Positions 1-64,000 of a stretch of DNA of 64,000 nt are shown in pieces. This DNA comes from Halobacteriales archaeon QH_7_66_36 (lineage in GTDB: Archaea > Halobacteriota > Halobacteria > Halobacteriales > Haloarculaceae), in assembly GCA_003021175.1 (NCBI GenBank), contig PXQV01000001.1, forward strand, positions 1,869 to 65,868. Reading direction: 5' to 3'. The notes under the pieces are model-generated. The model saw nothing but the letters and a program-made list of their open reading frames with translations, had not been told where the DNA came from and did no database searches. A program made the translations under genes and the position numbers. Every line of letters begins with the position of its first letter. The first letter of the stretch is position 1.

Positions 1-471
1 ATCACGCTACAACTCATCCAGCAGGGGTATCTGAGCGATCCCTACCTCTACCCGAGCGCGTACTTTAACGAGCACAAAATCGAGTACGTCAAGCTACTGC
101 GGGCGGTGAGCGAAGACGGTGCCTGGGAGCAGTGGCTTCACTTCTTCGTTGACGGTCTCCGCCAGCAGGCCGCTGACGCGGTGGCGAGGACCGACGAACT
201 TCGCGGATTGCGCCAGGAGTATGAAGTGCGGTACGGCCACGAGAAGACTGCGACCGACCGCCTCGCAATGCGCCTCTTCCAGTATCCCTATGTGACGACC
301 GACGATGTGGAGGAACTGCTCGACGTGTCCCATCAGACGGCCCGGAACGCGATTACGGAGCTGGAAAAAGAGAGTGTGCTTCAGGAGACAACGGGTAAGG
401 AACGCTATCAAGAGTTCAAAGCGGTGGACATCTTCGACACCCTGACGCGGTCGTTCGAGAGCGAGACGTAA
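1..471 (+). CDS. C-terminal part of a Fic/DOC-like protein with winged-helix tail (5' end outside window)
   Basis: Frame 1 is open from base 1 (ITLQLIQQGYLSDPYLYPSAYFNEHKIEYVKLLRAVSEDGAWEQWLHFFVDGL...), typical of the C-terminal region of Fic family proteins, followed by a wHTH-like DVEELLDVSHQTARNAITELEK. Confidence 0.75.
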   Translation: MTLQLIQQGYLSDPYLYPSAYFNEHKIEYVKLLRAVSEDGAWEQWLHFFVDGLRQQAADAVARTDELRGLRQEYEVRYGHEKTATDRLAMRLFQYPYVTTDDVEELLDVSHQTARNAITELEKESVLQETTGKERYQEFKAVDIFDTLTRSFESET

Positions 472-752
472 GCGGCGGATTTGAGTTAGCGCAGAGTGGA
501 GTAGCCTGCTGGTATATATAACCAATAGATTGAGAGGAGTTTAACCCAAATTTATCCCCAGATTATTTCAGTTAGATTGTTCATCGGTTGACTGATTCAA
601 TCGAGTGAGTGGCACTGTCTGGTTGAGGGAATTTGAGAAGTGAGCACACCTACCTACCGGCGTATTCACTATAGGAATAAATGAAACCAACCCGTTGAGA
701 GCGTTCGATGACACCCTCTACAGACAGATAACGAAAATCAGCAGTGTGGGCG

Positions 753-1679
753 TTAGACAACCAGTTCGTCCAGCGCGTCGCGGTGGGTCCGCACGGTGAC
801 CACCGAGACGTTCGCAACGCCAGCAACGTCCGATTGGGTGAGCCACCGCCCGTCTTCGCGTCCGGCCTTGTACAGACAGGCTGCGGCGAACCCGGATGGC
901 CGAACCCCCGTGGTTGCCCCGGTCGATTCGGATGCTTCCGCCAACTGCCGAGCCCGCTGCCGGATTTGATCGGAGACGTCGAGTTTCGATGCCAACCGCG
1001 GAACGAACGCACTCGGCGTCACGGGCTGGGCTGGCAGGCCAAGTTCCGTATTCAGCGTCGTGTACGCGTTTGTGACTCGCGACTGCTCGACGCGCGACGA
1101 CTCAGTGATGTCGTCGAGTGTTCGTGGTCGCCCGTCACACCGACACGCGCCGTAGACACTCGCGGCGGCCATCGCCTCGATCGACCGGCCATGTAGGAGG
1201 TTTTCGTTCTGAGCACTGCGGAATAGCTGGCAGGCCTGGTCACGGATCGTCTCGGATAGTTCGAGCGCACTACTGATCCGGCGGACTTCACTAAGCCCGT
1301 GTGCAAGGTTGCGTTCGGCTTTCGACTGAAACCGCCCACGGGTCTGTTCACGGCGCATCCGGAACAGCCGGCGTCGCTTCTGTCCTGAGAGTTCGTTCCC
1401 GTTCGCATCGGTCCCGCGGCCGATCTCCGTCGACAACCCCCGGTCGTGCCGTGCCGCCGTCAACAGAGCGCCCGTGCGCTCCCGTTCGTCGGCGTCGAAC
1501 CCTCGCCACTCCGGCCCGTGGTCGATCCGTTGCTCGTCGATGACGAGTCCACAGTCTTCGCAGACGGTTTCGACTGTGTTGGTGGTGACCCGGCCGTCGC
1601 ACTCGGGACACTGATTCGCGCTGGAGTCAGTCTGTACGTCTTCGTCGAACGTCGCTTCGTAGATATCTCTGGTTGCCAT
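753..1679 (-). CDS. Transcription initiation factor IIB (TFB) family protein
   Basis: N-terminal zinc ribbon CPECDGRVTTNTVETVCEDCGLV, DHGPEWR motif, two cyclin-like repeats. Confidence 0.92.
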   Translation of the reverse strand: MATRDIYEATFDEDVQTDSSANQCPECDGRVTTNTVETVCEDCGLVIDEQRIDHGPEWRGFDADERERTGALLTAARHDRGLSTEIGRGTDANGNELSGQKRRRLFRMRREQTRGRFQSKAERNLAHGLSEVRRISSALELSETIRDQACQLFRSAQNENLLHGRSIEAMAAASVYGACRCDGRPRTLDDITESSRVEQSRVTNAYTTLNTELGLPAQPVTPSAFVPRLASKLDVSDQIRQRARQLAEASESTGATTGVRPSGFAAACLYKAGREDGRWLTQSDVAGVANVSVVTVRTHRDALDELVV

Positions 1680-1904
1680 GGATACGCACGAGGGGACTCA
1701 CGTGGATCGCGTCTCTTGGAGTGCCCCTCACCCATCACGGGGCACATACACACCACACGATCCGGCGCTGCCACCGATGGGCTGTGGTGGCGAAATCCCG
1801 GCAGCGCAACGGCGCGCAGCGCCGTGAGCAGCCCGGACCGTGGAGGTGGTGGGCGGTGGCGGTGACCGCGTACACACCAGCAAAAAAAAGGGTGCGACGA
1901 CCGG

Positions 1905-2801
1905 CTACTCCCACCACCGACCGCGCTCGGGGAAATGAATCGTCGTCCACCCGGTAACGGCCAGTGAGACGCGTCCCTCGTACCAGTTCCGGGCCGCCTT
2001 GTGAATACGCACTTGCTCGCCCTCCTCAATCCACGGCGCATCCGATTTCTCCCAGATCGTTACCTTCGTTTTCCCACTGTCGTCCGCGATCAGCCCGACT
2101 TGAGCGATGGCTGGCGAGTCCGCATCCCAGAGCACCTCGACTCGCCCCTCGATGCTCACCTCTTTGCGATTGACGTCCTCGACCTTCCCAATGGGAATCA
2201 CCGTCTCAGGTGCCGTCTGCAACTTCTCGAACACCCCGACGACTGCACTCGTCAGGTCTTTTCCACCGACTACGGCTTCACCCAGCCGCCGGCCAATCGC
2301 TGCTCGCGACCAGCCATCCAGCTTTTTAGCCAGCCGCACCGATTGCGTGTTCACTGCCGCCAACTGCTCCTGGGTGAGCTCTGCACGAGGATCGTCTCGC
2401 TCCGGGTCCGCCCACGGGTCCACGCTCGCCGCCCGCTTCTGGAACTTCACACGCCGCTCAGTGCTCCGCTTCGCTGCGATATCTCGCGTCCGCTTCGCGC
2501 GTCCCTCCTGCTGACTGAGTTCCGCCTGGGCACTGATGTGCTCCAACTCGGCCTCTCGTGCCTTGATCCGTTCTTCCTGTTCGAGGGTCTTCCCGAACAT
2601 GTGATCCGGGCCTTCCTCGACCCGCGCGTCTGGGTGGTTGGAATCGATTTTCGCCTGCACTTCCATCTGCACCGTCGCCCGGAACTCTGGGGTCTCATCG
2701 ACGACTTCGAATCCCTCCTCGCCGACCGCTGCTTCGTCTGCTTTTTGGAATGCCTGTTCATCGACCGAAACCTCATTACCGAAGACGTTCTTACTCGACA
2801 T
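1905..2801 (-). CDS. OB-fold (RPA/SSB-like) DNA-binding protein, plasmid/accessory type
   Basis: C-terminal OB-fold-like segment (GKVEDVNRKEVSIEGRVEVLWDADSPAIAQVGLIADDSGKTKVTIWEKSDAPWIEEGEQVRIHKA). Confidence 0.7.
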   Translation of the reverse strand: MSSKNVFGNEVSVDEQAFQKADEAAVGEEGFEVVDETPEFRATVQMEVQAKIDSNHPDARVEEGPDHMFGKTLEQEERIKAREAELEHISAQAELSQQEGRAKRTRDIAAKRSTERRVKFQKRAASVDPWADPERDDPRAELTQEQLAAVNTQSVRLAKKLDGWSRAAIGRRLGEAVVGGKDLTSAVVGVFEKLQTAPETVIPIGKVEDVNRKEVSIEGRVEVLWDADSPAIAQVGLIADDSGKTKVTIWEKSDAPWIEEGEQVRIHKAARNWYEGRVSLAVTGWTTIHFPERGRWWE

Positions 2802-2894
2802 TGGAGTTCAGCTCCTGAAGGCGCTCACGCGCCCGATACCGCGATGCACCAACATCGCGGGTTTCCTCGACGACACCGACCGACAGACTCGTCT

Positions 2895-2948
2895 GCGCGC
2901 TCTCGCTCGCGCCCTCGCGAGCGCCCCTGGGCGCGAGCGAGAGCGCGC
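2895..2948. repeat. Perfect 20-bp inverted repeat with 14-nt loop
   Basis: GCGCGCTCTCGCTCGCGCCC (2895-2914) and its exact reverse complement GGGCGCGAGCGAGAGCGCGC (2929-2948). Confidence 0.9.
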
Positions 2949-3469
2949 CCGAGGCAAACGACCATCCAGCACCGCGCGCCGACCCGCCCGGAGCGAGCGG
3001 CCAGCGGGATATGCCCGCTCGTGTCCGGCCCGATGTGCGGGACCGTGTCCAGGGCGACTGTCGCCGAGAACGCGCGCCGCGGTGTGGCGCGCGACAGCGC
3101 AGGCGGCACAAAGCGCTGGAACGCGAAAGCCCGCAAGGGGCGCAACCGACGGGGATACCCGCTGGCGCCGAGGGCACATGCATTTTAGCCCGGAACGGGC
3201 GCGGGCGGTGCGGAGAGCGCCCGCACGCCCGGAATGGTCGGTCGCGAGCGATGCGGAGGGCGGCAGCGGCGAGCGGGGCGGGCCGTTCGGTCGTCCCCCG
3301 ACTCCGCAAGCACCGAGGGACGAGGCGCGCAGCGTGGCGCGGGATGCCGAGCGGCCGAGGGCTTTCATCGTATTGCCCACCCAACAGTCTTACTCGAAGC
3401 CAACGCGTCACGTTGCGAGATAGCGAAGTTATTTATAAATCGATTCGTGTCTCGGCAGCAGACCAGTGT

Positions 3470-4000
3470 TTAGGTGTCGACATCGTCGGGTAGGGCCGCA
3501 CTCACGCTGTCGACCGGCGCGTAGTAATTCTGCTCATCGACCCACGTCGTGAGCCACTCGTCGGCTGTTTCGACTGTCAACTCATCGCGAACGACTCCAC
3601 GAACGAGCAGTCCGATTGACCCCGTGAGTGCCACATCGTAGTCGGCGGCGAGCGTTCGAGCGGTCCCGTCGTCTGTCACGAGCGTTCCACCTGCTGTGTG
3701 TGCGGCCACGAGCGCTTCGGCCTCGCCAGGATCGAGGCGGTCCTCGATCTCCGGATAGTCCTGCTGAAGCTGCTCTGGTGCGGTCTCAACAACGCCGATA
3801 TCTCCGCTCTCAAGAACGGCACGTGCGTGGTTCAGATACGCGTATCCTGCCTCACGCCCATCCTCTAATTCCGTCCGGACAGCGGGGACGGTCTGGAGAT
3901 CCTCAAGTGTAGTGGCGAGCCACGTCACGGAGTCGGTGCTCGCGAAGTTACTGAGTACTGTCGCGTCAAGGACAATCGGCCGGACGAGCGGCTCGCTCAT
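3470..4000 (-). CDS. PIN-like nucleic-acid-binding protein (putative toxin)
   Basis: VLDATVLSNFA start, DPGEAEALVAAH, LVTDDGTAR motifs; overlaps an upstream UPF0175-like small gene. Confidence 0.8.
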   Translation of the reverse strand: MSEPLVRPIVLDATVLSNFASTDSVTWLATTLEDLQTVPAVRTELEDGREAGYAYLNHARAVLESGDIGVVETAPEQLQQDYPEIEDRLDPGEAEALVAAHTAGGTLVTDDGTARTLAADYDVALTGSIGLLVRGVVRDELTVETADEWLTTWVDEQNYYAPVDSVSAALPDDVDT

Positions 4001-4227
4001 TCGAGGTCGAGCGCCACGTCGACCTCGTCTTCGAGCTCGTCCATGGACTGGGGCCCAAGCCGAAGCTTAACGCCGGCTTCCTGGAGGATCTCCTCCATCT
4101 CCCAGCGAGTGACACCGGTGCGCTCGGCGGCCTTGCCGAGCGAAATCTCGCCGAGGACGTAGAGCCCGATCGTGGTCGCGAGCTCTTCTTTATCCTCGAC
4201 GGCGCCACCCCGACGATCAGTAGCCAT
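3997..4227 (-). CDS. UPF0175-like antitoxin
   Basis: 76 aa, YVLGEISLGKAAERTGVTRWEMEEILQEAGV resembles UPF0175; overlaps the downstream PIN gene. Confidence 0.75.
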   Translation of the reverse strand: MATDRRGGAVEDKEELATTIGLYVLGEISLGKAAERTGVTRWEMEEILQEAGVKLRLGPQSMDELEDEVDVALDLE

Positions 4228-4622
4228 GGAATCTAGTTGAACGAACGCGTGGAAGACTCATTAATGTGTCTCCAGTTGGTGGCCGAGCTAACGGACGGCA
4301 CGGTGCCCATGAACGGTGAGGGCTTTCAGGTGGGAATTGGACAGTCACTCCTCGTTCGGGTCTGGTTCAACGTGGATTCGTTCGCGATCGAGCAGCGAAT
4401 CTTCTGTATTTGTAAGTGGGGGTTTGCCGAGTTGGTCAGGATCGATACGGCCACCGCTCAAGCGGAGACGATCCATCGTTGGGTTCACTGTAACTCGTCA
4501 TGACGATACACTCTAGACACTATTGCCACGTAGGCGGGTGCGTATGAAAACGCTCTGGTCCAGTGCGTGTCGCCGTCGCTCGTCGCCAGCGTAGTCCATC
4601 CACTATCTCGTCCACGAGTCCC

Positions 4623-4946
4623 TTACGCAACGAGATGCGGCTCGAGGTCGCGCGTCCAGTACGTTGCGGGCCCGCCGGGGCTACATCGCGCACACAGCTG
4701 CAACGGTCCCTCGAGGTGGCCGAGTTCGACGCGGAACCGAGTGAGTGCCGCGAGGGCGTCGACGACGAGTTCACAGCCGTCGCAGGCGTAGTGATCGCGC
4801 TCCTCGGGATCGGGCTGTTCCTGGAGCGCACAGTCGACGCAGATCGGGTGCGTTACCCGTTCGTCTTTCCCCCACGTATGCGCCTCGCCCATCTCGGAGC
4901 CGGGTGGTGCATCGCGGAACGCACACCCGGATAGCGTCTGTTGCAT
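4623..4946 (-). CDS. Small cysteine-rich (zinc-finger-like) hypothetical protein
   Basis: CVDCALQEQ...YACDGCELVVDAL...LQLCARC; overlaps the 4946-5230 gene. Confidence 0.6.
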   Translation of the reverse strand: MQQTLSGCAFRDAPPGSEMGEAHTWGKDERVTHPICVDCALQEQPDPEERDHYACDGCELVVDALAALTRFRVELGHLEGPLQLCARCSPGGPATYWTRDLEPHLVA

Positions 4947-5230
4947 CAGTCGTCCTCCGCATCTCTGGCAGCCTGCCAGCCGCGATGAAACACGGCGAGC
5001 TGAGTGATCGAGTCAAAAGCCTCGCTACTGGGCTCGTGAACGAGGACTCGCTGGTCGGCGACCGGCGTCACTACATCGTCCTCGATGAGATCATTCACGA
5101 GACGGCGGGCACGCCGCTCATCGATGTCCGCCGTCGAGACCCAGGCTGCATCCCGATCTTGTGCAACGAGTTCGGTTTCGAGCCGTTCGTAGTCGGCTGT
5201 CGTATCGTCGAGTACGTCTGAATCAGTCAT
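4946..5230 (-). CDS. Hypothetical protein, 94 aa
   Basis: Intact ORF; N-terminus is duplicated, in degraded form, at 7460-7580. Confidence 0.6.
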   Translation of the reverse strand: MTDSDVLDDTTADYERLETELVAQDRDAAWVSTADIDERRARRLVNDLIEDDVVTPVADQRVLVHEPSSEAFDSITQLAVFHRGWQAARDAEDD

Positions 5231-5426
5231 GGGAACTCACGCGAGGCACAGTTATGAGCGCGCCTCGCGCCTCCCGGCGCCGATAGACATCGACAGATTG
5301 GAATCCAGAAGCGATCCCGACAGACTCCAATTTGTCCGTCGTCCCTCGATGGTAGCCCCACAACGCGGTTTGCTCCAGCGCAGAGGGGATGATATATTGT
5401 GCCGGCCGCAGAAAGAGCGGCTATCG

Positions 5427-7145
5427 ATGGAGATCCAGTTCCAGCACGCGAATCCACATTCCGGGCGCGAATCCGTCGTCCTGCGGATCGATGGGTTGCT
5501 TGCCGACCAGACGGTCTGCGTGCTCGTCGATGCTGGCCAGAACGTCTCGACGGACGATCTCCTCGACGAGGACGCCGACGAGTATCTCGCCGCGATCTGT
5601 CTCACCCACGCCCACCTCGACCATTATCAGTCACTCGGCGACGCTCTCGCCCATGGCGCACCCGTGTACGCAGCCACCGATGCGGCGACCATGCTTGAGG
5701 ACGTCTTTGCCGCCGGGGCGGACCACTACGACCTCTCGAATACGGATCGCGTGCTCGATCAGTTGAAACCGATTGGGGAGTGGACCCAGATCGTGTCCGG
5801 GCTCCGCGTCCATCCGGTGCCGGCCGGCCACACGCCGGGTGCCGCGGGCTTCCTCTTCGAGGTCACTGCCGACGACGAGCGCCGAACGATCCTCGTCACC
5901 GGTGATTTCACGACCCGACGTGCAGCTGGCTATCCCGGCTTCGATAACGACCTCCCCGTGGACGTCGACGTCCTCGTGCTGACCGCTGCGACGAGCGAGG
6001 CCTTCGAGGCGACGCTCACCGACGCTGTCGGGACGATCTGTGAACGCGTCTGGGCTGGCTCGTCCGTCCTCGTGACTGCCAGTGGCCTGACTGGACTCCA
6101 ATTGGCATACCTCCTCGGGCATCTCGCCGACCAGTGGGACGAGCGCCTGCCAATCACGCTCGCTGGCCACGCAGCGAAGCTCTACGACCGACTCGAGTAC
6201 AGCGTCCCGAACGTCGAGACGACCGCCGAGTTTGCTGACCCGACAGCGGTGCTGGCGACGGATGGTGTGACCATCGCAGGACCGGAGGTGCCGATCGACG
6301 GGAGCGCCGAACGACTCTTCGAGACGATTACTGACGATCCCGGCGCGACGCTCGTCCAGCTCATCAACGGCGGGAGTTCCCCGGTGACGAGCGCGGCGTG
6401 TACGACCCACGATTTCTCGCTCAGCAACCACCCGACGCCACAGACGGTCGACAACGTCGTCGAGGCGCTCTCGCCGGTCCACGTCATCATCACGCATCAG
6501 CAGGGTGCCGCGGCGAACCAGTACAAGGACAAGTACGACAGTTTCGTCTGGGCGACCGACGACACGGACTGCTACACGCTCCTGGATGAGTCGGGATGGA
6601 CGCCGCCGCCGTGGGTGACGCACTCGACGAAACGCCGGGTGCAGTCAGGAACCACTACGATGAACGGGATGCTCGGCGACGCAATTGCAGACGAGGAGAT
6701 TCCGCTGCCGTCGGTGACGCGGCTCGAGGATGTCGATCTCGACACGGAAGGGCTCGACCTAGCGGGGCTTCGCGACCGGCTCTCGGTGGAGTCACGGGAG
6801 CAGACGCACCAGGAGACAGCTCCCGCCCAACAGAACGCCGATAGACAGGTCGACGCTACGGGCCCAGCGAGAACTGACAGGTCGACGACCGACTGGACGC
6901 CGACAGACAGTGACCCGGACATCGAGACAGCCCTCGCAGGAATCGATGCTCGTCTCGACCATATCGAATCGGCCGTCACCGACCGCGGTGTCGACGCCCG
7001 GGTCGTCGATACGGGCGACGGCACGCTCCTGCTCCGCCTCGAAGACCCTCCAGACGATCTCGAACACGGACAGCGTCTGCGTGTTGTGCTCCCGAGCAGA
7101 CGGGGTTCGGATGTCAGTGACGATCACGCTGAACAAGATTCATAG
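5427..7145 (+). CDS. MBL-fold metallo-hydrolase, beta-CASP/RNase J-like
   Basis: HAHLDHY metal-binding motif, PAGHTPGAAGF, VTGDF motifs; start placed at MEIQFQHAN rather than the first ATG of the ORF. Confidence 0.85.
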   Translation: MEIQFQHANPHSGRESVVLRIDGLLADQTVCVLVDAGQNVSTDDLLDEDADEYLAAICLTHAHLDHYQSLGDALAHGAPVYAATDAATMLEDVFAAGADHYDLSNTDRVLDQLKPIGEWTQIVSGLRVHPVPAGHTPGAAGFLFEVTADDERRTILVTGDFTTRRAAGYPGFDNDLPVDVDVLVLTAATSEAFEATLTDAVGTICERVWAGSSVLVTASGLTGLQLAYLLGHLADQWDERLPITLAGHAAKLYDRLEYSVPNVETTAEFADPTAVLATDGVTIAGPEVPIDGSAERLFETITDDPGATLVQLINGGSSPVTSAACTTHDFSLSNHPTPQTVDNVVEALSPVHVIITHQQGAAANQYKDKYDSFVWATDDTDCYTLLDESGWTPPPWVTHSTKRRVQSGTTTMNGMLGDAIADEEIPLPSVTRLEDVDLDTEGLDLAGLRDRLSVESREQTHQETAPAQQNADRQVDATGPARTDRSTTDWTPTDSDPDIETALAGIDARLDHIESAVTDRGVDARVVDTGDGTLLLRLEDPPDDLEHGQRLRVVLPSRRGSDVSDDHAEQDS

Positions 7146-7232
7146 TTGCCGTTCTCGGGGCCCATTGAGAGAGTGGCTGTTGATCGACGAATCACCCGAA
7201 TCCCTAACCTCTGGCCATCGTATATTGAACTA

Positions 7233-7451
7233 ATGCGGGATTCGGGCACACCGATCAACGCCAGTGAAGAAACCGCGCTCGACCATCTCGAGCAGTACGT
7301 CGACGCGCTACCGGATGACGAGGACCCCGTGGCCCACCTCATGGACCTGGGGAGCGAACGGACCGACGCGCGAGCACACGTCGAGCAACTGCTATCGAAG
7401 GGATATCTCTACGAAGTCGACGACGAACTGCGGATCCCGCCACGACCCTGA
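7233..7451 (+). CDS. Hypothetical protein, 72 aa
   Basis: MRDSGTPINASEETALDHLEQYVDALPDDEDPVAHLMDLGSERTDARAHVEQLL...; acidic haloarchaeal composition. Confidence 0.5.
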   Translation: MRDSGTPINASEETALDHLEQYVDALPDDEDPVAHLMDLGSERTDARAHVEQLLSKGYLYEVDDELRIPPRP

Positions 7452-7459
7452 CGAGCGGA

Positions 7460-7580
7460 GATGTCCGTCGTCGAGACCAGGGCCGATCCCGGTCTTGTAC
7501 AATGAGTTCGGTTTCGAGCTGTTCGTACTCGTCTGCCGTGTCGTCGATGATAGCGGGTTCAGTCATGGAAGTTCACGCTC
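7460..7580 (-). pseudogene. Degraded partial copy of the 4946-5230 gene (5' end only)
   Basis: MTEPAIIDDTADEYEQLETELIVQDRD matches MTDSDVLDDTTADYERLETELVAQDRD; nucleotide homology 5123-5242 vs 7460-7580 with a 1-nt length difference. Confidence 0.75.
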
Positions 7581-7611
7581 TGGACGCGCGTCGAGCTCGC
7601 CTCACGCCGTC

Positions 7612-7718
7612 CGGCGTTAACGAGACGCCTGCGTCTCGTTCGCATCTTGGAAATCTCCGATTTCCAATGGTCGGCGAATCGGCGATTCGCCTCGACACCA
7701 GAACGCGACGCGTTCTGG
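7612..7718. repeat. Hairpin array A (four tandem short hairpins)
   Basis: AACGAGACGC-CT-GCGTCTCGTT (7619-7640); TTGGAAATC-TCC-GATTTCCAA (7647-7667); GGCGAATC-GGC-GATTCGCC (7673-7691); CCAGAACGC-GAC-GCGTTCTGG (7698-7718). Confidence 0.9.
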
Positions 7719-7857
7719 GGACGCAGACAAACTCACTGGTTGGAGAGAGCCGACCGGCAGGTGACCGACTCGGACTCTCCACGACTAACCAACAATTGCC
7801 GGACTCTACTGGATTTGTTGGTTAACGTTTCTCGTGTCCTGAATTCGTTCGTAGTTG

Positions 7858-8157
7858 CTACATGGGCTTCACACTGAGCGTATCGGGTTCGGTGACCGGG
7901 TCAGCGTGACTTTGGTTCGTCGCCACTGACGCTGACTGTGAGAGTCGGCGAACTAACTGTTCGCGAACATCGGCGCGAGTGATCTGAGTCTCGTCCCAGC
8001 CGAGGCGTTCATCGTACCGGCGCTCCGTGAACCGCTGCCCAGTCCCATCGGTGGCGACGTACTGATCGATTTTGGCACCCCACGCGTTCGAGGACCGGTA
8101 TTCGGCACCGATGTCGTCGTGGGTGAGCTCGACGAGGACACACTCGACGAACGCCAC
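7858..8157 (-). CDS. Hypothetical protein, 99 aa
   Basis: Uninterrupted ORF with acidic-biased composition; no family recognised. Confidence 0.4.
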   Translation of the reverse strand: MAFVECVLVELTHDDIGAEYRSSNAWGAKIDQYVATDGTGQRFTERRYDERLGWDETQITRADVREQLVRRLSQSASVATNQSHADPVTEPDTLSVKPM

Positions 8158-8340
8158 GATCGACTCGTCACGCCGATCGTTGGGGACGTCGAGTTGAAGG
8201 TCGGCCCATGGCGCTGTCGCTGTGTTGGATTCGGCTGGGCGGGGGTCAATACGACGGATTGGGTCGCGCTGTCGTTCAGAATGTATGTGTTGCTCCGGGG
8301 CAGTTCGACAACCCTGTTACCCTAATCAGGATGAAAAACG

Positions 8341-8763
8341 CTACGCCGAGCCGTCGCGGAACCGTTCAATAGGGACGTCAGAGACGTCGTCGTAATCATC
8401 GTCGCCGCCGACTATGAGCGTCGCGTCGATGTCTTCGGCAGTCGCGAGCGCGAACGAGTCCCCGAGCGCGGGATTGTACGCGAGGATGTACTCCGAGGCC
8501 TCGATCCAAACCGCATCGACGGCTCTCGTCTCGATTCCGAGATCGTCGAGCCAGTCGAGGTAGTCGTCGGCGGTGGTCCGGTCGTACTTCCGAGCCAGCG
8601 TGTACCGGATCTCGGCGAGGTTCACGCAGCTGGCATAGCCCGCCGTGTCCTCGGCGGCGACCGCGTCGAGGTACTCCTCGACTACGCCGCTTCCAGGTTC
8701 GTCATCGGCGTGTGCGATCAGCGGCTCAGCGTCGAAAACGACGCGATCGGGGACCGCCATCAC
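8341..8763 (-). CDS. PIN domain toxin (VapC-like)
   Basis: VVFDAEPLIAHA...LAEIRYTLAR...GDSFALATAEDIDATLIVGGDDDYD; overlaps an AbrB-type gene. Confidence 0.85.
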   Translation of the reverse strand: MMAVPDRVVFDAEPLIAHADDEPGSGVVEEYLDAVAAEDTAGYASCVNLAEIRYTLARKYDRTTADDYLDWLDDLGIETRAVDAVWIEASEYILAYNPALGDSFALATAEDIDATLIVGGDDDYDDVSDVPIERFRDGSA

Positions 8764-9062
8764 TCCTCTGTGGGGAAGCGCGCGTCGTGCTCGTCTCGGT
8801 CCTGCTCGCGCTTCTCGCGGAGGAGCTGGGTCGCAGGCTTGTCGGTGGTCGCCTCGCTGCGGGTGGCGAAGCCCCGCATCTCGCTCGGGGAGCGAACGTG
8901 CTCGACGATCACCTCGCCCTCCTCGGTCTCCCGGAACAGTACCTTCCCGGGAGCGTCGATCCCGAGCTTGTCGCGGAACCGCTTCGGGATGGTGGCCTGT
9001 CCGTGCTTCGTCACCGCCACGACTTCTTTTTCAGAGTCTTCCGGCTGTTCTGTCTTACTCAT
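8760..9062 (-). CDS. AbrB/SpoVT-like antitoxin (VapB-like)
   Basis: VAVTKHGQATIPKRFRDKLGIDAPGKVLFRETEEGEVIVE. Confidence 0.88.
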   Translation of the reverse strand: MSKTEQPEDSEKEVVAVTKHGQATIPKRFRDKLGIDAPGKVLFRETEEGEVIVEHVRSPSEMRGFATRSEATTDKPATQLLREKREQDRDEHDARFPTEE

Positions 9063-9217
9063 TGTTCATAATATACCGTCCGTTCATAAGTAAGTCTTTC
9101 GCACCTCCAAACACCCTGGAAGCATCGGCCTTCAGAGACGTTTGTCGTTGACGCGAACATCATCCGTTTCGGGCTCATCTCCAACCCGATGACGAGCTCT
9201 CTGTCCCGATTGCACCG

Positions 9218-10354
9218 TTACTCTGAACGCCCGCCGAATAATCGTTCCCACACGGATTGTGTCTCTGACTCGCTACTACCTTCCCTCGTGGTAGCGGCTT
9301 GCTCGTCCTGGGACTGCTCATCCTGCTGGTCACGGGCCGCGAGTTCGTCGGTGAGTCGTTCGATTTCTGCTTCGAGGGTGTTGATCCGCTCGGTTTTCTG
9401 TTCGAGCGTCGCCTCGAGTTCGTCGACGCGCTCGCTCAACAGCCGATTCTTCTCGGTCAGATACGCGCGGCTCCGCTCTGAATCGTCACGGGCGTCGGCA
9501 GACGATTCGGTAGAGGTGGTGTCGCGGTCTGCGGTATCGTCGCCGGCATCCGGGTCGTAGAACTCCGAAGTGGTCGTAATCGCTCGCTCGATGGTCTTCT
9601 CCCCGTACGTCGACCCATCGGCGTAGTGGACCTCGTCGCACTTCTCCCGAAGCAACCCCGACTGCCGGAACAGTTGATCCATCTGTGTCCGGTCGCCGCC
9701 GGTCCAAAACGCCAGCAGACAACACAGCGCCATATCGGCCTCGGACTGACTGTCGTAGCCGGCCGTGTTCCCGTTCCAGAGCCGCTCGAACTTCTCGCCG
9801 TTCGACGCACTCGTTGCTTTCTCCAGGAGGTCCTCGTCCTCGAGGTCGACGTCGACATCGGCTGCACCGGTCGTCGGTGACTCGTCGTCGAGCGCCCACT
9901 CGCCCGGCAGCGCTTCGTCGGTAATGTCGGCTCCGACCGTCCGAATCGCAAGTCGTGGGTACAGTGCTGCCGCAAAGCGAATCGCTGACTGGCGTTGATA
10001 GCCGTCCTCGCTATCGTACAAGTTATGACACAGCTCGAAGCAGTCGTCGAACAGGGCGGCCCGTTCCTCGAGGTCTATGTCCTCGACTTCGTCGATGGCA
10101 TGATTCACGCGTTCAATGTCACCGACGATAGTGCAGCACGGAATGCTTCGGGTGTCTGGTCCATGGTCGTTGTTCCATCGCCACTCGCGTAACTCCTCGG
10201 GGTACGAGGGGAACAACAAGATCACGGAGGATGGAGCGACTGTCGGAATTCCTGTCACCGACAGCGAACCGGCCGCTAGAACTGCAAGCGAACACGGGGA
10301 ACGGGCATACTTGTACCGACGAGCGGTAGTAACTGCTATGACAACGAACAACAC
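9218..10354 (-). CDS. Remnant/chimeric replication protein: C-terminal part like phage NrS-1 polymerase helical domain plus coiled coil
   Basis: DLLEKATSASNGEKFERLWNGNTAGYDSQSEADMALCCLLAFWTGGDRTQMDQLFRQSGLLREKCDEVHYADGSTYGEKTIERAI is the motif seen downstream of NrS-1-type primase-polymerases; no catalytic N-terminus; true start uncertain. Confidence 0.6.
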   Translation of the reverse strand: MLFVVIAVTTARRYKYARSPCSLAVLAAGSLSVTGIPTVAPSSVILLFPSYPEELREWRWNNDHGPDTRSIPCCTIVGDIERVNHAIDEVEDIDLEERAALFDDCFELCHNLYDSEDGYQRQSAIRFAAALYPRLAIRTVGADITDEALPGEWALDDESPTTGAADVDVDLEDEDLLEKATSASNGEKFERLWNGNTAGYDSQSEADMALCCLLAFWTGGDRTQMDQLFRQSGLLREKCDEVHYADGSTYGEKTIERAITTTSEFYDPDAGDDTADRDTTSTESSADARDDSERSRAYLTEKNRLLSERVDELEATLEQKTERINTLEAEIERLTDELAARDQQDEQSQDEQAATTREGSSESETQSVWERLFGGRSE

Positions 10355-10565
10355 AACTCTGTTCGGCCTACGTTAACCCCTTTCCTCGGAACGTCTCACT
10401 ACCTATACGTTGAATCTGCTAACAGGGCGAGCTACCCTCCTCAGTCCAGTTCGAGGCGGTGAGTACACTCTTCGAGATCTTGTTGGAAGGATCACCGGGT
10501 CGTGCTCTGTCCAAGACCGTCCGTGACGGCACTCATCCACCTTGCTGTGTCGCTGGTTCCGGAGC

Positions 10566-11679
10566 CTACCACGCTAGCGTGACACCCAAGACAGCGAGGC
10601 CGCCAGCCACGAGGAACGCGGTGTCGAAGCCAGCGACAAGCAACATCGTGATGAGTACAGTGACCGATTGAAGGTAAGTGGACCCTGCAACGAGTGGTGC
10701 TGCAATGAAGAAGGAGCCAAACGCGATCGGTCGCCGTCGACCACTGAACAGTCTATCGGAGAGCGGGCCACTGCTCATTCGTGCGAGATGCCGATAGCGG
10801 GGAATATCGCAACAAGCACGCCGCTAAGTCCCAACGAGAGTCCGACTTCTTGAGTGAGATATGAGGCGTCCCAGCTGTTAACGAACAGATACAACGAGTA
10901 CCCAAGAAATCCGAGTCCGCCGACAAGCCACACGTTCTTGTTGCGAAGCACATCGCGGAACTCAGTCAGCGTTGGCGTGTCACCGCTACTGTGTCCGAGA
11001 CCTCGACTCGTCGGCCAAAACAGGACTAAACCGACCAGAGCAATCCCATTGAACGCCAGAAAGATTGCGGGCCAGCCGAACCACGCCGCGACGAGTGGAC
11101 CCATTCCCTGTCCGAGAGCGAATCCGACCGGACCACTGGCGGTGAACACGTCGACAGCAGTCGCTCGTTGAGATGGTTCGACTGACCGGCTCACAATGTC
11201 GACCCCGCGTTCCAGACGACGACGTACGCGACGCCACCAACGGCTCGTGAGGCGATAACCGCTCGATAGTCACCGCTCCGACCAGCCATCCATCCCCATA
11301 CCCCAGCGAGGAACAGTATGATGACGGCGAAGGCCATCGCGTTCCGAGTGTTCGTCCGGTCAAGGACAGCACCGGTCGGAAGGCTCGTAATCACTGCCGT
11401 ACCGAACATAACTCCGACAAGGAACCCTGCGACTGTCGGACCGATCTGCCGTGAGTCACGAATGAGTGGAGTGACACTTGCTGGGACGATTTCGTAGGCG
11501 GCCAGTCCTGTTGAGATGAGACTCGTGCGGGCGACAAGTCCCCACGTCGACTGGCTCCCCTGGGGCGATTCATCGATGTCGGTATCTTCGGATTGGGTAC
11601 GGTCGTTCGGGTAGGCATTACTCGATGGGTCGGCGGGAGATGGGACGCGGAAGTTGGAAGAAACGGTTGCCAGTGACAA
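10566..11679 (-). pseudogene. MFS transporter broken by two frameshifts
   Basis: Three consecutive minus-strand ORFs (11191-11679, 10775-11194, 10566-10778) join into one MFS protein; breaks near 11198-11206 (C/G run) and 10778-10790. Confidence 0.85.
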
Positions 11680-11780
11680 TCCTCGGAGGTAGTGTCTCCA
11701 CGTTACGTCTCGCTCCTATCACGCTTAGAGATTCAATAACAAACCTCTTTATCCCTGGATGGTTTAACAGATAACTAATA

Positions 11781-14666
11781 ATGTTGGTGTCTTCTCCGAC
11801 GATTCTTGATTCGTCCTGTGTCTCGCTTGTCGGGACGAGCGAGTGGCTCACGCAATTCGAAGCAACGCTCGACACACGGACTGATGCGACTGTACAGCGG
11901 GTTGAGACCACATCAGAGGCGCTTGAGATTTTCCGGACAGGGTCTACGGACTGTCTCATTACCGAGTACGCGCTTGCGGAGACAACCGGACTCGACCTGC
12001 TCACGGAGATCCGGACCAAAACCACTACACTTCCGGTTATAATGGGTGCTGCGTCCGGAAGTGAAGCCATCGCCAGCGAGAGCATTGGGGCTGGTGTCAC
12101 CGATTACGTCGCGCTGACGGACTCCGCTGACCAGATGGTAGAGGACTTGTTGGATCGAACTGAACGGGCAGTTCGATCCGCACAACGTGCGGCCACACAG
12201 CGAGAGCGCGCCAGACAGTTCGATGCGATCTTCAGCGATTCACGCACCGCGACGTGGGTACTCGACCCGGATGGCTCGCTCACCCGTATGAATCAGACTG
12301 CACGAGAAATGATCGATGACGACATTGATACAGTCATCGGCGAGCCCTTCTGGACGCTGCCGTGGTGGGCACAAGCAGACGAGACGAATACGGAAGTCCA
12401 GCAGATCGTGGAGAACGCACTCGGCGGGGCGTTCGGGAATGCTGTCGTTCCACAGCCGCCGCATCTCGAGGATCCGCGCGTCATTGACCTCTCTGTGCGC
12501 CCTGTGGAGAGCGAACGCGGCGATCTCGTCTCGATCGTCGTTGAGGGCGTTGATATAACTGAACGGGTGGATCTCGAACGGTATCTCCGGCAATCTGAGA
12601 AGCTCCATCGCGTCACGCTCAACAACATGACCGATACCATTCTCATCGCAGACGAAGCTGGTGAGTACACCTACGTCTGTCCCAACGTCCACTTTATTTT
12701 CGGCTACACGGTTGCGGAAATCCACAGTCTGGGGACGATCGATGAACTTCTCGGAGAGGATCTCTTCGACCGTGAAGAGCTCGCCGCAAACGGCGTTCTC
12801 AAGAATATCGAGACGACGGCGACCGACAAAGCCGGGCGTGAGCACACGCTCTTGGTCAACGTTCGCGAAGTCTCGATTCAGGGTGGAACCCTCCTCTTCA
12901 GCTGTCGGGATATCACGAAACGGAAGCAACGCGAGGAAGCGCTTGCGACGCTGCAGGAGACCGCCCGCGATTTCCTCTACGCCGAAACACACCAGGAGAT
13001 CGCCCAACACGTCGTCGACGATACATCCGACGTGCTCAACCTGGATGCGAGTGCCGTCTATCTCTTCGATGACGATGCCAACGAACTACTCCCCGCAGCT
13101 AATTCGATGGCGATGAAGGAGTTCAACGGCCCGCTTCCAACTGTTCATCCCGATGGCGAGACGCTGCCGGGATACAGTTTTGTCGAGGACGAAGCGGTGT
13201 TCTTCGACGACGTCCATGAGTCGGGTCGGCTCGAAAACCGGGCGACTGACCTCCGCAGTACGACATACATTCCACTCGGAGAGCATGGCGTCTTTATCGC
13301 TGGCTCCGACCAGGTCGGTGCCTTCGATGACGTGACCAGGGAACTTGCGGACCTCCTTGCTGCAACTGCCGAAGCGGCCCTTGACCGGGTCACACGCGAA
13401 TCACAGCTTCGGAAACAGGATCGCACGCTGCAGCAACAAAACGAACAACTCACCGCGCTGAATCGAATCAACGAGACGATCCGAGAGATCGATCAAGCCC
13501 TCGTCCAGGCCGAAACCCGGGAGGAGATCGACCACACCGTCTGTGAGCGGTTGACCGGTGACGACCGGTTCCGATTCGCCTGGATCGGAACGGTCGATCC
13601 GACGACCGATACCGTCGAACCGCGGGCATGGGCCGGGGCAGAACAGGGGTATCTGGATAGCCGATCGTTCGCCGTCGAGGCATCGAAGACAGAACCAGCC
13701 GGACGAACCGCCGAGACTGGTGAGGTGACGATGGTCGAGAACGTTGCCGCTGGCCTCCGCGACGAACCGTGGCGGAAAGACGCCCTCACCCGTGACTACC
13801 TCTCTGCGTTGAGTATTCCGCTCGTGTACAACGACCTCACACACGGCGTCTTGACCGTGTACGCACCGACCCAGGACGCGTTCGACGAGACGACGGAGGC
13901 CGTCCTGGCCGAATTGGGCGAAACCATCGCCTCGGCGCTCAGCGCAATCGAACGGAAGAACGCACTCCTCACAACATCGATGACCCGCGTCGAGTTCGAC
14001 ATCGACGACCCGTCGTTCGTCCTTTCACGGCTCGCACAGGAGGCGGGGTGTACCCTCTCGTACCAGGGTGGCGTAAAGCGGTCCGCGGAGGGAAACCACG
14101 TATTCGTCGACGTCGACGGCGCGTCCGTCGGGGCCGTTGCGGACGTCGCCTCACAGCTCGTCGCGATCGATGATGTCCAACAGATCAGTACAGATGGGGG
14201 TGGCGGTGTCTTGCGCCTCCGGCTTACGCAGCCGTTCCTCGCGTTGGAACTCGCCGACCACGGTGCCGTCTTCCGGGAAGCAACCGCCGATCCGTCCACG
14301 ACCACACTCGTCATCGATATCCCCGATAGTATCGACGCCAGAACGATCATCCAGCTCGTCCGAGAGACGTTTACCGCTGCCGGGCTCCGCGCCAAACAGA
14401 CGCTCGATGGGACCGCTGCGCACGATCTGTACTCGAAGTTCCTCGAGCGAGTGACCGAACGACAGCTCGAGGTGATCCAGACAGCGTACTACAGCGGATT
14501 CTTCGAATCACCGCGGGGGAGTACGGGTGAAGAGATCGCGGAGACACTCGGCATCTCCCCGCCGGCATTCTACAAGCATGCGCGGACAGTCCAGCGGAAA
14601 CTGTTTACGACGCTCTTCGAAGAGAACAACCTCTCCGTCGCCCCCTCCCCCGGCGAGGTTAAATAA
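11781..14666 (+). CDS. Bat-like signal-transduction regulator (receiver-like, PAS, GAF, HTH-10)
   Basis: PAS segments, repeated GAF-like regions, C-terminal bacterio-opsin-activator HTH (LTERQLEVIQTAYYSGFFESPRGSTGEEIAETLGISPPAFYKHARTVQRKL). Confidence 0.9.
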   Translation: MLVSSPTILDSSCVSLVGTSEWLTQFEATLDTRTDATVQRVETTSEALEIFRTGSTDCLITEYALAETTGLDLLTEIRTKTTTLPVIMGAASGSEAIASESIGAGVTDYVALTDSADQMVEDLLDRTERAVRSAQRAATQRERARQFDAIFSDSRTATWVLDPDGSLTRMNQTAREMIDDDIDTVIGEPFWTLPWWAQADETNTEVQQIVENALGGAFGNAVVPQPPHLEDPRVIDLSVRPVESERGDLVSIVVEGVDITERVDLERYLRQSEKLHRVTLNNMTDTILIADEAGEYTYVCPNVHFIFGYTVAEIHSLGTIDELLGEDLFDREELAANGVLKNIETTATDKAGREHTLLVNVREVSIQGGTLLFSCRDITKRKQREEALATLQETARDFLYAETHQEIAQHVVDDTSDVLNLDASAVYLFDDDANELLPAANSMAMKEFNGPLPTVHPDGETLPGYSFVEDEAVFFDDVHESGRLENRATDLRSTTYIPLGEHGVFIAGSDQVGAFDDVTRELADLLAATAEAALDRVTRESQLRKQDRTLQQQNEQLTALNRINETIREIDQALVQAETREEIDHTVCERLTGDDRFRFAWIGTVDPTTDTVEPRAWAGAEQGYLDSRSFAVEASKTEPAGRTAETGEVTMVENVAAGLRDEPWRKDALTRDYLSALSIPLVYNDLTHGVLTVYAPTQDAFDETTEAVLAELGETIASALSAIERKNALLTTSMTRVEFDIDDPSFVLSRLAQEAGCTLSYQGGVKRSAEGNHVFVDVDGASVGAVADVASQLVAIDDVQQISTDGGGGVLRLRLTQPFLALELADHGAVFREATADPSTTTLVIDIPDSIDARTIIQLVRETFTAAGLRAKQTLDGTAAHDLYSKFLERVTERQLEVIQTAYYSGFFESPRGSTGEEIAETLGISPPAFYKHARTVQRKLFTTLFEENNLSVAPSPGEVK

Positions 14667-14779
14667 CAAACTGCCATTCTGATGAGTGATTCTGTGGTGA
14701 ACCACCGAATATTCCCTTATACACTTATGATGCCTTAATTAGAGTGCCACGCTCTACCCGTCGACACTCTGAATCTACA

Positions 14780-14923
14780 ATGAGAGATGTCAACCCTGAA
14801 TCAGACGAAGAAACACCGTACGAGTGCTTCGAGTGTGGAAACATCATCTTCGCGGAGGATCCACCTACCCGGTGTCCGGATTGTGGTGGTGAGATGCGAA
14901 ACCGCCGCACTCCCCTCGAATAA
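14780..14923 (+). CDS. Rubrerythrin-like zinc-ribbon small protein, 47 aa
   Basis: Hand-translated [47 protein letters not shown] (absent from the ORF list because short); CxxC...CxxC. Confidence 0.85.
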
Positions 14924-14925
14924 CT

Positions 14926-16230
14926 ATGGCCTCACAATCCAACTTTACACACGATGAAGAACCGGCGGAGGCCTCTGATACTGCCGAGGCTGAGTCCGCC
15001 CTCGAGACGGCCCGACAGCAACTACAGCATGCCGCGGATCACCTCGACATCGATCGGAACATCATCGAACGACTCAAATATCCGAAGAAAGTTCACGAAG
15101 TTACCGTTCCAATCGAGCGAGACGACGGTACCGTAGAGATGTTCACCGGCTATCGGGCCCAACACGATAGCGTTCGTGGGCCACACAAGGGTGGCTTACG
15201 CTATCATCCGGAAGTCACGAGAGACGAGTGCGTCGGGCTCGGAATGTGGATGACCTGGAAGTGTGCTGTGATGGATCTTCCCTTTGGCGGGGCCAAGGGC
15301 GGCGTTGCCGTCAATCCGAAGGAACTGAGCAAAGACGAAAAAGAACGTCTCACCCGCCGGTTTGCCGAAGAAATCCGGGCCGTGATCGGCCCGACAGTAG
15401 ACATTCCCGCGCCAGATATGGGGACGGATCCACAGACGATGGCGTGGTTGATGGATGCCTATTCGATGCAGGAAGGCGAAACCGTTCCCGGCGTCGTGAC
15501 AGGGAAACCTCCCGTCGTCGGGGGCAGTAAGGGCCGTGACGAAGCGCCTGGCCGGAGTGTCGCTATCATCGTCCGAGAGGCCATCGAGCACTACGAGAAG
15601 GACATCAACGAAACGAGTGTTGCCATCCAGGGATACGGAAGCGTCGGCTCGAATGTCGCACGATTGCTCGACGACTGGGGAGCAAACGTCGTTGCGGTCA
15701 GTGACGTTAACGGCGGGATCTACGATACAAACGGCCTCGATACCCATTCGATTCCGTCACACCACGAAGATCCCGAGGCCGTGATAGGCCACGACGCACC
15801 AGAAACCGTCACCAACGCAGAACTGCTCGAACTCGACGTCGACGTCCTCGTTCCTGCCGCTCTGGGGAATGTCCTCACAGCCGAGAACGCCCGCGACGTG
15901 AGGGCAGACATCATCGTCGAGGGGGCGAACGGTCCGACGACGACTGCGGCCGATCGGATCTTCGCAGACCGAGAGATTCCGGTCATTCCGGACATTCTGG
16001 CGAATGCCGGTGGCGTCACGGTGAGTTACTTCGAGTGGCTACAAGATATCAATCGCCGTGCCTGGTCGTTGGAACGGGTCCGCAACGAACTCGAAGAAGA
16101 AATGTTGACGGCATGGGATGTCGTCAAAAACGAGTTCACCACCCGCGAGGTGACGTGGCGAGATGCTGCCTATATCGTCGCCCTCTCGCGAATCGTTGAA
16201 GCCCACGAGGCACGCGGACTCTGGCCGTAG
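14926..16230 (+). CDS. gdhB: Glu/Leu/Phe/Val dehydrogenase (glutamate dehydrogenase)
   Basis: [62 protein letters not shown]. Confidence 0.92.
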
Positions 16231-16596
16231 GGAGGTGGGTTATCGACCATTCAGACGAACGCGACAGCCAGCCACACCGCTCGAACGGGGGACTCTTTCG
16301 TAACGTCCAAAGAATCGAATCGATTAATTTCGCAGCGATGGAGGCGTTCTTAATCGGAATAGTCGTGAACTACGCTGCGTATGCAAACTATCCGATGTCC
16401 CGACCGGACAACCCGGACTGGTCGTCGGAATTGTCCTCTATCCAGTCTTTAACACGCTGAAAATCAGCGTGGTCGGTAGGATTCGATCAAGACCAGCCAG
16501 AGATCCGCCAGCGATCCACAGACGAACGACTGCCCAAGACCAAACGGAACAGCTATATATATCTCAAAGAGATACACGTTACCGCACAACACAGCC

Positions 16597-18042
16597 ATGT
16601 CATCATACACGACGGACGAGATCTGGGAGATGGACGGAGTTGAACAACTCAAGGCAGTCAAAAGTGGAGAACTCGATCCCGAAGACGTCCTTGACGCGTC
16701 ACTCCAACGCATCGAGGAATTAGACGACGAACTGAATGCCTTCACAGTTGTCGACGGGGAAGGTGCGAAAGAAGCTGCTCGCGAGTCAAGTAAACGGGTA
16801 GAAAATGGCGACGAACTTGGAGCACTTGAAGGAATTCCGGTGGGGATCAAGGACCTGATCCCGGTCGAAGGTATGCGAACCACCTACGGGTCCAAAATCT
16901 ACGAAGACCACGTCCCTGATCAGGATAGTGTTGTCGTCAAACGCATCCGTGACGAGGGGGGCATCATTCTCGGGAAGACAAATGCGCCAGAATTCGGCTT
17001 CCAGGGAATCACAGACAACGCCGTCTTCGGAAAAACGCACAACCCCTGGGACACATCGAAGACGCCCGGTGGATCTAGTGGTGGCTCCGGGGTTGCCTTA
17101 GCCACAGGAATGGTCCCATTCGCTCTGGGCTCTGATGGAGGTGGTTCGGTCCGAATCCCGTCGAGTTTCTGTGGTCTCCACGGACTCAAGGCGTCGTTCG
17201 GGAGAGTACCGCTCTATCCGGAACACCGCAATCCCGATCTGCCTGGCACGAATGCATGGGAATCAGTGGAACACATCGGACCAATGGGCAGGACGGTTGA
17301 GGACACTGCGTATCTCCTCGACGTCATCGCGGGCCCTCACCACATGGACCGCCACTCCCTCCCAGACGACGAAGTGGATTATATAGGAGCTTCGGAAGCG
17401 ACCGACATCAGTGAATACAACGTCGCGTATAGTGAGGACTTCGGATTTACAGCTGTGGATCCGACTGTTAGAGAAACTGTAAGTGACGCAGTGTCCGTCT
17501 TTGAGGATGAACTCGGCTGCACTGTCGAGAGGGCAGATCCTGGCTTCCCCGACCCAGAGGATGCTTTCACGGCACTTGTCGCAAGTAGCACTGATCTAAG
17601 AGAACTCCGTAAAGAACTCCATGACCACAAATCGGACATGGAACCGGTCCTGGTTGACATCCTGGAAACGGAGTGGACAGCTATGGACTTTACTGAAGCC
17701 TACAAGACGAGACAGAAGGTGAATATTAAGATGCGGGAGTTCATGGAGGACTACGATATTCTGCTGACTCCGACTCTCGCAGTCCCCCCATTCGACGTGG
17801 ATATACCGGGCCGAGAGACTATCGAAGGTCGCGACATCAACATCTTCCACTGGCTCATGTTTTGCTTCACGATCAATCTTACTGGCCAACCTGCCGCGAC
17901 GATACCCGCTGGTTGGACCGACAACGGTCTCCCCATCGGTCTTCAGATAGTCGGAAACCATCTCGATGACGAAACAGTGATTAAGGCGTCTGCAGCGTAT
18001 CAAGAAGCGAATCCCTGGCAGAAGAAATACTTCCCCATGTGA
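16597..18042 (+). CDS. Amidase (amidase signature family)
   Basis: GIPVGIKDL, GGSSGGSGVALATGMVPFALGSDGGGSVRIPSSFCGLHGLK. Confidence 0.92.
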   Translation: MSSYTTDEIWEMDGVEQLKAVKSGELDPEDVLDASLQRIEELDDELNAFTVVDGEGAKEAARESSKRVENGDELGALEGIPVGIKDLIPVEGMRTTYGSKIYEDHVPDQDSVVVKRIRDEGGIILGKTNAPEFGFQGITDNAVFGKTHNPWDTSKTPGGSSGGSGVALATGMVPFALGSDGGGSVRIPSSFCGLHGLKASFGRVPLYPEHRNPDLPGTNAWESVEHIGPMGRTVEDTAYLLDVIAGPHHMDRHSLPDDEVDYIGASEATDISEYNVAYSEDFGFTAVDPTVRETVSDAVSVFEDELGCTVERADPGFPDPEDAFTALVASSTDLRELRKELHDHKSDMEPVLVDILETEWTAMDFTEAYKTRQKVNIKMREFMEDYDILLTPTLAVPPFDVDIPGRETIEGRDINIFHWLMFCFTINLTGQPAATIPAGWTDNGLPIGLQIVGNHLDDETVIKASAAYQEANPWQKKYFPM

Positions 18043-18212
18043 CTAACCTGCTAGATCTATTGACTCACACCCTCGGATTTTAAATCAACGTACCACGGAG
18101 GGATTCAGGAGGTTTAGACTACTACCAATCTCTAAATCGTTCTTGGGTGGAGGATTGTTGGTGAGGACTCGTCAGTTCAGGTCAGTCCGAAGAAGCCACG
18201 GTTCAGCTGGGG

Positions 18213-18647
18213 TCACGTCAGTTCTGGAAGAATGGTACAAGTGAGTTGGGGTTTGCAAAACCGCAGGACAGCTCGCCACCAACAATCTACGCCACAAGAG
18301 CGCACCAGATTTCGGCCACAGGCACCTCCGACCGCGATCGGTGCGGTATCGAGCGCCGCGGCGATCTCTCCGTACGTCCGGGTCTCGCCGTAGGAAATCG
18401 TCGGCAATTGCTCCATCACCGCTCCGGTGAACGTCTCCGGCACGTCTATCGAGAGATCGAATGTTTGCCGTTCATCACGCTCGTATTCACGGAACTGCCG
18501 ACGGATCTCGGCAGACGACTCCTCAACGTGTGACTCATCAATCTCGACCGTACCGCCCAAGATCTCGACTTGCACACGTCTTCCATCGTATCTCTGCAAT
18601 TTAGACGGCTTGCTGAGGTCGCCGTACGACGAATTCGAGGAGCCCAA
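18213..18647 (-). pseudogene. Methylated-DNA-protein cysteine methyltransferase (MGMT-like), broken before PCHR
   Basis: YGETRTYGEIAAALDTAPIAVGGACGRN is the MGMT fold; the expected VVPCHRV active site is absent and the frame shifts after CGRN. Confidence 0.75.
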
Positions 18648-18692
18648 CAGTGAGCTCGTTCTGTCTCCAATCGGCCGGGGGGGTCTGAGAGT

Positions 18693-19859
18693 TTACAAGC
18701 GCCTCGTCGTGAACCATATTCCTCCGATGAGGAAGGCAGCGGTACCAGACACTAACAGCGTTTGTCGGTAGCCGAACACCGCTGCGGCCCCGACACTGAG
18801 TGGTGGACCGACGGTCGTGCCGAGTCTGAGCACACTTGTCCGAATACTCATAATACTCCCCCGAAATTCGTCCGGTGCTCGTTCGTTGAGTGCCGTATCC
18901 GTAATCGGCTCCGCGAGCCCCTGACCAAGGCCGAACAGAAGGAGTGCGCCCGCAACCACGTAGATGGAGTCTGCGAGCGCGACGACGGCGAGTCCGATCC
19001 CGTAACTCACGAACCCGAGCGCGATCGATTGGAAGCTCGTGAGTACTCGAAGCACTCGATCACCCTGCATCGCGGTCATTCCCATCGTGACCGCAGGCAA
19101 TCCCACGAGAAGGCCGATGCCTGCTGACGAGAGCTGGTAGTCGTTGGCGAGCAGGAACGGAACAGCAGTGAGCTGTGCGCCATAGAGGATGACGAATATC
19201 CCGAAAATCGCGAGGTAAAGAACAGCGAAGGGGGCCATCGGAGTTGGTCCAGAGATGAACTCACGGATACTCGAACTCGAATTCGTTCTGTCCTGATTGG
19301 GTTCTTCCAGCAACGTTATTCCAGGGATTGCGACGAGCAAGGCGAGGAGGAAACATGCGAATGGAGCCGACCATGCCAGTGTTGCAAGTGCCCCACCGAG
19401 CAGCGGATAGCCGGCAGCGCCAGCTGCGAGAATCGCCGCGTTTGTACCGATCAACACGCGTCGTTGTTCACCGGTAAAGAGGTCTCCAAGGAGTGTGACC
19501 GTGAGCATCACAATCGCGCTGCTCGCCGCACCTTGGATCGCTCGTAGGACGAGAAGCAGCATGAAATCGGAAATGAAGATGATGCCACCTCCACTGAGCC
19601 CGAATACGACAAGCGAGGGGATTAAAATCGGTTTCCGACCGATCCGGTCGGCCAGCAGTCCGATGGGGAGTGTGAGAAATATCCCGGGAAGCGTGAACGC
19701 TGATAGTAAGAGACTGGCCTGTGACTCCGAGATGTTCCACGCTTCCTGCACCGCAGGGAGTGCCGGGCTGATGAGTGAGACGCCCATGACCGCGACGAGC
19801 GTACTTGCGAAAATCACCGCTGCTGCCGGCGAGTCCCGGAGTGTTCGTCTCCATTCCAT
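18693..19859 (-). CDS. MFS transporter
   Basis: 12-TM-like profile, GLLADRIGRKPIL motif. Confidence 0.9.
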   Translation of the reverse strand: MEWRRTLRDSPAAAVIFASTLVAVMGVSLISPALPAVQEAWNISESQASLLLSAFTLPGIFLTLPIGLLADRIGRKPILIPSLVVFGLSGGGIIFISDFMLLLVLRAIQGAASSAIVMLTVTLLGDLFTGEQRRVLIGTNAAILAAGAAGYPLLGGALATLAWSAPFACFLLALLVAIPGITLLEEPNQDRTNSSSSIREFISGPTPMAPFAVLYLAIFGIFVILYGAQLTAVPFLLANDYQLSSAGIGLLVGLPAVTMGMTAMQGDRVLRVLTSFQSIALGFVSYGIGLAVVALADSIYVVAGALLLFGLGQGLAEPITDTALNERAPDEFRGSIMSIRTSVLRLGTTVGPPLSVGAAAVFGYRQTLLVSGTAAFLIGGIWFTTRRL

Positions 19860-20004
19860 TCGTTCTATCTATCTCTTCACAACGCTGTGCCCTAAACCGT
19901 CCGTTATTGGATAGTGAGGATTGCTATGACCGTTCTGCGATGAGACCCGTAGACAGATTCGGCAGAACTTTCTGTGAACTGACTCGAGTTACTCAACGGT
20001 ACGT

Positions 20005-20469
20005 ATGTCTGGCTCCACCTTCGATGAGTTCGATCATGACTCGCATATGAGAGCGGCCTTCGAACTCGCTCGAGAGGCCGCTGCTCGAGGCGATCGACCG
20101 TTCGGGTCCGTACTCGTCCGCGACGATACAGTCATCATGACCGATTCGAATCGTGTCGTCACCGAAGATGACATCCGGCGACATCCCGAACTCCACCTCG
20201 CGTACCGTGCGTGCCAAGAGTACGATCCCGACGAACGTGCAGAGATGGTGATGTACACGAGCACGGAACCCTGTCCAATGTGTGCTGGTGGAATGAGGAC
20301 TGCGGGGTTCGGTCGTGTCATCTATAGTGTCGACAGCGACGAGATTGCGGCATTCACCGGAACCGAGCCGATAGTCCGTTCCGCAGAAGTTCTCGATGGC
20401 GCCAGTGATGTTGTCGGGCCTGTGTTGAACGACGAAGGCCGTCATATTCATCAAGAATATGATTGGTGA
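20005..20469 (+). CDS. Nucleoside/tRNA-type deaminase
   Basis: HPELHLAYRA...STEPCPMCAGGMRTAGFGRVIYS (PCxxC deaminase signature). Confidence 0.88.
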   Translation: MSGSTFDEFDHDSHMRAAFELAREAAARGDRPFGSVLVRDDTVIMTDSNRVVTEDDIRRHPELHLAYRACQEYDPDERAEMVMYTSTEPCPMCAGGMRTAGFGRVIYSVDSDEIAAFTGTEPIVRSAEVLDGASDVVGPVLNDEGRHIHQEYDW

Positions 20470-20684
20470 GTCTCGAACGACGAGTACCGAGCCGTCGTTA
20501 GTGTCCCCCAGAGACAAAGTGGAGGCCGTCGATTCCGGCGATGAAGAAGAGGCAAAGACTCGTGGCCGATTCATCGAAGCGTTACTGACCCCGCCTCGAC
20601 CATCCCTGAATAGCCCGGACACCACCGTCCCGAACCGCTCAGAAGACGCTCTCACGAATGCTGTCCGTTTGTACCGCGCTTCGA

Positions 20685-20813
20685 TTATGTCGGGCTCGTC
20701 GTCGCTCGATTGGTCGCCCACTCAAGCAGCGGTTCGAGTCGTGAGCTGACCTCTCGGCCGTTGTCTGTCAGTTCGCATTCGACACGCGGGGGAATTTTTG
20801 TTGTACTGGTTCG
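20685..20813 (-). pseudogene. C-terminal remnant of an HxlR-family HTH regulator
   Basis: Hand translation RTSTTKIPPRVECELTDNGREVSSRLEPLLEWATNRATTSPT followed by a stop; preceded in frame by a stop codon. Confidence 0.6.
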
Positions 20814-20866
20814 AGGGTGTCATAGAACGAGTAGCACACCAAAGAGCAGGGTGAACGCTGAGGTGG

Positions 20867-21754
20867 ATGAGTTCAGCGACCCTACAGGATGATCCTTCGG
20901 TAGACTCGTTCTTCAATGTCGTGGAGACCGAGACGCTAGCGCTGTTCGAGCACCTTTCTTTTGAGTTTCTCGAAGAGTTCGACGTGTTCGTCCCGTCGAA
21001 CGAGAACTTCGGCACACGGTTGTCTGGCTGAGCTGTGGGTTCGATCGACCGCCGTCAAGAGACGCGGTCGATCGCTTCCTTACCGACCTCGAACACGTCG
21101 TTAACAAGGTGTTCGATCACCTCGTCGAGCAGGCCGCTCGCCGCGGCCTGCTTGATTTGACCTACTGCATTGATTCAACTGACGTGAGAGCGATGCCCGC
21201 CGATCAAGACGCCTCGAAGTGCTACGATCCAACTGACGACGAGTACTACCACGACTACGGCTGTACAATCGTCTCGACCGGGCAAAAGATCCCGATCGCG
21301 GCGGAGTTCACAGAGAGTAAACAAGCGCCAGAAGAGACGGCAATGCGCGTCACGCGTGACGCGCTCGCCGTCGCACAGCCGATCTGGATGGTCGGTGACA
21401 GCGCCTACGATACGCTCGACTGGCACGACCACCTGCTAGCCGCAGGGGGCGTGCCAGTCGCCCCGTACAACGCGCGAAACACCGACGACCCGAAAGACAT
21501 CGAGTACAGGGTCGAAGACCGCATCAAAAAACACAGCGAGGACGTTCAATTGAAGCAGTCCACGTTAGATGAGACGTACAACCGCCGTACTGGAGTCGAA
21601 CGAACCAATGAATCAGTGAAGGACCGCGGCCTCGGGCGAACGCACGCCCGAGGCCGCAGGTGTTCCTCACTCTGTGGCTTCGTCTTGTCGTCGCAATCAC
21701 CAACTACGAACGCGGAGACAATCCGGGAAGCACGATCATCACGGTGTGACAAGA
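20867..21754 (+). mobile_element. Degraded IS5-like transposase
   Basis: Hand-joined frames: MSSATLQDDPSVDSFFNVVETETLALFEHLSFEFLEEFDVF (then internal deletion), WLSCGFDRPPSRDAVDRFLTDLEHV...DLTYCIDSTDVRAMPADQDASKCYDPT...GVERTNESVKDRGLGRTHARG, then frameshift to VFLTLWLRLVVAITNYERGDNPGSTIITV. Confidence 0.8.
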
Positions 21755-21825
21755 GCTCTATGACACCCTCTTCACTGTAATCTCCTCGAATCAGCCCGTC
21801 GATTAAGACTGCGTACTTACCGCTC

Positions 21826-22014
21826 TCAGCCTGACTTGCGGTTGCTCTTCACGTGCCCATATCCGATTAACAGTGCGAGTACTAACATGCCTACTGTCGT
21901 TTCAGTGGCGTACTCGAACCCGATTCCGAGTAAGAGCAGAACGTTCACCACTAATAACAGAAGGATAGCGTCAAGTCGTTCCTGGAGGGCAGATTCGTCC
22001 ATACTGGCACTCAA
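21826..22014 (-). CDS. Small membrane protein, 62 aa
   Basis: Two hydrophobic helices LLLLVVNVLLLLGIGF and GMLVLALLIGYG. Confidence 0.5.
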   Translation of the reverse strand: MSASMDESALQERLDAILLLLVVNVLLLLGIGFEYATETTVGMLVLALLIGYGHVKSNRKSG

Positions 22015-22089
22015 AATAGAAGTGAAATAAAGTTGTCTGTAATGTGAACGGGGGTTACGGTGATCGCCCTATATTGAGTGAATCGAGAA

Positions 22090-22953
22090 AGTGAAGAACG
22101 AGCGTGTGAACTGTTGTATGACACTCTCGTACTGGTTCGTGTCATGAGTCTTGCCTCTTGGAGATTAGTCAATCGGCGCGAAAGCGTCGTCTTGCTCGCG
22201 GTCGGCAGCTGGTCTTCGATTACGACTCGCTCACCTCCAGTCGCCACGTCGTGCTCTTCGAGCGACCCGACCGCCGTGCCGTCGGTGTCGTGAGCGTATT
22301 TGAGAATCCCCACGTCGATGCCGACACACTTCTCGGGGTCCTCAGACGGGTCGGGCGGTTCGCGGTCCATTTCGACGCCGAACGTGGCGAACCACTCGCC
22401 TGTCGGCCCCTTCTTGACCGTCACCTGCTTCACGGTGGCGTCGTCGGGGATGGCGCGGTGGAGCCGAATCGGGATGTCCGCAAGTTTCGAGAGGGACAGG
22501 ACAGTCTGACCGCCCTTCTTGTCGAGCTTGAAGCCATCGCCAGAAATCGCAGATTTCTGGCTGCCAACCAGAAGCCGTCGGCTTCTGGTGACCGGACTGA
22601 CTGTAGGTGTAGGTGAAACTGCGGAACTCCCGTGGCGGCTTCCAGTTGAGTTGACCGACACCGTAGCCGTTCTCCTTGAGCGCGGAGAGGCCGTTGAGGT
22701 TGTCGAACAGACGCTCTACGACGGTTTGGAGAACCTTCGAGTACACGTCCGAGAGGTCATCCCACCACGTTTTGAGGTCAGGTAGCTCCGACCGTAGCGC
22801 GGTCATCGACGGCAGTTCGCCGTGTTCGTCTTGGTACTCGTTGAGGCGATAGAGCGTGTGGTTGTACAGTTGCCGACAAATATCGCGGTGGCGGTCCAAC
22901 TCCTCGCGATGGGCGTCGGACGGCTCGAGGCGGTACTTGTAGGCGTAGTACAT
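22090..22953 (-). pseudogene. IS200/IS605 TnpB-like protein #1: frame-disrupted and 3'-truncated
   Basis: MYYAYKYRLEPSDAHREELDRHRDICRQLYNHTLYRLNEY... continues after a 58-nt interruption as FKLDKKGGQTVLSLSKLADIPI...CVGIDVGILKYAHDTDG; RuvC-II/III and zinc finger missing. Confidence 0.8.
22534..22591. repeat. 58-nt two-hairpin insertion (cluster B) inside tnpB #1
   Basis: CCAGAAATC-GCA-GATTTCTGG (22540-22560) and CCAGAAGCC-GTC-GGCTTCTGG (22568-22588); 58 nt is not a multiple of 3. Confidence 0.85.
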
Positions 22954-22957
22954 GGCT

Positions 22958-23086
22958 TTACTCGTGGTCCTTAATGTACTCGTCAAGTCGCTCGCGGATG
23001 AACGATGAGAGATTCAGGTGGTGTTCCTGAACCCACTCGTGTTGGTCCTCCCGGAGCGTGATTGTGGTCCGCCTCACTGTATGCAT
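22958..23086 (-). CDS. Ribbon-helix-helix (CopG-like) small protein upstream of tnpB #1
   Basis: MHTVRRTTITLREDQHEWVQEHHLNLSSFIRERLDEYIKDHE, 42 aa; ends 4 bp before tnpB start. Confidence 0.75.
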   Translation of the reverse strand: MHTVRRTTITLREDQHEWVQEHHLNLSSFIRERLDEYIKDHE

Positions 23087-23166
23087 AGTATATACTCTAT
23101 GCACAAAACGTTGCGGTTGCGTGGGCCTGTGGGCCTGCAACAGAATAGTGTATGAATAGATGATGA

Positions 23167-23443
23167 CGGCGTTGACGAGGCGCTTCGCGTCTCGTTCGCA
23201 CACCAGAAATCTGCGATTTCTGGGGACGTCCTCAGAAACACGGCGCGTTTCTGATGGGCTGCACAAGAGCTTCGCTCTTGTGAACGCTGTATCCCCGCCC
23301 TACTGCGCTCCTTGTCCGCTGGCGCGGACTGCGGTGTCGTCCGAAAATCAGAGATTTTCGGGATCACGAGACGGCTTCGCCGTCTCGAACGACTACGCGC
23401 CTCGCTCGTTGAGGGTGGGTTTTGATGTGGACTCCCGGCAATC
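23167..23443 (-). ncRNA. Candidate omega/reRNA-like 3' region of tnpB #2 containing hairpin array C
   Basis: Directly 3' of tnpB #2 stop; holds seven hairpins including 23175-23195, 23203-23223, 23232-23254, 23262-23282, 23314-23329, 23341-23361, 23367-23387. RNA nature inferred from known tnpB 3' guide RNAs, not shown here. Confidence 0.4.
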
Positions 23444-24659
23444 AGTCACCGGCAACAGGCCGGTGACTCTCGCTGTTCAGTGTCCCACCATTCATACGCA
23501 CGTCTACTGGTGCGTCTCCGCCCCCCGACGTGGGCGAGGAACGGAGTTTGTGGTGTCGCTTCCGGGCGTATCGTAGCCCGATGTTCTTCGCGGCGTTGTA
23601 GTCCGCATTCAGTTCGTAGCCGCACTTCTGGCACTCGAAGTGTTCGCCGTGGCGGTTGTCCTCGTGCGTGAACCCACAGTCCGTCCGCGAACAGCGTTGA
23701 GACGTGTGGTTCGGTTCGACCTGTTCCACGGAGATACCGCGATCAGGAGCCTTGTAGGAGACGTACTCGTACAGGCGTCGGAACGCCCAGACGTGGTGCC
23801 ACTGCGCCTGTGGAAGCCGCTCCCGAATGTCGGTTAAATCCTCGAACACAATCACGTCGCAGTCGTGTTCGACGGCTTCCGTGACGAGTTCGTTGGCGAC
23901 GGTGTGGATGTACTGTTTGCGCCACGCTTCTTCGCGGTTCCCGAGGCGGAGCAGGGCATTGTGTGCGGCTTACGTGCCGCACTGTTGCATCTCTCCCCGT
24001 CGTTTCTCGAACTCGCGGCACCAGTGGCCGTATTCGTCCCCCTGCCAGAACGTGCCGGTTGAGGCAACGGCGAGACTGTTGACGCCGAGGTCGATACCGA
24101 GGACCGTTTGGTCGGGGTGCCCGGTATCTGTCGGGACCTCTGCGTCGTCGCCGTCTGTCCGCCGCGTTGAGATGTGGAGGTAGAACTCGTCGGTTGCCGC
24201 GTCGTACCGAAGCGTACTCTCGCGGAACTCGTAGTCCTCAGAGAGTACGTACCGCTCGTAGGGCGTCGGGCTGTCTGCCGGGAGAACGAACGACGGTTCG
24301 ACCCGACCATCAACGGTTGCCAACGAAACTTTATTCCGGTAGAAAGTCCCGCTCCGCATATCGTAGTCCATCGTTTCGGCGGTGAACGCCGGTTGAGAGA
24401 CGCGCTGTCCCTTCTTCCACCGTTCGACAACACCTTTGATGGCTTCGACCGCGCGTCGGATGGCGGCTTGAACGAGTTGTGCTTGTAGCTCCGTCTCCTC
24501 ACGGAGGTCAGAGTATAGGGCGTCACGAACCTGCCGTTTGTTCGTCTTGCACTCGGTGTACGAGGTGTCGGACCAACAGTAGTCGGCGGTTCAGTGGAGT
24601 GCGTCGCGTTGCTCGTCGGAAACGGCGAGTTTCACTACGGTAGTTCGGCGCACATCCAT
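23442..24659 (-). pseudogene. IS200/IS605 TnpB-like protein #2 with two in-frame stop codons
   Basis: One frame throughout: MDVRRTTVVKLAVSDEQRDALH*...VLGIDLGVNSLAVASTG...[15 protein letters not shown]...[14 protein letters not shown]...[39 protein letters not shown]; stops at 24591-24593 and 23970-23972. Confidence 0.85.
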
Positions 24660-24866
24660 ATTTTAGATAGCACCCCACGGTACTTATAGGTTTGAGAGTC
24701 GGCCGGTGCAGTATGCCGGTTGCGTCGTATCGTGTCGGTTTCCTCTGGCATACTCGCTCCCTTCGGTCGCTTCTTAAGCCCGGAGGCTCCATATTGTATT
24801 CTGCTGACCCTGCGGACCGTCGAGCGGTGACGGCGGGCTTATATCTCCGGGGGCGGATGCCGAACT

Positions 24867-25892
24867 ATGACACGACGCGTCGCGCTCCTCGCTCACGAGG
24901 GGCTTCCCGACCGCGCGAAGACGGCCGTCGGCGTGCTCCGCTACGCGGACGCCGATGTCGTCGCCGTCGTCGCCCGCGAAATCGCCGAGGCCGATCCTGA
25001 CGCGCGCGTCGCCGACTACGTGCCTGACGTGCCTGACGCCCCAATCGTCGGCCGGGTTGCGGATGCGCCAGACTTCGACGCGCTCGTCATCGGCGTCGCG
25101 CCCATCGGCGGCGGTTTCGACGAGTCGTGGCGGCCCGACGTGCGCACCGCGCTGGAAGCCGGCGCGGACGTGGTCGCCGGCCTCCATTACTTCCTCGCGG
25201 ACGACGAGGAGTTCGCTCGGCTCGCGGCCGAACACGGCGGCGAACTGCGCGACGTGCGCCGGCCACCCGACGACCTGACCGTCGCGGAGGGGCGCGCCCG
25301 CGACCTCGACGCGGAGATCGTCCTCACCGTCGGCACGGACTGCTCGACGGGGAAGATGACGACCACCCGCGAACTGTACGAGGCGGCCCGCGAGCGCGGC
25401 GTCGACGCGGCGTTCGTCCCCACCGGACAGACGGGGATCATCGTCGAGGACCGGGGCATCCCGGTCGACCGGACGGTGAGCGACTTCACTGCCGGCGCGG
25501 TCGAGCAGATGTGCGTCAAGCGGGCCGACCACGACTACCTGTTCGTGGAGGGACAGGGGAGCATTATCCATCCCGCCTACTCGGCGGTGACGACCGGCCT
25601 CCTCCACGGGGCGATGCCCGACTCGCTGGTGATGTGTCACGACGCCGGCCGCGAGGCGATCCACGGCTACGAGTCGGTCGAGATACCGAATCCGGGCTAC
25701 GTCGCGGAGATGTACGAGTCGCTGGCGGAGCCGATAGCGCCGACCGAGGTGGTCGCGGGCGCACTGAACACGTCGGGACTGGACGGCGAGGCCGCCACGG
25801 AAGCGACGAAGCGATACCGCGCGCAGTTAGACGCGCCGGTCGCGGACCCGATTCGAGACGGGCCGGACGCCCTGCTGGAGGCGATACTGTGA
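24867..25892 (+). CDS. DUF1611-family protein (DgcN-like)
   Basis: GTDCSTGKMTTTRELYEAARERGVDAAFVPTGQTGIIVEDRGIPVD (P-loop-like) and adjacency to an enolase-superfamily epimerase. Confidence 0.85.
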   Translation: MTRRVALLAHEGLPDRAKTAVGVLRYADADVVAVVAREIAEADPDARVADYVPDVPDAPIVGRVADAPDFDALVIGVAPIGGGFDESWRPDVRTALEAGADVVAGLHYFLADDEEFARLAAEHGGELRDVRRPPDDLTVAEGRARDLDAEIVLTVGTDCSTGKMTTTRELYEAARERGVDAAFVPTGQTGIIVEDRGIPVDRTVSDFTAGAVEQMCVKRADHDYLFVEGQGSIIHPAYSAVTTGLLHGAMPDSLVMCHDAGREAIHGYESVEIPNPGYVAEMYESLAEPIAPTEVVAGALNTSGLDGEAATEATKRYRAQLDAPVADPIRDGPDALLEAIL

Positions 25893-26899
25893 ACGCGTCT
25901 GTCGAACGGCTTCGGCTCCCGCTCGCGGAGCCGTTCGAAATCAGTCGCGGCGTCCAACGCGAGACGGAGAACCTCGTCGTCGAACTCGAACACGCTGGTG
26001 TGACGGGTGTCGGCGCGGCGGCTCCTTCGGCACACTACGGCGAGACGGCAGACACCGTCGAAGCAGTGCTGCCGCGACTTCTCGACGCGCTGCCGGCAGA
26101 TCCGCACGACATCGACGCGGCCCACGACGTGATAGACGCTGTCGTCCGAGATAATTCTGCCGCGAAGGCGGCCGTCGACATCGCGCTGCACGACCTCGTT
26201 GCGACCCTCCACGACCTTCCGCTGTACCGCTATCTCGGCCTCGATGCGAGCGACACGCCAACTTCCTCGTTCACCATCGGGTTGGCCGACACCGAGGAGA
26301 TGCGCGGAAAGGCCCGCGCCGCCGACGAGTGCGACGTGCTGAAGGTGAAGCTCGGGACGGACCGCGATATGGAAATCGTCGAGGCCGTCGCGGACGCGGC
26401 CCCCGACGCGCGCCTCCGCGTGGACGCGAACGAGGCGTGGACGCCGAAGCAGGCCGTCTCGATGTGTGAACGGCTGGACGGACTCGTCGAGTTCGTCGAA
26501 CAACCGGTTCCGGCCGAGAATCCCGAGGGACTGCGCTACGTCTACGAGCGGTCGCCGCTCCCTATCGCCGCCGACGAGTCGCTCGTGACGGCCACCGACG
26601 TGCCGGCCGTCGCGGACTGCGCCGACATCGCGAACGTGAAACTGATGAAGTGTGGCGGCATCCGGCCCGCAATCGAGGCGTTCCACGCGGCTCGCGCACA
26701 TGGCATGGAGACGATGCTCGGCTGCATGGTCGCGTCGAACGCGGCCATCGCGGCGGGCGTCCACCTCGCGCCGCTGTGTGACTACGCTGACCTCGACGGG
26801 GCGCTGCTGCTCGCGGACGACGCCGACCCGTTCGAGGGCCCGCCGGTGCCGGATCTTGACCCGACCGATGTCGTCGGGACGGGCGCGCGCCGTCGGTGA
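25889..26899 (+). CDS. Dipeptide epimerase/enolase-superfamily racemase (DgcA-like)
   Basis: GTG start overlapping the DUF1611 stop; DVLKVKLGTD, DARLRVDANEAW, VEQPVPAEN, PIAADESL motifs. Confidence 0.88.
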   Translation: MNASVERLRLPLAEPFEISRGVQRETENLVVELEHAGVTGVGAAAPSAHYGETADTVEAVLPRLLDALPADPHDIDAAHDVIDAVVRDNSAAKAAVDIALHDLVATLHDLPLYRYLGLDASDTPTSSFTIGLADTEEMRGKARAADECDVLKVKLGTDRDMEIVEAVADAAPDARLRVDANEAWTPKQAVSMCERLDGLVEFVEQPVPAENPEGLRYVYERSPLPIAADESLVTATDVPAVADCADIANVKLMKCGGIRPAIEAFHAARAHGMETMLGCMVASNAAIAAGVHLAPLCDYADLDGALLLADDADPFEGPPVPDLDPTDVVGTGARRR

Positions 26900-26963
26900 G
26901 CCTCCGATCCGTTTTTCCCTGCGTCTCTAAACGCTTATACCGCGCCTCCGACTTCTCACGTCC

Positions 26964-28889
26964 ATGAGCGACGTGACGGTCACGCTACCCGACGGCTCCG
27001 AACTCTCCGTACCGGAGGAGTCGAGCGTCGAAGACGTGGCCTACGAGATCGGGCCGGGACTCGGGTCGGACACGGTGGCGGGCGTCGTCGACGGTGACCT
27101 CGTCGACAAGGCCGAGGAGGTAGCCGACGGCGACCGACTCGTCATCGTCACCGAGGGCTCCGACGAGTATCTGCAGGTGCTACGCCACTCCGCGGCCCAC
27201 GTGTTCGCACAGGCACTCCAGCGACGCCACCCGGAGGCGGAACTCACCATCGGTCCCCCGACCGACGAGGGGTTCTACTACGACGTCGCGGGGGTCGACC
27301 TCGACGAGTCGGACCTCGACGAGATCGAAGCCGAGATGGCGGAGATAATCGAGGCCGACTACGACATCGAGCGGGTCGAACGATCCTGGGAGACGGCCTT
27401 CGACATCTACGCCGACAACGAGTACAAGCAGGAGATCCTCGAAACCGAGGCGGCCGACGAGGAGACCGTCTCCTTCTACGTGCAGGACGACTGGCAGGAT
27501 CTCTGTCGGGGGCCGCACGTCGATTCGACCGGCGACATCGGCGCGGTGAAGCTGCTCAACGTCTCCTCGTCGTACTGGCGTGGCGACGAGGAGAACGACA
27601 CGCTGACGCGCGTCCACGGGACGGCCTTCGAGAGCGAGGACGATCTCGACGAGTTCATCGAGCGCCGCGAGGAGGCCAAGGAGCGCGATCACCGGAAGAT
27701 CGGCACGGAGATGGACCTGTTTTCGGTGCCGGACCACTCGCCGGGCTGCGTCCACTTCCACCCGGACGGGATGGCGATCCGCCGCGAACTGGAGGAGTAC
27801 ATCCGCGAGAAGAACGACGAACTCGGCTACGACGAGGTGTGGACGCCCGAGCTGAACAAGGCGGAGCTGTGGAAGCCGACGGGCCACTACGACACCTTCA
27901 CCGAGAGCGGTGAGATGTTCAACTGGGAGCAGGACGACACGGAGTACGGTCTGAAGCCCATGAACTGCGCGAACCACGCGCACGTGTACGACTCCGACAC
28001 CCACTCCTACCGCGACCTCCCGATCCGGCTCTCGGAGTTCGGCACCTGCTACCGCAACGAGCAGTCCGGCGAGCTGTCGGGGCTGTTCCGCGTCCGCGGC
28101 TTCACGCAGGACGACGGCCACGCCTTCATCCACCCAGAACAGATCAAAGAGGAAATCCGCGGGACGCTCGGCGTCGTCCGCGACATCTACGGCGACTTCG
28201 GCTTCGACATCAGCTACAAACTGGAGACGCGCGGCGACGACGCTGTCGGCTCCGAGGAGATCTGGGCCAACGCGACGGACGCGCTGAAGGCCGCCCTCGA
28301 ATCCGAGGGGTTGGAGTACGACATCGAAGCCGGCGAGGCGGCCTTCTACGGCCCGAAGATCGGCATCGACGCCCACGACGCCATCGGCAGAGAGTGGACG
28401 GTCGGTACGGTCCAACTCGACTTCAACATCCCGCGCCGCCTCGACCTGACCTACGTCGGCGAGGACAACGAGGAACACCACCCCGTCATGGTCCACCGCG
28501 CGCTGTTGGGCACCTTCGAGCGGTTCATGGGCATCATGATAGAGCACTTCAAGGGGAACTTCCCGACGTGGCTCGCCCCCGAACAGGTGCGGATCCTCCC
28601 GATCTCGGAGGACCAACTCGGCTACGCCCACAGGATAAAGAACGAACTCGACGGGTTCCGCGTCGAGGTGGACGACCGCGACTGGACTATCGGCCGGAAG
28701 ATCCGCGCCGGCCACGACGACCGCGTGCCGTACATGCTGGTCGTCGGCGGCGACGAGGCGGAGGCCGGCACCGTCTCCGTCCGCGACCGCTTCGAGGACG
28801 AGGCCGACGACGTCGACCCAGAGCGGTTCCGCGACCACCTCGCGACCGAGGTCGAGTCGCGGACGCTCGACCCCGACTTCGTGGACTGA
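26964..28889 (+). CDS. thrS: Threonyl-tRNA synthetase
   Basis: TGS domain, HSAAHVFAQALQ, class II motifs, C-terminal anticodon-binding domain. Confidence 0.97.
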   Translation: MSDVTVTLPDGSELSVPEESSVEDVAYEIGPGLGSDTVAGVVDGDLVDKAEEVADGDRLVIVTEGSDEYLQVLRHSAAHVFAQALQRRHPEAELTIGPPTDEGFYYDVAGVDLDESDLDEIEAEMAEIIEADYDIERVERSWETAFDIYADNEYKQEILETEAADEETVSFYVQDDWQDLCRGPHVDSTGDIGAVKLLNVSSSYWRGDEENDTLTRVHGTAFESEDDLDEFIERREEAKERDHRKIGTEMDLFSVPDHSPGCVHFHPDGMAIRRELEEYIREKNDELGYDEVWTPELNKAELWKPTGHYDTFTESGEMFNWEQDDTEYGLKPMNCANHAHVYDSDTHSYRDLPIRLSEFGTCYRNEQSGELSGLFRVRGFTQDDGHAFIHPEQIKEEIRGTLGVVRDIYGDFGFDISYKLETRGDDAVGSEEIWANATDALKAALESEGLEYDIEAGEAAFYGPKIGIDAHDAIGREWTVGTVQLDFNIPRRLDLTYVGEDNEEHHPVMVHRALLGTFERFMGIMIEHFKGNFPTWLAPEQVRILPISEDQLGYAHRIKNELDGFRVEVDDRDWTIGRKIRAGHDDRVPYMLVVGGDEAEAGTVSVRDRFEDEADDVDPERFRDHLATEVESRTLDPDFVD

Positions 28890-28892
28890 GGC

Positions 28893-29894
28893 TCACTCGT
28901 CGGGATCGTCGGCCGACCGGAGGATGAACGGCCCCGTCGTCAGCGTCCGTTGGGTGATGGTGACGATACGCAGCACGTACGAGACGAGCAGCAGGAACGG
29001 CGTCACCGCGAGCGTGATGGTCGCCGCGACGAGCACGAGCAGATGTGACACGCCGAGCGTGGCTCCGGTCACGTCGCCGCTATCGACGAACAGCAGGACG
29101 CCGATGGTCACGGCGAGCGCCGGGACGGCCGTCGACAGCATCACCCGCGAGAGCCGGACCAGTTCGTTCTGAAAGTAGAGGCCACGGACGTGCTCGCGGG
29201 CCGGGCCGAAGAACGTCAGCGCGTCGATGAACGCTCGTAGGGCGTCGCGCGCCTCGGCCGACAGGGCGTCGCCGTGTTCGCGTTCAAGCCGTCGGGCCTC
29301 GTGGACGCGGTAGGCGTAGTTGTAGTCCAGCGCGGCCCGGAGTGCAGAGAACTCCAGATAGCGGGCGTCGGTCAGCCGGTCGGCGACCGTATCGGTGTTC
29401 GCGTCGTGTTCGACGGTGAACGCCGCCACCTGCCGGCCGACGCTGTCGTCGTCGACTACCTCTCGGAGCGTGGCCGCCCGAGCGTCCGTCTCCGCGAGCA
29501 GTGCACGCAGGAATTGTGCCGGCTCCGACGGTGACACGTCGCCGAGCAGCCGCTCCACGTCGCGGCGAAACTCCAAGGCGTCGTCGAGTCGGCCCCGATG
29601 GTCGCTCAGCGAGCCGAGCTGCTTCGACAGGACGAGTTGGTCGATGGTGACGACGAGCGTCACGCCGGTGATGATGCCGGTGATCAGCCCCGAAAACGCC
29701 GTGTCGACCGGGTCGGCGCGGCGCATCCCGTCACCGAGCGGCGACGGATCGACCGTCCCGGCGACGAGCAGAAACGCGAAGACACAGCCCGCCAGCAGCC
29801 CGGCGACGGTCCACCGATTGCCGTCGAGCAGGAGCCACCGCCGCAGCCGCGTCTGTCCGTCGGTCCGCGCCGTCTGCGTCGCGCCGTCGCTCAC
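28893..29894 (-). CDS. Haloarchaeal multi-TM membrane protein
   Basis: Four hydrophobic segments in two pairs around a soluble central region; no family recognised with certainty. Confidence 0.7.
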   Translation of the reverse strand: MSDGATQTARTDGQTRLRRWLLLDGNRWTVAGLLAGCVFAFLLVAGTVDPSPLGDGMRRADPVDTAFSGLITGIITGVTLVVTIDQLVLSKQLGSLSDHRGRLDDALEFRRDVERLLGDVSPSEPAQFLRALLAETDARAATLREVVDDDSVGRQVAAFTVEHDANTDTVADRLTDARYLEFSALRAALDYNYAYRVHEARRLEREHGDALSAEARDALRAFIDALTFFGPAREHVRGLYFQNELVRLSRVMLSTAVPALAVTIGVLLFVDSGDVTGATLGVSHLLVLVAATITLAVTPFLLLVSYVLRIVTITQRTLTTGPFILRSADDPDE

Positions 29895-29945
29895 TGTCGA
29901 ACGTTCGACGGCCTGCGCGAAAAAGCCGCAGGGACGGACCCTACG

Positions 29946-30752
29946 TCACTGTTCGGACTCTTCCTCCTGTAACTCCTCCAGCTCGGACTCGACTTCCGGG
30001 TCGGTGGTCGTGCTGTCGACCTCGACCGTGCTCTCGTCGCCCGTCTCCGTCGCCGTGTCGCCCTGTTGTTCGCGGATGGTGTCGAGTTCCGCTTCGACCT
30101 CCGCGTCGGTGCGCTCGGCCTCCAGTTCCTGATCGATCTGGTCGGTGTCGTCGAGCGCGTTCTCGAAGGCACCGCTCGATTCGAGTTCGTCCATCGCCGC
30201 CGCGCGGGCCTCCATCTCTTGGGTCTGCTCCGAGGCCCGCTCGATGGAGCGGGAGACGTCCTCCATCTCGTCGCCGGCACCCGTGAGCGCCTCCGAGACG
30301 CGGGCGCTCGCCTCCGCCGCCTCGTAGCGGGCTTTCATCGTCTCCTTCTCCGTGCGGAACTGCTCGATCTGTTGCTGGAGTTCCTCCTTCTTGTCGACGA
30401 GCGAGTCCTGCGTCTGCTGTAGGTCGGCGATCTGTGTCTCCAGCTCCTCGATCTGGCTCATCTTGCCCTTCTTTTTTTCCAGCGCCTGCCGGGCGAGATC
30501 CTCACGATCCTGCCTGACGGCCTCGCGGGCCTGCTCGTTGTGCTTCTCGACGTTCTCCTCCAGTCGACGCTTCTGCATCTCCAGCCGTTTCTTCTGTGTC
30601 GTCAGGTCGGCGATGCCCTGCTTGACGTCCTGCAGTTCGTCGCGCATCTGCTCGTACGAGTAGTCGAGCTGTTCGTTCGGGTTCTCCGCCCCCGAGACGA
30701 GCGCGTTCAGCTTCGAGCGGATGACGTAGGAGGCACGCGAGAGGATTCCCAT
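29946..30752 (-). CDS. PspA/IM30 family protein
   Basis: MGILSRASYVIRSKLNALVSGAENPNEQLDYSYEQMRDELQDVKQGIADLTTQKKRLE. Confidence 0.92.
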   Translation of the reverse strand: MGILSRASYVIRSKLNALVSGAENPNEQLDYSYEQMRDELQDVKQGIADLTTQKKRLEMQKRRLEENVEKHNEQAREAVRQDREDLARQALEKKKGKMSQIEELETQIADLQQTQDSLVDKKEELQQQIEQFRTEKETMKARYEAAEASARVSEALTGAGDEMEDVSRSIERASEQTQEMEARAAAMDELESSGAFENALDDTDQIDQELEAERTDAEVEAELDTIREQQGDTATETGDESTVEVDSTTTDPEVESELEELQEEESEQ

Positions 30753-30884
30753 ACTACTGATAGCGCCCGAACTCCCTTAAAATCTGACCGATACTGTGTC
30801 ACGCGATAGCCCGTCGCGGCAGTGTTTTCGCTGCGTCGGTGCTTCGGAACCTTCTTTGTCCGGCTAACGGTTCTGTCCCGTACG

Positions 30885-33149
30885 ATGGCTGTACTCTGGC
30901 TGGACGATGTCGGGTCCGACGACGTCGGCTCCGTGGGGGGAAAAGGTGCCTCGCTCGGGGAGATGTGGAACGCGGGGCTTCCCGTGCCGCCGGCGTTCGT
31001 CGTGACGGCAGACACGTACCGCCGGTTCATCGAGGAGACGGGCATCGCCGAGGAGTTGTTCGCGGCCGTGGACGTGGACTCGGACGACTCCGCGGCGCTC
31101 GCACGCGCCGAGAGTCGTGCCGAAGACCTCATCCTCGGGACGGAGATGCCCGACGAGATCCGCGAGGGTATCCTCGACTCGTACGCGAACCTCGACGACG
31201 GCGAGGCGTTCGTCGCCGTCCGCTCCTCCGCGACGGCAGAGGACCTGCCCGACGCCTCCTTCGCCGGCCAGCAGGAGACGTTCCTCAACGTGCAGGGCGA
31301 CGCGCTCATCGAGCGCGTGAAACAGTGCTGGGCCTCCCTGTTCACCCAGCGCGCGATATACTACCGCAACGAACAGGGGTTCGACCACGACGCGGTGGAC
31401 ATCGCCGTCGTCGTCCAGCGGATGGTTGCCGCCGACAAGTCCGGCGTCATGTTCACCTCTCACCCCTCGACGGGTGAGCCGAAGATCATCATCGAGGCCG
31501 CGTGGGGCCTCGGCGAGGCGGTGGTGGCCGGCTCGGTCTCCCCGGACAACTACGTCGTCGACCGGGAGACCGGCGGGACTTTAGAGACGACCGTCGCCGA
31601 CAAGAAGCTCATGATGGAGAAGGACGAGGAGACCGGCGAGACGATCGAGCGCGAGGTGCCCGACGACCTGCGCGACGCGGCCGTGCTTGACGACGAGGAG
31701 ATCGCCGAGCTGGCCGAGTTGGGTCGCCGCGCCCAGGACCACTACGACGCGCCACAGGACGTCGAGTGGGCGATCGTCGGCGACGAGGTGTACATGCTCC
31801 AGTCGCGGCCCATCACGACCATCGCTGATTCCGCAGGCGCGGGCACGACTGCGGCCTCCGACGGCGGGGAAGGCGGCGAGGTGCTCGTCAACGGTCTCGG
31901 TGCCTCCCCCGGTACCGCCGCCGGCCCGGTCCGGATCGTCCGCAAACTCGACCAACTCGATAAGGTGAGCGACGGCGACATCATCGTCACGGAGATGACG
32001 ACGCCCGACATGGTGCCCGCGATGAAGCGCGCGTCAGGCATCATCACCGACGAGGGCGGGATGACCTCACACGCCGCTATCATCTCCCGCGAACTCGGCG
32101 TCACGGCCGTCGTCGGCGCGGGGTCGGCGACCGAGGCGCTCGCCGACGACCAGCCGGTCACCATCGACGGCGACAAGGGCACCGTCGTCGCCGGCTTCGA
32201 GTCGGGCGACGAAGACGAGTCGGAGGAGCACGAGGACGTTCGCCCGCAGAACCCGGTGAAGCCGATGACAGCGACGGAGGTGAAGGTGAACGTCTCCATC
32301 CCGGAGGCGGCCCACCGCGCGGCGCAGACGGGCGCCGACGGCGTCGGCCTGCTCCGGATGGAACACATGATCCTCTCGACGAACAAGACGCCGGAGCGGT
32401 ATCTCGAGGACCACGGCGAGGAGGCGTACGTCGAGCAGTTGGTCGAGGAGATCCGCGGCGTCGCCGACGAGTTCTATCCGCGACCGGTTCGCGTCCGGAC
32501 GCTCGATGCTCCCACCGACGAGTTCCGGCAACTGGAGGGTGGCGACGACGAGCCGCACGAACACAATCCGATGCTCGGCTACCGGGGTATCCGACGCTCG
32601 CTCGACCGCCCGGACCTGTTCGCCCACGAACTGGAGGCGTTCCGCCGGCTGTTCGAGATGGGCTACGACAACGTCGAGGTGATGTTCCCGCTCGTCAACG
32701 ACAGCGAGGACGTGATCCGGGCGCGACAGCAGATGGAGGAAGCCGGCATCGACCCCGAGAAGCGCAACTGGGGCGTGATGGTAGAGACGCCCGCCTCGGC
32801 GCTCACCGTCGAGTCGATGTGCGAGGCGGGCATCGACTTCGCCTCCTTCGGCACGAACGACCTCACGCAGTACACGCTCGCGGTCGACCGCAACAACGAG
32901 AACGTCGCCGACCGCTTCGACGAGCTTCACCCCGCCGTCCTCTCGCTCATCGGCGACGTCATCGAGACGTGTCGCGAGCACGACGTGGCGACGAGCATCT
33001 GTGGACAGGCCGGCTCCAAGCCGGAGATGGTTCGCTTCCTCGTCAACGAGGGGGCCACCTCCATCTCGGCGAACATCGACGCGGTGCGCGACGTGCAACA
33101 CGAGGTCAAGCGCGTCGAGCAGAAGCTCATCCTCGATTCGGTTCGCTGA
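30885..33149 (+). CDS. ppsA: Phosphoenolpyruvate synthase
   Basis: GGKGASLGEM, GGMTSHAAIISRELG, GTNDLTQYTLAVDRNN. Confidence 0.96.
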   Translation: MAVLWLDDVGSDDVGSVGGKGASLGEMWNAGLPVPPAFVVTADTYRRFIEETGIAEELFAAVDVDSDDSAALARAESRAEDLILGTEMPDEIREGILDSYANLDDGEAFVAVRSSATAEDLPDASFAGQQETFLNVQGDALIERVKQCWASLFTQRAIYYRNEQGFDHDAVDIAVVVQRMVAADKSGVMFTSHPSTGEPKIIIEAAWGLGEAVVAGSVSPDNYVVDRETGGTLETTVADKKLMMEKDEETGETIEREVPDDLRDAAVLDDEEIAELAELGRRAQDHYDAPQDVEWAIVGDEVYMLQSRPITTIADSAGAGTTAASDGGEGGEVLVNGLGASPGTAAGPVRIVRKLDQLDKVSDGDIIVTEMTTPDMVPAMKRASGIITDEGGMTSHAAIISRELGVTAVVGAGSATEALADDQPVTIDGDKGTVVAGFESGDEDESEEHEDVRPQNPVKPMTATEVKVNVSIPEAAHRAAQTGADGVGLLRMEHMILSTNKTPERYLEDHGEEAYVEQLVEEIRGVADEFYPRPVRVRTLDAPTDEFRQLEGGDDEPHEHNPMLGYRGIRRSLDRPDLFAHELEAFRRLFEMGYDNVEVMFPLVNDSEDVIRARQQMEEAGIDPEKRNWGVMVETPASALTVESMCEAGIDFASFGTNDLTQYTLAVDRNNENVADRFDELHPAVLSLIGDVIETCREHDVATSICGQAGSKPEMVRFLVNEGATSISANIDAVRDVQHEVKRVEQKLILDSVR

Positions 33150-33208
33150 CCGCGACCCGTTCACATTCCGAAGCGTTTTCTCTCGGGAGCGACCCCTACG
33201 AGACAACT

Positions 33209-33631
33209 ATGCAAGGCGGTGGCTCTGCAGACATGACGCTCGCGTTCGAGTTGGCGGCGCTGAAGCGACTCGCCGATCCGGAGGCCGTCTTCGCCGACGC
33301 CCGGACGTGGAGCGAGTACGTCGGCGTCGTCAGCGACAAGCCGACGTACGTCGTGACCAACTTCACGCGGAAGAACCGCATCCGACAGGACTTCTTCTCC
33401 GGGCCACGGGGCAAGGAGGAGTCGCTCGACAACGTGAAACGCCAGTTCGACACGGACCGACACGTGTTCGTCGGCGTGCCGGACAGCGACGACCCCGGCG
33501 TCGCGGAGTCAGTCGACTGGGAGTTCCTGCCCATCGAGCAGGCGGCCGAGGCCGCAGAGTGGGAACTCGGCGACCCGGAGGAGACCAGACAGCAGCGCGA
33601 GGGAGACGACGACCGAGACGACTGGCCGTAG
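33209..33631 (+). CDS. Conserved haloarchaeal hypothetical protein
   Basis: MQGGGSADMTLAFELAALKRLADPEAVFADARTWSEYVGVVSDKPTYVV. Confidence 0.75.
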   Translation: MQGGGSADMTLAFELAALKRLADPEAVFADARTWSEYVGVVSDKPTYVVTNFTRKNRIRQDFFSGPRGKEESLDNVKRQFDTDRHVFVGVPDSDDPGVAESVDWEFLPIEQAAEAAEWELGDPEETRQQREGDDDRDDWP

Positions 33632-34420
33632 ATGAACGGCGTCGTCGCGCTTCGGGAGACGGTCGACGAACTCGACGGCCGCGCAGGCGTCGTGCTCGCC
33701 ACCCTGTTCGCAGCCGTCGGCGTGGCGACGGTCGTGGCACAGCAGACAGTTATCGAAGCGTCCAGCCAGATCACGACGGCTCAACAGACACCGGACAGCC
33801 AGTTCTTCGTCGACCCGGCGACCATCGAGACGCCGCTGTCGCTGGGCCTCTCCTTCGGCGTCGCCGTGCTCGTCGTCCTCGGGGTCGCGGTCGTCGCCGA
33901 GTACGCGGCCGTCGTGACGCTCCGCGTAGTCACGGGTGACTCGCTCGGGACGGCGGCGACACGACGCGTCGGTCGAACGGTCCTCGTCGGCTTTCTGGTC
34001 GGAACGGTCGTGCGCGTGCTCGTCGGCGTCGGACTGGCGGCGTTTCTCCTCCCGGGCGTGTTCTTCGCAGTGACGCTGCTGTTCGCCCATCCGGCGGTCG
34101 CAATCGACGATGCCGGCGCGAGGGAGGCGCTCGCCACGGCGTGGTCGCTGGCGTCCGGTCGCCGGCTCGACGTTGCCGCCATCGTCTCGCTGCTGGTCGT
34201 GCTGTATCTGACGCCGCGACTCGTCGGGTCGGTCGTGACGGGCGCGCCCGGCCTCCTGCTCGGCGGAGCCGTGACCGGTATCGGGAGTCTGCTCTCGTCC
34301 GGCGTCGTCGGGCGGGCGTATCTCGCCGCGAAGGAGGAGGAGAGCCGAGAGCAAACGGCCGCCGAGGAGGACCCGTACGACGCGCCGCTGGACGCGGACG
34401 ACCTCGCCGAGCCGGAGTAG
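33632..34420 (+). CDS. Haloarchaeal membrane protein
   Basis: Multiple TM segments; immediately follows the preceding gene. Confidence 0.75.
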   Translation: MNGVVALRETVDELDGRAGVVLATLFAAVGVATVVAQQTVIEASSQITTAQQTPDSQFFVDPATIETPLSLGLSFGVAVLVVLGVAVVAEYAAVVTLRVVTGDSLGTAATRRVGRTVLVGFLVGTVVRVLVGVGLAAFLLPGVFFAVTLLFAHPAVAIDDAGAREALATAWSLASGRRLDVAAIVSLLVVLYLTPRLVGSVVTGAPGLLLGGAVTGIGSLLSSGVVGRAYLAAKEEESREQTAAEEDPYDAPLDADDLAEPE

Positions 34421-34449
34421 TTTTGTTCGGGCCGAGCGTTCGAACGCGC

Positions 34450-34662
34450 ATGACGGACGACGTCGAAGTGGACGTCGAGGTAGAGGTCGAGGTGGACCGC
34501 GACGAACTGGAGATCGAACTCGGTGACCGACGCGAAGCGGAAGCCGAACTCGAAACGGACGACCTCGCCGTCGAGGTGGAGGTCGAAGTGGACGTGGAGC
34601 GGCAAGCGAGCGACGACGAGCACGGCGACGAGACCGAACACGAGTCAGCGGATGACGAGTAG
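34450..34662 (+). CDS. Small acidic beta-repeat-like protein, 70 aa
   Basis: MTDDVEVDVEVEVEVDRDELEIELGDRREAEAELETDDLAVEVEVEVDVERQASDDEHGDETEHESADDE. Confidence 0.6.
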   Translation: MTDDVEVDVEVEVEVDRDELEIELGDRREAEAELETDDLAVEVEVEVDVERQASDDEHGDETEHESADDE

Positions 34663-34680
34663 CCGCGTCGACAACGGGCG

Positions 34681-34800
34681 GTGTTCAGATACGCGGGTCG
34701 TCGCTCGATTGAACAACCGCGGTGGGTGGGACTGAAAGGGGCCGGGGGCTTTCTACACCCTGTTGTCCTCCTGATCTCCGAACTTACGCTTGTCTAAACC
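34681..34800. repeat. Conserved noncoding element E1
   Basis: Shares GTGTTCAGAT...CGTCGCTCGAyTGArCAACCGC...GGGACTGAAAGGGGCCGG...GGGGCTTTCTACACC with 53627-53878; degenerate terminal inverted repeat. Confidence 0.8.
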
Positions 34801-34847
34801 CGACGCCGGGTAGACGCGCTTTTACATCCCGAGGTCGGAGCGAAGGT

Positions 34848-35378
34848 ATGGCGGAGCCACGGGTGCCGGGCGGGCGCGGCGAGGTGTTGGAGCTGCCGTG
34901 CGGCGAGGAGAAGCCGGTGTACGAACTCGACATGGGGATGCGCGGCTTCGACTGCGACTGTGGCGAGCGACACGCCGTCGTGGTCGACGTGCATCCGCTC
35001 TCGCGGTTCGTGCCGGAGTTCCTCGTCGACACGCTGCGGGCGGCCGTCGACACGACGACGGAAGGCGAGTTCTCGACGACGCACCTGATGGGTGTCGTGC
35101 TGGAGGAGTTCCCCGAGCGCGTGGTGTCGGCGGACGTGAGCGACGACGGCGAGGTCGGCTACGCGATGGTGTGGGCGACGGACTTCGACTCGCGTCGCCT
35201 CCACGAGACGGCCGTCGAACTGCTCGTGGAACTGATGGAGCACGCGGTGAGTCACGCCGACGACGAGAGCGCCGTCTCGGCGTTCGAAGAGCAGATGCTC
35301 GAGTTCGACGTGACGGCGTTCGTCGAACAGTACCGCCGCGAGCGGAACTTTCAGAGCGAACACGACTCGGCGGTGTGA
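34848..35378 (+). CDS. Conserved haloarchaeal hypothetical protein (DUF5815-like)
   Basis: MAEPRVPGGRGEVLELPCGEEKPVYELDMGMRGFDCDCGERHAVVVDVHPLSRFVPEFLVDTLR. Confidence 0.75.
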   Translation: MAEPRVPGGRGEVLELPCGEEKPVYELDMGMRGFDCDCGERHAVVVDVHPLSRFVPEFLVDTLRAAVDTTTEGEFSTTHLMGVVLEEFPERVVSADVSDDGEVGYAMVWATDFDSRRLHETAVELLVELMEHAVSHADDESAVSAFEEQMLEFDVTAFVEQYRRERNFQSEHDSAV

Positions 35379-35476
35379 CCGCACGTGTGACACGCGCTGT
35401 CAGACGCGTCGCGGGTCGGCGTGCGCCCGCCGTAACTCGATCCGGATGAACCGAACGTCTGACGGATGTCTGACGG

Positions 35477-35734
35477 GTGTCTAAGTCGTTCGGGCTGGTG
35501 TGTATGCACATGCGCATACGCCGGGGCGAGTTCGAGCGCATCCGCTCGGTCGTCTCCGAGGCCGATCCGGACCAGCCGATGACGGCGAGTGAGCTACTCG
35601 CGCTGTTGGACGAACACGGCGAGGAGTTCGACAGCGCACACCAGATAGCGACGGTGCTCGGCCGGCGTGCGGAACACGGCGACGTGGAGATCATCCGCGA
35701 GCAGCCGTATCGGTATCGGATCGACGGATCGTGA
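35477..35734 (+). CDS. Small haloarchaeal hypothetical protein
   Basis: MRIRRGEFERIRSVVSEADPDQPMTASELLALLDEHGEEFDSAHQIATVLGRRAEHGDVEIIREQPYRYRI; start uncertain. Confidence 0.65.
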   Translation: MSKSFGLVCMHMRIRRGEFERIRSVVSEADPDQPMTASELLALLDEHGEEFDSAHQIATVLGRRAEHGDVEIIREQPYRYRIDGS

Positions 35735-35785
35735 CGGCGCTGTCCCCGACTATTTTCCCCCGTATTTAAGTTAATTCGCTGGTAG

Positions 35786-37417
35786 ATGGGTAGTATGTCA
35801 CGCGATGTCGATAGACGCGAGTTCCTGACGCTCGCCGGAACCGCTGCCGGAGCGGCGACGCTGGCCGGCTGTTCCGGTGGCAACGAGACGGCGACCGAGA
35901 CGAGCGGCGGGTCGACCCCGATGGACACCGGAACGCCGGAGGAGGAACTGCCGGAGCCGGAGACGCGAGAGGAGCATCTCCAGCGGACGAACCGCCTCGT
36001 CCACGACGACGCGCCGTGGATCTTCCTCAACCGCCAGTACAGCGTCTACGGCAAGTCGGCCGACGTCGAGTGGGAGGCGCGCCGCGACGAGCGGATCGAC
36101 GGCTACGCCATCGAACCCACGGGGAGCAAGTCGTCGGTGATGATCACACAGTCCAAGATGGATACGGGGCTCGACCCGCACGACCACCGCGAGACGACGA
36201 CCGACAACATCGTCACGCAGGCGTACGAGGGACTGCTGGAGCGGGACCGCGAAGGGAAGGTCGTCAATCAGTTGGCGACGGGATACGAGCGGCTCGAAGC
36301 CGGGCAGGTCCAGTTCGAACTCCGCTCCGGCGTCTCGTTCCACAGCGGCGACTCGCTCACCAAGGAGGACGTCGCCTTCTCCATCAACCGTATCGTCGAC
36401 CCGGAAGCCGGCGACCTCGAAAGCTCGCAGTCCGACCAGCTCGCGGGGGTGACGGGTGCCGAGCCGGCAGACGGCGACAGCGCCGTCATCGTCAACTCGG
36501 ACGGCATCAACCCCGTCGTGTTCGCGCTGTTCGCGACGTACTGTGACATCGTGAACAAGTCGTGGATCGAGAGCAACGACGCGGCGTACATCAACTCCAA
36601 CATGGAAGGCACCGGGCCGTTCATGCTCGACACCTACGAGCAGGACGTGCGAGTCGTCTTCGAGAGCTACGACGATTACTACATGGACGCCGCGCCGGCC
36701 GACCAGCTGACGATTCAGTCCGCCGGCGAGCCGTCGACGCGGGTGAACCAGCTGCTCAACGACGAGACGGACATCATCGTCAACGTCCCGCCGCAGAACA
36801 TCTCGCAGATCCAGAGCGCCGACAACGCGTCCATCAGCGCGGTGCCGAGCACGCGGATCATCTACAACGCGATGATCTACAATCGGGAACCGTTCGACTC
36901 TGTCGAGTTCCGACAGGCGATGAACTACGCTATCGATCTGGAGAGCATGGTGAGCAACGTGCTCGGCTCCTTCGGCGACCAGACCGGCCAGCCGACGCTG
37001 GAAGGGTTCACCGGCTACAACCCCGACCTCGACCCGTACCCGTATGATCCGGACGAGGCGGAGCGGCTCGTCGAAGCGAGCGGCTACGCCGGCGCTGAGA
37101 TCGAACTCCACACGCCCAGCGGTCGCTATCTGAAGGACCTCGAGATCTCGCAGGCGGTCGTCAGCTACCTCGACGAGCTGGAGAACGTCTCCGCCAGCGT
37201 GAAACAGCGAGACTTCGGAAAACTCGTAGACGAGCTGCTCGACGGGGAGTTGGAGACGAGCCCCGCCTTCTATCTCATCGGGTGGGGGAACGCGGCGTTC
37301 GACGCGAGCCAGACCATCATCCCGCTGTTGACGAGCGACGGCGCGCTCACCTCCTACCGCAACGACCGCGTCGACGAGCTGATGGATCAGGCACAGAGCA
37401 TGGGCGGCGAGAGCTGA
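35786..37417 (+). CDS. ABC transporter substrate-binding lipoprotein (peptide/nickel family 5), apparently permuted
   Basis: Tat/lipobox leader RREFLTLAGTAAGAATLAGCSGG; family-5 core (GYERLEAGQVQFELRSGVSFHSGDSLTKEDVAFSINRI); next to dpp-type permeases. Confidence 0.92.
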   Translation: MGSMSRDVDRREFLTLAGTAAGAATLAGCSGGNETATETSGGSTPMDTGTPEEELPEPETREEHLQRTNRLVHDDAPWIFLNRQYSVYGKSADVEWEARRDERIDGYAIEPTGSKSSVMITQSKMDTGLDPHDHRETTTDNIVTQAYEGLLERDREGKVVNQLATGYERLEAGQVQFELRSGVSFHSGDSLTKEDVAFSINRIVDPEAGDLESSQSDQLAGVTGAEPADGDSAVIVNSDGINPVVFALFATYCDIVNKSWIESNDAAYINSNMEGTGPFMLDTYEQDVRVVFESYDDYYMDAAPADQLTIQSAGEPSTRVNQLLNDETDIIVNVPPQNISQIQSADNASISAVPSTRIIYNAMIYNREPFDSVEFRQAMNYAIDLESMVSNVLGSFGDQTGQPTLEGFTGYNPDLDPYPYDPDEAERLVEASGYAGAEIELHTPSGRYLKDLEISQAVVSYLDELENVSASVKQRDFGKLVDELLDGELETSPAFYLIGWGNAAFDASQTIIPLLTSDGALTSYRNDRVDELMDQAQSMGGES

Positions 37418-37427
37418 ATCCGGGCAT

Positions 37428-38459
37428 ATGGGTTCGTTCGGTCGTTTCTTGCTCAAGCGCTCCCTGCAGGGGGTGGTAGTGATACTCGGCGTCATCAGCG
37501 TTCTGTTCGTGCTCCGGTACGTCACGCCGGGAAGCCCGGTCGACTTCATCGCGCCACTGGACGCCAGTGACGCGACCCGACGGCGCATCGCCGAGTCGCT
37601 CGGCCTGAATCAGCCACTCTACGTCCAGTACGGCGACTACATCGTCTCGCTGTTACAGGGCGAGATGGGCTACTCGTACCGCTCGCGGACGGCGGTCGCA
37701 CCCCGCGTGTTCGCGAAGCTGCCGGCGACGCTGGAGTTGGCCGTCGCGGCGACGGTCGTCGCGGTCATCCTCTCCATCCCGCTGGGTGTCATCAGCGCGA
37801 CGCGACGCCACACCGGACCCGACTACGCCGCGACGGTGTTCTCGTTTCTGGGCATCTCGACGCCGAACTTCTGGCTGGGCGTCATGCTGGTCATCCTGTT
37901 CGCGGTGCAGTTCGGCGCGTTTCCGACCAGCGGTCGCCCCGTCGGCCTGCTCGACGCGCTCGGGCATCTGGTCGTCATCGCGGGCCCGGAACGCGGCTGG
38001 GCGCTGCCGCTGAACGTCGGTTCCTTCGTCGCGGCCATGCAAAACTGGCTGTTACACGTCACGCTGCCGGCGATAACGCTGGGGACGTACTTCACGGCGC
38101 TCATCACCCGGCTGACGCGGTCGGGGATGCTCGACGAACTCGGGCGCGGCTACGTGCAGGCGGCCCGCGCGAAGGGGCTGCCGACGACGCTGGTGCGGTA
38201 TCGCCACGCGCTGCGCAACACGCTGATACCGGTCATCACCGTCGTCGGCCTCCAGCTCGGAACGCTCATCGGTGGGGCCGTCATCACGGAGGCCGTCTTC
38301 GACTGGCCGGGGCTCGGCTCGCTCATCATCGACGCCATCAACAACCGCGACTGGCCGCTCATTCAGGGGAGTCTGGTCGTCATCGGCGCGGGCTTCGTGG
38401 TCGTGAACGTCGTGGTCGACGCGCTGTACGTGCGGCTCAATCCGAGGGTGTTGGAATGA
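37428..38459 (+). CDS. ABC transporter permease (DppB-like)
   Basis: FLLKRSLQGVVVILGVISVLFVLRYVTPGSPVDF; EAA-type loop region. Confidence 0.95.
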   Translation: MGSFGRFLLKRSLQGVVVILGVISVLFVLRYVTPGSPVDFIAPLDASDATRRRIAESLGLNQPLYVQYGDYIVSLLQGEMGYSYRSRTAVAPRVFAKLPATLELAVAATVVAVILSIPLGVISATRRHTGPDYAATVFSFLGISTPNFWLGVMLVILFAVQFGAFPTSGRPVGLLDALGHLVVIAGPERGWALPLNVGSFVAAMQNWLLHVTLPAITLGTYFTALITRLTRSGMLDELGRGYVQAARAKGLPTTLVRYRHALRNTLIPVITVVGLQLGTLIGGAVITEAVFDWPGLGSLIIDAINNRDWPLIQGSLVVIGAGFVVVNVVVDALYVRLNPRVLE

Positions 38460-39553
38460 TACGACGCCTGCTCGACGCCGTTACGGGCCGACTCTCGCCG
38501 CGGACGGTGCAGAACCTCCGCTCGGAGTTCGACACCAGCCCGCTCACAAAGGTCGGCGTCGGTATCCTCGTGGTCGTTCTCGTGACGGCGGTGTTCGCGC
38601 CGCTGCTCGCCCCGTGGAACCCCGAGGCGCAGAACCTCGACAGGTCACAGCAGCCACCGCTGGGCTTCACGCGCGCGGAGAATCAGACGACACAGGAGAC
38701 GGTCGACGGCGAGGTGCAGCTGATTCAGGAGACGGTGCAGGTGAACGCGACCGTCGCACACCCGCTCGGGACAGACGGTCTCGGCCGGGATATGCTATCG
38801 CGCGTCGTCTACGGAGCGCGCACCTCGCTCGTCGTCGGCGTGCTCGGGACGCTGCTCGCGATGCTCGTCGGCGTCCCGGTCGGTCTCGTCGCCGGCTACT
38901 ACAAGGGCCGGGTCGACGACGCGCTGATGCGGGTGGCAGACGTGAGTCTCGCGTTCCCGTCGCTCGTGCTCGCCATCGCGCTCGTCGGCCTGTTCGGACA
39001 GGCGGCCGTGGAGGTGCCCGACCCGCTGGTCACGACCGGCCTCGCCGCCGCAATACGCGGCGTCACCTCGCTGCCCGGTGGGCTGGCGTACCCGACCGGG
39101 ATGCCCGCGACGTTCACGCTCCCCGGGACAGTCATCCTCGTCGTCGGCATCGTGAACTGGGTGTGGTTCGCGCGCGTGGCTCGCGGCGAGGCGCTCGGCG
39201 TGCGCGACGAGGAGTACGTGAAGGCGGCCCGGTCGCTCGGCGGACCCGACCGGTTCATCATCCGTCGCCACGTGTTCCCGAACAGTATCACGCCCGTGCT
39301 CGTGCTCGCCACCATCCAGATCGCCGCCATCGTCCTGCTGGAGAGCGCGCTCTCCTTCCTCGGCTTCTCGGGGACGACCCTCTCGTGGGGCTTCGACATC
39401 GCACAGGGGCGACAGTACCAGACGACATCGTGGTGGATCGCCGCCATGCCGGGCCTCGCCATCGTGCTCACGGTCATCGGCATCAATCTCGTCGGTGACT
39501 GGCTCCGCGACGCGCTCGACCCCGGTATCGAGGGCGAAGGAGGTGGCGTCTGA
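38456..39553 (+). CDS. ABC transporter permease (DppC-like)
   Basis: HPLGTDGLGRDMLSRVVYGARTSL; overlaps upstream permease. Confidence 0.95.
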   Translation: MIRRLLDAVTGRLSPRTVQNLRSEFDTSPLTKVGVGILVVVLVTAVFAPLLAPWNPEAQNLDRSQQPPLGFTRAENQTTQETVDGEVQLIQETVQVNATVAHPLGTDGLGRDMLSRVVYGARTSLVVGVLGTLLAMLVGVPVGLVAGYYKGRVDDALMRVADVSLAFPSLVLAIALVGLFGQAAVEVPDPLVTTGLAAAIRGVTSLPGGLAYPTGMPATFTLPGTVILVVGIVNWVWFARVARGEALGVRDEEYVKAARSLGGPDRFIIRRHVFPNSITPVLVLATIQIAAIVLLESALSFLGFSGTTLSWGFDIAQGRQYQTTSWWIAAMPGLAIVLTVIGINLVGDWLRDALDPGIEGEGGGV

Positions 39554-40734
39554 TGCGCGACCTCCTGCGCGTCGAGGGGCTGTCGACCCGCTTTTTCACC
39601 GGCGAGGGACAGGTGAACGCGGTCGAATCGGTCGACTTCACCGTTCGCCAAGGCGAGATCCTCGGCATCGTCGGAGAGTCGGGCTCGGGCAAGTCCGTCA
39701 CCGCGCTGTCGCTGCTCGACCTCGTCGAGTCGCCCGGCGAGGTCACGGCGGGGCAGCTGTGGCTCCGCGACGCTGATCTCGCCGACGAGTTCCCCGGGGC
39801 CGCCGACGGGGCGTTCGTCGACCTGCGCGAACTGCCCGAACGGGTTCGCCGGTCGCTGCGCGGTCCCACCTTCAGCATGATATTTCAGGACCCGATGAGC
39901 AGTTTCAACCCGTCGCTGACCGTCGGCGAGCAGATAGCCGAGGCGGTGGAGGTGCAGCGGCGTGCCGACGCGAACCCGCGCTCCACCCGCTCGCGCACGG
40001 AAGGGTACGGACTCGGCTCGTACGTCGTCGACGGACTGCTCCCGAACCGCGATTACACGGGAGAGGAGAGCCACGACCGGGCGGTCGAACTGCTCGAACG
40101 AGTGGGCATCCCCGACCCCGAAAAGCGGGTCGACGAGTACCCACACGAGTTCTCCGGCGGCATGTTACAGCGCGCGATGATCGCACAGGCGCTGGCCGGC
40201 GAGCCGGACCTGCTCGTCGCCGACGAGCCGACGACGGCACTCGACGTGACGATACAGGCGCAGATCCTCGAACTGCTGCGCGACATTCAGGCCGACCGGG
40301 AGATGAGCATCCTGCTCATCACGCACGACTTGGGCGTCATCGCGCGGATGTGCGACCGCGTAGCGGTGATGTACGCCGGCCAGATCGTGGAGCGGGGGAC
40401 GCTGGAGGACGTGTTCGACGACCCGGTCCACCCGTACACGGAGGGACTCATCGGCTCGATTCCGGACCTCGACGACCCCGCGCCGCGGCTCCAACCGATA
40501 GAGGGCAACGTGCCCAGTCTGCTCGACGACGAGATGCCGCGCGGCTGTTACTTCGCCGACCGGTGTCCGAAGGCGATGGCGGCGTGTCTGGAGCCGCAGG
40601 CGGAGCGGCCGGTCGGCGGGAAGGAACACGCCGCCCGCTGTGTGCTCGTCGACAGCGACTACGACGAGCGCGACGCGCTCTCCGACGGCCCTGAGCACGA
40701 CGCGGTGGCCGATGGCCGGGGTGACGACGTGTGA
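39553..40734 (+). CDS. ABC transporter ATP-binding protein (DppD-like)
   Basis: [15 protein letters not shown] Walker [16 protein letters not shown] signature, C-terminal oligopeptide HPYTEGL motif. Confidence 0.95.
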
Positions 40735-41795
40735 GCACGCCACTTCTCGAAGTCGCCGACCTGAAGAAGTACTACACCGACGACATCGGGCTGGTGGACC
40801 GCGTTCTCGGCACGGAGACGACCGACGTGCGGGCCGTCGACGGCGTGAGCTTCAGCGTTCAGCGCGGCGAGACGCTCGGTCTCGTCGGGGAGTCCGGCTG
40901 CGGGAAGTCCACGACCGGCGAGACGCTCCTCGCGCTGGAGGAGGCGACCGACGGTGACGTGCGCTTCGACGGCGCGAGCGTCTTCGAGATGGCCGACGAC
41001 GCCCGCACGGAGTTCCGCCAGCGCGCGCAGGTGGTGTTCCAGGACCCCTTCTCCAGTCTCGACCCGCGGATGACCGCCGGCGAGGCAATCGCGGAGCCGC
41101 TGGTCGTCCACGACATCGGGGATAGCGAGACGCGCCGAGCGGAGGCGAAGGAGCTGCTGGAACGCGTCGGACTCGCGGCCGATCAGGTCGACCGCTACCC
41201 ACACGAGTTCTCGGGGGGGCAGCGCCAGCGCATCGGCATCGCACGCGCGCTCGCGCTCGACCCGGAGTTTCTCGTGCTCGACGAGCCGGTGAGCGCGCTC
41301 GACGTGAGCGTGCAGGCGCAGATACTCAATCTGCTCGAAGATCTGCAGTCGGAGTTCGGGCTGACCTACCTGTTCATCGCACACGACCTGAGCGTCATCC
41401 GGCACATCTGTGACCGCGTCGCCGTCATGTATCTCGGCGAGATCGTCGAGCGCGGACCGGTCGACGCCATCTTCGAGTCGCCACAGCACCCCTACACGGA
41501 GAAACTGCTGGAGAGCGTCCCCCGCGCGGACACGAGCGAGCGGGGCCGACGGGTCGATGCGCTGGAAGGCGACGTACCCTCGCCGCGCGACCCGCCCGCA
41601 GGCTGTCGGTTCCACACGCGGTGTCCGTACGCGCGGGAGGCGTGTCGCGCCGACCCGCCCGACGACTACGACGCCGAGACGACGGGCCAGCAGGTAGCGT
41701 GTTTCCGCGCGCTCGACGATCACCCGTACTGGGAGAGCGAGCCAATCGAGCGTGCGGCGGCGAGCGACGGCGAGCGACGCCGCACCGACGACTGA
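40731..41795 (+). CDS. ABC transporter ATP-binding protein (DppF-like)
   Basis: GESGCGKSTTGETLL, FSGGQRQRIGIARAL, HPYTEKLL. Confidence 0.95.
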   Translation: MSTPLLEVADLKKYYTDDIGLVDRVLGTETTDVRAVDGVSFSVQRGETLGLVGESGCGKSTTGETLLALEEATDGDVRFDGASVFEMADDARTEFRQRAQVVFQDPFSSLDPRMTAGEAIAEPLVVHDIGDSETRRAEAKELLERVGLAADQVDRYPHEFSGGQRQRIGIARALALDPEFLVLDEPVSALDVSVQAQILNLLEDLQSEFGLTYLFIAHDLSVIRHICDRVAVMYLGEIVERGPVDAIFESPQHPYTEKLLESVPRADTSERGRRVDALEGDVPSPRDPPAGCRFHTRCPYAREACRADPPDDYDAETTGQQVACFRALDDHPYWESEPIERAAASDGERRRTDD

Positions 41796-41842
41796 CGGCT
41801 CCGGACGGGAACGTTTTCCACGACGGCCACCCCAGAGGCGGT

Positions 41843-42334
41843 GTGACCGAAGAGAGCGAGCAGACGGACGGCCCGGCGTTTGCCGGCCTCGGAGCGGGCG
41901 CGGCCATCCGCGAACACTGGAACGACCTCGTCGACGACATGGAGACGACCGCCGCGGAGTTCCGCGAGGCGGGATGGGAGACGCTCGAACTCCACCCCGG
42001 CGACGTGACGGTCGTCACACGGAGCAATCGCGGCTTCGACGTGCTCGTCCCAGACGACGAGTTCGAGCGGCTGCGCGAGTGGGTCGCCGACGCCGACTTC
42101 ACCGACCACGACGTGTACCGCGCCGAGGCAGGCATCACCTTCCTCATGGTCGTGCTGAAAGCTCCCGACGCGGAGCGGGCGATCTGCTGTCCGCTCTACT
42201 ACGGCGACGACGACGCCGACACGCTCCGCGACCTCGCCGCGGCGGACGGGGCGCTGTGGACACACGTCCGTCGCCTCTCCGAGGAGTACGTCCACCTCCG
42301 ACACGACGACCCGGAACCGTTCCTCCCCGAGTGA
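41843..42334 (+). CDS. Conserved haloarchaeal hypothetical protein
   Basis: GTG start; EHWNDLVDDMETTAAEFREAGWETLELHPGDVTVV. Confidence 0.75.
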   Translation: MTEESEQTDGPAFAGLGAGAAIREHWNDLVDDMETTAAEFREAGWETLELHPGDVTVVTRSNRGFDVLVPDDEFERLREWVADADFTDHDVYRAEAGITFLMVVLKAPDAERAICCPLYYGDDDADTLRDLAAADGALWTHVRRLSEEYVHLRHDDPEPFLPE

Positions 42335-42370
42335 CCCAAGACTTATTCTCACGTCCCCTGACGGGTCGCC

Positions 42371-43780
42371 ATGCGCCCTCCACTCGTGTTCGCCGTCCTC
42401 TTAGTCGTGAGTGTGGTCGCTCCGGTCGGTGGCGGCGTGGCCGCTTCCACCGCCGACGAATCGGCGGCACTGACTGATTCCCCGCCGAACGCGACCGTCA
42501 CGAACCTGTCTCGGGCCCTCAGGGGTCTCTACGGGGAACTCACGTCCGCGGAGGCGCTCGCCCGCGCACGGGACAGCGGGGGAGTCGAGCCGGCCGACTC
42601 GGTCGTAGTCGGAGACGTTCCCGTCGTCCGGCTCGAATCCCGCGAGCTCGTCACTCATCTCGACGACCGACCGGAACCGACCACCACCGCGCGGTTCTTC
42701 GGGCTGGTGAACGGGACGGACGCGAACCTCTCGCTCGTGCAGACGAACCCGACGACGATGCGAAATCCGAAGGCGTTCACCCTCTCGCCGGAGAGCATGC
42801 GCGTCGTCGCGACCGACGACACCGTCTCCGTCCTCGTCGACACGGCCGCGGTTCGGCTCCGGTACTTCGGCGGATCGGGAACAGACCAGCCGGTGCTCCG
42901 GCCGGGCGAGCGGTACGCGGCGCGGTTCCACGTCGGGTCGCTCGACCAGTACGCCGAGTTCGAGGACGCGCCGACGGCGGCGTTCGTCGACCCCGAGGCC
43001 ACGCTCGCATGGAACGACCTCGCCCGTGGGACCGACGACGAGCGGGTTCGACTGACTGCCACCGGTGACGACCTCGCGGTCCGGGCGACCACCGCTCCCG
43101 GAACGACGGTTCGCGTCCGACTCGTGGGGGCGCACACCGGCGTCGTGCTGGTGAACCAGACCGCTCGCGTGACCACCGACGGCCGAGCGTCGGTCCGAGT
43201 GAAGGCGGACGCGGTGCCTGCGGGGACGAACGTCACCGCCGAACTGCGGCCGGTCGGCTACGAAGCCTCCCCGAAGGCCGTCCCCGCTCGCGTCGTCGAC
43301 TCTTCCGCGTCTATCGGTCCCGCGACGCTCGGCAAAACGGGGGGTGCGTCGGTCGAGTACGTCTTCAGGCTGCGGGATACCCGGCTGGCGCTGGGTGGCT
43401 TCCTCGTCCTCGGAACGCCGTCCGGTACGGTGCTGGCGGTCGAGCCGTACCGGGCGGGGACCACCACAGCGGATCTCGTGATTCCCGAGGAGCGACGGCC
43501 GCCGTCGGGAACAGCGCTCACCGTGACCGCCTACCGCGATTCGGACGACGACGACGGGGCGTTCGAGCCGACTGACGAGCCGTACCGGGCGAACGGCACC
43601 GTCGTCCGAGCGAGCGTCACGTTCGACCCGGACGAGACACCGACGGCCACGGCGACCCCGACATCGGGCGAGTCCGCAACCCCGACGCCGCCGACCGCCA
43701 GCCAGCCCGGCTTCGGACTCGTGCCCGCGCTCGGGGCGCTCGCGGCCCTGTGCGCCCTCGCCGCCGCTCGCGGCCGTTGA
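42371..43780 (+). CDS. Secreted PGF-CTERM surface protein
   Basis: N-terminal signal sequence; Thr/Pro-rich stalk and QPGFGLVPALGALAALCALAAARGR C-terminus. Confidence 0.85.
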   Translation: MRPPLVFAVLLVVSVVAPVGGGVAASTADESAALTDSPPNATVTNLSRALRGLYGELTSAEALARARDSGGVEPADSVVVGDVPVVRLESRELVTHLDDRPEPTTTARFFGLVNGTDANLSLVQTNPTTMRNPKAFTLSPESMRVVATDDTVSVLVDTAAVRLRYFGGSGTDQPVLRPGERYAARFHVGSLDQYAEFEDAPTAAFVDPEATLAWNDLARGTDDERVRLTATGDDLAVRATTAPGTTVRVRLVGAHTGVVLVNQTARVTTDGRASVRVKADAVPAGTNVTAELRPVGYEASPKAVPARVVDSSASIGPATLGKTGGASVEYVFRLRDTRLALGGFLVLGTPSGTVLAVEPYRAGTTTADLVIPEERRPPSGTALTVTAYRDSDDDDGAFEPTDEPYRANGTVVRASVTFDPDETPTATATPTSGESATPTPPTASQPGFGLVPALGALAALCALAAARGR

Positions 43781-43800
43781 GTACGAAACCCGAAACTGCT

Positions 43801-43838
43801 CTGCGAATATCGTAACAGGTCGCCGGGTTTATTACGAT
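43801..43838. promoter_or_regulatory. Candidate Lrp-type operator upstream of carB
   Basis: CTGCGAATATCGTAA (43801-43815; minus strand TTACGATATTCGCAG) and inverted TTACGAT at 43832-43838. Confidence 0.5.
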
Positions 43839-43858
43839 GTGCGAACTCGGGTCGAGTA

Positions 43859-46800
43859 ATGAGCGACCAGACGGCGGAAGACCGCACCATCCTGCTCATC
43901 GGGAGCGGCCCGATTCAGATCGGACAGGCCGCGGAGTTCGACTACTCCGGCGCACAGGCGTGCCGCGCGCTCCAAGAGGAGGGGGCACGAGTCGTGCTGG
44001 TCAACTCCAACCCGGCGACCATCATGACCGACTCGGAGATGGCCGACAAGGTGTACGTCGAGCCCATCACCGTCGAGGCCATCTCGGAGATAATCGCCGA
44101 GGAGAATCCCGACGGCGTCATCGCGGGGCTGGGCGGGCAGACGGGGCTGAACGTCACCGCCGAACTCGCAGAGGAAGGCGTGCTCGACGAGTACGACGTG
44201 GACATCATGGGGACGCCGCTTGACACCATCTACGCGACGGAGGACCGCGACCTGTTCCGCCAGCGGATGGAGAACATCGGTGAACCGGTCGCCGCGTCCA
44301 CGACTATCTCGCTGGACGAGGACGAGTCGGTGACTGACTTCGACGAAGAGAACTTCCGCGACCGCGTCGAGGCGGCCGTCGAGGAGGTCGGCGGCCTCCC
44401 AGTCATCGCCCGCACTACCTACACGCTGGGCGGCTCTGGCTCCGGCGTCGTCGACGACTTCGAGGAGCTGGTCGAGCGCGTCCGGCGCGGGCTCCGGCTC
44501 TCCCGGAACTCCGAGGTGCTCGTCACCGAGTCCATCGAGGGCTGGGTCGAACTGGAGTACGAGGTGATGCGCGACGCCGACGACTCGTGTATCATCATCT
44601 GCAACATGGAGAACATCGACCCGATGGGTATCCACACCGGGGAGTCGACGGTTGTCACCCCCTCGCAGGTCATCCCCGACGAGGGCCACCAGGCGATGCG
44701 CGACTCCGCGCTGAAGGTCATCCGCGAGCTCGGCATCCAGGGCGGCTGTAACATCCAGCACGCGTGGCGCGACGACGGCACGCCGGGCGGCGAGTACCGC
44801 GTCGTCGAGGTGAACCCGCGCGTCTCGCGCTCCTCGGCGCTCGCCTCGAAGGCGACCGGCTACCCTATCGCCCGCGTGACGGCGAAGGTCGCGCTGGGCA
44901 AGCGGCTCCACGAGATCGACAACGAGATCACCGGCGAGACCACCGCCGCCTTCGAGCCGGCCATCGACTACGTGGTGACGAAGGTGCCCCGCTGGCCGAA
45001 GGACAAGTTCGGCGACGTGGACTTCGAGTTGAGCACGGCGATGAAGTCCACCGGCGAGGCGATGGCCATCGGCCGCACGTTCGAGGAGTCGCTGCTGAAG
45101 GCACTTCGCTCCTCCGAGTACGACCCCGCGGTCGACTTCTCGGCCGTGGACGACGGGACGCTCGAATCCGAGTATCTCGTGCGGGCGACCCCCGACCGGC
45201 CGTACGCCATCTTCGAGGCGTTCGCACGCGGCTACACCACCGAGGAGGTCGTCGCGTTGACCGACATCCACGAGTGGTACGTCGAGCGGTTCGGCAACGT
45301 CTCGTCGGCCGCCGAGGCCGCGATGGCCGGCGACCCCGGCCCGGCGACCGAACTCGGCTTCACGAATCAGGAGGTGACCGCGCTCGCGGGCGGCGAGTTC
45401 AACGACACGCACGCCTCGTGGCTCCCGGCCACGCTCCACGTCGAAACCGGCGACGAACCCGACGAAGAGGTCGCGACCGACGGCGGCGACGGCGTGAGCG
45501 TCGAGACGGTCGAGGAGTCGTCGGTCGGCCGGCGGTTCAAGCAGGTCGACACCTGCGCCGGCGAGTTCGAGGCGTCGACGCCGTACTACTACTCCGCCCG
45601 CGAACCGCTCTCGGACATCGCCCGCGACGAGGTGCAGGTGGACCGCGACGTGGAGAGCGTCGTCGTCGTCGGTGGCGGGCCCATCCGCATCGGTCAGGGC
45701 GTCGAGTTCGACTACTGTGCGGTCCACGCGGTCCGCGCGCTCCGCGAGGCGGGCATCGACGCGCACGTCGTCAACAACAACCCGGAGACGGTGTCGACGG
45801 ACTACGACACCTCCGATGGCCTGTTCTTCGAACCCGTCACCGCCGAGGAAGTGGCCGACGTGGTGGAGAAGACGAACGCCGACGGCGTGATGGTGCAGTT
45901 CGGCGGCCAGACATCCGTCAACGTCGGCGAACCGCTCGAAGCCGAACTGGAACGCCGGGGCCTCGACTGTGCGATCATGGGCACGGGCGTCGAGGCGATG
46001 GACCTCGCGGAGGACCGCGATCGGTTCAACGCGCTGATGGACGAGATGGACATTAGCCAGCCGGAGGGTGGCACGGCGACCTCCGAGGCGGAGGCGCTCG
46101 ACCTCGCGAGCGACCTCGGCTACCCCGTGCTCGTTCGGCCGTCGTACGTGCTGGGCGGGCGTGCGATGGACGTAGTCTACTCCGACGAGGAGCTGAAATG
46201 GTACATCGAGGAGGCGGTGCGCGTCTCGCCGGACAAACCGATCCTCGTCGACGAGTTCCTCGCGGACGCCGTCGAGCTGGACGTGGACGCGGTCGCCGAC
46301 GGGGAGAGCGTGCTCATCGGCGGCGTGATGGAACACGTCGAGAGCGCGGGCGTCCACTCGGGCGACTCCGCGTGCATGATCCCACCCCGGTCGCTCTCGG
46401 AAGACACGCTCGCGCGGGTCCGCGAGGTCACCGAGGACATCGCCCGAGCGCTGGACACGGTCGGGCTGTTGAACGTCCAGCTGGCCGTCCGCGACGGCGA
46501 GGTGTACGTGCTGGAGGCGAACCCGCGCTCCTCGCGGACCGTCCCGTTCGTCTCGAAGGCGACCGGCGTCCCGATTGCGAAGCTCGCCGCCAAGGTGATG
46601 GCCGGCGCGACGCTGGAGGCGCTCAGCGCACACGAGCAGGTGCCCGAACACGTCTCCGTGAAGGAGGTCGTGCTCCCCTTCGACCGGCTCCCCGGCGCGG
46701 ACCCGCGGCTCGGTCCGGAGATGAAGTCCACCGGCGAGGTGATGGGCACTGCCCGCTCCTTCGGGAAGGCGTATCTGAAGGCGCAGGACGCCGTCGGCAA

Positions 46801-47149
46801 GCCCATCCCGCGGGACGGCACGGCGCTCGTCGACGTGGAGACGCTGCGCGGGCTCAGCCAGAAGCGTGAGGATCTCTCCGACATCGAGGAGAGCGTCGAG
46901 CGCAACTTCGAGTTCACGACGCCGGACGACTACGAGGATCTCGAAGGTGCGCTGCAGGACGGCGAGATAGATCTCATCCTCTCGCGGGACCGCGACCTGC
47001 TCGAAGTCGCCGTCGACGAGGAGATCACGTACTTCTCGACCGTGCCGAGCGCCCGCGCCTCGCTGGAGGCCATCGAGACGGCGGACGAGCCGCTGGACGT
47101 GTTGGCACTCTCGGAACGGCCGACCGAACGGCGCGACTGGGGGGCGTAA
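43859..47149 (+). CDS. carB: Carbamoyl-phosphate synthase large subunit
   Basis: TILLIGSGPIQIGQAAEFDYSGAQACRALQEEG; two ATP-grasp halves. Confidence 0.97.
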   Translation: MSDQTAEDRTILLIGSGPIQIGQAAEFDYSGAQACRALQEEGARVVLVNSNPATIMTDSEMADKVYVEPITVEAISEIIAEENPDGVIAGLGGQTGLNVTAELAEEGVLDEYDVDIMGTPLDTIYATEDRDLFRQRMENIGEPVAASTTISLDEDESVTDFDEENFRDRVEAAVEEVGGLPVIARTTYTLGGSGSGVVDDFEELVERVRRGLRLSRNSEVLVTESIEGWVELEYEVMRDADDSCIIICNMENIDPMGIHTGESTVVTPSQVIPDEGHQAMRDSALKVIRELGIQGGCNIQHAWRDDGTPGGEYRVVEVNPRVSRSSALASKATGYPIARVTAKVALGKRLHEIDNEITGETTAAFEPAIDYVVTKVPRWPKDKFGDVDFELSTAMKSTGEAMAIGRTFEESLLKALRSSEYDPAVDFSAVDDGTLESEYLVRATPDRPYAIFEAFARGYTTEEVVALTDIHEWYVERFGNVSSAAEAAMAGDPGPATELGFTNQEVTALAGGEFNDTHASWLPATLHVETGDEPDEEVATDGGDGVSVETVEESSVGRRFKQVDTCAGEFEASTPYYYSAREPLSDIARDEVQVDRDVESVVVVGGGPIRIGQGVEFDYCAVHAVRALREAGIDAHVVNNNPETVSTDYDTSDGLFFEPVTAEEVADVVEKTNADGVMVQFGGQTSVNVGEPLEAELERRGLDCAIMGTGVEAMDLAEDRDRFNALMDEMDISQPEGGTATSEAEALDLASDLGYPVLVRPSYVLGGRAMDVVYSDEELKWYIEEAVRVSPDKPILVDEFLADAVELDVDAVADGESVLIGGVMEHVESAGVHSGDSACMIPPRSLSEDTLARVREVTEDIARALDTVGLLNVQLAVRDGEVYVLEANPRSSRTVPFVSKATGVPIAKLAAKVMAGATLEALSAHEQVPEHVSVKEVVLPFDRLPGADPRLGPEMKSTGEVMGTARSFGKAYLKAQDAVGKPIPRDGTALVDVETLRGLSQKREDLSDIEESVERNFEFTTPDDYEDLEGALQDGEIDLILSRDRDLLEVAVDEEITYFSTVPSARASLEAIETADEPLDVLALSERPTERRDWGA

Positions 47150-47152
47150 GCC

Positions 47153-47854
47153 CTACCGCCGCCGCCGGAGTAACAGCGCCGCGCCCACCAGCGCCGCCAC
47201 GGCACCGACCGCGGTGAAGCCGGGCTGACCGAGCGTGTCGGTTGAGCCGCCCGGCGTTGCGACCACGCTGAACCCGTCCAGCGACGTGTCTGCGGACCAG
47301 CGGACCGTGGCGTCACTCGACGTGTCCGGTGACGGCTCCGCTATCACCGCGTACCCGTCCGGCGCGTGGACGACGAACGGCCGTCCGGGATCGAAGTCGC
47401 CCGCGAACGGCCGTTCGAGGACGAGCCGGTCGCCGTCGACGGCCGCGAGATTCGTCCACGTCACGGCCAGCGCGACGACGCCGGTGTCGCCGGTCGACCG
47501 AACCGTCGCGTTCGGCTCCTCAACGGTCATCTCTCGCCCCGTTTCGTTTGCGGTGCTCGCGGCGACGGCCCCGAGTCGCTCGGCGAACTGGTCGCGGAGT
47601 TGCCGTTTCGCCGTCTTGTTGTCGCGGAGTTCACGGAACGCCGTCCGTTCGCCCTCAGTCGTCAGGTCGAACGTGAGCCGCAGTGTCACCGTCGCGCTCC
47701 CGTCCTCGTGGAGGTCGACGACGAACGCCTCCTGTGGGTATGAACTCGCTGCAGCGGTCCCGACGGCTCCGGCCGGGACGAGCGCCGTCGCCACGAGAGC
47801 GACGAGTGCGAGCGCTCCGATCCGCCGGAGTCGGCTACGCGTTCGTTCCGGCAT
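47153..47854 (-). CDS. Secreted PGF-CTERM protein
   Basis: Signal peptide, GQPGFTAVGAVAALVGAALLLRRRR C-terminus; similar ectodomain to 49673-50611. Confidence 0.8.
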   Translation of the reverse strand: MPERTRSRLRRIGALALVALVATALVPAGAVGTAAASSYPQEAFVVDLHEDGSATVTLRLTFDLTTEGERTAFRELRDNKTAKRQLRDQFAERLGAVAASTANETGREMTVEEPNATVRSTGDTGVVALAVTWTNLAAVDGDRLVLERPFAGDFDPGRPFVVHAPDGYAVIAEPSPDTSSDATVRWSADTSLDGFSVVATPGGSTDTLGQPGFTAVGAVAALVGAALLLRRRR

Positions 47855-49488
47855 TACGGGCTGTCAGTTGTGGTCGCTTCGTCTTCAGTCTCCTCCGTCT
47901 CCTCGGCCCCTTCGTTCTCAGTTTCTTCTGGCTCTTCCGTTTCTTCCGTCTCGGTTTCTTCCTCGTCGCGCTCGTCGTCTGCTTCCTCGCTTTCGTCGTC
48001 CGAACCGTGAGCCGCCTTCGTCTGTGAGAGCGAGCCGTCGTTCATCTCGTACTCGAACTCCGCCTCGAACTCGCCCTTGACGACCTCGATTTCGAGCTCT
48101 TCAGTGCTGTTCGCCACGTCGAAGGTGACGGTGCCGTCGGCGTCGGTCGTGCCGACCTGCTCACCGTTCGCGTACACCGACGCGTCGGCGACGCCGTTCC
48201 CCTCGTAACGCAGGGTCACGGTGACCGTCCCGTTCTGCAGCGTCGTGTCCGCGCTCAGGTTCCGGTACACCTCCTCGTCCTCGTCTTCGTCGCCGAGTTC
48301 GAACTCGAGTTCACCCTCGCCGGCGGTCAGTTCCACCTCACCGCTCTCGGGGAGGGTCACCGATACAGTGCCGTCGGCGTCGGTCGTGCCGATTGCCTCG
48401 CCGTCACGATAGACGGTCACGTCCGCGGTCGGTTCGCCGTCCGCGAGCGCCCGCACGGTCACCGTCTCGTTGGGCGCGACGGTGCCGTCGGCGACGACGA
48501 GCGCGAGTTCACGCTCGTCTCGCTCCTCGTCGGCCGCATCCTCGCCTTCCTCCGCTTCGTCTTCGGCTTCCTCGTCAGCGTCGTCCGCCTCGCCGCGCGG
48601 CTCTATCTCTTCTTCGAGCGAGACGATCTCCCCCGAGGAGCCGTCGACGGTGATCTCGGCCTCACCCTCCGTCGTGTTGCCGTCGAGTCGGAAGGCGAAC
48701 GAGTAGATGCCGTCCTCGCGATCGACGCCGGAGCCGCTCAGCACCCACGTCCCGTTCGCGTCCGAGAGCGAAGAGCGCGCCGTGTCGAGCGCGTCGCTCT
48801 GCGAGACGGTCAGGTTCGTCGAGTCGTCGCCGGGCTGGTCCAGTTCGCGCGACTGCTCGCCGTCCTCGCTCTCGACCGAGATGGAGAGCCCGTTCGCGCG
48901 GTCGATCTCGACTTCGCCCTGACTCTGCCCGACGAAGCGCTGCAGCAGGGCCGACGCGCCCGCGCCGCTGACGCTGTCGAGATCGTCCACCGCGGCCTGC
49001 GTCGCCGTCGCGTTGAAGCCGGCGGCGCGAAGCTCAAGCGCGGAGACGTTGTCCGCGCGCTCGCGGAGATTCTCGTAGGCGGTGAGGAGGTTGTCGGCGC
49101 GCGCGTTCAGCGCCGCGATCCGCTGGGCGTACTCGGACTTCGTGAGGTCGCCGTCCTCGTAGGCCTCCGTGGCCGCCTCGTAGTCCTCGGCGATGGATTC
49201 AGCGCGGTCGCGGAGCGTCTCCGCGCGGTCCGCGATGGCCTCGGCGCGCTCCTCCTCGGAGGCGTCCTCGTACTCCGTCTCGAAGGCTGCCTCGTCGACC
49301 TCGCTCTGTACGTCGTCGCTCGTCACGGCCAGCACGGTCGATAGCTGCTGGCCGGTCGTCACGTTCACCGTCTCGTTGCCGTCTGCCTGCACCGCACTGC
49401 CGGTCGACAGCGCCGCCGCGCTCGCGGGAATCCCCGAGAGTGCGACGAGTGCCGCCAACAGCACGGCCGTGGTTGCTCTCGTGACCAT
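47854..49488 (-). CDS. Secreted haloarchaeal protein with acidic low-complexity tail
   Basis: Signal peptide MVTRATTAVLLAALVALSGIPASA; Ig-like YANGEQVGTTDADGTVTF repeats; Glu/Thr-rich tail. Confidence 0.8.
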   Translation of the reverse strand: MVTRATTAVLLAALVALSGIPASAAALSTGSAVQADGNETVNVTTGQQLSTVLAVTSDDVQSEVDEAAFETEYEDASEEERAEAIADRAETLRDRAESIAEDYEAATEAYEDGDLTKSEYAQRIAALNARADNLLTAYENLRERADNVSALELRAAGFNATATQAAVDDLDSVSGAGASALLQRFVGQSQGEVEIDRANGLSISVESEDGEQSRELDQPGDDSTNLTVSQSDALDTARSSLSDANGTWVLSGSGVDREDGIYSFAFRLDGNTTEGEAEITVDGSSGEIVSLEEEIEPRGEADDADEEAEDEAEEGEDAADEERDERELALVVADGTVAPNETVTVRALADGEPTADVTVYRDGEAIGTTDADGTVSVTLPESGEVELTAGEGELEFELGDEDEDEEVYRNLSADTTLQNGTVTVTLRYEGNGVADASVYANGEQVGTTDADGTVTFDVANSTEELEIEVVKGEFEAEFEYEMNDGSLSQTKAAHGSDDESEEADDERDEEETETEETEEPEETENEGAEETEETEDEATTTDSP

Positions 49489-49672
49489 ACCGGCACAATG
49501 CGTGACACCCATATCAACCCGAGAGACGCTGGCGGCGATTTCCGATCGCTTTCGAACCGTTTCGAACGTTTGCAGACGTTTGCGTCCGAGCGCTGTACCG
49601 TGATTCGACGGATCGGACAGCTAGTGGCCGAATCACAAAGGCATTTATTCGGGTCGCCGGAATCAGGAACGA

Positions 49673-50611
49673 ATGCGGAACGCGCTCATCGTCGTCCTCC
49701 TCGGACTCCTCCTCGCGTCGGCGGTGCCGACGGCCGACGCGCTACAGGAGTCCCCGGACGCGGACAACACCGTGACCCGGATCGACGTGCGGGCCGACGG
49801 CGACGCCCGGTGGACGGTCACCGTCCGCACGCGACTCCGGACGGACGCGGACGTGCGCGACTACCGCGCGTTCCAAGAGCGCTTCCGCGAGAACACCTCG
49901 CGGTATCTCGACCCCTTCCGCGACCGGATCAACGGTGTCGTCGCGACCGCGGCCGACGACATCGGCCGCGATATGCGGGCGACGAACGTCTCGGCCTCCA
50001 CGAGCATCCAAGAGGTGCCGCGCCGCTGGGGCGTCGTCTCCTACGAGTTCACGTGGACGGCGTTCGCCGCCACCGACGGCGACACGCTCCGAACCGGTGA
50101 CGTGTTCGCGGGCGGGTTCTTCATCGCGACGAACGACACGCTCGTGGTGTCGGCACCGCCCGGATACGCGATTGCGAGCGCGACGCCCGCCCCCGACGAG
50201 ACGGAAGCAGGCACCGTTCGGTGGGACGGCCGACGGGAGTTCGCCGACGGCCGACCGAACGTCGCCTTCGAACCGGCAGGGAGTGAGAACAGCGGCGACA
50301 CGGGTGTGACCTTGCTCGCAGTCGCTCTCCTCGGCGTTCTCGCACTCGGCGGCGGAGCCCTCGCATACCGCCGGCGTGGCGACGACACCGCAGCCGGATC
50401 GGGGCCGATACTGACTGACGGCGACCGCGTCGAGCAGCTGCTGCGCGAGCGCGACGGCCGCGCGAAGCAGTCCGAGATAGCCGAGGCGCTCGACTGGTCG
50501 GCCTCGAAGACCTCGCGGACTGTCTCGCGGCTGGCAGACGAAGACCGCGTCGAGAAGCTCCGAATCGGCCGAGAGAACGTCGTCTCGCTCCCCGACGAAG
50601 ACGAGCAGTAG
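49673..50611 (+). CDS. Membrane protein: signal peptide, ectodomain, TM, cytoplasmic winged helix
   Basis: C-terminal TDGDRVEQLLRERDGRAKQSEIAEALDWSASKTSRTVSRLADEDRVEKLRIGRENVVSL. Confidence 0.85.
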   Translation: MRNALIVVLLGLLLASAVPTADALQESPDADNTVTRIDVRADGDARWTVTVRTRLRTDADVRDYRAFQERFRENTSRYLDPFRDRINGVVATAADDIGRDMRATNVSASTSIQEVPRRWGVVSYEFTWTAFAATDGDTLRTGDVFAGGFFIATNDTLVVSAPPGYAIASATPAPDETEAGTVRWDGRREFADGRPNVAFEPAGSENSGDTGVTLLAVALLGVLALGGGALAYRRRGDDTAAGSGPILTDGDRVEQLLRERDGRAKQSEIAEALDWSASKTSRTVSRLADEDRVEKLRIGRENVVSLPDEDEQ

Positions 50612-50671
50612 CTCCCGCTCGGCCGCTGTTCGATTTCGCGCCGATCCGGATCAAAGAACGTCGCGGCCGCG

Positions 50672-51733
50672 TCAGTCCGCGAGGACCTGTTTCCCTTCGG
50701 CCAGCGCGAGCACGTCGTCGAAGAAGTCGAGCGAGTCGTTCGGTCCGGGGTTCGCCTCGGGATGGTACTGGCGCGTGAGGATGTCCATCTCGTCGCTCTC
50801 CAGTCCCTCCGGCGTGTCGTCGTTGACGTTCACCTGCGTCACGTCGAGCGGGCCGGGCTCCGAGACGGTGTAGCCGTGGTTCTGTGTCGTCATGACGACG
50901 CGGCCGGAGCGCAGGTCGCGAACCGGCTGGTTGACGCCGCGGTGGCCGAACGCCATCTTCTCCGTCTCGCCGCCGAGCGCGCCCGCGACGACCTGCTGGC
51001 CGAGACAGATGCCGGCAAGCGGCGTCTCGCCGGCGAACTCCTCGACGAGCGCCTGCGCCTCGGTGAAGTTCTCCGGGTCGCCCGGTCCGTTCGAGATGAA
51101 CAGCACGTCCGGGTCCAGGTGGCGAACGTCCGCCACCGTCGCGTCGTACGGAAGCACGTCGACGGTCGCGTTCCGCTCGACCAGCGACTCGATGATCGAG
51201 CCTTTCGCACCGCAGTCGATGAGACAGACGTCCGCGGCGTCGCCGTCGGAGTTGAACGTCTCCGGTTCCGCGACCGACACCTGCGCGCCGATGTCGGTGT
51301 GCTCGCTCATGCCCTTGCAGTCGGCCAGTTCCTCGCGGGCGGCTTCGGGGGTCGCCTCCGGTCCGGCGGCGATACCACACTTCATGGCCCCGTTGTCCCG
51401 GATGCCCGTGACGAGGTCGCGCGTGTCCAGATGGTCGACGGCTGGCACCCCCTCGTCGGTGAGCCACTCGGTCACGTCGTCGGTGAGTTCGCGGGCGACG
51501 ACGGCCCGCGGGTGGACGCGGTCGGACTCGAACCGCTCCGAGCGAACGCCGTAGTTGCCGATGAGCGGATACGAGAAGGTGAGTATCTGCTCCTCGTAGC
51601 TCGGGTCCGTCAGCGACTCCTCGTAGCCCGTGTACGCCGTCGTGAACACGAGTTCGCCGCGGGAACGGCCCGGAGCGCGGGCACGCGCCTCGACTACACG
51701 ACCGTCCTCCAGCGCCACGTACGCAGTCGTCAT
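50672..51733 (-). CDS. carA: Carbamoyl-phosphate synthase small subunit
   Basis: SNGPGDPENFTEAQALVEEFAGETPLAGICLGQQV; start placed at MTTAYVALEDG. Confidence 0.96.
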   Translation of the reverse strand: MTTAYVALEDGRVVEARARAPGRSRGELVFTTAYTGYEESLTDPSYEEQILTFSYPLIGNYGVRSERFESDRVHPRAVVARELTDDVTEWLTDEGVPAVDHLDTRDLVTGIRDNGAMKCGIAAGPEATPEAAREELADCKGMSEHTDIGAQVSVAEPETFNSDGDAADVCLIDCGAKGSIIESLVERNATVDVLPYDATVADVRHLDPDVLFISNGPGDPENFTEAQALVEEFAGETPLAGICLGQQVVAGALGGETEKMAFGHRGVNQPVRDLRSGRVVMTTQNHGYTVSEPGPLDVTQVNVNDDTPEGLESDEMDILTRQYHPEANPGPNDSLDFFDDVLALAEGKQVLAD

Positions 51734-51798
51734 TACGAGTCTCGTATCGCGCTCGGGTCTTAATCCTTCGGTTCGAAGCCCAGTTACGAAATTCGTAA
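51734..51798. promoter_or_regulatory. Candidate Lrp-type operators between carA and lrp
   Basis: TTACGAAATTCGTAA (51784-51798, perfect 7+1+7 palindrome) and TACGAG-T-CTCGTA (51734-51746) abutting the carA start. Confidence 0.55.
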
Positions 51799-51834
51799 TC
51801 GTGAAGTGGTTGGGGGGAGAATCCACGCATCTCG

Positions 51835-52248
51835 ATGGACGACCTCGACCGGCACATCCTGAACATCCTGCGGCGTGACGCGCGGACGCCGTACACCGAG
51901 ATCGCCGAGGAGGTTGGCACCTCCGAGGGGACGATCCGCAACCGCGTCGAGCGGATGCTGGACGAGGGGGCGATAGAGCGGTTCACCGTCGCGACGCGCA
52001 CCGGGAACGTGAAGGCGATGGCCGAGGTCGGCGTCGCCGTCGACGTGGACACGCGCGCTGTCTCCGACGAAATGGCCGACTGGGAGGCCGTCGACTACGT
52101 CTGGCAGGTCTCCGGCGAGGAGGACATCGTGCTCGTGGTCGACGCCGACGACACGAACGCGCTCAACGCGCTCATCACGAAGGCGCGGGAACTGGACGAG
52201 GTCGTCTCGACGAAGACGCGGCTCATCCTCAACGAGACGCTGGGGTAA
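51835..52248 (+). CDS. Lrp/AsnC family transcriptional regulator
   Basis: MDDLDRHILNILRRDARTPYTEIAEEVGTSEGTIRNRVERMLDEGAIERFTV. Confidence 0.95.
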   Translation: MDDLDRHILNILRRDARTPYTEIAEEVGTSEGTIRNRVERMLDEGAIERFTVATRTGNVKAMAEVGVAVDVDTRAVSDEMADWEAVDYVWQVSGEEDIVLVVDADDTNALNALITKARELDEVVSTKTRLILNETLG

Positions 52249-52328
52249 CGACCATCCCGGAGCGGCGCTATCGCCCCACCGTCCGGAAAGTCGAAGAGTA
52301 ATTAACCTATCTCACCGTCCGGTGTGGT

Positions 52329-52904
52329 ATGAGCACGGACGCCGACCCCGGTAGCGCCGGGGAGGACGCCGACCACGAGAACGCCCGACAGAACGTCGTC
52401 ACCGTCGACGCCGACGACAACGAGGAGGGCCTCGCCAACCGCCTCGACGCCCACACCGGCGACGGCATCCGCCACCGCGCGTTCACCTGTCTCGTCTTCG
52501 ACGGTGACGGCCACATTCTGCTCGGCCGGCGCGCCCCCGACAAGCGGCTCTGGGACACCCACTGGGACGGGACGGTCGCCTCCCACCCCGTGCAGGGACA
52601 GAGCCAGACGGAGGCGACCCGCCAGCGTTTGGAGGAGGAACTGGGCGTTACTCCCGACCAGTACGCCGACCTCCGCGTCACGGACAAGTTCGAGTACAAG
52701 CGCTACTATCTGGAAGCGGGGCTGGAGTGGGAGGTGTGTGCCGTCCTCAAGTGCACGCTCGACGACCGCACTATCGACCCCGACCCCGACGAGATCGCCG
52801 GCACGATGTGGGTTCCATACGAGCAGCTCCACGACAACCCCCGTCGCTACCGCCAACTGCGGCTCTGTCCGTGGTTCGAGATCGCGATGCGCCGCGATTT
52901 TTAG
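52329..52904 (+). CDS. idi: Isopentenyl-diphosphate delta-isomerase (type I)
   Basis: HRAFTCLVFDGDGHILLGRRAPDKRLWDTHWDGTVASHPVQGQ. Confidence 0.93.
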   Translation: MSTDADPGSAGEDADHENARQNVVTVDADDNEEGLANRLDAHTGDGIRHRAFTCLVFDGDGHILLGRRAPDKRLWDTHWDGTVASHPVQGQSQTEATRQRLEEELGVTPDQYADLRVTDKFEYKRYYLEAGLEWEVCAVLKCTLDDRTIDPDPDEIAGTMWVPYEQLHDNPRRYRQLRLCPWFEIAMRRDF

Positions 52905-52919
52905 TCGCTACCGCATAGC

Positions 52920-53570
52920 TCACGCCTCGTAGGAGAGCACGACGCCGTCGTCGAGCCGCTCCACGTCTCGCAGGTCCAGTTCCGGAAACCCCTCGACGAA
53001 CCCCTCGCCGTCGGCCAGCGTCGGCGCGTCGCGCCCGCCGATGATCATCGACCCGACGAACAGCGTCAGTTCGTCCACCAGACTGTCGGCAAACAGCGAG
53101 AAGATGAGTTCACCGCCCCCTTCGACCATCAGCCGTTCTACCCCGCGAGCGCCGAGTGCGTCGAGTGCGGCCGGGAGCGCGACTCGCTCCTCGCCCGCCT
53201 CGATGGGTTCTGCGCCCGCCGCGGCGAGCGCGTCGACTCGCTCCGTCGGCGCGCCGTTAGTTACCAGCACGTACGTCGTCGCCGGCCCATTCAGTATGTC
53301 GGCGTCGGGCGGCGTCCGGGCGCGGGAGTCGGCGACGATCCGTGCCGGGAATCCCTCCTTGTCGAGTTCGCGGCGACGGTGCTCGTCGTGGCGCAGCAGC
53401 GAGGGGTCGTCGGCGAGGACGGTGCCGACGCCGACCGCGACGGCGTCCGACTCTGCGCGGATGCGCTCCATCCGGGCGAAGTCCGCCGACCCCGAGATCT
53501 CCACCTGCTCGCGACGGCGCGTAGAGAGTTTGCCGTCGACCGAGACGGCCGCATTCACGTGGACGTGCAT
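52920..53570 (-). CDS. 2,5-diamino-6-(ribosylamino)pyrimidinone 5'-phosphate reductase
   Basis: HVNAAVSVDGKLSTRRREQVEISGSADFARMERIRAESDAVAVGVGTVLADDPSL. Confidence 0.9.
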   Translation of the reverse strand: MHVHVNAAVSVDGKLSTRRREQVEISGSADFARMERIRAESDAVAVGVGTVLADDPSLLRHDEHRRRELDKEGFPARIVADSRARTPPDADILNGPATTYVLVTNGAPTERVDALAAAGAEPIEAGEERVALPAALDALGARGVERLMVEGGGELIFSLFADSLVDELTLFVGSMIIGGRDAPTLADGEGFVEGFPELDLRDVERLDDGVVLSYEA

Positions 53571-53626
53571 ACCGGTGCTGGTCGCGGCGCGCGGTTAGCG
53601 GTTTCGTCGTACCCTCGTGAACGGCG

Positions 53627-53878
53627 GTGTTCAGATGAGCGGAGCGTCGCTCGACTGAGCAACCGCTCAGGGCGGGACTGAAAGGGGCCGGACGCTACGG
53701 GAAGCACGACGATGCAAGCCGCGAGGCGACGCAGTCGCCTCGGCCCGCTCGCGCGGCACCGCCGCGCGAGGACACCGCAGCCCGACCGACGGGAGGGCAA
53801 GGCGCGCGACCGTAGCGTCCGGGGGCTTTCTACACCTCGTTGGCCTCATAGTCCCCGGAGTCACTCTCATCTGAACAC
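53627..53878. mobile_element. Conserved noncoding element E2 (MITE-like), with internal structured insertion
   Basis: Perfect 13-bp terminal inverted repeat GTGTTCAGATGAG...CTCATCTGAACAC; core shared with E1; 127-nt block 53692-53818 bounded by ACGCTACGG...CCGTAGCGT and flanked by CCGG on both sides. Confidence 0.7.
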
Positions 53879-53931
53879 TACCGCGTGAACGGGCGATACA
53901 TCCTTGGGGAGTGGGGGCGAACCGACGGCTG

Positions 53932-55206
53932 ATGGATCTCGAAGCCGAAGCCGAGGAACTCGCCTCCGCCCTCGGCGCAAACAAAGAGGAGGTCTTGGAA
54001 GACTTAGAGAAGCTGGTCAGCTACTCCGTCCCGCTGGACGAGGCGAAGGGGTCGCTCCGCCGGAAGTACGGCGACAGCGACGCCTCCGGCGGCGACGAAC
54101 CGACGACCAAGGATATCGCCGACGTGGCGACCGACGACGCGAACGTCACCGTCACCGGGCGCGTGCTCACCGTCGGTAAACGGTCGATCCGCTATCAGGG
54201 GGAGGATCAGGTCATCTTCGAGGGCGAACTCGCCGACGGGACGGGCCGGATATCCTACACCGCGTGGCAGGATTTCGACCTCTCGGTCGGCGACGCGATA
54301 ACCGCGGGCAACGCCGGCGTCAGGGAGTGGGAGGGCTCGCCCGAACTCAACCTCGGCCAGTCCACGACGCTCGTGTTCGAGGACGAGCAGCCCGACGTCG
54401 AGTACGAGGTCGGCGGCGACCGGGCGCTCGACGAGCTGTCCCCCGGCGACCGCGGGCGGAACGTCGTGGTTCGCGTGCTGGAGTGCGAGCGGAAGACCAT
54501 CGACGGTCGCGACGGCGAAACCGAGATCCTGAGCGGCGTGCTCGGCGACGACACGGGCCGGCTCCCGTTCACGGACTGGGACCCGCACGCCGAGATCGAG
54601 GAGGGGGCGAGCGTCCGCATCGAGAACGTCTCGATACGCGAGTTCCGCGGCGTCCCGTCGGTGAACGTCTCGGAGTTCTCCTCGGTCATCGGACTCGGGG
54701 AGGACGTGACGGTGAGCGAGGACGCGCCGGAGATGGGTATCGACGAAGCCGTCACGTCCGGCGGTGCGTACGACGTTCGGCTGGTCGGCAACATCATCGA
54801 GGTGCGCGACGGCTCCGGGCTCATCGAGCGGTGTCCGGAGTGTGGCCGCGTCGTCCAGAACGGGCAGTGTCGCTCGCACGGTGAGGTCGACGCCGAGGAC
54901 GACCTCCGCGTGAAGGCGATCCTCGACGACGGCACCGGGACCGTCACGGCCATCCTCGGGCACGACCTCACCGCGGAGGTGTACGGCGGCGGCATCGAGG
55001 ACGCGAAGGAGCACGCCCGCGACGCGATGGACAAGTCGGTCGTCGCCGACGACATCCGCGAGAAACTCGTCGGCAAGGAGTACCGCGTGCGCGGCCAGCT
55101 CTCCGTCGACGAGTACGGCGCGAACCTCGACGCGACCGAGTTCGCCGGGAGCGACGACGACCCGGGCGAGCGTGCCCGTGACGCGCTCGCGGAGGTGCGC
55201 GCATGA
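53932..55206 (+). CDS. Replication protein A-like ssDNA-binding protein
   Basis: Multiple OB folds and zinc finger CPECGRVVQNGQCRSH. Confidence 0.93.
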   Translation: MDLEAEAEELASALGANKEEVLEDLEKLVSYSVPLDEAKGSLRRKYGDSDASGGDEPTTKDIADVATDDANVTVTGRVLTVGKRSIRYQGEDQVIFEGELADGTGRISYTAWQDFDLSVGDAITAGNAGVREWEGSPELNLGQSTTLVFEDEQPDVEYEVGGDRALDELSPGDRGRNVVVRVLECERKTIDGRDGETEILSGVLGDDTGRLPFTDWDPHAEIEEGASVRIENVSIREFRGVPSVNVSEFSSVIGLGEDVTVSEDAPEMGIDEAVTSGGAYDVRLVGNIIEVRDGSGLIERCPECGRVVQNGQCRSHGEVDAEDDLRVKAILDDGTGTVTAILGHDLTAEVYGGGIEDAKEHARDAMDKSVVADDIREKLVGKEYRVRGQLSVDEYGANLDATEFAGSDDDPGERARDALAEVRA

Positions 55207-56765
55207 GCGCCGACGAGGACGACGGACCGGGCACGCGCGAGGTGGCCCACCGGCTGTTCGCCGCGGAGTTCGACGACGCCGACTTCTCCTACTCCGAGAG
55301 CGACGAGGAGCGAGCGCCCAACTACGTGATCACGCCTTCGGGTGCGCGCGTCAATCGGCTGTTTCTCGCCGGCGTCCTCACCGAAGAGGAGTGGGTGAAC
55401 GACGACATGCTCCGCGCCCGCGTCGTCGACCCCACGGGTCCGTTCGTCACCTACGCCGGCCAGTATCAGCCCGACGAGCTGGCCTTCCTCGAACGGACCG
55501 ACCCGCCGGCGTTCCTCGCCGTGACGGGGAAGGCCCGCACCTTCCAGCCGGAGGACGGCGACCGGGTGTTCACCAGCGTCCGCCCCGAGTCGATCAGCGA
55601 GGTGGACGCCGACACTCGCGACCGCTGGGTCGTCGAGGCGGCCAAGCAGACGATTCACCGCGTCGAGACGATGGCCGCCGCGATAGAGACGGAGCTGTCG
55701 GGCGAGGAACTCGTCGCCGCGCTGGAGGCCGACGGCGTCGACGCGACGCTCGCCGCCGGTATCGCTCTCGCGCTCGACCACTACGGGACGACGCCCGCGT
55801 ATCTCGACGCGCTGCGCGAGTTGGCGGAGTCTGCGCTGGAGACTGTCGCCGGTGAGCGCGACGAGGTCGGTGGACTCGATGTCGCCCCCGACGAAGGTGG
55901 CGGCGACGCGAGTTCGCTCGCGACCGAGGAAGTGTCCGCCGAACCGACGGGGTCGACTGCCACTGCGGGCGAAACGACGGACCCGACCGGCGGCGAGTTC
56001 GACCCGGTGTCCGAGGGGACTGCCGCCGAGGCGGACTCGTCAGAAGCAGCGACCGCAGATTCGAATGACACTACGGAGGCGTCGGCTGCCGCTGCGACGG
56101 CCGAGAGCCAGAGCGGCGGTGCGACAGCGGAGGCGGCGAGCGAGACGGCAGAGGCGACCGACGCCGGCTCAGAGCCGAGGGAGTCGGAACGGATCGAATC
56201 CGAGGTCGACGACGCCATCGGCGACTTCGAGACGGACGGTGAGCTGGGCGACTTCGACGCCGACACCTCCGAAGAGTTCGACCCCGAGGAGGACGACGTA
56301 CTTTCGGATGAGGAACGCGAGGAGATAGAGTCGGAGTACGGCACCGACTTCTCGACCGGGAGCGAGGTGGACCCGGAGCCGGAACTGGAACCAGAGGAAG
56401 AGGCGAGCGAGGCGGACGCCGAAGCCACGGAGTCAGCCGATGAAGACGAATCCGAGGTCGAAGCGACGGCAGAGACCGCCGAACCGGAGGCGAGCGCCGA
56501 AGCTGAACCCGACACCGAACCAGAATCCGAAGCGACCGAGACGGCACCGGACGACGAGGCCGCGGCGGACGTGCCCGTCGACGAGGCGGTGATGGACGCG
56601 ATGGACGAACTCGACGGCGGCGACGGCGTGGCTCGCGACGAACTCGTGTCGGCTGTCGTCGACCGGACCGGTGCCGACTCGGACGAGGTGGCGGACGCCA
56701 TCGAGGACGCGCTGATGAGCGGGCAGTGTTACGAACCCGATGACGGCGTCCTGAAGCCGATATAG
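55203..56765 (+). CDS. RPA-associated protein (RPAP-like) with long acidic linker
   Basis: EVAHRLFAAEFDDADFSYSESDEERAPNYVITPSGARVNRLFLAGVLTE; overlaps rpa stop. Confidence 0.88.
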   Translation: MSADEDDGPGTREVAHRLFAAEFDDADFSYSESDEERAPNYVITPSGARVNRLFLAGVLTEEEWVNDDMLRARVVDPTGPFVTYAGQYQPDELAFLERTDPPAFLAVTGKARTFQPEDGDRVFTSVRPESISEVDADTRDRWVVEAAKQTIHRVETMAAAIETELSGEELVAALEADGVDATLAAGIALALDHYGTTPAYLDALRELAESALETVAGERDEVGGLDVAPDEGGGDASSLATEEVSAEPTGSTATAGETTDPTGGEFDPVSEGTAAEADSSEAATADSNDTTEASAAAATAESQSGGATAEAASETAEATDAGSEPRESERIESEVDDAIGDFETDGELGDFDADTSEEFDPEEDDVLSDEEREEIESEYGTDFSTGSEVDPEPELEPEEEASEADAEATESADEDESEVEATAETAEPEASAEAEPDTEPESEATETAPDDEAAADVPVDEAVMDAMDELDGGDGVARDELVSAVVDRTGADSDEVADAIEDALMSGQCYEPDDGVLKPI

Positions 56766-56766
56766 C

Positions 56767-57513
56767 GTGGTCCAGCCGGTCCCCGACCACCCAGTCGCGA
56801 CCGTTCGCGCGGACGGCGAGCAGATACTCGTCGCCGCCGACTACCACGCCGGACTGGAGGTCGCACTCCGTCGCGACGGTGTAGAACTGGACTCCGCCGC
56901 GAGGGAACGCCGCGACGCGTTGCTGTCGCTCGTCCGGTCGGAGCGGCCCGACCGGGTCGTGCTGCTCGGCGATGTCGCGAACGCCATCGGCTCGCCGGGC
57001 GACGAGGAGCGCGAGGAGTTGGACGCGCTCTTCGACGCGCTGACCGGCTACGCGCCCGTCTCGGTGGCGAAGGGGAACCACGACGGCGAACTCGGCCAAG
57101 TCGTCGCAGCTCTCGGCTACGACGACGTGACCGTCTCCGACGGCGAGGGGTTCCGGATCGGGGACGTCGGGTTCGCACACGGGCACACGTGGCCGGCACC
57201 GGACGTGCTCGACGCGGGGACGCTCTGTCTCGCCCACGAACACCCGCAGGTGCGACTGGAGGACGAGGTGGGCGGCGGCCGGACGGAGCGCGCGTGGCTC
57301 CGCGGCCAGCGCGATCCGGAGCCGTTCCGCGAGCACAGCGGCGTGACCTCCGAGGGCGAGGTGGTCCTGTTTCCGGCGTTCAACGACCGCGTCGGCGGCA
57401 CGTGGGTCAACGAAGCAGACGGCTTCCTCGCGCCGTTCCTCCCGGCGGGGTTCCGGGACGCGGAGGCGTATCTCCTCGACGGAACGCGGCTCGGTGCCTA
57501 CGACGCGGTGTGA
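56767..57513 (+). CDS. Calcineurin-like metallophosphoesterase
   Basis: AADYHAGLE, LLGDVANAIG, KGNHDG, HGHTWP metal-binding motifs. Confidence 0.9.
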   Translation: MVQPVPDHPVATVRADGEQILVAADYHAGLEVALRRDGVELDSAARERRDALLSLVRSERPDRVVLLGDVANAIGSPGDEEREELDALFDALTGYAPVSVAKGNHDGELGQVVAALGYDDVTVSDGEGFRIGDVGFAHGHTWPAPDVLDAGTLCLAHEHPQVRLEDEVGGGRTERAWLRGQRDPEPFREHSGVTSEGEVVLFPAFNDRVGGTWVNEADGFLAPFLPAGFRDAEAYLLDGTRLGAYDAV

Positions 57514-57564
57514 CGCCCGTCGGCCACCGAGTCGCTTAATCGGCCGTCACTCTAAACGCGTGTA

Positions 57565-60387
57565 GTGACTGACGCGCAGGGAATCGACGCGTTCGCGAGG
57601 CTGTCGAAGCCGGTACGGGCGGCGCTGTCCGACCGCGGTTTCGACCGGCCGACCGAGCCACAGCGGCGCGCGATTCCGCCGCTCGCCGAGGGACGAAACG
57701 GCCTCGTGGTCGCGCCGACCGGGACCGGCAAGACGGAGACGGCGATGCTGCCCGTCCTGTCTGCGATCGCCGAGCGGGAGCCGACCCACGGGATCGGCGC
57801 GCTGTACGTGACGCCGCTACGCGCGCTCAACCGCGACATGCGCGAGCGGCTGGACTGGTGGGGCGAGACGCTCGACATCGAGGTGGACGTGCGCCACGGC
57901 GACACCTCCGACTACCGCCGGAGCCAGCAGGCGGACGACCCGCCGGACGTGCTGGTCACGACGCCCGAGACGCTACAGGCGATGTTCACGGGCGAGAAAC
58001 TGCGGCGGGCGCTTTCGGACGTGGAACACGCCGTCGTCGACGAGGTGCACGAGTTGGCGGCCTCGAAGCGGGGCGCACAGTTGGCTGTCGGTCTCGAACA
58101 TCTCCGCGAGTACGCCGGCGCGTTCCAGCGCATCGGCCTCTCGGCGACGGTCGGCGACCCCGAGGAGGTGGGCCGATTCCTCACCGGTGCCCGCGACTGT
58201 GCCGTCGTCGAGGTGGCGGCGGGAAGCGACATCGAGATCGAGGTCGTGGAACCCGAGATCACGCCCGACGACGAGGTGCTCGCCTCCGAACTCGTCACCG
58301 ACGCGGCCGTCGCAAGCCACGTCCGCGCCATCGACGAGCGCATCGCGGCTCACGAGTCGACGCTCGTGTTCGTGAACACGCGAACGACCGCCGAAGGGCT
58401 CGGCTCCCGGCTCAAGGAGTACGGGACGGACATCGCCGTCCACCACGGCTCGCTGTCGAAGGAGGCGCGCGTCGACGTGGAGGACCGGCTCAAGGGAGGC
58501 GAGATAGATGCGCTCATGTGTACGTCGTCGATGGAGCTCGGCATCGACGTGGGCACCATCGACCACGTGATACAGTATCACAGCCCGCGCGAGGTGGCGC
58601 GACTGCTCCAGCGGGTCGGTCGCGCCGGCCATCGGTCGGGTCGCACCTCGACGGGGACGGTCATCACGACGCGACCCGACGACACCTTCGAGGCGCTGGC
58701 TATCGCGCGGATGGCCGAGGAGGGCGTCGTCGAGGACGCCGCCATCCACCACGGCTCGCTCGACACCGTCGCCAACCAGATCGCCGGCATCCTCATGGGG
58801 GCAGGGGAGATCTCCGCCCGCGGCTGTTACGAAATCGTCAGCCGCGCGTACCCGTACCGGAATCTCGACGAGGAGACGTTCAAATCGGTCGTTCGGGAGC
58901 TGTCGAGCAACCACGTGCTCTGGCTGGAGGCGGACCACGACCGACTGGAGAAGTCACGCGGCACGTGGGAGTACTTCTATCAGAACCTCTCGATGATCCC
59001 CGACGAGCAGAACTTCCGCGTCGTGGACATGGCCTCCGGGCGCACGGTCGGGACGCTGGCCGAGCGGTTCGTCGTCAACTTCGCTGCGCCGGGGGAGGTG
59101 TTCATCCAAGGCGGCGAGATGTGGCGGATCACGACCGTCGACGAGGACGAGGAGACGGTGCAGGTGACGCCCGTCGAGGACCCCGGCGGCGAGGTGCCCT
59201 CGTGGACCGGCCAAGAGATCCCCGTCCCGTACGACGTGGCACAGCGCGTCGGCCGGATGCGCGCTGAGGCGCGCGAGGCGTTCGACGCAGGGAGTTCGCG
59301 GGCGACCGTCGCCGGCGGGATGACCGAACCGTATCCGACGGACGCCCACACCGCGAGCGAGGCGCTCGACCCCGTGGAGCGTCACGAGGCTCCGATGCCC
59401 GCCGACGAGACGATACTCGTGGAAGGGTACGGTCGGGAAGTCGTGCTGAACGCGCCGTTCGGCCACACGACGAACGAGACGCTCGGCCGGCTGCTGTCGG
59501 CGCTCGTCGGCCAGCAGACGGGGTCGTCGGTGGGACTGGAGACGGACCCGTACCGCATCGAACTGGAGGTGCCGTCGGGCGTCTACATCGGCGACGTGGT
59601 CGACCTGCTGTACGACACGGACCCCGACCACGTGGAGCCGCTCATCGAGCTGTCGTTAAAGAACTCGGACGCGCTGAAGTACAAGCTCGCGCAGGTGGCC
59701 GCGAAGTTCGGCGCGCTGAAGAACTGGAAGGGCGGCCGCGGCTTCGGCCGCGACCGGCTGCTGGAGGCGCTACGGGACACCCCCGTCTACGACGAGGCGC
59801 TCCGCGAGACGCTCCACGTCGACCTGAACGTCGAGCGGACGGCCGAGATCCTGCGAAGCGTCCGCCGCCGGGAGATCACGATCGAGACGGTCGGCGAGCG
59901 GACGCCCATCGGTCTCGGCGGTCGGTCGTCCGGACAGGAACTGCTCTCGCCGGAGAACGCCGACGCCTCCGTCATCGAGACGGTGAAAGAGCGCATCCGG
60001 AACGACCGGATGTTGCTGTTCTGTCTCCACTGTCAGGACTGGGAGCGGAAACGACAGGTGAAACGGATCGACGAGACGCCGTCGTGTCCGCGCTGTGGCT
60101 CGACGCGGGTCGCGGCGCTCAACCCGTGGGCCGACGAGGTGGTGTCCGCGGTCAAGACCGACGAGAAGGACGACGAACAGGAGCGGATGACCGAGCGAGC
60201 GTTCAAGGCCGGCTCGCTCGTCCAAGGCCACGGGAAGAAGGCGGTCATCGCGCTCGCGGCCCGCGGCGTCGGCCCGCGCAACGCCGCCCGCGTCATCAAC
60301 AAGCTCCGCGACGACGAAGACGACTTCTATCGCGACATCCTCGCCCGCGAGCGCGAGTACGCCCGGACGAACGCCTTCTGGGACTGA
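57565..60387 (+). CDS. Lhr-type DEAD/DEAH helicase
   Basis: APTGTGKTETAMLPVL, DEVHELA, VGRAGHRSG and long C-terminal domain; zinc finger CLHCQDWERKRQVKRIDETPSCPRCGS. Confidence 0.93.
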   Translation: MTDAQGIDAFARLSKPVRAALSDRGFDRPTEPQRRAIPPLAEGRNGLVVAPTGTGKTETAMLPVLSAIAEREPTHGIGALYVTPLRALNRDMRERLDWWGETLDIEVDVRHGDTSDYRRSQQADDPPDVLVTTPETLQAMFTGEKLRRALSDVEHAVVDEVHELAASKRGAQLAVGLEHLREYAGAFQRIGLSATVGDPEEVGRFLTGARDCAVVEVAAGSDIEIEVVEPEITPDDEVLASELVTDAAVASHVRAIDERIAAHESTLVFVNTRTTAEGLGSRLKEYGTDIAVHHGSLSKEARVDVEDRLKGGEIDALMCTSSMELGIDVGTIDHVIQYHSPREVARLLQRVGRAGHRSGRTSTGTVITTRPDDTFEALAIARMAEEGVVEDAAIHHGSLDTVANQIAGILMGAGEISARGCYEIVSRAYPYRNLDEETFKSVVRELSSNHVLWLEADHDRLEKSRGTWEYFYQNLSMIPDEQNFRVVDMASGRTVGTLAERFVVNFAAPGEVFIQGGEMWRITTVDEDEETVQVTPVEDPGGEVPSWTGQEIPVPYDVAQRVGRMRAEAREAFDAGSSRATVAGGMTEPYPTDAHTASEALDPVERHEAPMPADETILVEGYGREVVLNAPFGHTTNETLGRLLSALVGQQTGSSVGLETDPYRIELEVPSGVYIGDVVDLLYDTDPDHVEPLIELSLKNSDALKYKLAQVAAKFGALKNWKGGRGFGRDRLLEALRDTPVYDEALRETLHVDLNVERTAEILRSVRRREITIETVGERTPIGLGGRSSGQELLSPENADASVIETVKERIRNDRMLLFCLHCQDWERKRQVKRIDETPSCPRCGSTRVAALNPWADEVVSAVKTDEKDDEQERMTERAFKAGSLVQGHGKKAVIALAARGVGPRNAARVINKLRDDEDDFYRDILAREREYARTNAFWD

Positions 60388-60451
60388 CCCGACCTCGCCG
60401 CCCCTCGCTCGCAGGCACGGGGTTTATCGCCGGCGGAACCGACCCCCCGAT

Positions 60452-61258
60452 ATGCGAGCGAAGGACATCCGCGCGAAGGCGGGTGAGGAGCCGATCACGA
60501 TGCTGACGGCCTACGACGCGCCGACGGCCGAGATGATCGACGACGCCGGAGTGGACGTGATCCTCGTCGGCGATTCGGTTGGAAACACGCAACTCGGCTA
60601 CGAGTCGACGCTGCCGGTCACCGTCGACGAGATGGCGAGTCACACCGCGGCGGTCGCTCGGGCGACGGAGGAGGCGTTCGTGCTCGCGGATATGCCGTTT
60701 CTCTCCTACGGCGCGAGCCTCGACACGGCCGTCGAGAACTGCGGCCGGATGCTGAAGGAGGCGAAGGCCGACGGCGTGAAGCTCGAATCCGGGCCACACA
60801 CCGTCGAGTTGACCGACCGGCTCACGGAGCTTGGTATTCCGGTGCAGGCACATCTCGGACTCACCCCACAGCAGGAGAAGGAGACGGGGCTGTTCCGGCA
60901 GGGCACCGACGCCGAGAGCGCCGAGGAGATACTCGACCTCGCGCTCGCCCACGAGGAGGCCGGCGCGTTCTCGCTCGTGCTCGAACACGTGCCCGCCAAC
61001 CTCGCGGGGGAGGTGACCGACCGGCTCTCGATTCCGACCATCGGTATCGGTGCCGGGTCGGCGTGTGACGGACAGGTGCTCGTGGTCGACGAGGTGATCG
61101 GCCGGAGCGAGGACACGGCACCGTTCTCGCAGGCGTGGGGCGACGTGCGCGGCGAGATGGAGCGGGCCATCGACGGCTATCTGCACGACGTGGAATCCGG
61201 CGAATTTCCCGCTGACGAACACTCACACCACGAATCGGATCTGGACGACGTGTACTGA
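60452..61258 (+). CDS. panB: 3-methyl-2-oxobutanoate hydroxymethyltransferase
   Basis: TMLTAYDAPTAEMIDDAGVDVILVGDSVGN; GIPVQAHLGLTPQ. Confidence 0.95.
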   Translation: MRAKDIRAKAGEEPITMLTAYDAPTAEMIDDAGVDVILVGDSVGNTQLGYESTLPVTVDEMASHTAAVARATEEAFVLADMPFLSYGASLDTAVENCGRMLKEAKADGVKLESGPHTVELTDRLTELGIPVQAHLGLTPQQEKETGLFRQGTDAESAEEILDLALAHEEAGAFSLVLEHVPANLAGEVTDRLSIPTIGIGAGSACDGQVLVVDEVIGRSEDTAPFSQAWGDVRGEMERAIDGYLHDVESGEFPADEHSHHESDLDDVY

Positions 61259-61455
61259 CCCGTCACTTCGCCGTGATAGCCGCCGCCGGCGACTGACGGC
61301 CCGATCGTCCTTCGCCTGTCGGAACCGGCGACCTTCGAAGCCGCCGACGCACTCTTTGCCCTGAACCACGAACAGTCGATTGTTCGCTCTTACTTACGCT
61401 GAGGCCGCGCAGCAGGACAACTTTCATATATCACTATCGCTTACGTAGAGTTAGC

Positions 61456-61692
61456 ATGGATGGCTCACACGAACTGTTCAGCCGCGGTGAGGGTATCGTC
61501 AGTACCCGGTACGAGGACGGTGACGCGGTCGTGTTCGTCGCCGACTTCGGCGCGAACGACGTGGCCGTCGACGTGGTGAACGACACGGTCATCGTCGTCA
61601 CCGACGACGACCAACACGAGTTCGAGGTGCCGGCCGGCGAGACGACCGCGCGAGCGAACAACGGCGTGGTGACCGTGGAGGTGCAGGCATGA
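61456..61692 (+). CDS. Small Hsp20-like beta-sandwich protein
   Basis: [54 protein letters not shown]; overlaps CDC48 start. Confidence 0.75.
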
Positions 61693-63956
61693 AACTCGTC
61701 GTCAAGCCGATGCCGCAGGACAAGGCGGGGCGCGGTCTCGCGATGCTCGACCCCGACGCGATGAAGGAGTTGGGTGTCGAGAACGGCGACTACCTGCTCT
61801 TGAGCAAGGACGGCGGCCGCGCGGTTGCTCGCGCCTTCCCGAGCTACGAGGAAAGCGGGTCCGGCGTCATCCGGGTCGACGGGCGGCTTCGCTCGGAGGC
61901 GGGCGTCGGCGTCGACGACCGCGTCGAGATCGAGAAGGCCGACGTGAATCCGGCGAAGTCGATCACCGTCGCACTCCCCGCCAACCTCCGTATCCGGGGC
62001 AACATCGGCGGGCCCATCCGCGACAAACTCAGCGGGCAGGCAGTCACCCGCGGCCAACAGGTGCCCTTCTCCTTCGGCTTCGGTGCCTTCTCCTCGCGGG
62101 GCGGCCAGCAGATCCCGATGCAGATAGCCGAAACCGACCCGTCGGGAACGGTCGTCGTCACCGACTCGACGGAGGTGAACGTCTCCGAACAGCCGGCCGA
62201 ACAGATCGTCGGCGGCGAGACGGGCACCCAGCCCACCGAGGGCGGCACGCCGAACGTCACCTACGAGGACATCGGCGGGCTGGACGACGAACTCGAACAG
62301 GTACGCGAGATGATCGAGTTGCCGATGCGCCACCCGGAGCTGTTCCAGCAGCTCGGCATCGAGCCGCCGAAAGGCGTCCTGCTTCACGGCCCGCCCGGGA
62401 CCGGCAAGACGCTCATCGCCAAGGCCGTCGCCAACGAGATCGACGCGTACTTCACCGACATCTCCGGCCCGGAGATCATGTCGAAGTACTACGGCGAGAG
62501 CGAGGAACAGCTCCGCGAAATCTTCGAGGAAGCCGAAGAGAACGAGCCGGCCATCGTCTTCATCGACGAGATCGACTCCATCGCGCCCAAGCGGGGCGAG
62601 ACCTCCGGCGACGTGGAGCGGCGCGTCGTCGCACAGCTGCTCTCGATGATGGACGGGCTCGACGAGCGCGGACAGGTGACGGTCATCGCGGCGACGAACC
62701 GGGTGGACGCTATCGACCCGGCGCTGCGCCGCGGCGGCCGCTTCGACCGCGAGATCGAGGTCGGCATCCCGGACAAGCCGGGCCGCAAGGAGATCCTGCA
62801 GGTCCACACCCGTGGGATGCCGCTGGTGGACGGTATCGACCTCGACCAGTACGCCGAGTCCACGCACGGCTTCGTCGGCGCGGACCTCGAATCGCTGACG
62901 AAGGAGGCCGCGATGAACGCGCTCCGGCGCGTCAGGCCAGACCTCGATCTCGAAGCCGAGGAGATCGACGCCGAGGTGCTCGACAGCATCGAGGTCACCG
63001 AGCGCGACTTCAAGGACGCGCTGAAGAGCGTCGACCCGTCGGCGCTCCGCGAGGTGTTCGTCGAGGTTCCGGACGTGACGTGGAACGACGTGGGCGGGCT
63101 CGACGAGACGAAAGACCGGCTGCGGGAGACGATCCAGTGGCCGCTCGACTACCCGGAGGTGTTCGAGTCGATGGATCTCGACGCCGCCAAGGGCGTGCTG
63201 ATGTACGGCCCGCCCGGCACGGGGAAGACCCTGCTCGCGAAGGCCGTCGCCAACGAGGCCGAGAGCAACTTCATCTCCATCAAGGGGCCGGAGCTGCTCA
63301 ACAAGTACGTCGGCGAGTCGGAGAAGGGCGTCCGCGAGGTGTTCGAGAAAGCGCGGTCGAACGCGCCGACCGTGATCTTCTTCGACGAAATCGACGCCAT
63401 CGCCGGCCAGCGCGGCCGCAACATGGGCGATTCGGGCGTCGGCGAGCGTGTCGTCTCCCAGCTGCTGACGGAGCTCGACGGGCTCGAAGAGCTGGAGGAC
63501 GTGGTCGTGGTCGCCACGACCAACCGGCCGGACCTCATCGACTCGGCGCTGCTGCGGCCCGGGCGGCTCGACCGCCACGTCCACGTGCCGGTGCCCGACG
63601 AGGAGGCGCGCCGCGCCGTGTTCGCGGTCCACAGCCGCGACAAGCCGCTGGCCGACGACGTGGACCTCGACGAACTCGCGGCCAAGACCGACGGCTACGT
63701 CGGTGCAGACATCGAGGCCGTCTGCCGCGAGGCGTCGATGGCGGCGACCCGCGAGTTCATCAACAGCGTGGACCGCGACGACGCCGACCGCTCGGTCGGC
63801 AACGTCCGCGTCACGATGGCCCACTTCGAGCAGGCGCTCGACGAGGTGGGCGCGAGCGTCGACGACGAGACGCGGCGCCGCTACGATGACCTCGATGCCG
63901 GCGACTTCGGCACCGACGGCCCGGACGAGCCCGAAGTGTCGCGTACTTTCCAGTAA
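61689..63956 (+). CDS. CDC48/VAT-family AAA+ ATPase
   Basis: Double-psi barrel N domain; two AAA modules [17 protein letters not shown] and [17 protein letters not shown]. Confidence 0.97.
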
Positions 63957-64000
63957 CGACGCGACCCGTCGGGCGGCGGCGTCACCGTTTTCACCCTGTG

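Follow-up and report, generated by a model that had tools for sequence, protein, structure and literature searches.

The window analysed here, a 64,000-nucleotide stretch of haloarchaeal DNA, contains two copies, E1 and E2, of a repeat which, in all likelihood, is a non-autonomous IS6 MITE that carries a hairpin as its cargo, is placed upstream of BRE/TATA elements, and has lost its core in E1. The account rests on terminal inverted repeats (TIRs), target duplications (TSDs), covariation, distribution, orthologous presence and absence, and a fixed distance to start codons, all as read from sequence. A transposase acting in trans on GGYRGTGTTCAG ends would have inserted E2 immediately before the BRE/TATA box of the gene that follows, making an 8-bp target duplication. 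The element carries as its cargo a segmented hairpin whose conservation extends across the haloarchaea; this hairpin is also found outside the MITE, frequently in head-to-head pairs. Small modules, made of hairpins with 3-nt loops, would be gained or lost in the hairpin's internal loops, and its upper part would sometimes be lost at the stem base, so that GAAAGGGGCCGGGGGCTTTC remains (E1), whilst copies at fixed sites appear to swap arms and cores through recombination. The relevant features of the window are as follows:

53623–53882, + strand: E2, whole element, IS6-type MITE, 260 bp, with tips GGCGGTGTTCAG (left) and CTGAACACTACC (right) and a TSD
53615–53622: E2 target duplication, left copy TCGTGAAC, 7/8 identical to the right copy
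53883–53890: E2 target duplication, right copy GCGTGAAC, 8 bp
53674–53830, + strand: segmented core hairpin of E2 (model R1), 157 nt, 60.6 bits, E = 6e-10
53680–53684 with 53826–53830, + strand: basal helix GAAAG/CTTTC, 100% of cells paired
53688–53700, + strand: 13-bp stem, 5′ arm CCGGACGCTACGG, holding the left CCGG and the 9-bp TIR
53810–53822, + strand: 13-bp stem, 3′ arm CCGTAGCGTCCGG, holding the right CCGG
53719–53772, + strand: 54-nt double-hairpin module, located in a core internal loop and bordered by GCAAG and CACCGCAG
53883–53931, + strand: promoter region of the downstream gene, from the fixed-distance statistics
53895–53902: likely TATA element GATACATC, assigned by eye
34677–34805, + strand: E1, short form, 129 bp, with the core reduced to GGGACTGAAAGGGGCCGGGGGCTTTC at 34728–34753
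3265–3366, + strand: divergent third core copy, 42.6 bits, E = 2e-6, no recognised IS6 tips

Searches with E1 and E2 placed both in one dispersed family with ~100 copies in the genome from which the window comes (the home genome), where the 11-mer GAAAGGGGCCG, with at most 1 mismatch, occurs 166 times, compared with 44 for the reversed control. Family elements are 126–503 bp long. We retrieved 82 full home-genome copies for analysis, most of which have an inner domain of 85–380 nt; eight, E1 included, are short. In related genomes, the element is absent at the E2 and E1 sites.

The segmented hairpin and its short forms

A first-pass annotation had described a 127-nt insert within E2. Read directly from the sequence, this segment is indeed found at 53692–53818, with a 9-bp terminal inverted repeat (ACGCTACGG at 53692–53700 and CCGTAGCGT at 53810–53818), CCGG on either side (53688–53691 and 53819–53822), and two exact hairpins, CGAGGCGAC-GCA-GTCGCCTCG (53722–53742) and CTCGCGCGGC-ACC-GCCGCGCGAG (53748–53770). 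E1, at 34728–34753, is a short form without the 127 nt. The layout of 53674–53830 is GAAAG-GGG-CCGG-[127 nt]-CCGG-GGG-CTTTC, in which GAAAG (53680–53684) and GGG (53685–53687) precede the left CCGG and GGGCTTTC (53823–53830) follows the right one.

These features had been taken to mean that a short repeat E, already in place, had been entered at CCGG by a structured element, with duplication of this 4-bp target, in keeping with CCGG-insert-CCGG in E2 and a single CCGG in E1. That part of the annotation fails on the flanks. We compared the letters beside GGGG and GGGCTTTC in the 74 long home-genome copies, that is, those with the inner domain, and found that beyond the self-complementary CCGG the flanks agree in inverted rather than direct orientation (0.79 versus 0.33 agreement at 5 nt). 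CCGG resembles a direct duplication because it is self-complementary, whereas members with another base have inverted-complement flanks, seen as the base pairs CCGT/ACGG and CCGC/GCGG, which excludes a direct target duplication. CCGG was therefore ruled out as a duplicated target; a continuous stem has it at its base.

An alignment of 44 compact cores from the home genome and other genera comprises 33 pairs in five helices, with 96.0% of cells paired and double changes at 24 pairs (230 cells); none of 500 shuffles was as high, and slid registers were 28–50% paired. Above the GAAAG/CTTTC helix lie a conserved GGG/GGG loop and, beyond it, the 13-bp stem, 12 of whose 13 pairs have compensatory changes in the family, and the basal helix co-varies to GGAAG/CTTCC in two members. 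That base helix and stem co-vary across genera as a single structure argues further against entry at CCGG. E2 is matched by a covariance model made from its relatives (E = 6e-10); its core reaches 157 nt because of the extra module, and its right arm lacks 12 nt found in compact relatives.

The covariance model matched 130 of 151 haloarchaeal genomes, representing 50 of 58 genera, with between 1 and at least 31 core copies per genome. In a 120-genome sample of the phylum there were 17 genomes with a match, every one inside the order, and the core was not found in any of the searched genomes outside it. Matches in annotated plasmids lie almost always outside genes, and the Haloferax volcanii plasmid pHV4 has a copy. 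Nothing in the window matched Rfam at the gathering score, and the best score of a typical core was 3.2 bits. A tRNA or known RNA family was ruled out by the lack of a match, as was a phage or viral origin, with no match among phage records or viral contigs. The function of this hairpin, which occurs in six of seven haloarchaeal genomes and is not in Rfam, is testable in H. volcanii.

The survey of the family showed the long form to be the usual one (115 of 129 copies in the home genome and its sister G001, a draft metagenome assembly). The 14 short copies are scattered, and at least 12 changes are needed to explain them on a poorly resolved arm tree. At the E1 site, the sister has the element with a core of ~77 nt, and the right base of this ortholog, CCGGCCCCTTTC, matches its left base exactly in reverse complement, which we take as a trace of arm-to-arm copying. 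At the orthologous pair L193/L057, the sister is short, the home genome is long, and the right arm is different; since this difference runs the opposite way, single events cannot be polarised. Given that the E1 ortholog keeps its core and that short forms are scattered, loss fits better than insertion, and we infer core loss as the better reading of the origin of short forms such as E1, with its direction unsettled in single cases. The converse scenario named by the annotation itself, in which the long form is ancestral and E1 arose by deletion, is therefore close to what was found. Insertion of the 127 nt into a pre-existing E would suit the L193/L057 pair, but both the commonness of the long form and the core in E1's ortholog speak against it; we regard it as largely refuted already and as very improbable.

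The arms and core of orthologous copies often differ far more than the flanks, which we read as exchange between dispersed copies, such that arms and cores appear to have been exchanged by recombination among copies at fixed sites. In a comparison of G001 L142/L161 with window 53200–54300, the sister's E2 ortholog keeps the left half; its core and right arm are different, and so is the gene downstream, which resembles cobalamin adenosyltransferase. This may reflect recombination between copies, or misassembly. At L049 (G001 L200), the element is present in the sister and absent in the home genome, where a few tip-like bases remain, as if it had been excised rather than never inserted.

IS6 ends and placement before promoters

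An 8-bp TSD matching at 6 or more of 8 positions was found in 30 of 74 copies, compared with 1.24 in shuffles (largest 4), and at offset 0 only; E2 has the 7/8 identical pair TCGTGAAC/GCGTGAAC, and the duplication has gone from many copies. The tips of the family are those of autonomous haloarchaeal IS6 elements (PF13610, IS6/IS240), which have ends GGTA and GGCG and are nearly all 692–698 bp in length. GGTAGTGTTCAGAT and GGCGGTGTTCAGAT are borne by PF13610 elements, one of them in a congener, and a 697-bp haloarchaeal IS6 element has ends GGTAGTGTTCAG. An exact 8-bp TSD flanks 27 of 33 autonomous elements, which had been chosen for a duplication of at least 5/8. Based on the IS6 tips and the 8-bp TSD, we assign E2 to the IS6-type MITEs, with which it has in common the shared terminal inverted repeats, the 8-bp TSD, and the lack of a transposase gene; it would have been moved in trans by a transposase of the IS6 family. 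The home genome (96.7% complete) gave no match to a PF13610 transposase, so that present mobility there is unsupported; a congener has one. A second type of element, with a GGAAG/CTTCC base helix and tips like GTGTTTAATTAAG, is present at home loci L050, L053, L062, L119, and L137, and its tips resemble those of a second IS6 clade (L323, L330: GGTAGTGTTTAGTTTGG).

With start codons and promoter elements as predicted from sequence, an ATG lies 46–50 nt past the right edge at 35 of 73 home flanks (2.8 expected, P = 3e-26). The sister genome has an ATG at that distance at 14 of 36 (1.2 expected, P = 5e-11), a count that includes some loci orthologous to home copies, and a weak peak is also seen at the left edge (12 versus 3.3). 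For E2, the ATG is at 53932–53934, 49 nt past the right edge, and E1 is followed by an ATG at 34848. The right flank has its AT maximum at +20–23 and a consensus of Cgcaa, then TTaa, with BRE/TATA spacing. Autonomous IS6 elements of other genera share the ATG peak, at 47–49 nt on either side, and the fixed distance therefore seems to be a property of the transposase. Its occurrence in the home genome, in the sister, and in autonomous elements points to IS6 transposition that is targeted to promoters. A fixed distance as a general property of the core was ruled out, since in other genera the distance taken from the end of the hairpin shows only a broad bump at 85–100 nt. In tandem gene pairs, 26 MITEs are on the same strand versus 9 on the opposite one (P = 0.006), and autonomous elements show no orientation bias (8 left, 7 right).

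An insertion that hits a gene or a core promoter is expected to do harm, and the fixed distance could reflect selection instead of targeting, with other promoter or gene insertions being lethal and only one spot tolerated or useful. The orientation bias of the MITEs, which autonomous elements do not show, is in line with selection. However, tolerance predicts a one-sided edge, whereas the observed peak is a few nt wide with background on both sides, and the autonomous elements of other genera have their peak there too. We consider selection an unlikely explanation.

If transposition is targeted, the transposase would read the promoter complex, with TBP/TFB as the guide suggested by the position of the insertions. 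The chances seem to us about even that a TBP/TFB complex steers haloarchaeal IS6 transposases just upstream of BRE/TATA, as a prokaryotic counterpart of Ty3 targeting, and that a class-wide hairpin not in Rfam thereby stands before ~100 genes, whose expression it may affect. The yeast retrotransposons Ty3 and Ty1 are inserted at a fixed position beside promoters, and are retroelements guided by the Pol III machinery. The promoter-side position would be common to both systems, although the elements described here have a DDE transposase and reside in an archaeon. Promoter-steered transposition would offer a simple system in which to study the recognition of a transcription complex by a DDE transposase, a question known mainly from eukaryotic retrotransposons. 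In the open-access literature we found no relevant report of promoter targeting by archaeal IS elements, which is weak evidence.

Mispairs in the core include 69 G.T versus 15 A.C (P = 2e-9), or 37 versus 13 without the three richest pairs, an excess that points to one of the two strands as the one that matters, in the form of RNA or single-stranded DNA, barring strand-biased mutation. The hairpin may function in either form. It could be a cis-acting signal of use to the host, in RNA or DNA, with a role, for example, in RNA processing, termination, or activation, and could have been picked up and spread by IS6 ends, given that the core is kept in 130 of 151 genomes, that one strand matters, and that it lies close to gene starts with an orientation bias. 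Yet it is missing from about one in seven genomes, its copy number varies widely, orthologous copies are strongly different and have been gained or lost, and the G.T excess could come from strand-biased mutation; we therefore think a host signal somewhat improbable.

Among known systems, the parts of an IS6 family review (PMC7986276) that were searched mention two MITEs of this family, 227 bp and 336 bp long. As in the E2 family, haloarchaeal members of the IS6/IS26 family have terminal repeats and an 8-bp TSD, and the MITEs are too short to encode a transposase (PMC7986276). The E2 family differs in its ~100 copies, its conserved hairpin cargo, and its fixed pre-promoter place, which are absent from the searched text. 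The bacterial Correia/NEMIS, ERIC, and RUP elements, as described in the portion of PMC2229807 consulted, are also MITEs of 100–200 bp whose transcripts fold into long stem-loops, and Correia elements also exist in an extended form that contains 50 bp of internal sequence. Their ends and hosts are different, and the same portion of text contains no fixed start-codon distance.

Nested modules and cores outside the MITE

The link that the annotation had drawn between the hairpins and insertion survives in part. The double hairpin is a nested unit, whilst the 127 nt around it were not inserted at CCGG. In 11 of 11 home copies that have it, the 54-nt module (53719–53772) lies between GCAAG and CACCGCAG, and the orthologs L005 and L229 differ cleanly in having or lacking it, their flanks being identical and any duplication limited to 1 base. 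Entry is into an internal loop of the core, not at CCGG. The stems of the module hairpins are conserved and their 3-nt loops are hypervariable. Loops on one module stem are often mutual reverse complements (GGC/GCC, GGA/TCC, TGC/GCA); they look as if flipped. The modules form a readable record of DNA hairpin gain, loss, and exchange.

As first described, the hairpins at 7.6 and 22.5–23.4 kb have the same 3-nt-loop geometry as those in E2, and the window has 16 hairpins with a 3-nt loop and a stem of 8 bp or longer, versus 2 expected under a first-order Markov model. Perfect hairpins of the module geometry occur in runs at 7619–7718, 22539–22589, and 23203–23387; by eye, those at 22.5–23.4 kb flank an apparent IS1341/TnpB-type gene region.

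Cores in other genera are arranged head-to-head in pairs, whose ends differ from those of the MITE (GGGGCTTTCGAGGTG, GGGGCTTTCTGGCTGTTC) and which show no fixed distance. Such inverted pairs, as in REP/BIME, are also present in a few home copies, and are probably the form that gave the IS6 MITE its cargo. According to the part of PMC2817692 that was searched, REP/BIME are high-copy palindromes in alternating orientation, resembling the head-to-head cores of other genera, but the core is ~110 nt long and has conserved internal loops. In Haloquadratum walsbyi, SMR-A makes no target duplication and hits IS605-type elements, and PATEs are without terminal inverted repeats (PMC3119063). Both, like the E2 family, are short, nested elements of haloarchaea whose insertion sites lie inside palindromes, with core deletions between repeats leading to terminal-only forms, and E2 is set apart from SMR-A by its 8-bp TSD and from PATEs by its TIRs.

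It is possible, if doubtful, that the core moves by itself as a hairpin, in a REP/BIME-like or SMR-like manner, and that the IS6 ends are one host of several. Head-to-head pairs with other ends and no fixed distance would agree with this, as would the G014 pair L167, which is absent at the same junction in G034, where the flanks are too diverged for a duplication to be read. Against it, neither a TSD nor an empty site is resolved at base level for the pairs, and no transposase has been linked to them. For locus L173, no empty site was found in four other genomes of its genus, in which synteny is not conserved. Pairs with GGGGCTTTCGAGGTG or GGGGCTTTCTGGCTGTTC ends were seen at home loci L104 and L129, at L164–L167 of G014, and at L172 and L173 of G010. 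At L166 and L169 of G014, one hairpin is missing: GGGACT[GAAAG...GGGG]CTTTCGAGGT is replaced by GGGACTTTCGAGGT, and a CT repeat borders this loss (or insertion).
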